Below are positions 1 through 41,077 of a stretch of DNA of 41,077 nucleotides, in pieces. Position 1 is the stretch's first letter. The number at the start of each line of letters is the position of its first letter. The translations under genes and the position numbers were made by a program. The stretch spans positions 1 to 41,077 of the forward strand of contig JAPHTQ010000058.1 of NCBI GenBank assembly GCA_026196275.1. Direction: 5' to 3'. Below the pieces are notes generated by a model. The model did no database searches. It worked only from the letters and a program-made list of their open reading frames with translations, and was not told the DNA's origin. The DNA comes from Gammaproteobacteria bacterium (GTDB taxonomy: Bacteria; Pseudomonadota; Gammaproteobacteria; Thiohalomonadales; Thiohalomonadaceae).

Positions 1-94
1 CCCCTTGAAAAGGGCGGGCCATTCCCTGCGGGCTGCGCCTTGTCTTGGGGCATTTGCGGGCCTCTGAAAACGCCAATCAGTATGAAACACTACA

Positions 95-562
95 CTAGAG
101 CGCCTTGACTGCCTCAAGTACCTCCTGGACATGCTCTTTGACCTTGACTTTGCGCCACTCCTGACGCAGTACTCCCTTGGCGTCGATGAGGAAGGTGCTG
201 CGCTCGACGCCCATCACCTTTTTACCGTACAGGTTCTTCTCCTTGATCACGTCGAACAGCTGGCACACAGTTTCATCCTTGTCGGAGAGCAGCTCAAAGG
301 GAAAGCCTTGTCTGGCCTTGAAATTCTCGTGTGATTTGATGCCGTCGCGGGAGATACCGAGGATCTCGGTGTTGTGCTGCCGGAACAGCTCATAGTTATC
401 GCGAAAGTCCTGCCCTTCGGTGGTGCAGCCCGGCGTGCTGTCCTTGGGGTAGAAGTAAAGGACCACGTTTTTGCCTTTCAGCTGTTTGAGGCTGATCTCC
501 TGAACGCCGGTGGCGGGGAGGGTGAAATCGGGTACTTTCTTGCCAAGTGTGACGCTGCTCAT
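95..562 (-). CDS. bcp: Thioredoxin-dependent peroxiredoxin, Bcp/PrxQ family
   Basis: A 155-residue AhpC/TSA-type peroxiredoxin that reduces hydrogen peroxide and organic hydroperoxides in the cytoplasm using thioredoxin. The fold signature YFYPKDSTPGCTTEG gives the peroxidatic Cys46 in its PxxxTxxC setting. The usual Bcp resolving cysteine five residues later is not there (TTEGQDF); the only other cysteine is in DETVCQLF, so recycling may differ from E. coli Bcp. The start at 562 is set by the MSSVTLGKKVPDF N-terminus; the frame stays open upstream but that part overlaps gcvR and is not peroxiredoxin. It follows gcvR by 41 nt on the same strand, the same pair as in E. coli, so co-transcription is likely. 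Confidence 0.93.
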   Translation of the reverse strand: MSSVTLGKKVPDFTLPATGVQEISLKQLKGKNVVLYFYPKDSTPGCTTEGQDFRDNYELFRQHNTEILGISRDGIKSHENFKARQGFPFELLSDKDETVCQLFDVIKEKNLYGKKVMGVERSTFLIDAKGVLRQEWRKVKVKEHVQEVLEAVKAL

Positions 563-603
563 GGTATTCGCTTGCTCCTTGAATGTCTGGGATCCGGTAG
601 CGC

Positions 604-1146
604 CTAACCCTTGCCCGGCTCGAGGACGCCGTCGAGGTTGAGGCTGTCGCAAAAGTCGAGGAACTCCTCCCGCAGCCCGGCGATCGGGATATTGCCGGGA
701 ATATTCACCGTCATGGTGGCGCTGAACATGGGGGTGCCGGTATGGGCGGCACGGTAGCTGTCGGTATAGAGATCCTGGATATTGATATGGCGGTTGGAGA
801 AAAATTCTGCAAGGTGGCTGACGATGCCGGGGTGATCCAGTGAGACTACATTGACATTGTAGGGCAGGCTGGCCGGTTCCTGGCGCTGTCCGCCGGTACG
901 TTTGGTCAGGATGGTCAGTCCGAGCTTCTGCTGCAGGCCGGGCAGCTGGGCCTCCAGTTTGGCGATGGTATCCCAGCTGCCCTCGACCATCATCAGGATG
1001 GCGAATTCGCCGCCGAGGATGGTCATGCGGCTGTCGAGAATATTGGCGCCGGCCTCGCTCACCGGCCGTGTCAGGTTTCTGACGATGCCCGGCCGATCCT
1101 CGCCCATGGCGGATATGACCAGATACTTGTGGTGGGTGGAGTTCAT
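604..1146 (-). CDS. gcvR: Glycine cleavage system regulator GcvR-like, two ACT domains
   Basis: A 180-residue protein with two tandem ACT-type domains: about residues 9-85 (KYLVISAMGEDRPGIVRNLT) and 95-170 (NVNVVSLDHPGIVSHLAEFF). In E. coli GcvR binds GcvA and represses the glycine cleavage operon when glycine is low; that role is carried over from the family. The DRPGIV and DHPGIV turns are the usual ACT ligand-binding loops. The ATG at 1146 is chosen because the ACT fold begins directly after MNSTHHKYLV; a longer frame runs to 1230 but adds only non-conserved residues. It lies upstream of bcp on the same strand and is divergent from dapA, matching the gcvR-bcp/dapA neighbourhood of other gammaproteobacteria. 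Confidence 0.88.
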   Translation of the reverse strand: MNSTHHKYLVISAMGEDRPGIVRNLTRPVSEAGANILDSRMTILGGEFAILMMVEGSWDTIAKLEAQLPGLQQKLGLTILTKRTGGQRQEPASLPYNVNVVSLDHPGIVSHLAEFFSNRHINIQDLYTDSYRAAHTGTPMFSATMTVNIPGNIPIAGLREEFLDFCDSLNLDGVLEPGKG

Positions 1147-1304
1147 CGGTTGGCAATTCTCCGGCTCAGGATTCGGGTTAGCGCCATTGGTGCGGCGGTG
1201 CAGTACACTAGTCATCACCCATGGAGGCACATGCAGAGTCCCCGAGAGCGACGCAGTGCATTAGTTTACCACCATTTGTTTTGGTTGCGTGCCGTACCAA
1301 AGAG

Positions 1305-1323
1305 ACGCCACGGTGGCGTTTTT
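1305..1323 (+). terminator. Small GC-rich hairpin with T tract upstream of dapA
   Basis: The inverted repeat ACGCC-ACGGT-GGCGT is followed directly by TTTTT, the form of a rho-independent terminator read rightward. No rightward gene lies before it, as gcvR is leftward. It therefore sits in the dapA leader, 77 nt before the start codon, and could be an attenuator. The remainder of the 253-nt gcvR/dapA gap shows no tRNA and no convincing promoter. Confidence 0.4.
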
Positions 1324-1399
1324 AGCCCCCCCTCTCTTGTCAGAATGGGGGCGCCCAAGTACCATGCAGGCTTGTTTTTCCCCCTTTCTGGAGAGCGGT

Positions 1400-2275
1400 A
1401 TGTTTCACGGCAGTATGGTGGCTTTGGTGACCCCCATGCGGGAGGATGGCTCGGTTGATGAGCAGAGTCTCGCTCAGCTGGTGGAATTTCACGTCGAGAA
1501 CGGCACCGATGCCCTTGTCGTTGTGGGCACCACAGGTGAGTCGGCAACCCTGGATCATGATGAGCACTGTGTACTGATTCGTCAGTGTGTGGAGATGGTC
1601 AAGGGGCGTCTGCCGGTGATCGCCGGTACCGGTGCCAACTCCACCCGCGAGGCGATCGACCTGACCCGCTGTGCGATGGAGGCGGGGGCCGATGCCTGCT
1701 TGCTGGTAACCCCCTACTACAACAAGCCGACCCAGGAGGGACTCTACCGCCACTTCAAGGCAGTGGCCGAAGCGGTACCGGTACCGCAGATCCTCTATAA
1801 CGTGCCGGGACGCACGGCTTGCGACATACAGAATGATACCGTGGAGCGTCTTGCGGGTATCTCCAATGTTGTCGGTATCAAGGATGCCACCGGGGATATG
1901 GCTCGCGGCAAGGATCTGATTGAGCGCTGCGGGAATCGTATCGACGTATACAGCGGTGATGATGCCACCACCCTGGAGCTTATGCGCCTGGGCGGCAAGG
2001 GCGGGATCTCCGTTACTGCCAACGTGGCCCCCCATGACATGCATTTGATGTGTCAGGCGGCGTTGAACGGCGACTTTGCCGCAGCAGAGCTGATTAACGA
2101 GAGGTTGATGCCTCTGCACAAGAACCTGTTCCTCGAGGCCAACCCCATTCCGGTCAAGTGGGCGCTCTACCAGATGGGTCTTATCCCGCCGGGGATCCGT
2201 CTTCCCCTGACCATGCTTTCGGAACAGCATCACGATACCGTGCGTCAGGCTATGAAAGCTGCCGGTATCCTCTAA
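1400..2275 (+). CDS. dapA: 4-hydroxy-tetrahydrodipicolinate synthase
   Basis: A 291-residue class I aldolase-type enzyme that condenses pyruvate with aspartate semialdehyde, the first committed step of lysine and diaminopimelate synthesis. Schiff-base Lys161 is in GIKDATGD, the triad Thr44/Tyr133 in GTTGES and YNVPGRT, and substrate-binding Arg138 follows; all match E. coli numbering. The start at 1400 has GGAGAG just upstream and gives the standard MFHGSMVALVTPM N-terminus. It is the first gene of a rightward run with bamC (7-nt gap), the order dapA-bamC seen in E. coli. Confidence 0.97.
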   Translation: MFHGSMVALVTPMREDGSVDEQSLAQLVEFHVENGTDALVVVGTTGESATLDHDEHCVLIRQCVEMVKGRLPVIAGTGANSTREAIDLTRCAMEAGADACLLVTPYYNKPTQEGLYRHFKAVAEAVPVPQILYNVPGRTACDIQNDTVERLAGISNVVGIKDATGDMARGKDLIERCGNRIDVYSGDDATTLELMRLGGKGGISVTANVAPHDMHLMCQAALNGDFAAAELINERLMPLHKNLFLEANPIPVKWALYQMGLIPPGIRLPLTMLSEQHHDTVRQAMKAAGIL

Positions 2276-2282
2276 AGAGGTA

Positions 2283-3368
2283 ATGATATTGAGTATCCAC
2301 GCTGCCCGCAGGGCGTTACTGACGGTATGTTGTCTTTCACTGGTTGCATGTAGCGGTGGCAGCAACAGCCGTATCGATTACAAGGAGGCGAAAACCCTCC
2401 CCGCGTTGGAAGTCCCGCCGGACCTTGCAGGCCCGGTGAATACCGGTGTGGAGGATATCCCTGAGCTGGTGAACGGTACCGCTCAGGTAGCGGGTGGCAC
2501 CCGTGTCCTGCCCAGAGCGGAGGGGATAGAGATCGCCCGTGATGGCAGTGCCCGCTGGCTGGTGATCGAGGCCGTACCGTCACAGCTGTGGCCCAGGTTG
2601 CGCGAGTTCTGGGCGACACTGGGACTGGAGCTCAAGCTGGATGACGCGTCGATCGGCATTATGGAGACCGCCTGGGCGGAGAACCGTGCCGATGCCCCCG
2701 GCGGCTTTCTCACCGGCATGGTGAGAAAGGTCTTTAAAAACGCCTATTCCGCCGATACCCGCGACAAGTACCGGCTGCGCCTGGAACCCTTGGCCGACGG
2801 GCGTTCAGAGGTCTACATCACCCATTATGGTCTGAAGGAGATCGTGGCGGGGCAGACCGTCGAAGGTTTTACCGAGACCGCCTGGGAGACGCGCCCCTCC
2901 GACCCCGAGCTGGCCAATGAGATCCTCAACCGTCTGGTGGTGTATCTCGGTGGCAATCAGCAGACCGCGGCGGCGGTGCTGGAGGATACAGAGGTTGAAC
3001 AGAGCGAATCGCGCAGCCGTATCGTCGATGATATGTTGTTGCTTGAGGAGGGTTTCAGTCGTGCCTGGCGCCTGACCGGACTCACCCTTGACCGCATCGG
3101 CATGGTCGTCGATGACCGCAACCGCAGCGAGGGGCTTTACTACGTTTCAGGGGTTGATCAACTGGCGGATGCCGATTTGGAAGAGAGGGGCTGGTTCAGC
3201 TCGCTGTTCTCTTCCGATGACGGGGTGGAAAAGCCGGAGAAACTGCAGGTACATCTCAGTGGTGATGATGCAACCACGCGAATCCGTATTCGCAATGAAC
3301 AGGGCACCCCGCTGTCCCGTGAGCAGGCACTGCCTATCCTGCAGCAGCTGCAGGAATCTCTGCCCTAG
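2283..3368 (+). CDS. bamC: Outer membrane assembly lipoprotein BamC (NlpB)
   Basis: A 361-residue lipoprotein, close to E. coli BamC (344). It is an accessory subunit of the BAM complex that folds beta-barrel proteins into the outer membrane. The N-terminal signal ends in the lipobox LVAC with lipidated Cys23. It is followed by the unstructured segment with the KTLPALEVPPDLAGP motif (BamD-binding lasso in the family) and two helix-grip domains, about residues 90-210 and 235-360. The start ATG lies 7 nt after the dapA stop with AGAGG before it. The MBL hydrolase gene starts 3 nt after this stop, so the two are probably translated from one message. Confidence 0.9.
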   Translation: MILSIHAARRALLTVCCLSLVACSGGSNSRIDYKEAKTLPALEVPPDLAGPVNTGVEDIPELVNGTAQVAGGTRVLPRAEGIEIARDGSARWLVIEAVPSQLWPRLREFWATLGLELKLDDASIGIMETAWAENRADAPGGFLTGMVRKVFKNAYSADTRDKYRLRLEPLADGRSEVYITHYGLKEIVAGQTVEGFTETAWETRPSDPELANEILNRLVVYLGGNQQTAAAVLEDTEVEQSESRSRIVDDMLLLEEGFSRAWRLTGLTLDRIGMVVDDRNRSEGLYYVSGVDQLADADLEERGWFSSLFSSDDGVEKPEKLQVHLSGDDATTRIRIRNEQGTPLSREQALPILQQLQESLP

Positions 3369-3371
3369 ATA

Positions 3372-4139
3372 ATGCGTTTTGCCCTGTTAGGCAGTGGCAG
3401 CAAGGGCAATGCGACGCTGGTTGAACATGGTCGCACCCGGCTGCTCATCGACTGCGGCTTCTCGGTCAGGGAGCTGGAGCGGCGCATGCAACGATTAGGT
3501 GTGGCGGCCGACTCAATCAGTGCGGTGCTGGTGACCCATGAGCACAATGACCACATCGCCGGGGTCGGGGCCTTTGCGCGTAAATACGGCAAGCCCGTCT
3601 GGCTTAGCGCGGGTACGGCCAGCAGCGCCGGGGGGCGTCTGGGTATTCTGCCTCAGCGCCGTGTACTGAACTGCCACAGCGGGTTTGCCGTGGACGATCT
3701 GCTGGTGACGCCCTTTCCGGTACCGCACGATGCGCGCGAGCCATGCCAGTTTGTGTTCAGTGATGGCGACAAGCGACTGGGGTTGCTCACCGATACGGGG
3801 CGCAGCACACAGCACATTGAACAGCAACTTAATGCCTGCGATGCGCTGATCCTGGAGAGTAATCACGACAGCGACATGCTGCGCAATGGCCCCTACCCGC
3901 CGCGTCTGCAGGCGCGGGTCGGCGGTGCACTGGGACACCTGAGTAACGGACAGGCGGCGCAAATCCTGCAGCGCATCGATTGCTCCTCGCTGCAGCATCT
4001 GGTAGCCGCGCACCTGAGCGAAAAGAACAACCTGCCGGAGCTGGCCGCAGAGGCCTTTAGCGGGGCATTAGGCTGTGAGGCGGAATGGATTTCACTGGCC
4101 GACCAGGAGCAGGGCCTGGACTGGCGAAAGATTGGCTAA
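3372..4139 (+). CDS. MBL-fold metallo-hydrolase, YycJ/WalJ-like
   Basis: A 255-residue metallo-beta-lactamase-fold protein. The dinuclear metal motif HEHNDH spans residues 56-61 in VTHEHNDHIAGVG. Further ligands are likely in FPVPHDARE, LLTDTG and the C-terminal AAHLSEKNN. The N-terminus MRFALLGSGSKGNATLVE matches the YycJ/WalJ group, cytoplasmic putative nucleases or phosphodiesterases whose substrate is not settled. It starts 3 nt after bamC and is 24 nt before purC; a protein of this type between bamC and purC is a common gammaproteobacterial arrangement. Exact function is not claimed. Confidence 0.85.
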   Translation: MRFALLGSGSKGNATLVEHGRTRLLIDCGFSVRELERRMQRLGVAADSISAVLVTHEHNDHIAGVGAFARKYGKPVWLSAGTASSAGGRLGILPQRRVLNCHSGFAVDDLLVTPFPVPHDAREPCQFVFSDGDKRLGLLTDTGRSTQHIEQQLNACDALILESNHDSDMLRNGPYPPRLQARVGGALGHLSNGQAAQILQRIDCSSLQHLVAAHLSEKNNLPELAAEAFSGALGCEAEWISLADQEQGLDWRKIG

Positions 4140-4163
4140 ACAGAAACCTTTGAGGGACAGAGG

Positions 4164-4877
4164 ATGGAAAAGAAGGCTGAGCTGTATGCGGGTAAGGCTA
4201 AATCGGTCTATGCCACTGATGAAGACGATAAATTGATCCTGCGCTTTCGTAACGACACCTCCGCTTTCGATGGCGAGAAGATGGAGCAGCTTGAGCGCAA
4301 GGGGATGGTGAACAACAAGTTCAATGCCTTCATCATGCGGAAGTTGGAGGAGGCAGGTGTCGAGACTCATCAGATTGAGTTGCTGAGTGACGAGGAGTCG
4401 TTGGTCAAGAAACTCGATATGATCCCCATTGAGTGTGTGGTGCGAAATATTGCCACCGGCTCCATTGTACGTCGCCTGGGGGTAGAGGACGGCATGGATC
4501 TTGACCCGCCGACCTTCGAATTTTTCCTCAAGAATGATGAATTGCACGACCCGATGGTCAATGATTACCACATCCGTACCTTCGGTTGGGCCAGCGAGGA
4601 GGAGGTGGCTGCGATGAAGGAGCTGACCTTCAAGGTCAATGGGATCCTCAAGCAGCTGTTCCTCGACGCGGGCATGCTGCTGGTCGACTACAAGCTGGAG
4701 TTCGGCCGCTACCAGGGACGCATAGTGCTGGGCGATGAGTTCACCCCGGACGGCTGCCGTCTGTGGGACAAGGACACCCGCAACAAGCTGGACAAGGATC
4801 GCTTCCGCCAGGGTCTCGGCGGGGTGGTTGAGGCCTATGAAGAGGTCGCTCACCGGCTGGGTGTGCCACTTGAGTAG
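4164..4877 (+). CDS. purC: SAICAR synthetase
   Basis: A 237-residue phosphoribosylaminoimidazole-succinocarboxamide synthase, the E. coli length. It joins CAIR and aspartate with ATP in purine synthesis. Visible signatures are the N-terminal [11 protein letters not shown] loop, the central [13 protein letters not shown] and the metal/nucleotide region LVDYKLEFG with [15 protein letters not shown] lies just before the ATG. It is the last gene of the dapA-bamC-MBL-purC run and is followed by a strong terminator hairpin. No frame damage is seen. Confidence 0.97.
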
Positions 4878-4900
4878 ACGAGTGGCTTGACCGTAGGAGA

Positions 4901-4934
4901 AAGGCGAAGGGTACGGAACCCTTCGCCTTTTTTT
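4901..4934 (+). terminator. Rho-independent terminator after purC
   Basis: A strong stem (GGCGAAGGGT with the matching ACCCTTCGCC around a short CGGA-type loop) is followed by seven T residues. It starts 24 nt after the purC stop and closes the dapA-purC transcription unit. Confidence 0.9.
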
Positions 4935-4977
4935 CTGGCGGTGGCTTGCTCTCTATCTCCGCACGGCGGTTTTACGC

Positions 4978-4983
4978 TACAAT
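4978..4983 (+). promoter_or_regulatory. Possible -10 element for parE
   Basis: TACAAT within GCTACAAT resembles a sigma-70 -10 box 50 nt before the parE ATG and after the purC terminator. No good -35 is visible at 16-18 bp, so this is a weak call. Confidence 0.3.
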
Positions 4984-5033
4984 CGTCTATCTTACTGAAA
5001 ACGTAAAAAAACTTGCAGTTAAATCAGATACCT

Positions 5034-6923
5034 ATGTCATCCAACTATACCGCTGAAGCCATTGAAGTACTCTCCGGCCTGGAGCCGGTGCGCAAGCGCC
5101 CGGGGATGTATACCCAGACCGAGCGCCCCAACCACCTGGCCCAGGAGGTGATCGACAACTCGGTGGATGAGGCCATTGCCGGGCATGCGAAGACCATCGA
5201 GGTAACCCTCTTCAATGACCAGTCGCTGGAGGTGCGGGACGACGGCCGTGGCATGCCGGTGGACATCCACCCGCGTGAAGGGATCCCCGGGGTGGAGGTG
5301 ATCCTCACCAAGCTGCATGCCGGCGGCAAGTTCTCCAACAAGAACTACCAATTTTCAGGTGGTCTGCATGGGGTGGGCGTTTCGGTGGTCAATGCGCTGT
5401 CCCGGCATCTTGAGCTATGGGTGCGGCGCGACGGCAAGGAGTACAACATCGCCTTCAAGGGCGGACAAAAGGTCTCTGACCTGGAGGTGATCGGGGAGGT
5501 GGGCAAGCGCAACACCGGCACCACCCTGCGCTTCTGGCCCGATGAGCGGTTCTTTGATTCGTCCAAATTCTCTGTGCCGCGCCTGAAGCATGTGCTACGT
5601 GCCAAGGCGGTGCTCTGCCCTGGGCTGCGTATCAAGTTTAACGATGAGGTGAATGAGGAAAAGCATGAGTGGTACTACGAGGATGGCCTCAAGGACTATC
5701 TCATCGACGAGCTGCAGCAGGCGGTGACCCTGCCCGAGGAGCCGTTCCTCGGCAGCATGTCGGGTACCACCGAAGCGGTCGACTGGGCTGTAGTGTGGCT
5801 GCCGGAGGGTGGCGAGGTGGTGGCCGAGAGCTATGTCAACCTGGTACCCACCGCCCAGGGAGGTACCCACGTCAACGGTCTGCGTACCGGACTTACCGAG
5901 GCGATGCGCGAGTTCTGTGAATTTCGCAACCTGTTGCCGCGCGGGGTCAAGCTGGCGCCGGAGGATGTGTGGGACAAGGTCAGCTACATCCTTTCGGTCA
6001 AGCTTGATGACCCGCAATTCTCCGGCCAGACCAAGGAGCGACTCTCTTCGCGCGAATGCGCCGCCTTCGTCTCCGGTGTGGTCAAGGACGCCTTCTCCCT
6101 GTGGCTCAATCAACACCACGATGTGGGTGAGCAGCTCGCCGAACTGGCTATCGCCAGCGCCCAGAGCCGGCTGCGCGCCGGCAAGAAGGTGGCACGCAAG
6201 AAGATCACCCAGGGGCCCGCGCTGCCCGGCAAACTGGCCGACTGCACCAGCTCCGACCCGATGCGTACGGAGCTGTTTCTGGTGGAAGGTGACTCCGCCG
6301 GCGGTTCGGCCAAGCAGGCTCGGGACAAGGAGTTTCAGGCAATCATGCCGCTGCGCGGCAAGATCCTGAATACCTGGGAGGTGGACCCCAATCAGGTACT
6401 CGCCTCACAGGAGGTACACGATATCGCCGTAGCCATCGGTGTCGACCCCGGCTCGGACAAGCTTGACGGCCTGCGTTACGGCAAGGTCTGTGTGCTGGCC
6501 GACGCCGACTCCGACGGCATGCACATCGCCACTCTGCTGTGCGCCCTGTTCGTGCGCCACTTCCGCCCGCTGGTGCAGGCGGGACACGTCTACATGGCGA
6601 TGCCGCCGCTCTACCGGGTCGATGTGGGCAAGGAGACCTTCTACGCGCTGGATGACAGCGAGCGCAAGGGGATCCTCGATCGCATCGCTGCAGAGAAAAA
6701 ACGCGGTAAGGTGATGGTGACCCGCTTCAAGGGCCTGGGTGAGATGAATCCCAAACAGCTGCGCGAGACTACCCTTTCACCCGATACCCGCAGGCTGGTG
6801 CAACTGACCATTGAGGCGGGCGATGAGACCAACCAGCTGATGGATATGCTGCTGGCCAAGAAACGGGCCTCGGAGCGCCGCACTTGGCTGGAGAGCAAGG
6901 GCGACATGGCAGAAGTGACTTAA
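5034..6923 (+). CDS. parE: DNA topoisomerase IV subunit B
   Basis: A 629-residue GHKL ATPase/TOPRIM subunit that with ParC decatenates daughter chromosomes. The ATPase domain shows the catalytic EVIDNSVDEA (Glu38, Asn42), DDGRGMP (residues 69-75) and the glycine-rich GGLHGVGVSVVNAL. The TOPRIM region shows LVEGDSAGGSAKQARD and the metal motif LADADSDGMH. The DPNQVLASQEVHDIAVAIG and GEMNPKQLRETT stretches are ParE rather than GyrB in form. The ATG at 5034 gives the normal MSSNYTAEAIEVL start; a TTG 21 nt earlier is in frame but has no better ribosome site. ParC lies downstream with only cbiX between. Confidence 0.96.
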   Translation: MSSNYTAEAIEVLSGLEPVRKRPGMYTQTERPNHLAQEVIDNSVDEAIAGHAKTIEVTLFNDQSLEVRDDGRGMPVDIHPREGIPGVEVILTKLHAGGKFSNKNYQFSGGLHGVGVSVVNALSRHLELWVRRDGKEYNIAFKGGQKVSDLEVIGEVGKRNTGTTLRFWPDERFFDSSKFSVPRLKHVLRAKAVLCPGLRIKFNDEVNEEKHEWYYEDGLKDYLIDELQQAVTLPEEPFLGSMSGTTEAVDWAVVWLPEGGEVVAESYVNLVPTAQGGTHVNGLRTGLTEAMREFCEFRNLLPRGVKLAPEDVWDKVSYILSVKLDDPQFSGQTKERLSSRECAAFVSGVVKDAFSLWLNQHHDVGEQLAELAIASAQSRLRAGKKVARKKITQGPALPGKLADCTSSDPMRTELFLVEGDSAGGSAKQARDKEFQAIMPLRGKILNTWEVDPNQVLASQEVHDIAVAIGVDPGSDKLDGLRYGKVCVLADADSDGMHIATLLCALFVRHFRPLVQAGHVYMAMPPLYRVDVGKETFYALDDSERKGILDRIAAEKKRGKVMVTRFKGLGEMNPKQLRETTLSPDTRRLVQLTIEAGDETNQLMDMLLAKKRASERRTWLESKGDMAEVT

Positions 6924-7074
6924 TTAACGCAGAGGACGCAGAAGCGCAGAGAGCGCAAAGAAAACAGGGGTAAAAAGCTAATAGCAGTATCAACGTAAGG
7001 GTGAACGCCGGCTATTACGAGCCATTACAATTTCTGTGCATAACCCACTCTGCGGTCTTTGCGCCTCTGCGTTA
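6924..7074. repeat. Intergenic palindromic repeat, copy 1 (parE-cbiX)
   Basis: Two arms face each other. The left arm, just after the parE stop, holds TTAACGCAGAGG plus GCGCAGAGAGCGCAAAG. The right arm holds CTTTGCGCCTCTGCGTTAA. The outermost 12 nt are perfect inverted complements. About 90 nt lie between the arms without a gene. Member of the family seen at six other places in this window. Confidence 0.7.
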
Positions 7075-7097
7075 AAAGTGTTTTGAATCTTGCACAG

Positions 7098-7180
7098 CTG
7101 TTGGCACGTTATGCAAAACTTGAACTGTTGGCACGACTACACAATGTCATGAGAATGGCTGGTTCCGTTCTCCATGACAT
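7098..7180. promoter_or_regulatory. Direct repeats and long stem-loop in the cbiX leader
   Basis: The 11-mer CTGTTGGCACG occurs at 7098-7108 and again at 7125-7135, 27 nt apart. Downstream, 7144-7180 folds into a stem of about 15 bp: ATGTCATG pairs with CATGACAT and AGAATGG with CCGTTCT around a short loop. The cbiX start is 14 nt after the stem. The paired 11-mers could be protein sites and the stem could affect translation; both roles are inference. Confidence 0.4.
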
Positions 7181-7193
7181 GAGGTAACAAACA

Positions 7194-7568
7194 ATGAGCA
7201 GAGCACTACTGGTAGTGGCCCATGGCAGTCGTCGCGAGGCCTCCAATGACGAGGTGCGCGCCCTGAGTGCACTGATGGCGGAGAAAGCCGGCAACGACTA
7301 CGACATGGTACGTACTGCCTTTTTGGAGCTGGCCGAACCGCTGATTCCGGACGGCATTGAGCAGTGTATCCGCGACGGCGCTGATGAGGTGGTGGTGATG
7401 CCCTACTTCCTCTCCGCCGGGCGCCATGTGGCCAAGGATATCCCCGAAGAGGTGGCGCCGAAGCAGGCGCAGTACCCGGGAAAGAAGATTCGCATCGCGC
7501 CTTACCTGGGTGCCGCCGACGGCATTGCCGAGCTGATGCTGAGCATGAGCCAGAAGGGATCGGAGTAA
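7194..7568 (+). CDS. cbiX: Short-form sirohydrochlorin chelatase CbiX
   Basis: A 124-residue single-domain class II chelatase (CbiXS/SirB-like) that inserts cobalt or iron into sirohydrochlorin, for cobalamin or siroheme synthesis. The metal-binding histidines are visible in VVAHGSRR near the N-terminus and FLSAGRHVAKDIP mid-protein. The length fits the homodimeric short form. The metal cannot be told from the sequence. It lies between parE and parC on the same strand, with repeat elements on each side. Its leader carries a strong stem-loop, so it may be regulated separately from its neighbours. Confidence 0.85.
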   Translation: MSRALLVVAHGSRREASNDEVRALSALMAEKAGNDYDMVRTAFLELAEPLIPDGIEQCIRDGADEVVVMPYFLSAGRHVAKDIPEEVAPKQAQYPGKKIRIAPYLGAADGIAELMLSMSQKGSE

Positions 7569-7588
7569 TTGTTTATCTTTAAATATCT

Positions 7589-7829
7589 ACCGCAGAGGCG
7601 CTGAGGCGCAAAGGGTTGTTATTGTTTATCGACCTTGTGACGGATGAGCGTATCGGCGACAACACAGTTTTCGGGATCCGCCGACGTAGTAACGGAGTTT
7701 TACTCTTCACCTCTTCGTGCCTCTGTGATGAGTTTCATAGCCTGTAGGTTGGCTCCGGCTTCAAAAGGTGTAAGACATAAAGAGTTTATATCTTCACCCC
7801 TTTGCGCCCTCAGCGCCTTTGCGGTGAAA
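7589..7829. repeat. Intergenic palindromic repeat, copy 2 (cbiX-parC)
   Basis: Left arm ACCGCAGAGGCGCTGAGGCG followed by CAAAGGG (7589-7615); right arm 7797-7825 is nearly its reverse complement, ending in GCGCCTTTGCGGT. A partial inner unit CTTCGTGCCTCTGTGATGAG lies near 7710. It fills most of the 302-nt cbiX/parC gap; no gene or clear promoter is seen in the rest. Confidence 0.7.
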
Positions 7830-7870
7830 TTTATTGTCAGTATTAACAGGAAGACGAAAAGAACCGACGC

Positions 7871-10123
7871 ATGAGCGATACCAGCGAGATCAACTACGAA
7901 GGGGTGGAGCAAATCCCACTCAAGGATTTTACCGAAAAGGCGTATCTCGATTATTCGATGTACGTCATCATGGACCGGGCTCTGCCCAATATCGGCGATG
8001 GCCTCAAACCGGTGCAGCGGCGCATCATTTACGCCATGTCCGAACTGGGCCTCAAGGCCGACTCCAAGTACAAAAAATCGGCCCGTACGGTGGGCGATGT
8101 ACTGGGTAAGTATCATCCTCATGGTGACTCGGCCTGTTACGAGGCGATGGTGCTGATGGCGCAACCCTTCTCCTACCGTTATCCGCTGGTGGACGGTCAG
8201 GGAAACTGGGGGGCCCCGGATGATCCGAAGTCCTTCGCCGCCATGCGTTACACCGAGGCGAGACTGGCCAAATTCTCCGAACTGCTGCTCGCTGAAGTGG
8301 GGCAGGGGACGGTCGACTGGTCGCCCAATTTTGACGGTACCCTGGACGAGCCGAAGGTGCTGCCGGCACGGGTGCCGCATGTGCTGCTCAATGGCACCAC
8401 CGGTATTGCCGTGGGTATGGCTACCGATATCCCGCCACACAACCTGCGCGAGGTGGCCAGCGCCTGTATTCGCCTGCTGGAGGCGCCAAAGTCCAGCATT
8501 GAGGAGCTGTGCGAGCACGTACAAGGGCCGGATTATCCTACTGAAGCGGAGATCATTACTCCACGGCGCGATCTGCTGAAGATGTATGAGAGCGGTCATG
8601 GCAGCGTACGGATGCGTGCCCGCTGGGAGAAGGAGGAGGGTGATATCGTCGTCACCGCCTTGCCATACCAGGTCTCTGGCGCCAAGTTGCTGGAGCAGAT
8701 CGCCACACAGATGCAGGCGAAGAAGTTGCCGATGGTGGAGGACCTGCGCGATGAGTCGGATCATGAGAACCCAACCCGTCTGGTGATAGTACCGCGCTCC
8801 AACCGTGTCGATGTCGAGCAACTGATGGACCACCTGTTTGCCACCACCGACCTGGAGAAGAGCTACCGGGTCAATATGAACGTGATCGGCCTGGACGGCA
8901 GGCCGCAGGTAAAGACCCTGAAGATGATGCTGCAGGAGTGGCTGCAGTTTCGCCAGAAAACAGTGCGACGACGCCTTGAGCATCGGCTGGAGAAGGTGGA
9001 CAAGCGGCTGCACCTGTTGGAAGGTCTGCTTACCGCTTTCCTCAATATCGATGAGGTGATCCACCTCATCCGTACCGAGGACGAACCCAAACCGGTACTG
9101 ATGCAGCGCTTTGCATTAACCGAGGTGCAGGCCGACTTCATCCTCGATACCAAACTGCGCCAGCTGGCCCGTCTGGAGGAGATGAAGATCCGCGGTGAAC
9201 AGGATGAACTGGCCACCGAGAAAGCGGGTATTGAAAAGATCCTCGGTTCTGATCGTCGGCTCAAGACCCTGGTAAAGAACGAGTTGATCGCTGATGCCGA
9301 GGCCTACGGTGATGCGCGCCGATCACCTCTAGTGGAGCGGGAGGCAGCTCAGGCCCTGGATGAGACCGCGCTTATCAGCGCTGAACCGATCACCGTGGTG
9401 CTGTCGGAGAAGGGCTGGGTACGTGCCGCCAAGGGCCACGATGTGGATGCCGTTGGTCTCAGCTATAAGGCCGGCGACGGCTACAAGGACAGCGCGTCCG
9501 GCAAGAGTAATCAACTTGCCACCTTCCTCGATTCGATCGGACGAAGCTACTCGATACCTGCGCATACCCTTCCTTCGGCACGCAGCCAGGGTGAGCCGCT
9601 TAGCGGGCGGGTGAACCCCATCGCCGGGGCTACCTTTGAGGCGGTGCTAATGGGCGCGGAGGAGGAACTGCTCCTCCTGGCCAGTGATGCCGGCTATGGT
9701 TTCGTCGCCAAACTGGGTGATCTGCAGGGGCGCAACAAGGCGGGCAAAGCGGTGTTGAAACTGCCCAGCGGGGCCAGGGTGTTGCCGCCGCAACGGATCC
9801 GTGATTATGACAGCGAGCTTGTCGCTGCGGTTACCAATGAAGGGCGTCTGCTGGTTTTTCCCATCCGCGAACTGCCGCAGATGGCCAGGGGCAAGGGCAA
9901 CAAGATTGTCAGCATCCCTGCCAGCAAGGCGAGCAACCGCGAGGAGTATGTGGTGGCGCTGGCGGTGCTGATGGCAGGGCAGGGTCTGGTACTCTACGCC
10001 GGCAAACGCCACCTGACTCTCAAAACCGCCGATCTGGATCACTACCTGGGAGAACGTGGACGCCGTGGGAGCAAGTTGCCGCGCGGTTTCCAGCGTGTGG
10101 ATGGGATGTCGCCGGAGGTTTAA
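7871..10123 (+). CDS. parC: DNA topoisomerase IV subunit A
   Basis: A 750-residue type IIA topoisomerase cleavage subunit, normal for ParC (E. coli 752). The N-terminus [28 protein letters not shown] is typical. The catalytic tyrosine is Tyr127 in [10 protein letters not shown]. The quinolone-determining stretch [13 protein letters not shown] keeps Ser87 and Glu91, the susceptible-type residues. The C-terminal region (about 500-740) is the shorter, degenerate beta-pinwheel of ParC, with no GyrA-box (QRRGGKG), which separates it from GyrA. It is convergent with the TPR protein gene across a 126-nt gap with no clear terminator. Confidence 0.96.
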
Positions 10124-10249
10124 GTGGTGACAGATGAGCGGTGACAGGAAAGAGCGTCCCGCCCATCCCTGGACATAACTTTGGACCCACTCGGACACAC
10201 TACACTCGGGGAAGGGACTTTAGACTGCTCACGCCCTCTTGCGAGCGTC

Positions 10250-11347
10250 CTACTGCCCCTGTTTCTGCTCCAGTTCGCGCAATTTCTCCAGCACCCGCTC
10301 GGCACGCTCCAGATTTTCTTTCGCCTGTTTGTTGTCCGGCTTGAGTTTAAGCACTTCACGCCAGTGGGTTGCCGCCTCGGCGTACTGGCCACGGCTGTAG
10401 GCGTTGACACCGATCTCGAACAGTCGTGATGCTTCCCGCTCGGTAGCGGTGTTGAGTCGTTGCTGTAAGGTGTGGTACTGGTCGCTTTTCATACCGGTGT
10501 TCGCCAGTGCGGCCAGATAGCGACGTGCAGCGTCAAATTCATCCTGGGCAAAGGCCTGTTCAAATTTTACCAGCAACTCTTTGATCGTACGCTGGCGCTG
10601 TTGCTCGGCGGCCCGCTGTTGGCGTAGGCGTTTTTCACGTTCGCTACGCGCCTGCTTTGCCGCCGCTGAGCGTTTTTCGTTGAGTTTGTTCAGGCTCTCC
10701 TGGATTGCCGGTGCACTGCTCAGTTCAGCGGCGAGCCCGAGCAGTTCTGCAGCAGCTTCCAGTTCATTGTTGGCCTGCGCCCGGTTACCGTGCAGGGCGA
10801 GCTCATCAGCTACCGCTTCGGCTTCAAGTTGTATCTTCTCCAGCCGCCTTTTGGCATTCCTGTTGCGGGGATCGACGCGGGCGATGTCGCGGTAGGTCGG
10901 CAGGGTCTGTTTCAGCCATCTTCCTTTGTCCTTGAGCTTCTTGAGCTCAAGTTGCTCCAGCTCCTCAGCCTGCTGTTGATGCAGCTGCGCCAAGCCGTCC
11001 TTGAGTACCATGCTCTCGGGCAGGCGCGCCAGGGCTTCGTCGTAGCTGTCCAGCGCTGCCGCCCAATTCCCCTGGTTCAGTCGTTGACTGTTTTGCTGAC
11101 GGATCTCCTGCTCGTAACCCGCCACCAACGCCTCGACCTGTTTGCGTTTGTTCGCGGCCTCGAGATAGCGGGGATCCTTCGGCTCTATTCGGCCGAGGGC
11201 ACTTAGTGCCCGCCCATACTGCTGCTCACCAATCCATTGTTCAATCTGCGTTTCACTATCGCTGTAGTTATGGTTGGTACTAAGCAGCGCGCAACCGCTT
11301 TGCTGGCCGAGCAGCGGCAGTAACCAGAAAAGATACCGGAACCTCAT
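10250..11347 (-). CDS. TPR-repeat protein, probable membrane-anchored or lipoprotein
   Basis: A 365-residue protein not assigned to a named family. The N-terminus MRFRYLFWLLPLLGQQSGCALL looks like a signal peptide. Cys19 could be lipidated, but QSGC is a poor lipobox. The body is almost all helical with long charged, coiled-coil-like stretches (KQARSEREKRLRQQRAAEQQ). A clear tetratricopeptide unit lies near the C-terminus (FEIGVNAYSRGQYAEAATHW). Its ATG overlaps the stop of the adenylate cyclase gene (ATGA), so the two are translationally coupled and may act together, for example with this protein as an envelope partner; that is inference. Confidence 0.75.
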   Translation of the reverse strand: MRFRYLFWLLPLLGQQSGCALLSTNHNYSDSETQIEQWIGEQQYGRALSALGRIEPKDPRYLEAANKRKQVEALVAGYEQEIRQQNSQRLNQGNWAAALDSYDEALARLPESMVLKDGLAQLHQQQAEELEQLELKKLKDKGRWLKQTLPTYRDIARVDPRNRNAKRRLEKIQLEAEAVADELALHGNRAQANNELEAAAELLGLAAELSSAPAIQESLNKLNEKRSAAAKQARSEREKRLRQQRAAEQQRQRTIKELLVKFEQAFAQDEFDAARRYLAALANTGMKSDQYHTLQQRLNTATEREASRLFEIGVNAYSRGQYAEAATHWREVLKLKPDNKQAKENLERAERVLEKLRELEQKQGQ

Positions 11348-12948
11348 GCGGCCTCCGTTTCGTTTTCCTGGATGAGCCGGCGGATCTCCTCCAGCATGCG
11401 GGCGCGGAAGGGATCCTGAATGTCACGGATATGGAAAATTGAAATCGACTCTCTCTTGCCGCGCAGTTTTATTTTGCCGCGATGGGTAGTAACGATCCGA
11501 TCGACGAGTTCCTCTGTAGCGAGCATCTCCTCGGTGATGATGACCTGGCCCGGCTCACCGGCATGAGACAGACGGGAGGCGAGGTTTACCGCGTCACCGA
11601 CCACGGTATACTCCATCCGTTCTGTGGAACCCATGTTGCCCGCCAGCATGGTGCCACTGTTAACCCCGATGCGAAACTCTACCGGCATGAGTCCTTTTTT
11701 ACTGCGTTTCTGATTCATCTGTCGTACCAGCTCCAGAATCATCCAGCCACATGCGAGGGCATTGAAGCTGTGTTCATCGTACTCTTCGGGAACACCGAAG
11801 ACGATCATGGCGCAGTCCCCCATGTATTTGTCGATGTGTCCTCCGCAGAAGTGTACTGCACGGGCGATGTTGCTGAAGTAGAGATTGAGCAGACTGCTGG
11901 TTTCTTGCGGGGTCATGTTCTCTGACATGCTGGTGAAACCGACGATATCGGCAAAAAGTACGCTGGCCGTTACGTGGCGACCGCCCAGCTCCAGCTGATC
12001 CATGCTGTCGAGGTCGGCGATAGCCAGGTTCGCCACCTGGGGTGATACATAGCGGGAAAAAACCTGCTCCACCTGTTCTTTGCGCAGCAGTCCCTCTCCC
12101 ATGAAATTCATTGATTTCATCAATACGCCCAGCTCGTCATTTCGCTCACCGCTCAGGCGGAATCCGTAGTGGCCCTCAGCAAAGGCTTTGCTGGCCTCCA
12201 CCAGTTGTTGGATGGGGCGGGTGAAGCGTCGACCCAGATAGAAGGAGATGGCGATAGCCAACAGCAGCATCAGCAGGATGGTAGTGACGACAGTGGTTAC
12301 CGTCTCCTCCTTGGCGAGATTCATCACCGAGTGGTCAAAGGTGATAAGAACATGGCCGACCGTGATCTCTCCGAACATGATGGGACTAAGGTAGGAGATC
12401 AGCGCCTGTTGTCCGTTTCCGAGCTGCCATGTCTGGATGGCGATCTCAGCATCAAATTTACTTCGGCTGAGATTCTGCTGATGAATAGCAGGGACCATTC
12501 CGGTTTGTACCACCGGGAGGCGCTCATCCGAGTAAACAGCTGCGCCCTTGATGTTGCTGTCCTGGCTCAGGCTGTTAGTGAGCAGCTCAAGGTTAAGGAT
12601 GTCATTGGCAAGCAGGGGTTCACGTGCCGCTTCGGCCATCTGTGAAACGAGTGTCGAGCCATAGGTGTCCATCTGCTGTTCCAGCAATGAGGTTTGGTTG
12701 GAACCGAGCAGGAAGCCGAGTGCGATCATACCGGTGGCGATGAGCAGGACAAAGGCCAGAGCGAGTTTCAGAGCGATAGGGACGCGCGCCGGCAGTCGTC
12801 GGCTGTGTAACAGCAGCCCGATGTTGTGAAAAGCAGGAGCCGCCTCCTCCTGTGCATGGGCCAGTACCGAACTGAGGTTACGCCGGCCCTGTTGCAGACC
12901 GGGTTTGCAACGCGTGATGAGGTTGTGGAAGGTGGTTCTGAGCTTCAC
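11344..12948 (-). CDS. Membrane-bound class III adenylate cyclase with HAMP domain
   Basis: A 534-residue receptor-type cyclase. After a cytoplasmic lead, a transmembrane helix (LKLALAFVLLIATGMIALGFLL) opens a periplasmic sensing region of about 150 residues. A second helix (TTVVTTILLMLLLAIAISFYL) is followed by HAMP (RRFTRPIQQLVEASKAFAEG) and the catalytic domain. Metal-binding Asp residues are in LFADIVGFTS and MGDCAM. The adenine-selecting Lys/Thr pair appears as IDKYMGD and YTVVGD, and GDAVNLASRL is conserved, so ATP is the likely substrate. GTG at 12948 is chosen because AGGAG precedes it by 5 nt; an ATG at 12999 is the alternative. The gene follows fimX on the same strand. Confidence 0.87.
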   Translation of the reverse strand: MKLRTTFHNLITRCKPGLQQGRRNLSSVLAHAQEEAAPAFHNIGLLLHSRRLPARVPIALKLALAFVLLIATGMIALGFLLGSNQTSLLEQQMDTYGSTLVSQMAEAAREPLLANDILNLELLTNSLSQDSNIKGAAVYSDERLPVVQTGMVPAIHQQNLSRSKFDAEIAIQTWQLGNGQQALISYLSPIMFGEITVGHVLITFDHSVMNLAKEETVTTVVTTILLMLLLAIAISFYLGRRFTRPIQQLVEASKAFAEGHYGFRLSGERNDELGVLMKSMNFMGEGLLRKEQVEQVFSRYVSPQVANLAIADLDSMDQLELGGRHVTASVLFADIVGFTSMSENMTPQETSSLLNLYFSNIARAVHFCGGHIDKYMGDCAMIVFGVPEEYDEHSFNALACGWMILELVRQMNQKRSKKGLMPVEFRIGVNSGTMLAGNMGSTERMEYTVVGDAVNLASRLSHAGEPGQVIITEEMLATEELVDRIVTTHRGKIKLRGKRESISIFHIRDIQDPFRARMLEEIRRLIQENETEAA

Positions 12949-13093
12949 AAAGGCTCCTGTCGTCAGCGCGGTGGCATCATCAAGCGCCCATATTAACACG
13001 ATGGTGTGATAACAAGAATGACGCCAATATAATCCTTGTGGTTACTGTCTGTCGATGGGCTCGGAAGCAGAGCATTTGTTGTTTGCCCGCTGC

Positions 13094-15169
13094 TCATCCC
13101 ATGGAGCTGAAGTCGTAATTCATCTCGGGATTGGGTTCCTGCAGAAAATAGCCCTGGATATAGTCGACACCGGTAGAGTAAATAGTTGCAAGGGTATGCG
13201 GATCCTCGACTGAATTGGCGACAACTTTTTTCTGGTTTTCAGCGGCCAGAACGGATATTTCCTTGACCTTGTCCTGCGCCTCCTGACTGCTGCTCAACGC
13301 GTTGACGATGGAGGCATCCAGCTTGAGAAAATCCGCACCGGAGTGTTTGATCAGGTTGGCATAGTTGGGCGCAATGCCAAAATGGTCGATAGCCAGACGA
13401 ACATGGAGTTGCGAGAGGCCTTCAAACAGCATTTTGAACGACCTGAGATTGCTGCAGGCGACGCTTTCACTGATCTCGATGACCAGCGTATCGGGTTGCG
13501 TATGGGCGGCTTTGAGGATATCTCGCAACCAGGGAAGAAGTTTTTCGTCCTTGAGCGATGCCGCTGAAAGGTTGACGAACAGCACAGCAGGTTTTCCCTC
13601 GCGTCGCTGTTCGGTTACGGCTTTGATGGAGTGAGCGATAACCCAGCGATCCACCGCGGTCATCAGTCCGGCCTTTTCGGCAGCAGGGAAAAATTCATTG
13701 GGGCCAAGAATGAGATCTTCTTCATCCCGCATGCGGACGAAGACCTCATAGTTTTCGTTTTCATCCCCTTTCAGGCTGACAATTGGCTGAAACTGTAACT
13801 CTAACTTATTACCTTGCAGGGCCATTTTGACATGCCTGGCCAGCGTTATTATACGCTCCTGTTCTGCCATCTCCTCTTCGCCCGGGATGTAGGCCCGGTA
13901 ATGGTTACCCCCCATCTTGTCTGCTTCGCTGAGTGCCCTTTCCGCACGGCTGAGAACATCCTGCGGATTAGTGGTTGCTTCATTGTAAAGAGCGAGACCG
14001 ATACTGCAGGTGACAGAGATATTGCTGCCGTCAGGTTTGAAGGGGTGCTCTTCAACCGTCTTGCATAATTGCTCGGCTAAACCCCTGGCCTGCCCCAGGC
14101 TCTGGTCGTCAAGTAATAAAGTAAAATATTCCCCCTCAAAACGGGCGATAAAACCGCCTTTGCCGTTGAGTTCCCCAGCAATCAGCTTTGCGAAGTCGGC
14201 CAGCAACTGGTCACTTGGGCCGATACCGATATCCTCACGTGTTTGTTTGAAATTATCCGGATGCAGGTAAAAGATAACACCTTCATGTCCGGTTTTTCCG
14301 GTAACGCGGTTAAATGCGTCGAGGAAGTACTGACGATTATACGCCCCGGTGAGCAAGTCCAGTTTGCTCATGTCACTGAGCTTTTGCTCGAGTTCCTTGT
14401 TATGGGCCTGAGCACGGATCAGGATCTGGGTGCAGGGTTCACCGTCAAAGGCAGCGGGAGTGAACTCCATGGTAATGTTGAAATCGCTGCCATCCGGGCG
14501 CAGCCCGTCCACGTCTATCGTGTTGGATTCTGCCTTGCCCTTATCGAAATCGCGGAGGAATTTTTTGAACTTTGCGTGCTCCTCCTTCTTCACCATGTTA
14601 AGGATGGGTAAGCCGGCGATCTCTTCCGGGTCGGAGTAGCCAAAGGTCTTCAGATAGGATTCGTTGGCATAGATATGCATGCCATCGTGTACGTAGGTAA
14701 TTGCATCGCGCGAACTGTCCACCAGGTTCTGTGCGCGGTTGTTGGCCTCATCCAGTGAGCTCTCGCACTGCAGCAGTTTGCGATGCTCTCTGGCGGCGAT
14801 GACCTCGCGAAGTAGGGCGTGAGCCAGTCGCATCGGGCGCGATAGATAGACGACGTCGCGTGCCCCGGCCTTGAGGATTTCATCGATTTGCTCTCCGTCG
14901 GCATCATCCCCGATGACCAGCAGAGGAACGCTCTGTTTCGCGTGGCGGATAATATCGATGGCCTCAACTGCGCTGAGGTAGGGGATCCGCGGCTTGGCAA
15001 GAACCATGTCACAGTCATCTTTGGCCAGCGCCTCACGCAGGTCTTCATCATCTTCAATGCGATCGGCATGCACGGCATGACCGGCGTTACGTAGCATATT
15101 TGCTACGGTTTCGGCGTTGTTTGATGAGTCATCAAGTACCAGGAGATGGAGTATTTCTTCGGCTAGCAC
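13094..15169 (-). CDS. fimX: FimX-like degenerate GGDEF-EAL c-di-GMP receptor
   Basis: A 691-residue protein with the FimX domain order: receiver-like (1-130), PAS (about 150-255), GGDEF (270-435), EAL (445-685). All catalytic signatures are altered. The receiver acceptor site reads MVLAKPRIP, with Ala where Asp is expected. The GGDEF site is FEGEYF. The EAL site is EVF, the loop-6 motif is IDHFGIA, and the last glutamate motif is VVANSVED. It should therefore bind c-di-GMP rather than make or cut it. In Pseudomonas and Xanthomonas, FimX controls type IV pilus assembly. GTG at 15169 with AAAGG upstream is the start. An accompanying PilZ-like protein gene lies just upstream. Confidence 0.85.
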   Translation of the reverse strand: MLAEEILHLLVLDDSSNNAETVANMLRNAGHAVHADRIEDDEDLREALAKDDCDMVLAKPRIPYLSAVEAIDIIRHAKQSVPLLVIGDDADGEQIDEILKAGARDVVYLSRPMRLAHALLREVIAAREHRKLLQCESSLDEANNRAQNLVDSSRDAITYVHDGMHIYANESYLKTFGYSDPEEIAGLPILNMVKKEEHAKFKKFLRDFDKGKAESNTIDVDGLRPDGSDFNITMEFTPAAFDGEPCTQILIRAQAHNKELEQKLSDMSKLDLLTGAYNRQYFLDAFNRVTGKTGHEGVIFYLHPDNFKQTREDIGIGPSDQLLADFAKLIAGELNGKGGFIARFEGEYFTLLLDDQSLGQARGLAEQLCKTVEEHPFKPDGSNISVTCSIGLALYNEATTNPQDVLSRAERALSEADKMGGNHYRAYIPGEEEMAEQERIITLARHVKMALQGNKLELQFQPIVSLKGDENENYEVFVRMRDEEDLILGPNEFFPAAEKAGLMTAVDRWVIAHSIKAVTEQRREGKPAVLFVNLSAASLKDEKLLPWLRDILKAAHTQPDTLVIEISESVACSNLRSFKMLFEGLSQLHVRLAIDHFGIAPNYANLIKHSGADFLKLDASIVNALSSSQEAQDKVKEISVLAAENQKKVVANSVEDPHTLATIYSTGVDYIQGYFLQEPNPEMNYDFSSMG

Positions 15170-15286
15170 GGTTTACCTTTTACATCCATAGTGGTTACGT
15201 CTTATTCAGGGCATATCAATCGGGGCGGTTCTTCCTGAGGAGAGGTACTTTAATGATAGTGCGGGGCCATTTCCAGTCCGACTGTT

Positions 15287-17053
15287 TTACAGCTCATCCC
15301 AGTTCAGGCTAGTGGGGTCGGGCTTCGTGGGCGCTTCGCCACGGTGATCGCGGACTTCCCCGGGCGGACTGGCCGTGCTGAACAGGAATTGCACGAAACT
15401 GCCGGTATCCTGTAGTTGCCGTGTCAGGCTGATCCGTAGCTCATCCCCGGGTAGTTGTAGACTTAGCTCATTGCCTGGCTGGAATAGCATAATGGGCGTT
15501 ATCAGGCTGGCGGGTTGTTTGATGGCAGGGATTTCCGACAATAATAGCGCATATTGATACTCCGCGGCACGACCACCGGCCTGTTCGTTCCTGACCAGTA
15601 CCGGGCGGGCCTGCGGGGCAAGCGCCTGCACGCCAATCTCAAGTTCATCCTCCGGAGCATGGCGCAGCCAGCGGACTACGCCGATGCGCCATATTCTGCT
15701 TTCCTCACGGAAGTGCATCCCCAGTAGTTCACCGACCTGCACTTTGGCGTTCTGTGTCTGCTCCAGGGCAAGTCGGTAGCCCCCCGCACTTTCATTGCGA
15801 ACCTGCCATGTTTCTTTGAGGAGTGGCGAGGTTTTCTCTTTGCGCTCCTCCTCCTTCAGTATGGCCTGATAATGCTCATAATTGCGTTTCATTTTTTCGC
15901 TGGAGAAGAGATCCCAGATATCATGACTGTGAGCCTCGCTGACACTGATCACAATCTTGCTGTCGTAACTGGAGGGTTTGATGTTAAAACGCGGATCACC
16001 CAATTCATGTGTCAGCACCCGGTGTAGCATGGTGGTACCGACCACTACCTCAATATTGCTGGCTCGATCGCTGCGCGAGAAATTGCGTTTGGGTGTAATG
16101 CCCCATGTACGTATTAACAAATATATCAGTTCAGCGCCAAGCGGACTGTGACGGTCACCGTTCTCATGACGTTTCAGTTCATCGATTAGAACAAGGCTTA
16201 ACTGACGAGTGTCAACCAGTCGGCACAGCTCGTCACTGCAATCACGGTGATCAAAGGCCTTGTAGTCGGGGGCCTCATCACTGTCCAGGTGTACGACAAA
16301 CAGCGCATGATCCGCCGAGGGGGCGTTGTAGGGAATGATGTGCGCATGGCCTGCCCAGTGTGCGAGGGCTGAGTAAACCGCTTCGGCCTCGCCCTGGCGA
16401 AGGCGGTAAGGTGAAGTCAGGGCCAGCAGCAGGATCTGTTTATAAACCCGGGCGATACTGGACTTCGGTATTAGCGTGCTGTATTCATCCTTGACCGGCG
16501 CCTGGGCGATGTTTTTCTGCTCGGCATGCAGATAGAGAGTGTGGAGTTCAAACCAGCTGTCTCCCGGGTGAGGTGTATAGGTCTGGTAGCAGACCAGCAG
16601 ACCTTTGCTGAGGTAACGTATGGCACGGTGGATCAGTAGGGTCAGGATTCGGCTGTCGCGGGTGAGAAAGCTGCTGCCGAGCATCTCCTCAATGGCCGTC
16701 TTGTAACCCAGGGCCATCTCTTCGTAGAGGGTTTTTGCCAGCAGGGCAACACGTCGTGATTTTTCCTGCAGGGGAAAGGTCTGGCTGGTATAACGGCGTA
16801 CCAGGGAATTTTGTATGTAATTAACCGGTTCTCGCAGCAGTTCCAGAAATTGCTGGCGCTCCTTCCAGGAGATCTCAAGCCGGTTTACTTCATGGAGTGC
16901 GTCATAAATCATGCGTGCAGTCTCGCCGATGTTGCCGATAGGCAGTTCCTGCATCCAGCGTTCGAGAGGCGCGCGGTGGTAGTCAAAGGAACCCTTCTCA
17001 GGCCTGCGACGCTCTGCGATCTTCAGGCCGATCTGGGCTTTCTCCCTCACCAT
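15287..17053 (-). CDS. Large uncharacterised protein with PilZ-like C-terminal domain, fimX-linked
   Basis: A 588-residue soluble protein with no signal peptide or membrane segment. The first 420 or so residues are mostly helical and not recognised. A beta-rich part near residues 430-520 contains TWQVRNESAGGYRLAL and RIWRIGVVRWLRH, which resemble the (N/D)xSxxG core and following strand of PilZ domains; the usual RxxxR arginine motif is not obvious. It sits directly upstream of fimX in the same direction, and a gene of similar type neighbours fimX in pseudomonads as far as I recall. A role in c-di-GMP or pilus control is inference. ATG at 17053 is preferred, with GAGGAG 10 nt upstream. Confidence 0.65.
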   Translation of the reverse strand: MVREKAQIGLKIAERRRPEKGSFDYHRAPLERWMQELPIGNIGETARMIYDALHEVNRLEISWKERQQFLELLREPVNYIQNSLVRRYTSQTFPLQEKSRRVALLAKTLYEEMALGYKTAIEEMLGSSFLTRDSRILTLLIHRAIRYLSKGLLVCYQTYTPHPGDSWFELHTLYLHAEQKNIAQAPVKDEYSTLIPKSSIARVYKQILLLALTSPYRLRQGEAEAVYSALAHWAGHAHIIPYNAPSADHALFVVHLDSDEAPDYKAFDHRDCSDELCRLVDTRQLSLVLIDELKRHENGDRHSPLGAELIYLLIRTWGITPKRNFSRSDRASNIEVVVGTTMLHRVLTHELGDPRFNIKPSSYDSKIVISVSEAHSHDIWDLFSSEKMKRNYEHYQAILKEEERKEKTSPLLKETWQVRNESAGGYRLALEQTQNAKVQVGELLGMHFREESRIWRIGVVRWLRHAPEDELEIGVQALAPQARPVLVRNEQAGGRAAEYQYALLLSEIPAIKQPASLITPIMLFQPGNELSLQLPGDELRISLTRQLQDTGSFVQFLFSTASPPGEVRDHRGEAPTKPDPTSLNWDEL

Positions 17054-17127
17054 GTTATAGCAGCTCCTCAAGTTGTTTTTATAACTAACTGTTTAGTATC
17101 ACTATAAAGTGTAGCTTACAAGCATAA

Positions 17128-18117
17128 TCACGCAACCGGACGCTTGTTCGGTTCGCCCTGAATTTCACGCACCAGTTTGGGGACGAGATAGCCGGGTGAG
17201 AATGCTCTTAGCCGCTCGAGCAGTGCCTCGGCCTGCTGCTGCCCGACCTCAAAGTGGGCGGCACCGCTGACACGGTCGAGCAAGTGCAGATAATAGGGCA
17301 TGACACGGTGGCGGAACAGACTTTCGTGGAGCTGCAGCAAGGTCTGTTCGTCGTCGTTGACGCCGTGCAGTAAAACACTTTGGTTGAGCAGGGTAACGCC
17401 GGCCGCATCCAGGCGGCCGAGCGCCTCTGTCACCTCGGCGTCGATTTCAGCCGGATGGTTGCAGTGGATCACCATCACCGGTTGCCAGGGGAGTCGTGCC
17501 AGCCAGCCGAGCAGCTCCTGGTCGATTCGCTCCGGCAGCACCACAGGCAGTCGGGTGTGCAGGCGCAGGCGCTTGAGTTGCGGTTGCTGTTCCAGACGAC
17601 GGGTCAATTGTTCCAGCTGCGGGGTATCGAGCATCAGTGGATCACCGCCGCTGAGGATCAGTTCATCCACTTCCGGGTGTGCTCGCAAATAGTCGATGAT
17701 GCCCTGCCAGTTCTGCCGCCCCGGATTCTCCTCAGCGTAGGGAAAGTGGCGGCGGAAGCAGTAGCGACAGTGGATAGCGCAGGCGCCGGTAGCGGTCAGA
17801 AGCACCCGTCCGTGGTATTTGTGCAGGACCCCGCGGGCGGCTGAGGCCTCCTGATCGCCGACTGGATCGTTGCTGAAGCCAGGTATCGCCTCCTGTTCCG
17901 CGGCCAGTGGCAACACCTGGCGCAGCAGCGGGTCGGTCAAATCCCCCTTGCGTATGCGCGAGAGGTAGCCACGGGGAACCCGTAGTGGGAACCGTGCCGC
18001 CGCCTCGCGGGCGCCCGGCAGCAGGCCTTGGGGCAGCTCAAGCAGTGCCAGGAGCTCGGCCGGATCGCGTACGGCGTTGGCAAGGGCATTTTTCCAGTCG
18101 GCAGTTCGGGGTATCAT
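17128..18117 (-). CDS. epmB: EF-P lysine 2,3-aminomutase (EpmB/YjeK)
   Basis: A 329-residue radical SAM and PLP enzyme of the lysine 2,3-aminomutase family. It makes (R)-beta-lysine, which EpmA attaches to elongation factor P. The radical SAM cluster motif CxxxCxxC is Cys113, Cys117 and Cys120 in [22 protein letters not shown] is the SAM-binding GGE-like loop. Length equals E. coli EpmB rather than the longer clostridial lysine aminomutases. It diverges from efp with only 40 nt between the start codons, so promoters must overlap there. Confidence 0.95.
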
Positions 18118-18157
18118 AGGCGGTCTTTATGCAATCAATCTGTTTTCAGGAAGAGTT

Positions 18158-18727
18158 ATGGCCACTTACAGCACCAATGAATTCAAGCGCGGTCTCAAGA
18201 TTATGCTCGACGGTGACCCGTATAACATTGTCGAGAACGAATTCGTCAAGCCGGGCAAGGGGCAGGCGTTCAATCGGGTAAAGGTGCGTAACCTGAAGAC
18301 CGGCCGCGTGATCGAGCGTACCTTCAAATCCGGTGAAAGTGTAGAGGCCGCCGATGTCATGGATACCGATATGCAGTATCTCTACAGCGACGGTGAGGCC
18401 TGGCACTTCATGCATCCGGAGACCTTCGAGCAGATCGCCGCTGATGCCTCCGCTATCGGTGATGAGGCCAAGTGGCTTAAGGAGCAGGATATGTGCGTGG
18501 TTACCCTGTGGAACGGGGTGCCGATCAGCGTCACCCCCCCCAACCACGTCATCCTTACCGTCGTCGAAACCGACCCGGGTGTGCGCGGCGATACCGCAAC
18601 CGGCGGCACCAAACCGGCCATCTGCGATACTGGCGCGGTGGTACAGGTCCCACTGTTCATCGACGTGGGTGATCAGCTCAAGGTCGATACCCGCTCCGGC
18701 GCGTACATCTCCCGCGCCAAGGAGTAG
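18158..18727 (+). CDS. efp: Translation elongation factor P
   Basis: A 189-residue EF-P, which binds between the P and E sites of the ribosome and rescues stalling at polyproline stretches. The modification site is Lys34 in VKPGKGQAF, the lysine form that EpmA/EpmB beta-lysylate. The KOW-like N-terminal domain and two OB domains are of normal length. The ATG at 18158 has AGGAAGAG before it; the frame is open upstream but adds nothing conserved. epmA starts 3 nt after the stop, and epmB is divergent, giving a compact EF-P cassette. Confidence 0.97.
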
Positions 18728-18730
18728 GCC

Positions 18731-19717
18731 TTGGCTCCAGGTAGTGACGGGCGCCCTGACTGGCAACCGGTCGCGCCGCTGGAGAACCTGCGTCGGAGGG
18801 CTCGTCTCCTGCAGCGGATACGGGCCTTTTTTGCCGAACGCGGGGTCATGGAGGTGGAGACCCCGGCGCTCTCCCGCGCCGCCATCACCGATCCGCACCT
18901 GCAGAGCTTTGCCGCCCGCTACAGCGGTCCCGGTCATGCCGCCGGGCTGCCGCTCTATCTACATACCTCCCCCGAATTTCCGATGAAGCGGCTGCTGGCT
19001 GCGGGGGCCGGTCCTATCTACCAGCTGTGCAAGGTGTTCCGACAGGGCGAGGCGGGACGGCGCCACAACCCAGAGTTTACCCTGCTCGAATGGTACCGGC
19101 CCGGCTATGATCACCATGCATTGATGGATGAGGTGGAGGCGCTGGCGGCCTCCGTACTCGGTCTGGCGGAGAGGGCGGAGCGGATCAGCTACCGCGAGGC
19201 ATTCCGCCGCTATCTCAATATCGACCCGCTGGAGTCGCCGCTGGATGCGCTGCGCGCCGCTGCACGCGATCACGGTATTCGCGGCTTCGACGCTGAGGAG
19301 CAACGGGATCTCTGGCTCGACCTGTTGCTGAGCCACTGCATCGAGCCGGAGCTGGGGCGTGAGGGTCTCTGTTTCCTCTACGACTACCCCGCCTCGCAGG
19401 CGGCGCTGGCGCGGCTCAATCCCGAGGATCCGCGGCTGGCCGAGCGTTTCGAGCTCTACTACCGAGGGGTGGAGCTGGCCAACGGTTTTCACGAACTGGC
19501 CGACGCCGGCGAGCAGCGCCGCCGCTTCGAGACGGAGCGGACAGCACGCCGGAAGCAGGGCCTGGAGCAAGTGCCGCTGGATGAATACCTGCTCGCTGCG
19601 CTGGAGCAACTGCCCGACTGCTCAGGTGTCGCCCTCGGCATCGATCGGTTGGTGATGCTCGCCCTCGGTGCCGACAGCCTCGATGAGGTGATGGCCTTCA
19701 CCATCGACAACTGCTAG
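18731..19717 (+). CDS. epmA: EF-P--(R)-beta-lysine ligase (EpmA/GenX/PoxA)
   Basis: A 328-residue class II lysyl-tRNA synthetase paralogue without the anticodon-binding domain. It activates beta-lysine and transfers it to Lys34 of EF-P. Class II motifs are visible: motif 2 as KVFRQGEAGRRHNPEFTLLEWY and motif 3 as SGVALGIDRLVML. The start is TTG at 18731, three nt after efp, with AAGGAG overlapping the efp stop region. No epmC hydroxylase gene is in this window. The gene is convergent with psd, with a palindromic repeat between. Confidence 0.95.
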   Translation: MAPGSDGRPDWQPVAPLENLRRRARLLQRIRAFFAERGVMEVETPALSRAAITDPHLQSFAARYSGPGHAAGLPLYLHTSPEFPMKRLLAAGAGPIYQLCKVFRQGEAGRRHNPEFTLLEWYRPGYDHHALMDEVEALAASVLGLAERAERISYREAFRRYLNIDPLESPLDALRAAARDHGIRGFDAEEQRDLWLDLLLSHCIEPELGREGLCFLYDYPASQAALARLNPEDPRLAERFELYYRGVELANGFHELADAGEQRRRFETERTARRKQGLEQVPLDEYLLAALEQLPDCSGVALGIDRLVMLALGADSLDEVMAFTIDNC

Positions 19718-19724
19718 AAAAGCA

Positions 19725-19954
19725 ATTCACCGCAAAGCTTACCGCGTCCTGCTCTCGCTCCTCGCCTACTTCCATGTAGGCGAAGGCGCAAAGTACGCAA
19801 AGGAAAATCGAATGCATTGATTCGTTCAGACTTCAACGACACAAAACAAATTTGCCCAACTGCATGTCACACTGTAACGCTTTTTTCCTATGTTGCTTAG
19901 CATTCAGCTCAGCAATCTTTTCCTTCGCGTCCCTTGCGCCTTTGCGGCGAAATT
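19725..19954. repeat. Intergenic palindromic repeat, copy 3 (epmA-psd, convergent)
   Basis: The left arm opens with ATTCACCGCAAAGCTT and includes a hairpin unit CGCCTACTTCCATGTAGGCG with GAAGGCGCAAAG. The right arm ends TTGCGCCTTTGCGGCGAAAT and runs into the psd stop codon. The left 79 nt (19725-19803) are almost identical, in reverse orientation, to 30062-30142. The 120 nt between arms hold no gene. Confidence 0.75.
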
Positions 19955-20840
19955 ATTTCTTTTTAGCCGTTGCCAGTAGTTGACCGAGGCGGACGGGGGC
20001 AGCGGGCTGGATGGCGTCGCTCCACTCCACCGCTTCGGGGCCGAATATGACGATCACGGTGGAGCCCATGTTGAAGCGGCCCATCTCTTCGCCCTTCTCC
20101 AGCGTGATGGCTTCCTCTGCCCCATAGCGCCAGGTGCGTATCACCCTTCCTGCCGGCGGTGTCACCTCTCCGGCCCATACCGTCTCGATGCTGCCGACGT
20201 TGACCGCACCGACCTTGACCATCGCCATCGGCCCGGCGGCGGTGTCGAAGATCGACACCACCCGCTCGTTGCGCGCGAACAGTCCCGGGATCACCCGGGT
20301 GGTGGCCGGGTTGACGCTGAACAGCCGGCCCGGCACATGCACCATCTCGCGCAAGGTACCGCTGATCGGCATGTGGATCCGGTGGTAGTCGCGCGGCGAG
20401 AGGTAGAGGGTGGCGAAGCTGCCGCCCTGGAACGGTGCGGCGCGCTCCGCAGAGCCCCCCAGCAGCTGCTCCAGTGAGTAGTCGTGCCCCTTGGCCTGGA
20501 AGATGCGTCCATCGCTGATGGGGCACGCCTGGCTTACCGTCCCGTCCACCGGACAGGCCAGCTCGTTCTCACCCGCGACAATAGGCCGCGCCTCCAGCTT
20601 CAGGGCGCGAGTGAAGAGGGCGTTGAAGGTCTCATAGGCGCGGGGGTCGCTCTCCTGCGCCTCCTCCATGTTGAGTTTGAAGTGGCCGACGAACCAGTCG
20701 CTAAAACGGTTCTTGATGCCGTGGCAGCGACAGCGGGTGAAGGCGTGGGTGGCGCGCGATACCAGATGCCCCGGCATCAGATACTGGGGAAGGGCCTTGA
20801 TATAGTCGATGAGACCGGCGCCGTTTTGGCGTTCTGCCAT
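19953..20840 (-). CDS. psd: Phosphatidylserine decarboxylase
   Basis: A 295-residue inner-membrane-associated proenzyme that self-cleaves to make the pyruvoyl group and decarboxylates phosphatidylserine to phosphatidylethanolamine. The cleavage site reads MGST, so cleavage falls between Gly259 and Ser260; E. coli and most relatives have LGST. Catalytic Asp99 in CPVDG and His156 in YHRIHMP are present. ATG at 20840 gives the MAERQNGAGLIDYIKALPQY start. It lies 19 nt after the SCO1 gene on the same strand. A rhodanese gene of the RhdA type occurs a few kb to the right; psd and rhdA are near fimX in pseudomonads too. Confidence 0.95.
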   Translation of the reverse strand: MAERQNGAGLIDYIKALPQYLMPGHLVSRATHAFTRCRCHGIKNRFSDWFVGHFKLNMEEAQESDPRAYETFNALFTRALKLEARPIVAGENELACPVDGTVSQACPISDGRIFQAKGHDYSLEQLLGGSAERAAPFQGGSFATLYLSPRDYHRIHMPISGTLREMVHVPGRLFSVNPATTRVIPGLFARNERVVSIFDTAAGPMAMVKVGAVNVGSIETVWAGEVTPPAGRVIRTWRYGAEEAITLEKGEEMGRFNMGSTVIVIFGPEAVEWSDAIQPAAPVRLGQLLATAKKK

Positions 20841-20859
20841 GAATAAAATCCTGCCAGGT

Positions 20860-21501
20860 TTAGGGTTGGAGATAGTCGCGCAGGCGACGGAAGTCATTGG
20901 CCATTTCGCTTGCCGTGTGGGGCGGATTGAAGCGCGCTGCCCAGCGCCCCTGGGGGTCGACCACGGCGATACTTGCGCTGTGGTTGACGATGTAGTCATC
21001 GCTTGCGGTATCGCCATCGAACATGTAAATCGCGCCGAGCTGGCTTGCCAGTCGGTCGATCTGCTCCTTCTCGCCGGTGGCGGCAAGGAAATCCGGGTGG
21101 AAGTAACCGATATAGTCTTTCAAGTGGTTAACGGTATCGCGCCGCGGGTCGACCGAGACAAAGATAAACTGCGTATCTGCATAGTACTCCGGGGTCTGCT
21201 GCAGGGTCTTGGCCACCCTGCGCAAGGTGGCCAGGGTGGTGGGGCAGATATCGGGGCAGTGGGTGTAGCCGAAAAAGAGCAGACTCCACTTCCCCTGCAG
21301 GCGTGACTGATCAAACACACTGCCCTCGCTATCCTCAAGGCGGAAGGGGGCAAGGGGGCGAGGTGTATCCAACACCACACTGTACAACTCAGCCGGCATC
21401 GGCTTTTCCGGCTCGGTGGGGCGGGTGAGCTGGAATACCAGCGCGAACAGGGCGGTGGCACCCAGCATGGCGGCGAGGGTAAAAATAACGGTGCGTTTCA
21501 T
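20860..21501 (-). CDS. SCO1/SenC-family copper chaperone
   Basis: A 213-residue protein with an N-terminal membrane anchor (about residues 4-24) and a periplasmic thioredoxin-like domain. The copper motif CPDIC gives Cys82 and Cys86, and the third ligand is His174 in IVNHSAS. Proteins of this family deliver copper to the CuA site of cytochrome c oxidase or keep its cysteines reduced. No oxidase genes are in the window, so its target is unknown. It is followed by psd at 19 nt and diverges from the S24 peptidase gene. Confidence 0.92.
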   Translation of the reverse strand: MKRTVIFTLAAMLGATALFALVFQLTRPTEPEKPMPAELYSVVLDTPRPLAPFRLEDSEGSVFDQSRLQGKWSLLFFGYTHCPDICPTTLATLRRVAKTLQQTPEYYADTQFIFVSVDPRRDTVNHLKDYIGYFHPDFLAATGEKEQIDRLASQLGAIYMFDGDTASDDYIVNHSASIAVVDPQGRWAARFNPPHTASEMANDFRRLRDYLQP

Positions 21502-21569
21502 GCTTTGATTATCGCACGAGCACGGCGCGTGAGGTAGTGCGGCAAAGATCGCCCAGCAACCATCACCGG

Positions 21570-21613
21570 TTTGACTTTATCGCTTAATAAAGCGTAAGTT
21601 ATCGAAATATAAT
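21570..21613 (+). promoter_or_regulatory. Promoter-like region with palindrome before the S24 peptidase gene
   Basis: TTGACT (21570-21575), the palindrome CGCTTAATAAAGCG (21580-21593) and a perfect TATAAT (21608-21613) lie in order. TATAAT is close to the ribosome site AAAGGAG, so a start of transcription near 21620 would leave a very short leader. The palindrome lies where a repressor could block polymerase. Spacing between TTGACT and TATAAT is too long for one classic promoter. Confidence 0.45.
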
Positions 21614-21628
21614 AAAGGAGAGTCTGTG

Positions 21629-22093
21629 ATGTCAGCCGTAAGTTACCTGATTCCCAAGAGACAACGCCCCGTTCATATTCCCCATACCGAAGAGTTGGAA
21701 CTGAGCCACGCCCCGATGAGCGAGATCCCGCTGCTTGGCTGGATCACCGCCGGCGAGCCGGTCGAGATCAACGAAGATAACCAGCGCATCTCCGTTCCGG
21801 CCAACATGGTGCGCCGCAATACCTATGCCCTGAAGGTGCGCGGCCACTCGATGGTGGATGACAACATCCAGGATGGCGATGTGGTCGTCATCGAAAAGTG
21901 CGAAAGTGCCGAGAACGGCCAGTCCGTGGTCGCCATGATCAACGGCGAGACAGTGACGCTGAAAAAGTTCTACGTCGAACGCGAAGGTATCCGCCTGCAA
22001 CCGGCCAACCCGGAGATGGAACCGATCTACCTGCGCAACGAAGAGGTGCAGATCCTTGGGATTGTGACCGGGGTGATACGCTGTCCTGAATAG
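21629..22093 (+). CDS. LexA-like S24 peptidase lacking a DNA-binding domain
   Basis: A 154-residue protein that is all LexA/UmuD-type autoprotease. The cleavage site Ala41-Gly42 (WITAGEP), nucleophile Ser74 (VRGHSMVDDNI) and general base Lys112 (ETVTLKKF) are all present, so it should self-cleave on RecA contact as in the family. LexA has an N-terminal winged helix of about 70 residues; here only about 30 residues precede the protease domain and no HTH is visible. UmuD has this size, but its site is Cys-Gly and no umuC follows. The ATG at 21629 (GTG 3 nt earlier is possible) has AAAGGAG upstream. Its role is unknown. Confidence 0.8.
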   Translation: MSAVSYLIPKRQRPVHIPHTEELELSHAPMSEIPLLGWITAGEPVEINEDNQRISVPANMVRRNTYALKVRGHSMVDDNIQDGDVVVIEKCESAENGQSVVAMINGETVTLKKFYVEREGIRLQPANPEMEPIYLRNEEVQILGIVTGVIRCPE

Positions 22094-22100
22094 ATAAAGG

Positions 22101-22172
22101 GGTTTACCGCAAAGGAGCCGTAGCTATCGCGGCAATTGCACATCCATGTGCATCGTGCGAAGGACGCAAAGG
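22101..22172. repeat. Intergenic repeat, copy 4 (single arm)
   Basis: One arm of the family: GGTTTACCGCAAAGGAGCC, an internal hairpin TGCACATCCATGTGCA, then GCGAAGGACGCAAAGGG. The matching opposite arm is not seen downstream. The hairpin occupies the same place as the CCTACTTCCATGTAGG hairpin of copy 3 although its sequence differs, which suggests the structure is kept. From 22173 to 22356 nothing further is recognised. Confidence 0.55.
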
Positions 22173-22356
22173 GATGAAGAGGCCGAATGTCGCGTGATGC
22201 GGGGTTCGGTTTTTTGTTTATGCTGTCTATGTGGAAGGGTCGGGGACCCGGCAGAATCTGTGTTGCACTCGCTTGAATTAGAATAACTAGTCCTGCGCTC
22301 GTGCGCCTTGCCGATGAGGCTTGTGGACCGGCTGAGAGTGACATTATTTTCCGCAT

Positions 22357-22834
22357 GGACCACTAGGCGGGCTGATCGCCATTGGTGCAATGAGCTTGTT
22401 TATGACGCTCGGCTGGGAACGTTTCGGCGGATGGGGGTTATTTTTCATCGCGCTTGGCTATGCCTGTGCTGGCCTGTGGCTTACGGAGTTTTTTCTGTAC
22501 CGCAGCCGCTTGTCAATTCCTGCGGGCATCACGGCGATCTTTGTTGTCGCTCTCACTCCTCCTGTGTATCAACCTCATCATGATCGCTGTAGGTTCCATG
22601 CTTTCACGCAGGGTTTTCGCTGTGTTCGACGGTCTGGGTGCAGCGGGCTATCTTGGGCATTTGGCCTACGATGTGTTCCAGGACAGCATGATGTCCCCGT
22701 TCGTCCTGACCATCATTGGCCTCGGGGTTATCTATCTTGGCATTACCTGGCAACGGTACGAGGAAATGATCCGTGGCAAGTTCCGAGGTTTGCTGTCCCT
22801 GTCTGTGAGAGAACTTATTGAAAGAAGGTACTGA
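22357..22834 (+). pseudogene. Decayed multi-pass membrane protein gene
   Basis: Two fragments of one membrane protein family lie in different frames. The first, from 22357, reads GPLGGLIAIGAMSLFMTLGW and continues to about 22560. The second, from roughly 22545 to 22834, reads LIMIAVGSMLSRRVFAVFDG and GYLGHLAYDVF and ends SVRELIERRY with a stop. An in-frame TGA at 22339 cuts off any upstream part. From memory of such proteins (roughly 350-400 residues), the N-terminus and a large middle part are missing, with a frame change at the join. A short functional product from the second part cannot be excluded but is unlikely. Confidence 0.65.
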
Positions 22835-22909
22835 GCCATGCAATTCATCAGTTGCGAGGCATTGATAATGCCGGATTCGGTCACGCTCTCGAATGGGGTA
22901 TCAGGATCG

Positions 22910-22937
22910 GAGAGGGGGCCGCAGGCCCCCTCTCTTT
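22910..22937 (+). terminator. Strong terminator hairpin
   Basis: GAGAGGGGGCC pairs perfectly with GGCCCCCTCTC around a GCA loop and is followed by TTT. It lies 75 nt after the decayed membrane gene and 50 nt beyond the end of the leftward small gene, so it may terminate from either side; the T tract is short. Confidence 0.7.
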
Positions 22938-22987
22938 AGTCGCCCACGGTTACTGGGGTAAGCATGGACACTGGAGCGGGTGATACG

Positions 22988-23119
22988 CTATTTCTTGTCC
23001 TGCCCTTTGTCCCTGTTGTCTTCCGTTGCCCTGTTCTGTTCCTGGCCCTTGTTTTGATCTTTATCCTGCTCTTTGGCCTGATCGTTATCCTGACCACCGC
23101 AGCTTCCACAACAACCCAT
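22988..23119 (-). CDS. 43-residue protein with N-terminal CC-x-x-C motif and charged Q/K/D tail
   Basis: The protein begins MGCCGSCGGQDNDQAK and continues with repeated KEQDKDQNKGQEQNR-like charged, glutamine-rich sequence to QDKK and a TAG stop. A GAGG ribosome site lies 7 nt before the ATG. The compact CCGSCGG head could bind a metal or an Fe-S cluster or take part in thiol exchange; the tail looks disordered. I do not recognise a named family. It follows nnrS by 92 nt on the same strand, so joint transcription is possible. The opposite strand is also open here (22964-23185) but has only biased composition. The case rests on the ribosome site and the non-random composition. Confidence 0.6.
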   Translation of the reverse strand: MGCCGSCGGQDNDQAKEQDKDQNKGQEQNRATEDNRDKGQDKK

Positions 23120-23211
23120 ATCAAGACCTCATCATCGGTTAGTTTAAAGGGTAATACTAGCACCATGCCAAAACGGAGGAATTGATCTGGGTTAAGTCCG
23201 AAGCCTGCCGC

Positions 23212-24411
23212 CTAGCCCGTCTCCCTCTCTACGTTGGCGCTTATCAGCATTGGCGCGTAGTAGAGGAGGTAGATGGCGTAGGCCAGTACCCACAGCCCTC
23301 CGGCAATGGCGATGCCCCAGTTGGTCAGTGCCGGCAGCCAGGCGGGGAGAGCTATCCGCACCAGCGCGGCCAGCAATATGGCGATATAGGCCAGGGGGAT
23401 CAGGCGGGGCGGTTCCAGCGGGCGTCCGGTATGCCCGAGTGTTACCCGTGAGATCATCGCCAGGATCATTCCTCCCATGGCGCCGACCGTAAAGCCGTGC
23501 AGTGCGGCGCTGAGATTGTCCATCAGGCCAAGGCTATGAAGAGCCAGGGCGACAAACCCCAGCGGAATAAAGGCGTAGGCCAGGTGGAGTGACCAGAGCA
23601 GCGGCTCGTTCCAGCTGTACTGGAATCCCCAACGCCCGAAGCGCCAGCCGTTGGCCAGTGCTCCGGTGCTCGCAATGCCAAACAGAAGCCACGAGGGCAC
23701 CGATGAAAATCCCGCCCAAGCGACGATGAGCATCAGGATAATGGTGATGATGCTTGCCGCATCGAGCCACGGAAGGGGCGGGGCCTTGCGGTAGTCGCTG
23801 GCATTGGCGGTGAAGGCGGGGATCACCCTGCCAGCGAGAAACGCCATAAGCAAAACAAACCACAGAATCGTGGCATCGAGTGATTGCATTGCCAGTGCCG
23901 TTTGCCCCGTGGCAACGGCCCAATGGCTCATTCCATTTAGCAGGGTAAGCACAAGAAGCATCGGCAGGAACGCCAGGTTGCGCCACTGTCGTGCCTTGAG
24001 GATCGGGTAGGCCATCGCCCCGCTTACCAGCAGCAGGAAAAAAAGATCCCCAGCCACGACTGCCCCAACCGGCAAGCCGCTGCCAAAGGCGATCAGCAGG
24101 CGCCCCGACAACCATATCGCGGCCAGAATGAGCAACTGCCCACCCTGCAGCGCGGCCACACCGGTCCAGGATGCGACGGCGGTCAGCAGAAAGCCCGCTA
24201 CAATTGCTGTCCCAAATCCGAATAGCATTTCATGGGCGTGCCACCATAGTGCTCCGCCATGGGGCTGCCAGCTGAAGGGGTTGAGCCAGAAGTAAACCCA
24301 CCAGCTTACAGCCACTACGGCGAAGAGTGTTCCTCCCAGGAAGAATGGCCTGAAGGCGAGACTCAGTAGCGGCAGGGGAGCCGGGTTGCTGTGGTTGTTA
24401 TCTATCGCCAT
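23212..24411 (-). CDS. nnrS: NnrS-family membrane protein
   Basis: A 399-residue polytopic inner-membrane protein with about 12 hydrophobic segments. The N-terminus LLSLAFRPFFLGGTLFAVV, the histidine-bearing WWHAHEMLFGFG and the later AALHGFTVGAMGGMILAMISRVTLGHTGR are the conserved NnrS stretches. NnrS is a haem- and copper-containing protein of the nitric oxide response in Rhodobacter and Vibrio; its molecular role is still unclear. No nitrite or NO reductase genes are in the window. I see no clear Fnr/Dnr or NsrR box in the 189 nt upstream. The 43-residue cysteine-motif protein follows. Confidence 0.92.
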   Translation of the reverse strand: MAIDNNHSNPAPLPLLSLAFRPFFLGGTLFAVVAVSWWVYFWLNPFSWQPHGGALWWHAHEMLFGFGTAIVAGFLLTAVASWTGVAALQGGQLLILAAIWLSGRLLIAFGSGLPVGAVVAGDLFFLLLVSGAMAYPILKARQWRNLAFLPMLLVLTLLNGMSHWAVATGQTALAMQSLDATILWFVLLMAFLAGRVIPAFTANASDYRKAPPLPWLDAASIITIILMLIVAWAGFSSVPSWLLFGIASTGALANGWRFGRWGFQYSWNEPLLWSLHLAYAFIPLGFVALALHSLGLMDNLSAALHGFTVGAMGGMILAMISRVTLGHTGRPLEPPRLIPLAYIAILLAALVRIALPAWLPALTNWGIAIAGGLWVLAYAIYLLYYAPMLISANVERETG

Positions 24412-24600
24412 TGCCAGGGTTGCAGGGTTATGAGAGGAGCTCGGATTGTGCCGGATGTGCGGTGGCCATCACAAGGGGTCGATGAGTATGGGGGCGCGCA
24501 GCTGCTGCAATGTGACCTGCGCCCGGTCTGCGTTATCCTTTTGCTTCAGGCCATTCGCCATGCTTTACTCATTACATTTCAGCAAATTAGGGATTCTCTC

Positions 24601-25293
24601 ATGCCCAAACATCGAGAGCGGCATTTCGCAGGTCGCATCGGCTGGCTGCGAGCGGCGGTGCTGGGGGCGAACGATGGTATCGTCTCCACGGCGAGCCTGG
24701 TGGTGGGTGTGGCGGCGGCGGGTGCGGCACGGGGCGATGTGCTGCTCGCGGGCGTGGCGGGGCTGGTGGCCGGGGCGATGTCGATGGCGGCGGGGGAGTA
24801 TGTATCGGTCAGCTCCCAGGCAGACACGGAGAGGGCGGACCTTGCGCGCGAGAAGCAGGAGCTCGAGGATAATGTGGAGTATGAGCGCCGTGAGTTGGCG
24901 CAGATTTATGTCGGCCGCGGGTTGGCGCCCGACCTGGCTCGGGAGGTTGCCATGCAGCTAATGGCACACGATGCGCTGGGTGCGCATGCGCGCGATGAGC
25001 TGGGGCTTAGCGAGATGCATTCCGCCCGCCCGCTCCAGGCGGCAATGACCTCTGCCATCACCTTCTCCCTGGGCGCTGCACTGCCGTTGTTGCTGGTGTT
25101 GATCAGTCCCCCTGCCGCGATCATCCCGGCCGTTGCGGCGGGGTCATTGCTATTTTTGGCATTGACCGGTGGGATGGCTGCACATGCAGGAGGTGCGGGT
25201 ATTGCGCTTGGCGCCGGGCGGGTAACGCTGTGGGGTGCACTTGCGATGGCGGCCACGGCGGTGGTCGGCAATCTTTTCGGTGCGGTATTGTGA
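24601..25293 (+). CDS. VIT1/CCC1-family iron/manganese transporter
   Basis: A 230-residue membrane protein with the VIT/CCC1 plan. The N-terminal helix carries the signature WLRAAVLGANDGIVSTASLV. The second helix ends GAMSMAAGEYVSVSSQAD. A cytoplasmic metal-binding stretch rich in Glu (ERADLAREKQELEDNVEYER) comes next, and three more helices close the protein. Family members move Fe2+ or Mn2+ out of the cytoplasm. The ATG at 24601 begins MPKHRERHFAGRIG, close to the usual family start; the frame is open further upstream without conservation. It is divergent from nnrS and convergent with rhdA. Confidence 0.9.
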   Translation: MPKHRERHFAGRIGWLRAAVLGANDGIVSTASLVVGVAAAGAARGDVLLAGVAGLVAGAMSMAAGEYVSVSSQADTERADLAREKQELEDNVEYERRELAQIYVGRGLAPDLAREVAMQLMAHDALGAHARDELGLSEMHSARPLQAAMTSAITFSLGAALPLLLVLISPPAAIIPAVAAGSLLFLALTGGMAAHAGGAGIALGAGRVTLWGALAMAATAVVGNLFGAVL

Positions 25294-25341
25294 GCGGTGT
25301 CAGATCGCTTTGCTCAGCGCACAATGACAGTTTGCTGAATA

Positions 25342-26166
25342 TTACACTTCAATGGGTGTTTCTTCACGGTTTCCCCAGTCGGACCATGAGCCTTCGTAGC
25401 CGCGTGCTTCGGGGTAGCCCAGGTATTTGAGCACGAACCAGGTGTGGGCCGAGCGGTGGTGGGTCTGGCAGTAGGCCACCACGGTTTTGTCCGGAGTGAA
25501 ACCCTTCTCCTCCAGCATGTTGCGCAGCTCGGCGATGCCCTTGAGGCGCAGGTTGTGGCTCTGGTCCATGAACTCGGTCCACTCGATGTTGATGGCCCCG
25601 GGGATGTGCCCGCCGCGGGCGGCGTAGAGTTTTTCGCCGGTAAACTCGGCCGGTGAACGTACGTCCAGCAGGGCCAGCTTGTCATCGTTCAGGTGATCGA
25701 GGATGAACTGGCGACCGACTACGGCCTGGCGGTTGGGCTGGACCTGCGCTTCGTATTGACTCGGTTGCGGGGTGCGGGCCTGCTGTTCCAGCGGGTGATC
25801 TTCGTTAGCCCACACATGCAGCCCGCCGTTGAGCAGCGAGTAGTGGGTGTGGCCGATCGCCTCCAGGGTCCAGAGCAGCCGTGCCGCCTTGCCGCCCCCC
25901 TCATCGTCATAGGCCACCACATGGGTCTCGGCAGTGAGCCCCATCCTCGACAGTACGATGCTCAGCTGTGACTCGTCGGGCAGCAGACCGCCTACCGGCC
26001 TGGCCATGCGTACGATAAGGGGATAATCGAGATAGACCGCGCCCGGTATATGGCCCTTGGCATAGGTCTCCGGCTTGGTCAGGTCGACCACCAGCAGGTT
26101 GGGGCTGTCCAGTTTATCTTGCAGGACATCGGCCTCAACCAGCAGTGGCAGTAGCGGCTCTGGCAT
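25342..26166 (-). CDS. rhdA: Thiosulfate sulfurtransferase, RhdA-type two-domain rhodanese
   Basis: A 274-residue protein with two rhodanese domains (about 1-125 and 145-270). Only the second is catalytic: Cys233 in the loop CQTHHRSA. This loop is the RhdA form of Azotobacter and Pseudomonas; mercaptopyruvate transferases have CGSGVTA. It moves sulfane sulfur from thiosulfate to cyanide in vitro; the cellular acceptor is less certain. ATG at 26166 gives MPEPLLPLLVEADVLQDKL. Its presence a few genes from psd and fimX resembles the pseudomonad locus. It is convergent with the VIT gene, with 48 nt between. Confidence 0.93.
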   Translation of the reverse strand: MPEPLLPLLVEADVLQDKLDSPNLLVVDLTKPETYAKGHIPGAVYLDYPLIVRMARPVGGLLPDESQLSIVLSRMGLTAETHVVAYDDEGGGKAARLLWTLEAIGHTHYSLLNGGLHVWANEDHPLEQQARTPQPSQYEAQVQPNRQAVVGRQFILDHLNDDKLALLDVRSPAEFTGEKLYAARGGHIPGAINIEWTEFMDQSHNLRLKGIAELRNMLEEKGFTPDKTVVAYCQTHHRSAHTWFVLKYLGYPEARGYEGSWSDWGNREETPIEV

Positions 26167-26310
26167 GGTCTCTCCTCATGCTGAAAAATTGGTCAGGGAA
26201 GGATAAGGCCTGGCTGGGGGATTGCAACCCGGTCTCGCCCCTGTGTGATGTGGGCGGGTTTCCGGCTGGCCCATCACGCAGCCTCTTTATACCATTTCCC
26301 GCATGAACCA

Positions 26311-26802
26311 CTAGCGACCGAACATGACACCGATGCCGAAGTGGAGGCGGGTGTCGCTCTTCTCGCCTTTGCCCCAGAGGTGCAGCTGTTCGGCCTGCAC
26401 CATCGGGTAGGTGTACTCGCTCTCGTCGACCTTTCCTTTGTTCGTGCCGCTAAAGCGGCCGAGTACGCTGACCAGTCGTCCCGGCGCATAATCCACCGTC
26501 TCCAGGTAACCCTCCTTGAGCAACAAAAAGCGGCCATAGGGGGCCTTGTCGGTCTGCGGGTAGTGATCGCTGTCGAGCGGATAGGCCAGGACCTCAAGAC
26601 GAGTCTGCTCCCTGAGGTTGGTGCTGTTGATGACCATCCCGCCCCAAAGGACCCGCTTGCCCTGCTGCAGCTGCGCTTCGCTGAGGGCCTGTTGCGGGGT
26701 CAGGCTGAGATCGACCTCCTCAGTGTTGAATCTGGCGCCGCCGGCGCAGGCGTTCAGCATCAGTACCGCAAACAGCGCCGGGAGAAGTCGTAGATAGCTC
26801 AT
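26311..26802 (-). CDS. Slp-family outer membrane lipoprotein (first paralogue)
   Basis: A 163-residue lipoprotein. The signal MSYLRLLPALFAVLMLNAC has lipidation at Cys19. The mature part has the Slp pattern: GKRVLWGGMVINSTNL near the start, TRLEVLAYPLD in the middle, and YTYPMVQAEQLHLW near the end. Slp is the carbon-starvation-induced lipoprotein of E. coli; its molecular role is not known. ATG at 26802 is chosen for the signal peptide; longer frames run into the neighbour gene. It lies 11 nt after the stop of the second Slp gene, so they form an operon of paralogues. Confidence 0.85.
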   Translation of the reverse strand: MSYLRLLPALFAVLMLNACAGGARFNTEEVDLSLTPQQALSEAQLQQGKRVLWGGMVINSTNLREQTRLEVLAYPLDSDHYPQTDKAPYGRFLLLKEGYLETVDYAPGRLVSVLGRFSGTNKGKVDESEYTYPMVQAEQLHLWGKGEKSDTRLHFGIGVMFGR

Positions 26803-26813
26803 AGTAATAGTGC

Positions 26814-27362
26814 TCAGTAGTAATAGGGGTAACGGTGCCAGGGATAGCCGGGATACCAGGGGTGCCACGGATACCAAGGGTCGTACATCCAGGGATCGTA
26901 GTATAAAGGGTCATCACGCTCCACCGGTTGTGGCCACAAATGGTACTCCCTGACCTTGACCACCGGGTAGCGGTAGCGCATCTGGTCCAGTTCCCGCTCC
27001 AGGCTGTCGCTGATGCGTCCGACTACAGTCAGACGGCGTCCGCTGGCGTAGATGGCCGGATCGAGGAAACCGTTGATATGGGCAATAAAGCGTCCGGGGC
27101 TGGTGTCGACCTGTTTGGGCTCACCATCGCGGTAAAGCTCACGGGCGACGATCTCCACCAGGGTCATGTCCTGGCGGTTATCCACCCGGTTGATGGTACC
27201 GCCCCAGCGCACCTCGGCACCAAGGTAGGCCTCAGCAGGGGCAAGGCGGACCTGAGTCAGGTCGGGCGCATCGGACGGTGCGGTGCGGACCTGTTCCGGC
27301 ACACTGCTGCAGCCGGCCAGGAGCAGGAGAAGCGTGAGCACAGAAGCGAGTTGATAAGGCAT
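26814..27362 (-). CDS. Slp-family outer membrane lipoprotein with aromatic C-terminal tail
   Basis: A 182-residue lipoprotein whose signal ends LLAGC, with lipidation at Cys18. The core matches its neighbour: AEVRWGGTINRVDN, TLVEIVARELY, YRYPVVKVREYHLW. It carries an added tail of about 30 residues built only of Tyr, Trp, Pro, His, Asp and Gly (DPWMYDPWYPWHPWYPGYP and on to YPYYY). The tail is absent from the first paralogue. Such a low-complexity aromatic tail could interact with other envelope components; this is a guess. ATG at 27362. The 241 nt upstream to the YdcH-like gene hold promoters for both directions but no gene. Confidence 0.85.
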   Translation of the reverse strand: MPYQLASVLTLLLLLAGCSSVPEQVRTAPSDAPDLTQVRLAPAEAYLGAEVRWGGTINRVDNRQDMTLVEIVARELYRDGEPKQVDTSPGRFIAHINGFLDPAIYASGRRLTVVGRISDSLERELDQMRYRYPVVKVREYHLWPQPVERDDPLYYDPWMYDPWYPWHPWYPGYPWHRYPYYY

Positions 27363-27484
27363 GGTTCCGGCATCCTTGATATTCGGCGGTTGCTGAGCGC
27401 CGCAAGCGGCAGCTCCGTCAGTTGTTTAGTCCGCGAATGCGGCAGCGGGTTCCAAGCGCTGTCTGACACAAGCGCTCACAGTGT

Positions 27485-27525
27485 CTTATCCATAAGTTTA
27501 GCTGGTCGTGCCGAACAGGGCACGA
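27485..27525. promoter_or_regulatory. Palindrome and hairpin between slp pair and YdcH-like gene
   Basis: CTTATCCATAAG (27485-27496) is a perfect palindrome about a CC centre. Ten nt later TCGTGCC-GAACA-GGGCACGA (27506-27525) forms a strong stem without a T tract. The palindrome could be an operator for the divergent genes. Neither matches a site I can name. Confidence 0.3.
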
Positions 27526-27603
27526 GAGTTCACGGTGAGAGGCGGTTTTGTGGTATTTTTGGGCTTCTTTTCTGAATCGATACCCCGGCATGGGCGGGCC
27601 TCT

Positions 27604-27810
27604 ATGGATAACGATGAGCTGATTGAAATGCACCAGCAGCTGGAAGCGCTGCAGCTGGAGCACCGCGACCTCGATGCGGCGATCAATGCCCTGCAGGAAA
27701 ACCACTATCTGGACCAGTTGCAGATGTCGCGGATGAAGAAGCGCAAGCTGATGCTCAAGGATGCCATCGCCAGACTGGAGAGCAAGTTGATCCCTGATCT
27801 GAACGCCTGA
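27604..27810 (+). CDS. YdcH-family (DUF465) small protein
   Basis: A 68-residue, wholly helical protein. The family pattern is visible: EHRDLDAAINALQ followed by LQMSRMKKRKLMLKDAIARL, where the KKRKLxLKD core is characteristic. Family members are small cytoplasmic proteins of unknown function, likely a helical hairpin. ATG at 27604 starts MDNDELIEMHQQL; an in-frame start at 27508 would add a non-conserved stretch. A short palindrome GTGAGCATATACTCAC follows near 27816 and could end the message. Confidence 0.82.
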   Translation: MDNDELIEMHQQLEALQLEHRDLDAAINALQENHYLDQLQMSRMKKRKLMLKDAIARLESKLIPDLNA

Positions 27811-27940
27811 GCAGGGTGAGCATATACTCACACACATAATCTTCGGGCTAAAGAGTAAGACGAACTTGCCCTGGGCAGAGGTTGGGCAATAGTGCTGCTT
27901 TTTTGTCATAATCCCCACTCCCATCTGCCGGAAAATCGTT

Positions 27941-29134
27941 ATGGAACTTGCCCCGCTATATCTGCAGAAGAACGAAGAGCGCCGCCTGCGTAACGGCCAC
28001 ATCTGGGTCTACAGCAATGAGGTGGACAGTAACCGCTCGCCGCTGGGCCAGTTCGAGGCGGGGCAGCAGGTGTGTATCATCGCCAACGATGGCAAGCCGC
28101 TCGGCAACGGCTATGTGAACCCCCATTCGCTGATCGCAGCCCGCCTGATCAGCCGCTCGACCGCCCATCAGCTGGATCGATCGCTGCTAGTACACCGGCT
28201 GAACATCGCCCTGGCCCTGCGCGAGCGGTTGTTCGACAAGCCCTTCTACCGCCTGGTTTACGGCGAGAGCGACGGCCTGCCCGGGCTGGTGGTGGATCGT
28301 TTTGGCGATCTCCTGGTGGTGCAGCTCAACACCGCCGGTATGGAGGCGGTGAAGGCGGCGCTGGTCGAGGCGCTGGAGAAGGTGCTCAAGCCCGCCGCTA
28401 TCCTCTGGCGCAACGACAGCAGCATCCGTGCCCTGGAGGGGCTGGAGAGCTATGTAGAGGCGGCGCTGGGCGAGGTGCCGGAGAGTATCGAGATCGAGGA
28501 GAACGGTACCCGTTTCGAGGTGCCGCTGCTGGCCGGGCAGAAGACCGGCTGGTTCTACGACCACCGCAGCAACCGGGCACAACTGCAGCAGTTGGCGCAC
28601 GGCATGCGGGTGCTGGATGTGTTCAGCTATATCGGCGGCTGGGGCATCGAGGCGGCGGTGGCCGGTGCCAGTGAGGTGGTTTGTGTCGACAGCTCCTCCA
28701 AGGCGCTGGATCAGGTAGAAAGTAATGCGGAGCTTAATGGGGTCAAGGAGAGGGTGCAGAGCATCGAGGGCGATGCCTTCGAGGCGCTCAAAGCGCTTCG
28801 CGCCGAGCGCGAACGCTTCGATATCGTGGTGGTCGACCCGCCCGCCTTTATCAAGCGCAAGAAGGATGCGAAGAAGGGGATCGAGGCCTACCGCCGCATC
28901 AATCAGGCGGCGATGCAGCTACTCGGCAAGGATGGCATTCTCATCTCGGCCTCCTGCTCGTTCCACCTGCAGCGCGAGGTGCTGCGCGAGCAGCTGCATC
29001 AGGCATCGCGCCACCTGGACCGTTCGCTGCAGATCATCGGTCAGGGGCATCAGGGACCGGACCATCCGGTGCATCCGGCGATCCCCGAGACCGACTATAT
29101 CAAGTGCTTTACCGGACGTGTTGTCACACTGTAA
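27941..29134 (+). CDS. Class I SAM-dependent rRNA (cytosine-5) methyltransferase, RlmI-like
   Basis: A 397-residue enzyme with the RlmI plan: an N-terminal PUA domain (residues 1-75, KNEERRLRNGHIWVYSNEV), an EEHEE-type middle domain (YGESDGLPGLVVDRFGDLLV) and a Rossmann methyltransferase domain. SAM motif I is VLDVFSYIGGWG, motif IV VVVDPPAFIKRK, and the catalytic cysteine is likely in SASCSFH. E. coli RlmI methylates C1962 of 23S rRNA; position specificity here is inferred. Length equals RlmI (396). It is 25 nt before lgt and probably co-transcribed. Confidence 0.9.
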   Translation: MELAPLYLQKNEERRLRNGHIWVYSNEVDSNRSPLGQFEAGQQVCIIANDGKPLGNGYVNPHSLIAARLISRSTAHQLDRSLLVHRLNIALALRERLFDKPFYRLVYGESDGLPGLVVDRFGDLLVVQLNTAGMEAVKAALVEALEKVLKPAAILWRNDSSIRALEGLESYVEAALGEVPESIEIEENGTRFEVPLLAGQKTGWFYDHRSNRAQLQQLAHGMRVLDVFSYIGGWGIEAAVAGASEVVCVDSSSKALDQVESNAELNGVKERVQSIEGDAFEALKALRAERERFDIVVVDPPAFIKRKKDAKKGIEAYRRINQAAMQLLGKDGILISASCSFHLQREVLREQLHQASRHLDRSLQIIGQGHQGPDHPVHPAIPETDYIKCFTGRVVTL

Positions 29135-29158
29135 GAATCAGAAAGGTATACTGCCGTT

Positions 29159-29941
29159 ATGCTGAGCTACCCCGACATCGACCCCGTTGCTCTCAGTCTC
29201 GGTCCACTCACGATCCACTGGTACGGCATAATGTACCTCGTGGGCTTCGCCGGTGGCTGGTGGCTGGGGCGGCTTCGTGCCGCCAGGTCGGGCTCCGGCT
29301 GGAGCCCGGCGCAGATTGATGACATCGTCTTCTACGTCGCCCTCGGTGTGGTACTGGGTGGACGCTTTGGTTACACCTTTTTCTACAACCTGCCGGCCTT
29401 CCTCGATAACCCGTTGGTGCTGCTGAAAGTGTGGGAAGGGGGGATGTCGTTCCACGGCGGGCTACTCGGTGTACTGTTCGCCCTGTGGCTGTTCAACCGC
29501 AAGCACCGTCACGGTTTCTGGAATACCGTCGACTTTATTGCGCCGTTGGTCCCCATCGGCCTCGGTGCAGGACGCCTGGGCAACTTTATCAACGCCGAGT
29601 TGTGGGGCAAGGTCACCGATCTACCGTGGGCAATGGTCTTTCCCGGTGCCGGTCCCGAGCCGCGCCACCCCTCGATGCTCTACGAGTTCGTGCTGGAGGG
29701 GCCGCTGCTGTTCGCCATCCTCTGGTGGTTCTCCAGCAAGCCGCGGCCGACCCTGGCGGTCTCCGGGCTGTTTGCCCTCTGCTACGGGATCTTCCGCTTC
29801 CTGGTGGAGTTTGTGCGCACACCCGATGCCCACATCGGCTACCTCGCCTTCGACTGGGTGACCATGGGGCAGGTACTCTCCTTGCCGCTGATTGCCGTCG
29901 GCATCGGCTTTCTCGTCTATGCCTATCGCAATAAGTCGTAA
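29159..29941 (+). CDS. lgt: Prolipoprotein diacylglyceryl transferase
   Basis: A 260-residue inner-membrane enzyme with seven hydrophobic helices. It adds a diacylglyceryl group to the lipobox cysteine of prolipoproteins, the first step of lipoprotein maturation, so it serves BamC and the Slp proteins of this window. Signature stretches are SFHGGLLG and the Lgt motif [15 protein letters not shown], followed by PRHPSMLYE. No thyA follows directly as in E. coli (lgt-thyA): here GST and the IscB element lie between lgt and thyA, both leftward. Confidence 0.96.
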
Positions 29942-29944
29942 GAA

Positions 29945-30142
29945 CTCACCGCAAAGGCGCAGAGGACGCAAAGTGGTTTCTGCTGTCATGCAGGAGCGGC
30001 TTCCAGCCGCGATTGCTCTGGGCATCGTGCCTGGGAAGTACTCCTCTGCAACAGTCACAACACTCTTTGCGCACTTTGCGCCTTCGCCTACATGGAAGTA
30101 GGCGAGGAGCGAGAGCAGGACGCGGTAAGCTTTGCGGTGGAT
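29945..30142. repeat. Intergenic palindromic repeat, copy 5 (lgt-GST, convergent)
   Basis: The left arm is CTCACCGCAAAGGCGCAGAG with GACGCAAAG. The right arm (30062-30142) carries the hairpin CGCCTACATGGAAGTAGGCG and ends GCTTTGCGGTGGAT just before the GST stop. The right arm is almost identical, inverted, to 19725-19803. The roughly 90 nt between arms hold nothing recognisable. Confidence 0.75.
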
Positions 30143-30741
30143 CATTCTTTTTCTAACCCCGGCATGGAGATATAGCCGGGGAGGGCTTCGATGCGGGCCA
30201 TCCAGTCGCGGATCGGCGGGTAGGGGTCGAGCGGCACGCCGCCCTCCGGCAGCAGCGCCACGTAGGGGTAGCAGGCGATGTCGGCGATGGTCGGTTTCTC
30301 CGCTGCGAGCCAGTGGTGCTCCTCCAGCCGGTGTTCCAGCAGGGCCAGACCAGACTCGGCGTGCATCTGGGCGCGGGTCAGATCACCCGCCACCCCCAGC
30401 TTTTTGATCCGCCGCGCCTGCGCCGCGCCGTATTGCAGTTCATCGGCGGCCACCGCCAGCCACTCTATCACCCGTGCGCACGCCAGCGGACCATCCGGCA
30501 GCCACTGCGGCCCGTAGCGCCGCGCCAGATAGGTGAGGATCGCCATCGAATCGGCGATACGTTCACCCTGATCCTCCAGTACCGGGATCTGGCCGCGCGG
30601 GGAGATCGCATGGAAGGCCGGAGTTCGGGTCTCGCCGTTGAGCGAATCGATGAAAACCGTCTCATACTCCTTGCCGAGCAGCGCCAGCAGCAGTCGTACC
30701 TTGTAGCAGTTTCCGGAGATGGGGTTGTCGTACAGCTTCAT
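30142..30741 (-). CDS. Glutathione S-transferase family protein
   Basis: A 199-residue two-domain GST. The thioredoxin-like domain starts KLYDNPISGNCYKVRLLLALLG, with Ser/Asn/Cys near the glutathione thiol; the glutathione gamma-Glu motif is GERIADSMAILTYLARRYG. The helical domain ends KPTIADIACYPYVAL, with the N-capping Asp conserved. The substrate is not known. The coding frame is intact. The ATG begins the motif ATGA, and the 54 nt before it belong to the right end of the IscB element: no purine-rich ribosome site lies in the last 16 nt. A good AAGGAG site is found on the far side of the element. Translation is therefore probably weakened in the present arrangement. Confidence 0.9.
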   Translation of the reverse strand: MKLYDNPISGNCYKVRLLLALLGKEYETVFIDSLNGETRTPAFHAISPRGQIPVLEDQGERIADSMAILTYLARRYGPQWLPDGPLACARVIEWLAVAADELQYGAAQARRIKKLGVAGDLTRAQMHAESGLALLEHRLEEHHWLAAEKPTIADIACYPYVALLPEGGVPLDPYPPIRDWMARIEALPGYISMPGLEKE

Positions 30742-30758
30742 CAGTTTTGCGCGAGAAA

Positions 30759-30778
30759 CCCCGCCGTTCAGGGTGGGG
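30759..30778 (-). repeat. Right-end hairpin of the IscB element
   Basis: On the leftward strand, CCCCACCC-TGAAC-GGCGGGG forms a stem of about 7 bp, 17 nt before the proposed element end. It shares CCCCACCCT with the hairpin at 32426-32443 near the left end. It is the expected position for transposase recognition in IS200/IS605-type elements and might also stop transcription from iscB, though no T tract follows. Confidence 0.6.
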
Positions 30779-30795
30779 AGGGATTGCGCCCGCCA

Positions 30796-32166
30796 TCAGG
30801 CGGCCTGGGTTCTCGCTTCCTCCTTTTTGGTTGCCGCTATCTTTGGTTGAACGGAATAGCCATAGCCGTCGGCACGCTGAATCAGGCGGCAATGGCGGTG
30901 GCTGATCCCTTGAATGACGCCTGCCTGTGTCTGAATGTTGAAACTGCCGCTGGCGCGGACGGCGATCCGACCGGTGTACGTACCGATTTTCTTTCCGCTC
31001 GGCACCACCGCCCGGACGTGATCGCCGGTCTGAAAGCCCTGCACCTGCTTGCTTCGCGCCAGGTAACCACGGGGAAACCCGTGGCGTGTCAACCAGGTGC
31101 GTTGGTAACTGCCTCGCCCCGCTGCCTTGATGGAGAGCACCGGACGCTCCCAGCCCTCGACATTATTCACTTCGCCGACACAGGCCGCGTCCAGGGCGTG
31201 GTCCTTGGGGATCCCCAGACGCTGACGATTCCACTTCGTTCGCCCGCCGGTGCCGGCCTCCACCGGCAACGTCGTTGCCGTGAGGGCCCGGAACAGTGCC
31301 CAGCGGGTACTGTTCACGGCGGCCGCATCCTTCAGGCTCGGGCGCTGGCCGGCGTGGATGCGTTCGGCGCTGGCGACCCGTGTTCTATCCAGCTTCTTCC
31401 TGGAGCCGCCCAGGGCCTGCGCCCACTCCCCGGCGGAACGGTTGTTTTTCACCTGGTTGCAATCCCGGCAGGCGACCACCAGGTTGCCGATGCGGTTGCT
31501 GCCACCCCGGCTTCGGGGCAGGACATGCTCCAGCTCCAGCACCGGATCGCCGGACAACCCGGCACAGTAGGCGCATTGGTGTTGGTGCCGATGCAGGAGG
31601 TATTCCCGAACCTCGGTACCGAACAGGGTGCCTCGTTGGTACTCGATACCGCTGATCCCCGTGTTTTCCATCTGCTGCATGTCGAACCGCACCAGCTCCT
31701 GGCTGATCGCCGTGACCGGCGCCCGGCGCCGTAGCCGATCCACCCAGGCCATGGTGGTATCGACCCGGTGTTGCAGGCTGGGGGCGAGCCAGCCCTTTGA
31801 CCGGGTACGGTTCTCAAAACGCGGTGCGCGGTGACGCAGCTGGCCCCGGCGGCGACGCCGAAACGCACGCCGCTGCGCCAGTCGATCCCGGATAACCTGC
31901 CCCCGGTGGGCGATTTGACCAAACCACAGCACATGAGTGGTGCCATCGGTACCCTCACGCATCAACGCCACGCCAGTGGTGCGGCTGCCCGGGTCGAGTT
32001 TGAGTCGCACCGGCTGGGTGTCGCCACCCACCCTATCCTTTAACCGGATAGTGAACGGATGAACCCGCACCACCACCGCCCGGTCACGCTCCAACAGCAG
32101 CCGTGCCCGCTTTTCCGAGCACGGCATCAACGGTTGTTTGTGCTTGTCCAATACGAATACGGCCAT
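30796..32166 (-). CDS. iscB: IscB RNA-guided nuclease
   Basis: A 456-residue IscB, the family from which Cas9 descends. The N-terminal PLMP domain has PLMP at 12-15. RuvC-I is LKLDPGSRTTG with Asp58. An arginine-rich bridge helix follows (RDRLAQRRAFRRRRRGQLRH, about 93-112). RuvC-II is ISQELVRFD with Glu157. The HNH domain has zinc-type cysteines CAYC (198-201) and CRDC (233-236), with catalytic His214 in LELEHVLPRSRGG and Asn228 and Asn237. RuvC-III is KDHALDAACVG with His323 and Asp326. A C-terminal RNA/target-interacting domain runs from about 345 to the end. All catalytic residues are present, so it should cut both strands. ATG at 32166 has GGAG 7 nt upstream and gives MAVFVLDKHKQPLMP; an ATG 39 nt earlier is less likely. 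Confidence 0.95.
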   Translation of the reverse strand: MAVFVLDKHKQPLMPCSEKRARLLLERDRAVVVRVHPFTIRLKDRVGGDTQPVRLKLDPGSRTTGVALMREGTDGTTHVLWFGQIAHRGQVIRDRLAQRRAFRRRRRGQLRHRAPRFENRTRSKGWLAPSLQHRVDTTMAWVDRLRRRAPVTAISQELVRFDMQQMENTGISGIEYQRGTLFGTEVREYLLHRHQHQCAYCAGLSGDPVLELEHVLPRSRGGSNRIGNLVVACRDCNQVKNNRSAGEWAQALGGSRKKLDRTRVASAERIHAGQRPSLKDAAAVNSTRWALFRALTATTLPVEAGTGGRTKWNRQRLGIPKDHALDAACVGEVNNVEGWERPVLSIKAAGRGSYQRTWLTRHGFPRGYLARSKQVQGFQTGDHVRAVVPSGKKIGTYTGRIAVRASGSFNIQTQAGVIQGISHRHCRLIQRADGYGYSVQPKIAATKKEEARTQAA

Positions 32167-32169
32167 GGC

Positions 32170-32467
32170 GGATCTCCGAATTACTGCCCTTACGGGCCTT
32201 GTCACGCGGGGCTTGTGCCCCCTCTCCCCTCGGGAATGTCACGAACCGGCTCCTGCCTTGGGGCAGCGGTGGAAACCTTCGGCGCTTTACCTTTCGCCAG
32301 CATGATCTCCATCTTCCAGAGCCCGGGACTGAGGAAGCATCCCGGAGTGGGTCTTGACGACCTGTTCGTAACGTAGCGGGTTGGTTACCGCTCTCCCTGG
32401 TCAACCCAGCTTGCTTCTACAAGCTCCGCCCTTTAGGGTGGGGTAGTTGACTCTGGCTCCTTGCCTG
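32170..32467 (-). ncRNA. Omega RNA (HEARO) with 5' guide
   Basis: Directly upstream of iscB lies a GC-rich region with nested helices, as in HEARO RNAs. GTCAAC (32446-32451) pairs with GTTGAC (32400-32405). Inside are a hairpin around CCCTAAAGGG and the stem-loop AGCTTG-TAGAAG-CAAGCT (32408-32425). Further on come CCGGGA/TCCCGG (32322-32346), GGCG/CGCC near 32290, and GCCCGTAAGGGC close to the iscB start. Family guides are about 16 nt at the 5' end; here that would be CAGGCAAGGAGCCAGA (32452-32467), which lies outside the element. Exact 5' and 3' ends are not determined. Confidence 0.85.
32457..32462 (-). promoter_or_regulatory. Orphaned ribosome binding site of the GST gene
   Basis: AAGGAG on the leftward strand lies 5-6 nt outside the proposed element end. 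No start codon follows at a usable distance. If the element is removed, it lies 5 nt before the ATG of the GST gene, which now lacks such a site. Confidence 0.6.
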
Positions 32468-32485
32468 TGGCGGTGCCCTGTTCCA

Positions 32486-32491
32486 AGTATA
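32486..32491 (-). promoter_or_regulatory. -10 box for the omega RNA, probably the original GST promoter
   Basis: TATACT on the leftward strand lies within an AT-rich patch (TTTAAATGGCTATATACT). A start about 7 nt on, near 32479, would begin a transcript with about 28 nt before the element, enough to include the guide. No good -35 is visible. If correct, a chromosomal promoter outside the element drives the RNA. Confidence 0.5.
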
Positions 32492-32519
32492 TAGCCATTT
32501 AAACAAAAGGCCGGGTGAG

Positions 32520-32525
32520 TATAAT
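32520..32525 (+). promoter_or_regulatory. -10 box for thyA
   Basis: TATAAT, a perfect -10, lies 38 nt before the thyA ATG. The -35 region (ATTTAA at 17-bp spacing) is poor. It faces the leftward TATACT 28 nt away, so the thyA and omega RNA promoters are divergent and overlap in their upstream parts. Confidence 0.5.
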
Positions 32526-32563
32526 GGTGCAACGGTCAGGCAGCCAATAACAAGAGGGGAGTC

Positions 32564-33442
32564 ATGCGCCAGTATCTGGAGTTGATGCAGCACGTCCTGA
32601 ATAACGGGGTTACAAAGGAGGACCGTACCGGCACCGGTACCCGCAGCGTGTTCGGTTATCAGATGCGCTTTGACCTTGCCGAGGGCTTCCCGCTACTGAC
32701 CACCAAGAAGGTCTTTCTACGCGGTATTATCCATGAGCTGCTCTGGTTCCTTGCCGGTGATACCAATATCAAGTACCTGGTCGATAACAAGGTGGGGATC
32801 TGGAACGAGTGGCCGCACGCCAACTACGTCAAGCAGACCGGCGAGGCGCTTCCCCTGGAGGCCTTCGTCGAGCGCATTCGCGAAGATGATGAATTTGCTG
32901 AAAAGTGGGGTGGTATCGGCCCCGGTTATGGCCACCAGTGGCGCTCCTGGCCGACGCCGGATGGGAGGCAGATCGACCAAATCTCTCAGGTTGTGGAGCA
33001 GATCAAAAACAATCCCGACTCACGCAGGTTGCTGGTTTCCGCCTGGAACGTGGCCGAAGTGGAGAACATGGCACTGCCTCCCTGTCACACCCTGTTCCAG
33101 TTCTATGTCGCTGATGGCAGACTCTCCTGCCAGCTCTACCAGCGCTCGGCGGATATCTTTCTTGGGGTGCCGTTCAATATCGCCTCCTATGCATTGCTGA
33201 CGATGATGGTTGCCCAGGTCTGCGACCTCCAACCGGGGGATTTTGTGCATACCCTGGGCGATGCTCACCTCTACGCCAACCACCTGGAGCAGACCCGCGA
33301 GCAGCTTTCGCGCAAGCCCTTCCCGCTGCCGCGGATGAAGCTCAATCCGGCGGTGGAGGATCTGTTTGCCTTCACCATCGATGACTTCGAGTTGCAGAAC
33401 TATCAGTGCCACCCGCCGATCAAGGCACCGGTGGCGATATGA
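32564..33442 (+). CDS. thyA: Thymidylate synthase
   Basis: A 292-residue enzyme that methylates dUMP to dTMP with methylenetetrahydrofolate. The catalytic nucleophile is Cys174 in [12 protein letters not shown]. Other conserved parts are the N-terminal [11 protein letters not shown], the dUMP-binding [18 protein letters not shown] and the C-terminus ending PIKAPVAI. It is longer than the 264-residue E. coli enzyme owing to an insertion around residues 88-118 seen in other ThyA proteins. AGAGGGGAG precedes the ATG. folA follows, so synthase and the reductase that regenerates its cofactor are paired. Confidence 0.97.
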
Positions 33443-33477
33443 GTGGCGAGACAGTCGACAAACCGCGTGGAGTCACC

Positions 33478-33975
33478 GTGAACAAACCTGTCATCTCCCT
33501 GATCGCTGCGATGGCCGATGATCGTGCCATCGGCATCGATAACCGACTGCCGTGGAAGCTGCCGGCGGATATGCAGTGGTTCCGCCGCCACACCCTGGGC
33601 AAGCCCATCGTTATGGGGCGCAAGACCTTCGAGTCCTTCGGGGGCAAACCCCTGCCGCAGCGGACCAATATCGTCATCACCCGGGATCAGAACTACCGTG
33701 CCGAAGGGGCGGTGGTGGTGCACACCATCGAGGAGGCGATCGCCGCCGTCGGCGGGGTGGATGAGGTGATGATCATTGGCGGCGAGTCGTTCTACCGGCA
33801 GATGCTGCCGCGGGCGGATCGCTTCTATCTCACCCTGGTGCATGGCAGGTTCGAGGCCGACGCCTGGTTCCCCGAGTTCGACTGGAACGAATGGCAGGAG
33901 GTGGCGCGCGAGGAGCACCCGGCGGACGAGAAGAACGCATATGCCTGCAGCTTTATCGTGCTGGAAAGGAAGTGA
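33478..33975 (+). CDS. folA: Dihydrofolate reductase
   Basis: A 165-residue NADPH-dependent reductase that restores tetrahydrofolate after thymidylate synthesis. Family stretches: ISLIAAMADDRAIGIDNRLPWKLPADMQWFRR, including the active-site region before the acidic Asp, KPIVMGRKTFESFG, and VDEVMIIGGESFYRQ for NADPH. GTG at 33478 is preferred: GGAG lies 5 nt upstream and the DHFR fold begins right after. An ATG at 33439, overlapping the thyA stop, would add 13 non-conserved residues. The stop codon lies inside the first bases of a palindromic repeat. Confidence 0.93.
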   Translation: MNKPVISLIAAMADDRAIGIDNRLPWKLPADMQWFRRHTLGKPIVMGRKTFESFGGKPLPQRTNIVITRDQNYRAEGAVVVHTIEEAIAAVGGVDEVMIIGGESFYRQMLPRADRFYLTLVHGRFEADAWFPEFDWNEWQEVAREEHPADEKNAYACSFIVLERK

Positions 33976-34264
33976 TTCACCGCAAAGGCGCAAAGAGCGC
34001 GAAGGAAAAACGGATAATTTGTCAGGCAGCACACTGCTCGCCTGAACAATCCCCGGTCGTAGGCCGGACATAGCGTAGCGATCTCCTGCGGAACTGACGC
34101 AATTTTGTAAAACGCCACGGAATCCACAGAAAACAGAGACACCATTTCCGTATCATTCCGTGGCTGATTTGCCGATACCCGATACCGCTGCGCCACATCG
34201 GGTCGCCTACAATGTCCAGCCAGCGTTATTTTCCTTTGTGAACTTTGCGCCTTTGCGGTGAATC
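33974..34264. repeat. Intergenic palindromic repeat, copy 7 (folA-rsxE, convergent), with long inverted ends
   Basis: The clearest member. GATTCACCGCAAAGGCGCAA plus AG at 33974 is matched without error by CTTTGCGCCTTTGCGGTGAATC at 34243-34264. The match continues with a few differences to about 40 bp (GAAGGAAAAACG against CGTTATTTTCCTTT). About 210 nt between the arms encode nothing I can recognise. The shape recalls a miniature inverted-repeat element, but no target duplication is seen. Confidence 0.8.
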
Positions 34265-34272
34265 CGCTTTTC

Positions 34273-34965
34273 CTACGCCTCGGCTTTGGCAGGCCCGGCG
34301 GCAGGCGCGGGCTGCCTGGCGCGTCTGGTGGCGCGCTGGTCGATGAGGTTTTTCACCGCGATCAGCAGCCCCAGGCCGATGAAGGCGCCGGGTGGCAGCA
34401 CCGCCAGCAGGAAGCCCTTGTAGTTTTCGAAGACGGTGGTGGTGAGGCCACGGGCGACTTCGCCGAACATCATATGGGCCTGGGCGAACAGTGTGCCGAA
34501 GCCGATGATCTCGCGCATCGCCCCGAGCAGGACCAGGATAATGAGAAAGCCAAGGCCCATGGTGAGCCCGTCGAGGAACGATTTGCTGACACTGTTTTTT
34601 GAGGCGAAGGCCTCGGCGCGGCCGAGGATCGAGCAGTTGGTGACGATCAGCGGGATGAAGATCCCCAGCACCTTGTAGAGGTCGTGGAAGAAGGCATTCA
34701 TCGCCAGCTCCACCGCGGTGACGAAGGAGGCGATCACCAGCACAAACACCGGGATGCGTACCTCGGGGCGTACCAGGTGGCGGATCAGCGAGACGGTGAC
34801 GTTGGAGCAGATCAGCACCAGGGTGGTGGCCAGTCCCAGCCCCAGGCCATTGACCGCGGTGGAGGTGACTGCCAGCAGCGGGCACAGGCCCAGGATCTGC
34901 ACCAGAGCGACGTTGTTGTTCCAGAAACCGTCTTTGGCGATTTTGCCGTAACTTGCCTCGGCCAT
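34273..34965 (-). CDS. rsxE: Electron transport complex subunit RsxE (RnfE)
   Basis: A 230-residue integral membrane subunit with six hydrophobic helices, homologous to RsxA and NqrD. The half-membrane cysteines that hold the [2Fe-2S] cluster between RsxA and RsxE are in [12 protein letters not shown] and [19 protein letters not shown]. The Rsx/Rnf complex links reduced ferredoxin and NAD(H) to ion movement; in E. coli it also keeps SoxR reduced. The ATG overlaps the rsxG stop (TAATG). The Ala/Pro-rich C-terminus ([12 protein letters not shown]) is an extension without clear role. It is the last gene of rsxABCDGE; no nth follows. Confidence 0.95.
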
Positions 34966-35603
34966 TACTTTTCCTCCTCAGCAGAGGCCGTTCCACTGGC
35001 GTAGAGTTCTTCCCGATGGTTCTGATAGTAGCGCAGGGTGTTGTAGACCGCCTGCACCACGGCGCGTGGAGTAATGGTGGCGCCGGTGAACTGATCGAAG
35101 ACCCCACCGTCTTTTTTTACCTTCCACTGCGGCTCGGCCGGGTCGACAAGGGAGCGGCCGCTGAAGCCGAGGATCCAGTCGGAGCGTTCCGCCTCGATGG
35201 CATCGCCAAGCCCCGGGGTCTCTTTGTGGCCGATGACCCGTACACCACTGAGGGTGCCGTCGTAGCGGATCCCCACCAGCAGCTTGATGCCGCCACCGTA
35301 GCCGTCGGGGGCGATGCTGGCAATCACCGCGGCCACCGGCTGGCCGCTCTGGCGGGCCCGGTAGACCGTGACCGGTTTGTCGGTACCGAGCAGCGGGTCG
35401 CGGACCTTGATGGTATCGGCGTAGAGATCGTTGTCGTGTAACGCCGGTGGTACTACCTGGTGCAGGTTGTCCAGCAGGGCCTGACGTTCATTTTCGGCGA
35501 TACGTTCGGCGGTACCTTTCTGGGTCAGGGCGACCAGCGCGGTTCCTGTTACCGCGAACAGTCCGAGGATCAGGGCGCCGATGAGCATGTTTTTCAACGG
35601 CAT
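34965..35603 (-). CDS. rsxG: Electron transport complex subunit RsxG (RnfG)
   Basis: A 212-residue subunit with one N-terminal helix (about 5-27) and a periplasmic FMN-binding domain. The covalent flavin site is Thr176 in [12 protein letters not shown], the S/TGAT motif that ApbE flavinylates. [11 protein letters not shown] and GFSGRSL are other family marks. No apbE is in the window. The start codon is shared with the rsxD stop region (1-nt overlap), so translation is coupled. Confidence 0.95.
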
Positions 35604-36640
35604 CAGTGACCCCCTGTGTGTCCGAAGACCCGTGGCCGGGTGTAGTAGTCGATGGTGGGGGCAGCCATGTTCATCAGCAGAATGGAGAAGGCGACACCGT
35701 CAGGGTAGCCGCCCCAGGCACGGATGATAAAGGTGAACAGACCGACGCCGATGCCAAAGATAATGCGGCCACGGGTGCTGGTGGCGCCACTGACTGGATC
35801 GGTGGCGATAAAGAAAGCACCGAGCAGGGCGCCGCCGCTGGCGATGTGGAACAGCGGTCCGGAGTAGTGTTCCGGATCGATGAGGTGGAACAGGCCGGAG
35901 GTGACAAACAGGGTGCCGAGCATTGCCACCGGCACATGCCATGTGATGAGGCGACGAAACAGCATCCACAGTCCGCCGAGCAGCACCATGGCGTTGACGA
36001 TCTCCCAGCCGCGTCCGCCCAGGATGCCGAGCACCGGGTCGCGCAGGATCTCGCCCATGGTGTGTTCCAGTCCGAGCCGGGTTTTCACCGTATCCAGCGG
36101 GGTGGCCATGGTCAGGCTGTCGATGCCGCCTTGCAGTGGCAACTGACCACCGAAGACGTAGGCGGCGGTAGCGGAGAGGTCCAGTGTGTGTTCGCGCACA
36201 TCCAGCGGGGCCAGCCAGCTGGTCATCTCCAGCGGAAAGGAGATAAGCAGTACTACATAACCGACCATCGCCGGGTTAAAGGGGTTGAAGCCGAGACCGC
36301 CGTAGAGCTGTTTGGCAAAGATGATGGCAAAGGCTGTGCCGACCACGATCAGCCACCAGGGAGCCAGCGGCGGCAGGGCGATGGCCAGCAACAGGGCAGT
36401 GAGCAGCGCGCTACCGTCACCCAGTGTGGCGGCAACCTCGCGACCACGCATCCTCAGTACCGCCGCTTCACTCAGCAGGGCGGTGGCGATGGCCAGTAGT
36501 ACATTGAAGATCACCCCCCAACCGAACAGCCAGGTGTAGGCGGCGAGGGCCGGCAACAGTGCCAGGCTGACCTCCAGCATGACCGCGTTTACCGCTGCCG
36601 GGCCGTGTATGTGGGGAGAGCTGGCCTTGAGCATACTCAT
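35603..36640 (-). CDS. rsxD: Electron transport complex subunit RsxD (RnfD)
   Basis: A 345-residue polytopic subunit homologous to NqrB. Family segments: LTALLLAIALPPLAPWW, FAKQLYGGLGFNPFNPAMVGYVVLL and GAFFIATDPVSGATSTRGR. The covalent FMN threonine of RnfD/NqrB is probably Thr180 in DSLTMATPLD, where the usual S-G-A-T core reads T-M-A-T. The ATG overlaps the rsxC stop (ATGA). Confidence 0.95.
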   Translation of the reverse strand: MSMLKASSPHIHGPAAVNAVMLEVSLALLPALAAYTWLFGWGVIFNVLLAIATALLSEAAVLRMRGREVAATLGDGSALLTALLLAIALPPLAPWWLIVVGTAFAIIFAKQLYGGLGFNPFNPAMVGYVVLLISFPLEMTSWLAPLDVREHTLDLSATAAYVFGGQLPLQGGIDSLTMATPLDTVKTRLGLEHTMGEILRDPVLGILGGRGWEIVNAMVLLGGLWMLFRRLITWHVPVAMLGTLFVTSGLFHLIDPEHYSGPLFHIASGGALLGAFFIATDPVSGATSTRGRIIFGIGVGLFTFIIRAWGGYPDGVAFSILLMNMAAPTIDYYTRPRVFGHTGGH

Positions 36641-38286
36641 TTGTTCTCCTCACTCGCCTGTTCGGCGGGGTTGTCTGTTTTGGCCGCGCGACGTGTCTCA
36701 GCCTCTTCGATCTGTCGCTTCTGGGCCTCGCTCAGGTTCTCGGTATTCTTCGGCTGAACCTCGGCCGCCTCACGCTTGGCCTTGGCCCGTTCCATCGCCG
36801 CCTGAATGACAGCCTTTTTCTCATCGGCAGCAGCATCCTTTTTCACCGCCTTGGCCTTGGTCTTGTGACGTGCCGCTTTCTCCTCTTTCTCCCGCTCGAT
36901 GCGGAACTGGCGAAATTCGTGGCGTTCGCGGGCCTTGTCGGCGGCCTTTCTCTCCCGTTCCTGGGCCCAGATCTCGGTCTTGGCGAAGCGGTAGTACTGC
37001 ACCAGCGGCAGGTTGGAGGGGCAGACATAGGTACAACAGCCACATTCGATGCAGTCGAACAGGTTGTAATCCTGGGCCTTGTCGAAATCCTTGGCGCGGG
37101 CGTGCCAGTAGAGCTGTTGCGGTAACAGCAGCGCCGGGCAGACCCGGGCGCATTCGCCGCAGCGGATACAGGGGTTAACCGGGCCGCGTGAGGGGATATC
37201 TTCCTCAGTGGCCAGCAGCAGACAGTTGGTGGTCTTGGTGGTGGGCAGCGCCTCACTGTCGAGGGTAAAGCCCATCATCGGTCCGCCCATGATCAGGGTG
37301 TAGGGCTTGCTGTTATCGCCACCGGCCGCCTGCAACAGATCCCGGATCGGGGTGCCGATGCGCACCTTGAGATTCTGCGGCCGGGCGGCGCCATGGCCGG
37401 TAACGGTGACGATACGGCTGATCAGCGGCTCACCCCGCTCCACCGCGCGGTAAACGCTGGCGGCAGTGGCAACGTTATGGCAGACAATGCCGATATCGAT
37501 GGGCAGCCCCTGGGAGGGAACCTCCTTGCCGGTGAGCACCTTGATCAGCTGTTTCTCACCGCCGGTGGGATAGCGGGTGGGTATTTCGACAACCTGTATC
37601 TCTTTCTCATCCAGGTGTTGCAACGCCTTCTGCACCGCCGCGATGGCCTCGGGCTTGTTGTCCTCGATACCGATCAGACACTGCCTGGCATGCAGGGCAT
37701 GGCGCATGATGCGGGCGCCGAGGAGCACCTGGTCGGCGTGTTCGCGCATCAGCATGTCATCGCAGCTGATATAGGGTTCGCACTCGGCACCATTGAGGAT
37801 CAGGGTATCGATCTCGGTACGGGCACCGGGGTTGAGTTTGATAAACGAGGGAAAGCCGGCACCGCCGAGGCCAACGATCCCGGCATCGCGAATAATGTTG
37901 CGCAGTTCGCTGGGGTCCAGACTGGCGTAATCGGAATGTCCATTGTGTTCGATCCAGCGATCCTCGCCATCGGTTTCGATCACAATAGAGGGGGCGGCCA
38001 GCCCCGAGGGGTGGGGGACCGGCCGTTCCTCGATAGCGATCACGGTGCCCGAGCTGCTGGCGTGCACCGGGGCGCTGACATACCCCTCGGGAGTGGCCAG
38101 TATCTGCCCCTTCAGTACCCTGTCGCCAACGGCGACCAGCGGCTTGGCCGGTGCCCCGATATGCTGTTGCAGCGGGATAATCAGCGTTGGCGGCACCGCT
38201 GCAGTGGCGAGATCCCTGTCGGTGGAGAGGCCCTTGTTGCCGGGCAGATGCAGGCCTCCGGGGAAGGGGTGCAGCTGATGGCTCAT
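36637..38286 (-). CDS. rsxC: Electron transport complex subunit RsxC (RnfC)
   Basis: A 549-residue peripheral subunit that binds FMN and [20 protein letters not shown] is the flavin/NADH glycine motif, and [15 protein letters not shown] follows. Two [4Fe-4S] sites are [12 protein letters not shown] and [12 protein letters not shown]. The region after about residue 440 is a charged Lys/Ala/Glu-rich helix tail; it is shorter than the repeat tail of E. coli RsxC (740 residues). ATG at 38286, overlapping the rsxB stop, gives [18 protein letters not shown]; a longer open frame upstream overlaps rsxB and is not conserved. Confidence 0.96.
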
Positions 38287-38834
38287 GGTTTCTTCTCCTG
38301 CTCCACTGCGGGATAGGGCCACTTCCAGCTGTTCAGATCCTCCTTGACCGTCTGCATGTGGATGCAGTCCACCGGACAGGGCTCGACACACAGCTCGCAG
38401 CCGGTGCACTCGCTTTCGATAACGGTATGCATCTGTTTGGCTGCACCGAGGATGGCATCTACCGGGCAGGCCTGGATGCAGAGGGTGCAGCCTATACAGA
38501 GCTGCTCGTCAATAACGGCCACCTCCCGGAGCTTCTCCTCACCGACCTCCTCATCCAGCGGTTTGGCATCGACACCGAGCAGATCCGAGAGGGCGAGGAT
38601 CACCGTCTCGCCACCGGGCGGACAGCGGTTGATATCCGCCTCGCCGCTGGCGATGGCCTCGGCGTAGGGACGGCAGCCGGCAAAGCCGCACTGGCCGCAC
38701 TGAGTCTGCGGCAGGATGGCATCGACTTTGTCGACGATAGGATCGCTCTCCACCTTAAAACGGACCGAGGCGAAGCCCAATAGCAGGCCGAAGACGACGG
38801 CCAGTGCCGTCAGTGCGAGGATTGCCTCCAGCAT
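38283..38834 (-). CDS. rsxB: Electron transport complex subunit RsxB (RnfB)
   Basis: A 183-residue iron-sulfur subunit. An N-terminal membrane helix (1-25) is followed by the four-cysteine Fe-S domain ([18 protein letters not shown] with RCPPGG). Two ferredoxin-type [4Fe-4S] motifs come next, [16 protein letters not shown] and [16 protein letters not shown]. It takes electrons from ferredoxin and passes them into the membrane part. It starts at the rsxA stop with a 1-nt overlap and ends overlapping rsxC. Confidence 0.96.
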
Positions 38835-39415
38835 CAGCCCTTCACCAGTCCCGAAAAGCCCATGAAGGCCATCGACATCAGCCCGGCGGTGATCAGGGCG
38901 ATGGCAGGGCCGCGAAAGACCGCCGGTACGTCGGCCACCGTGATCCGCTCACGCATCGCGGCGAACAGCACCAGCACCAGCGAGAAACCGGCGGCGGCGC
39001 CAAAGCCGTAGACCGCCGACTCGAGGAAGCCGTGCTGTGCCTGGGTGTTGAGCAGTGCCACACCGAGGACCGCACAGTTGGTGGTGATTAGCGGCAGGAA
39101 GATGCCGAGCACCTGGTAGAGCAGCGGCGAGGTCTTGTGTACCACCATCTCGGTGAACTGCACCACCACCGCGATCACCAGAATAAATGCGATGGTGCGC
39201 AGGTACTCCAGCCCCAATGGGGCAAGCATGTACTCGTTGACCAGATAGGAGCAGACCGAGGAGAGCGTCAGCACGAAGGTGGTGGCCAGCCCCATGCCGG
39301 TGGCGGTCTCCAGCTTGCGTGATACACCCATAAACGGACACAGGCCAAGAAACTTCACCAGAACGAAGTTGTTGACCAGCACGGTGCTGACAAGGATGAG
39401 GGCGTATTCGGTCAT
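38834..39415 (-). CDS. rsxA: Electron transport complex subunit RsxA (RnfA)
   Basis: A 193-residue membrane subunit with six helices, the first gene of rsxABCDGE and homologous to RsxE. Cluster cysteines are in [12 protein letters not shown] and [15 protein letters not shown]. Length equals E. coli RsxA (193) when ATG 39415 is used ([20 protein letters not shown]); an upstream start at 39436 is less likely. The operon promoter should lie in the 294 nt toward metG, where I see no strong -35/-10 pair. Confidence 0.95.
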
Positions 39416-39590
39416 CGGTAACCAGTTAAGTCGCAATGAATGCTAAGTCTACCGTCCATCAGCAAAACTACAAGATGATGAACTTTGTGGGCTTTGCCGG
39501 CGGGGCGATATTCTACATAAAAACCATATTACTAGCACGGGCTAATGGCGGGGGATCAGGGGGTTTGTAACCGCTCATCCTCCTCAAAAA

Positions 39591-39681
39591 AACTTACCGC
39601 AGAGGCCCCTCTACGCCTTCACCTACACGGATGTAGGTGAGGAGCGTGAGCACAGGATGTGGTGAGCTTTGCGGTGGGATC
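39591..39681. repeat. Intergenic palindromic repeat, copy 6 (metG 3' side)
   Basis: AACTTACCGCAGAGG, then a hairpin CACCTACACGGATGTAGGTG, then GAGGAGCGTGAGCACAGG and GGTGAGCTTTGCGGTGG. It matches the hairpin arm of copies 3 and 5 with paired changes in the stem. It lies 28 nt beyond the metG stop. The other 175 nt of the metG/rsxA gap hold no gene. Confidence 0.7.
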
Positions 39682-39709
39682 ACTTCTTCGGTTGGGGCGA
39701 GCAGTTGAT

Positions 39710-41077
39710 CTATTTCACCCGCATCCCCGGTTCGGCCCCCTCGTCGGGGTGGAGCACGAAGAGATCCTTGCCGCCGGGTCCGGCGGCCAGCACCATCCCC
39801 TCGGAGATGCCGAAGCGCATCTTGCGCGGGGCGAGGTTGGCGACCATCACGGTGAGTTTGCCTTCGAGATCTTCCGGTGCGTAGGCGGACTTGATGCCGG
39901 CGAAGACGTTGCGCGTCTCGCCGTCGAGATCGAGGGTCAGTTGCAGCAGCTTGTCGGCCCCTTCCACGTGCTCGGCCTTGACGATACGGGCGATGCGCAG
40001 GTCGAGTTTGGCAAAATCCTCGAAGGTGATGGTTTCGCTGATCGGATCATTGGCGAGGGGACCGCTGGGCTCGACCTTGGCAGGCTGTTGAGCAGCGGCG
40101 AGATCCTGTTTGGCGTCCTCCAGCATGGCGTCGACCTGCTCCCTCTCCACCCGGGTCATCAGCGGTTTGAACGCCTCGATGGTATGGCCCAGCAGCGGGA
40201 CGGTGTAGTTGTTCCAGCTCAACGGCTTGATGCGCAGGAAGGTCTCGGCCCCGGCGGCCAGCACCGGCAGTACCGGCTTGAGGTAGGCGACCAGCACCTT
40301 GAACAGGTTGAGGCCGACGGTGCAGACATCCTGTACCTCCTGCTCCTTGCCCTCCTCCTTGGCCAGCACCCACGGTTTTTTCTCATCGATGTACTGGTTG
40401 GCCCGGTCGGCCAGGTGCATGATATGGCGCATCGCCTGGCCAAACTGGCGGGTTTCGTAGAGCTGGGCGATCTCCTCGCCGGCATTGATGAATTCGCTAT
40501 GCAGCACCGGTTCGGCCAGTTCGGTGGCCAGTCTGCCGTCGAAACGTTTGTGGATGAAGCCGGCGCAGCGGCTGGCGATATTGACCACCTTGCCCACCAG
40601 GTCTGAATTGACCCGCTGCTGGAAGTCCTCCAGGCTGAGATCGATATCGTCGATGCCGGCGTTCAACTTGGCGGCAAAATAGTAGCGCAGATACTCCGGA
40701 TTGAGGTGGTCCAGGTAGGTACGCGCCATGATGAAGGTACCACGCGACTTGGACATCTTCTGGCCGTTGACGGTGAGAAAGCCGTGGCACCAGACTGCGT
40801 TGGGGGTGCGGAAACCGCTGCCGGTGAGCGTTGCCGGCCAGAACAGGGTGTGGAAATAGGCGATATCCTTGCCGATGAAGTGGTAGAGTTCGGCCTTGCT
40901 CTCCTTGCTCCAGTAGTCGTCGAACTCCAGCCCTTCGGTCTTGGCGCACAGGTTTTTGAAACTGGCCATGTAGCCGATGGGTGCATCAAGCCAGACATAG
41001 AAGAATTTGCCCGGTGCGTCGGGGATCTCGAAGCCGAAGTAGGGGGCATCGCGAGAGATGTCCCAGTCCTTTAGCCC
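39710..41077 (-). CDS. metG: Methionyl-tRNA synthetase, 3' part (runs off the right edge)
   Basis: 455 residues are visible; the N-terminal HIGH part is outside the window. The piece begins in the catalytic domain ([17 protein letters not shown]) and includes the KMSKS loop ([11 protein letters not shown]). It continues through the helical anticodon-binding domain ([20 protein letters not shown]). The C-terminus from about [13 protein letters not shown] is the OB-fold tRNA-binding domain of dimeric bacterial MetRS. The frame is open to the edge without a start codon needed. It reads toward rsxA on the same strand. Confidence 0.97.

What the first reader, a model, noticed from the sequence alone, without database searches (positions are those of the whole stretch)
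30742..32451. Complete IscB element with intact nuclease and adjacent omega RNA
The 456-residue IscB keeps every catalytic residue I can place (Asp58, Glu157, His214, Asn237, His323, Asp326) and the PLMP and bridge-helix regions. The 5' side carries a HEARO-like structured RNA. IscB proteins are RNA-guided nucleases ancestral to Cas9; many genomic copies are decayed, this one looks functional. No tnpA or CRISPR array is present, so it is a stand-alone guided nuclease unit held in a housekeeping neighbourhood (lgt-GST-thyA-folA).
Basis: partly seen in the sequence, partly recalled or inferred. Interest (0 to 1): 0.85.

Follow-up and report, generated by a model that had tools for sequence, protein, structure and literature searches.

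The report
IscB jumping gene at start codon
This is an intact, multi-copy bacterial jumping element that carries a guide-RNA-directed DNA cutter (IscB, of the family that gave rise to Cas9), and it has inserted exactly between a host gene's ribosome-binding site and its start codon, a habit that relatives in many bacteria share.

Summary
Window 30742-32451 (minus strand) is an intact IscB element: a 456-aa IscB with all RuvC/HNH residues, and a full-length HEARO/omega RNA (107.7 bits; gathering score 83). It is not stand-alone. The same genome has ends of at least two more copies, broken at contig ends. dN/dS against them is 0.19-0.25.

All three copies lie between a Shine-Dalgarno (SD) and the ATG of a co-directional gene: GST here, tolQ, and a TlpA-like thioredoxin. 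The guide position is thus the host 5' leader, and the TAM-side flank is the start codon (ATGA). In 92 distinct homologous insertions, 91 abut ATGA or GTGA; 49% fall in gene-start zones against 6% of control RTGA sites. Proteobacterial start-zone left flanks keep a stranded SD in 62%, against 18% of random stretches. Half of the cyanobacterial/Chloroflexi right ends carry their own SD.

Best reading: a selfish element that takes its guide from a host promoter and leader and would re-cut empty alleles at the start codon. Cutting, transcription and translation are inferred. I found no report of this in the papers held here, which lack the key ones.

The parts
30742..32451 (-). Whole IscB element, 1710 bp; left end at 32451 (GTCAACTACCCC), right end at 30742 (CGCGCAAAACTG)
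   Evidence: Ends common to the three copies of the genome with unrelated flanks; copy comparison in other genomes ends at the same place, after the abutting ATGA/GTGA
30796..32166 (-). iscB, 456 aa, RNA-guided endonuclease, stop codon included
   Evidence: dN/dS 0.25 and 0.19 against other copies
32218..32451 (-). HEARO / omega RNA scaffold
   Evidence: RF02033, 107.7 bits, full length
32452..32467 (-). Presumed omega RNA guide, CAGGCAAGGAGCCAGA: host DNA, the GST leader with its Shine-Dalgarno AAGGAG (32457-32462)
   Evidence: sequence; guide position from established IscB knowledge
30742..30795 (-). Right end with hairpin (arms about 30759-30765 and 30771-30778), between iscB stop and GST start
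   Evidence: sequence; conserved in relatives
30738..30741 (-). ATGA: presumed target/TAM and start codon of the GST gene
30142..30741 (-). Captured host gene, glutathione S-transferase family, 199 aa
   Evidence: Pfam GST_N from residue 1 and GST_C
32518..32547 (-). Promoter-like site outside the element, pointing into leader, omega RNA, iscB and GST (TTGGCT-18-TATACT)
   Evidence: consensus scan only, 9 of 12 matches; the only minus-strand site in 30600-32650

Best explanation
An intact, multi-copy IscB/omega-RNA (OMEGA, ISC-type) insertion element without its own transposase, inserted 5' of an ATGA that is a host start codon, between SD and ATG of a GST gene and in the same direction. The omega RNA scaffold begins at the left end of the element, so its guide must be copied from host DNA outside it, here the GST leader. 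Inferred steps: (1) the host promoter makes a leader-omega RNA-iscB-GST transcript; (2) IscB binds the omega RNA with a guide of about 16 nt from that leader; (3) the occupied site is not cut, because the insertion has moved NTGA away from the guide; (4) an empty allele (guide + ATGA) is cut at the start codon and repaired from an occupied copy, so the element is kept. Shown: anatomy, element ends, copy number, start-codon placement, stranded SDs and their enrichment in relatives. Inferred: host-promoter transcription, cutting, retention, and how the captured gene is still translated.
For: Intact IscB and omega RNA; purifying selection; at least three copies with common ends; each copy at SD|ATG of a co-directional gene; tolQ empty sites in 14 relatives; 91 of 92 insertions abut ATGA/GTGA, 49% in gene-start zones against 5.9% of controls, odds ratio 2.6 against intergenic sites alone, P 6e-5; stranded SD in 23 of 37 against 18%; RefSeq starts at the right end; only promoter-like site on this strand lies outside; guide + NTGA has no other site with 0-1 mismatch, and the occupied site has lost NTGA; relatives' measured TAMs are NTGA/NTG (PMC9581776).
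Against: No RNA or cleavage data. No TnpA in the held genome, so the copies may be immobile now. The window's right end has no SD and the iscB stop lies 54 nt before the ATG, so it is unclear how GST is translated. Half of the homologous insertions are not in start zones. The promoter call is a consensus match only. Pairing of the broken copies is partly inferred.
Confidence: 0.7

Rival explanations
1. Start-codon placement is only a by-product. The element inserts 5' of any RTGA, insertions inside genes are purged, and gene starts (ATG or GTG followed by A) are common harmless RTGA sites. Promoter capture plays no part.
For: 91 of 92 flanks are ATGA/GTGA whatever the context; 30 of 92 insertions are intergenic and 17 scored internal; co-direction of non-start intergenic insertions is only a weak trend.
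Against: Start zones are enriched 2.6-fold over intergenic RTGA sites; half of the cyanobacterial/Chloroflexi right ends carry an SD and 13 of 67 proteobacterial-type iscB stops overlap the captured start, which looks like adaptation to that position.
Confidence: 0.4
2. Degenerate or immobile relic: the element no longer moves or cuts and persists by chance.
For: No cognate TnpA in the held genome; three copies are diverged from each other (dS about 0.3-0.6).
Against: Intact ORF, all catalytic residues, intact omega RNA; dN/dS 0.19-0.25 against other copies.
Confidence: 0.2
3. Stand-alone, domesticated guided nuclease of the host, kept for a function of its own.
For: Intact protein and RNA, no tnpA beside it.
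Against: Other copies at unrelated sites of the same genome with the same ends; no IscB match at E below 1e-20 in other members of the family searched.
Confidence: 0.05

Closest known systems
IscB-omega RNA systems (OMEGA; ISC-type elements; HEARO RNA and ORF), e.g. TbaIscB, OgeuIscB
   Same: Domain order, catalytic residues, HEARO scaffold 5' of iscB, sparse association with tnpA (PMC9755519)
   Different: Nothing in the parts themselves; the start-codon position between SD and ATG is the new observation
IsrB elements
   Same: Omega RNA with 5' guide; measured TAMs NTGA, NTG or NTGG, i.e. start-codon-like (PMC9581776)
   Different: IsrB lacks the HNH domain and nicks; the window protein has HNH
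TnpB of IS200/IS605 elements
   Same: RNA-guided nuclease with a guide read from the flank; proposed role in keeping the element
   Different: TnpB guides lie 3' of the omega RNA; IscB guides lie 5', so transcription has to begin outside the element (established knowledge plus inference)

Membership tests
IscB (RNA-guided endonuclease) | Family model above curated cut-off | tested here: met
   NF040563 406 bits against 175
IscB (RNA-guided endonuclease) | PLMP, bridge region, split RuvC (D, E, H/D) and HNH residues | tested here: met
   D58, E157, H214, N237, H323, D326, PLMP 12-15 invariant
IscB (RNA-guided endonuclease) | Omega RNA / HEARO scaffold directly upstream | tested here: met
   RF02033 107.7 bits at 32218-32451 (-)
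IscB (RNA-guided endonuclease) | RNA-guided cleavage with a TAM | not testable with these tools
   Needs biochemistry; flank motif ATGA is consistent with NTGA TAMs of relatives
IS200/IS605-type ISC insertion element | Defined ends, several copies, insertion at a fixed short motif | tested here: met
IS200/IS605-type ISC insertion element | Own or resident TnpA (Y1) transposase | tested here: not met
   None in the element; the two Y1 proteins of the held genome are REP-associated-like. Non-autonomous, mover unknown
Cas9 / CRISPR type II | Cas9 model above cut-off | tested here: not met
   Cas9 models 24-48 bits, far below their cut-offs; a CRISPR array was not searched for separately

The most novel reading that the evidence does not exclude
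IscB elements are start-codon parasites: their RTGA target is the bacterial start codon, insertion splits SD from ATG, host promoter and leader then supply both transcription and guide, and lineages have evolved ways to keep the captured gene translated (right-end SD in about half of the cyanobacterial/Chloroflexi ends; iscB stop overlapping the captured start in 13 of 67 proteobacterial-type insertions).
Probability: 0.45. Interest if true: 0.75.

Novelty: new member of a known kind. Interest (0 to 1): 0.55.

Why it matters
An IscB guide lies 5' of the omega RNA, outside the element, so the element cannot make a guide from an internal promoter. Landing between a host SD and ATG would solve that: the host promoter and leader make the guide, and the start codon is the recognition motif. 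It would explain why IscB/IsrB flank motifs look like NTG(A), why these elements sit co-directionally in front of genes, and raises the question of how genes such as tolQ or parB tolerate a 1.7-kb insertion in their leader. Each step can be tested with RNA-seq, a cleavage assay and translation reporters.

Tried and rejected
Stand-alone or domesticated locus: rejected by other copies with the same ends. Resident TnpA: the two Y1 hits are REP-associated-like, one with a DnaA C-terminal-like stretch; among eight genomes rich in related copies one (G105, 4 copies) has no Y1 hit at all. Promoter inside the element: none by consensus scan (weak). Empty GST site in relatives: only two distant GST homologues, without thyA or lgt in the stretch read, so tolQ was used instead. 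Translational coupling as a general answer: the iscB stop overlaps the captured start in 13 loci only, and in the window it lies 54 nt upstream. Right-end RNA folding: not unusual. Co-direction of non-start intergenic insertions: weak trend. E. coli genomes: no match. A script on new loci failed on a record name and was rerun. In one search the mean energy of the control is meaningless (failed duplexes); only its fraction is used. Key papers (Altae-Tran 2021, Kapitonov 2016, Weinberg 2009, Meers 2023) are not held.

Full report
Observation. The ORF at 30796-32166 (-) encodes 456 aa and is IscB by NCBIfam (406 bits, cut-off 175), Pfam (RRXRR 230 bits, HNH) and sequence match to solved TbaIscB and OgeuIscB. 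D58, E157, H214, N237, H323 and D326 are invariant in an alignment with relatives at 60 and 48% identity. A full-length HEARO RNA lies at 32218-32451 (-), 107.7 bits against a gathering score of 83.

It is a mobile element. The genome (2.54 Mb, 88 contigs) has two further IscB 3' parts, both at contig ends (C79: residues 280-456; C69: 359-454; about 86% identical), and two further HEARO 5' parts, also at contig ends (C79:1-226, C35:1-226). Assemblies break at repeats, so this points to at least three copies. All left ends start GTCAACTACCCC and all right ends finish CGCGCAAA(A)CTG followed by ATGA, with unrelated DNA outside. dN/dS between the window copy and the other parts is 0.25 and 0.19. 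Of 95 genomes searched, own included, 3 hold an IscB at E below 1e-20.

Where it sits. In all three copies the DNA right after the right end is a start codon: GST here, tolQ on C79, a TlpA-like thioredoxin on C69. The DNA before the left ends finishes in AAGGAG-CCAGA, GGGGAAGG-TTA and CTGGAG-TATCGA, i.e. Shine-Dalgarno sequences at start-codon spacing once the flanks are joined. Which left end belongs to which right end on the broken contigs is inferred: ruvB is next to the C35 left end and tolQ next to the C79 right end, and ruvB lies shortly before tolQ in 14 relatives without the element; in the two closest the spacing is 167 and 89 nt, against 153 nt in the joined flanks. The third pairing follows by elimination.

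Generality. A scan of genome contigs gave 80 relatives (the best of 472), HEARO was located by Rfam, and further copies were taken from multi-copy genomes. Comparison of copies within a genome puts the end of identity at, or within a few bases of, the ATGA or GTGA in nearly all cases, without my assuming the motif. In 67 loci with a defined right end, the abutting ATG opens an ORF of at least 100 aa in 44 (66%), against 21% of 2975 control ATGA sites. In 92 distinct insertions the flank is ATGA in 86 and GTGA in 5; 45 lie in gene-start zones (49% against 5.9%), and against intergenic RTGA sites alone the odds ratio is 2.6, P 6e-5. In proteobacterial start-zone insertions 23 of 37 left flanks carry an SD against 18% of random stretches (P 1e-8). 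RefSeq annotation of plasmids, made by others, places the downstream start exactly at the right-end ATGA in 6 of 15 records (including parB, between parA and parB); one more starts one codon upstream (ATGATG) and one at ATGG. These loci are related and partly from the same genomes, right ends were found by motif and in part by hand, and my gene caller is crude, so the sizes matter more than the P values.

How the captured gene may be kept on. Proteobacterial right ends have no SD (1 of 70), whereas 11 of 22 cyanobacterial/Chloroflexi right ends have one at the proper distance, e.g. CCTGGAGGTTTAG|ATGA and CAAGGAGGTAGAAAG|ATGA, inside the element by copy comparison. In 13 of 67 proteobacterial-type loci the iscB stop overlaps the captured start codon (TGATGA or ATGA), and the same is annotated in three plasmids. 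For the window neither applies; translation of GST there is an open point.

Mechanism. The guide of an IscB omega RNA is the sequence just 5' of its scaffold (established knowledge), which here is host DNA: CAGGCAAGGAGCCAGA. The only promoter-like site on that strand in the scanned stretch lies outside the element at 32547-32518. I infer that host promoter and leader make the guide; that the occupied site is safe because GTCA, not NTGA, now follows the guide (one search shows this site and no other with 0 or 1 mismatch); and that empty alleles would be cut at the start codon, which keeps the element. IsrB relatives have measured TAMs of NTGA, NTG or NTGG (PMC9581776), which are start-codon-like. 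No transcription, binding or cutting has been shown here.

Known or new. The element is a new member of a known kind. Sparse TnpA association is already reported (PMC9755519). Integration 5' of ATGA/GTGA is, from memory, part of the original HEARO description, which I could not read. I found no report of start-codon capture, stranded SDs or element-borne SDs in the papers held, but the main papers of the field are not in that library, so novelty of the pattern is not settled.

Noticed in passing
L007 (genome contig C7:20046-20381): A REP-associated-type Y1 transposase protein carries a C-terminal stretch that matches the DnaA C-terminal region.
   Followed up: no
L203 (Trichormus variabilis plasmid): An IscB element sits between parA and parB of a plasmid partition operon, with the annotated parB start exactly at its right end.
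   Followed up: partly
L173, L174, L175, L120 (Scytonema): A subfamily of IscB elements abuts GTGA instead of ATGA, so the preferred initiation-codon-like motif differs between subfamilies.
   Followed up: partly
G105 (genome of L011): Four IscB copies in a genome with no Y1_Tnp match at all; what moves these elements is unknown.
   Followed up: no
G109 and G105 copies (e.g. L127, L135, L142): Many near full-length copies show one in-frame TAA within the stretch matched by the query; one search suggests it is their ordinary stop, with the similarity running on beyond it.
   Followed up: no
H32, H33 (Microcoleus and Nodularia phage records): IscB homologues at 41-46% identity lie in cyanophage genomes.
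   Followed up: no
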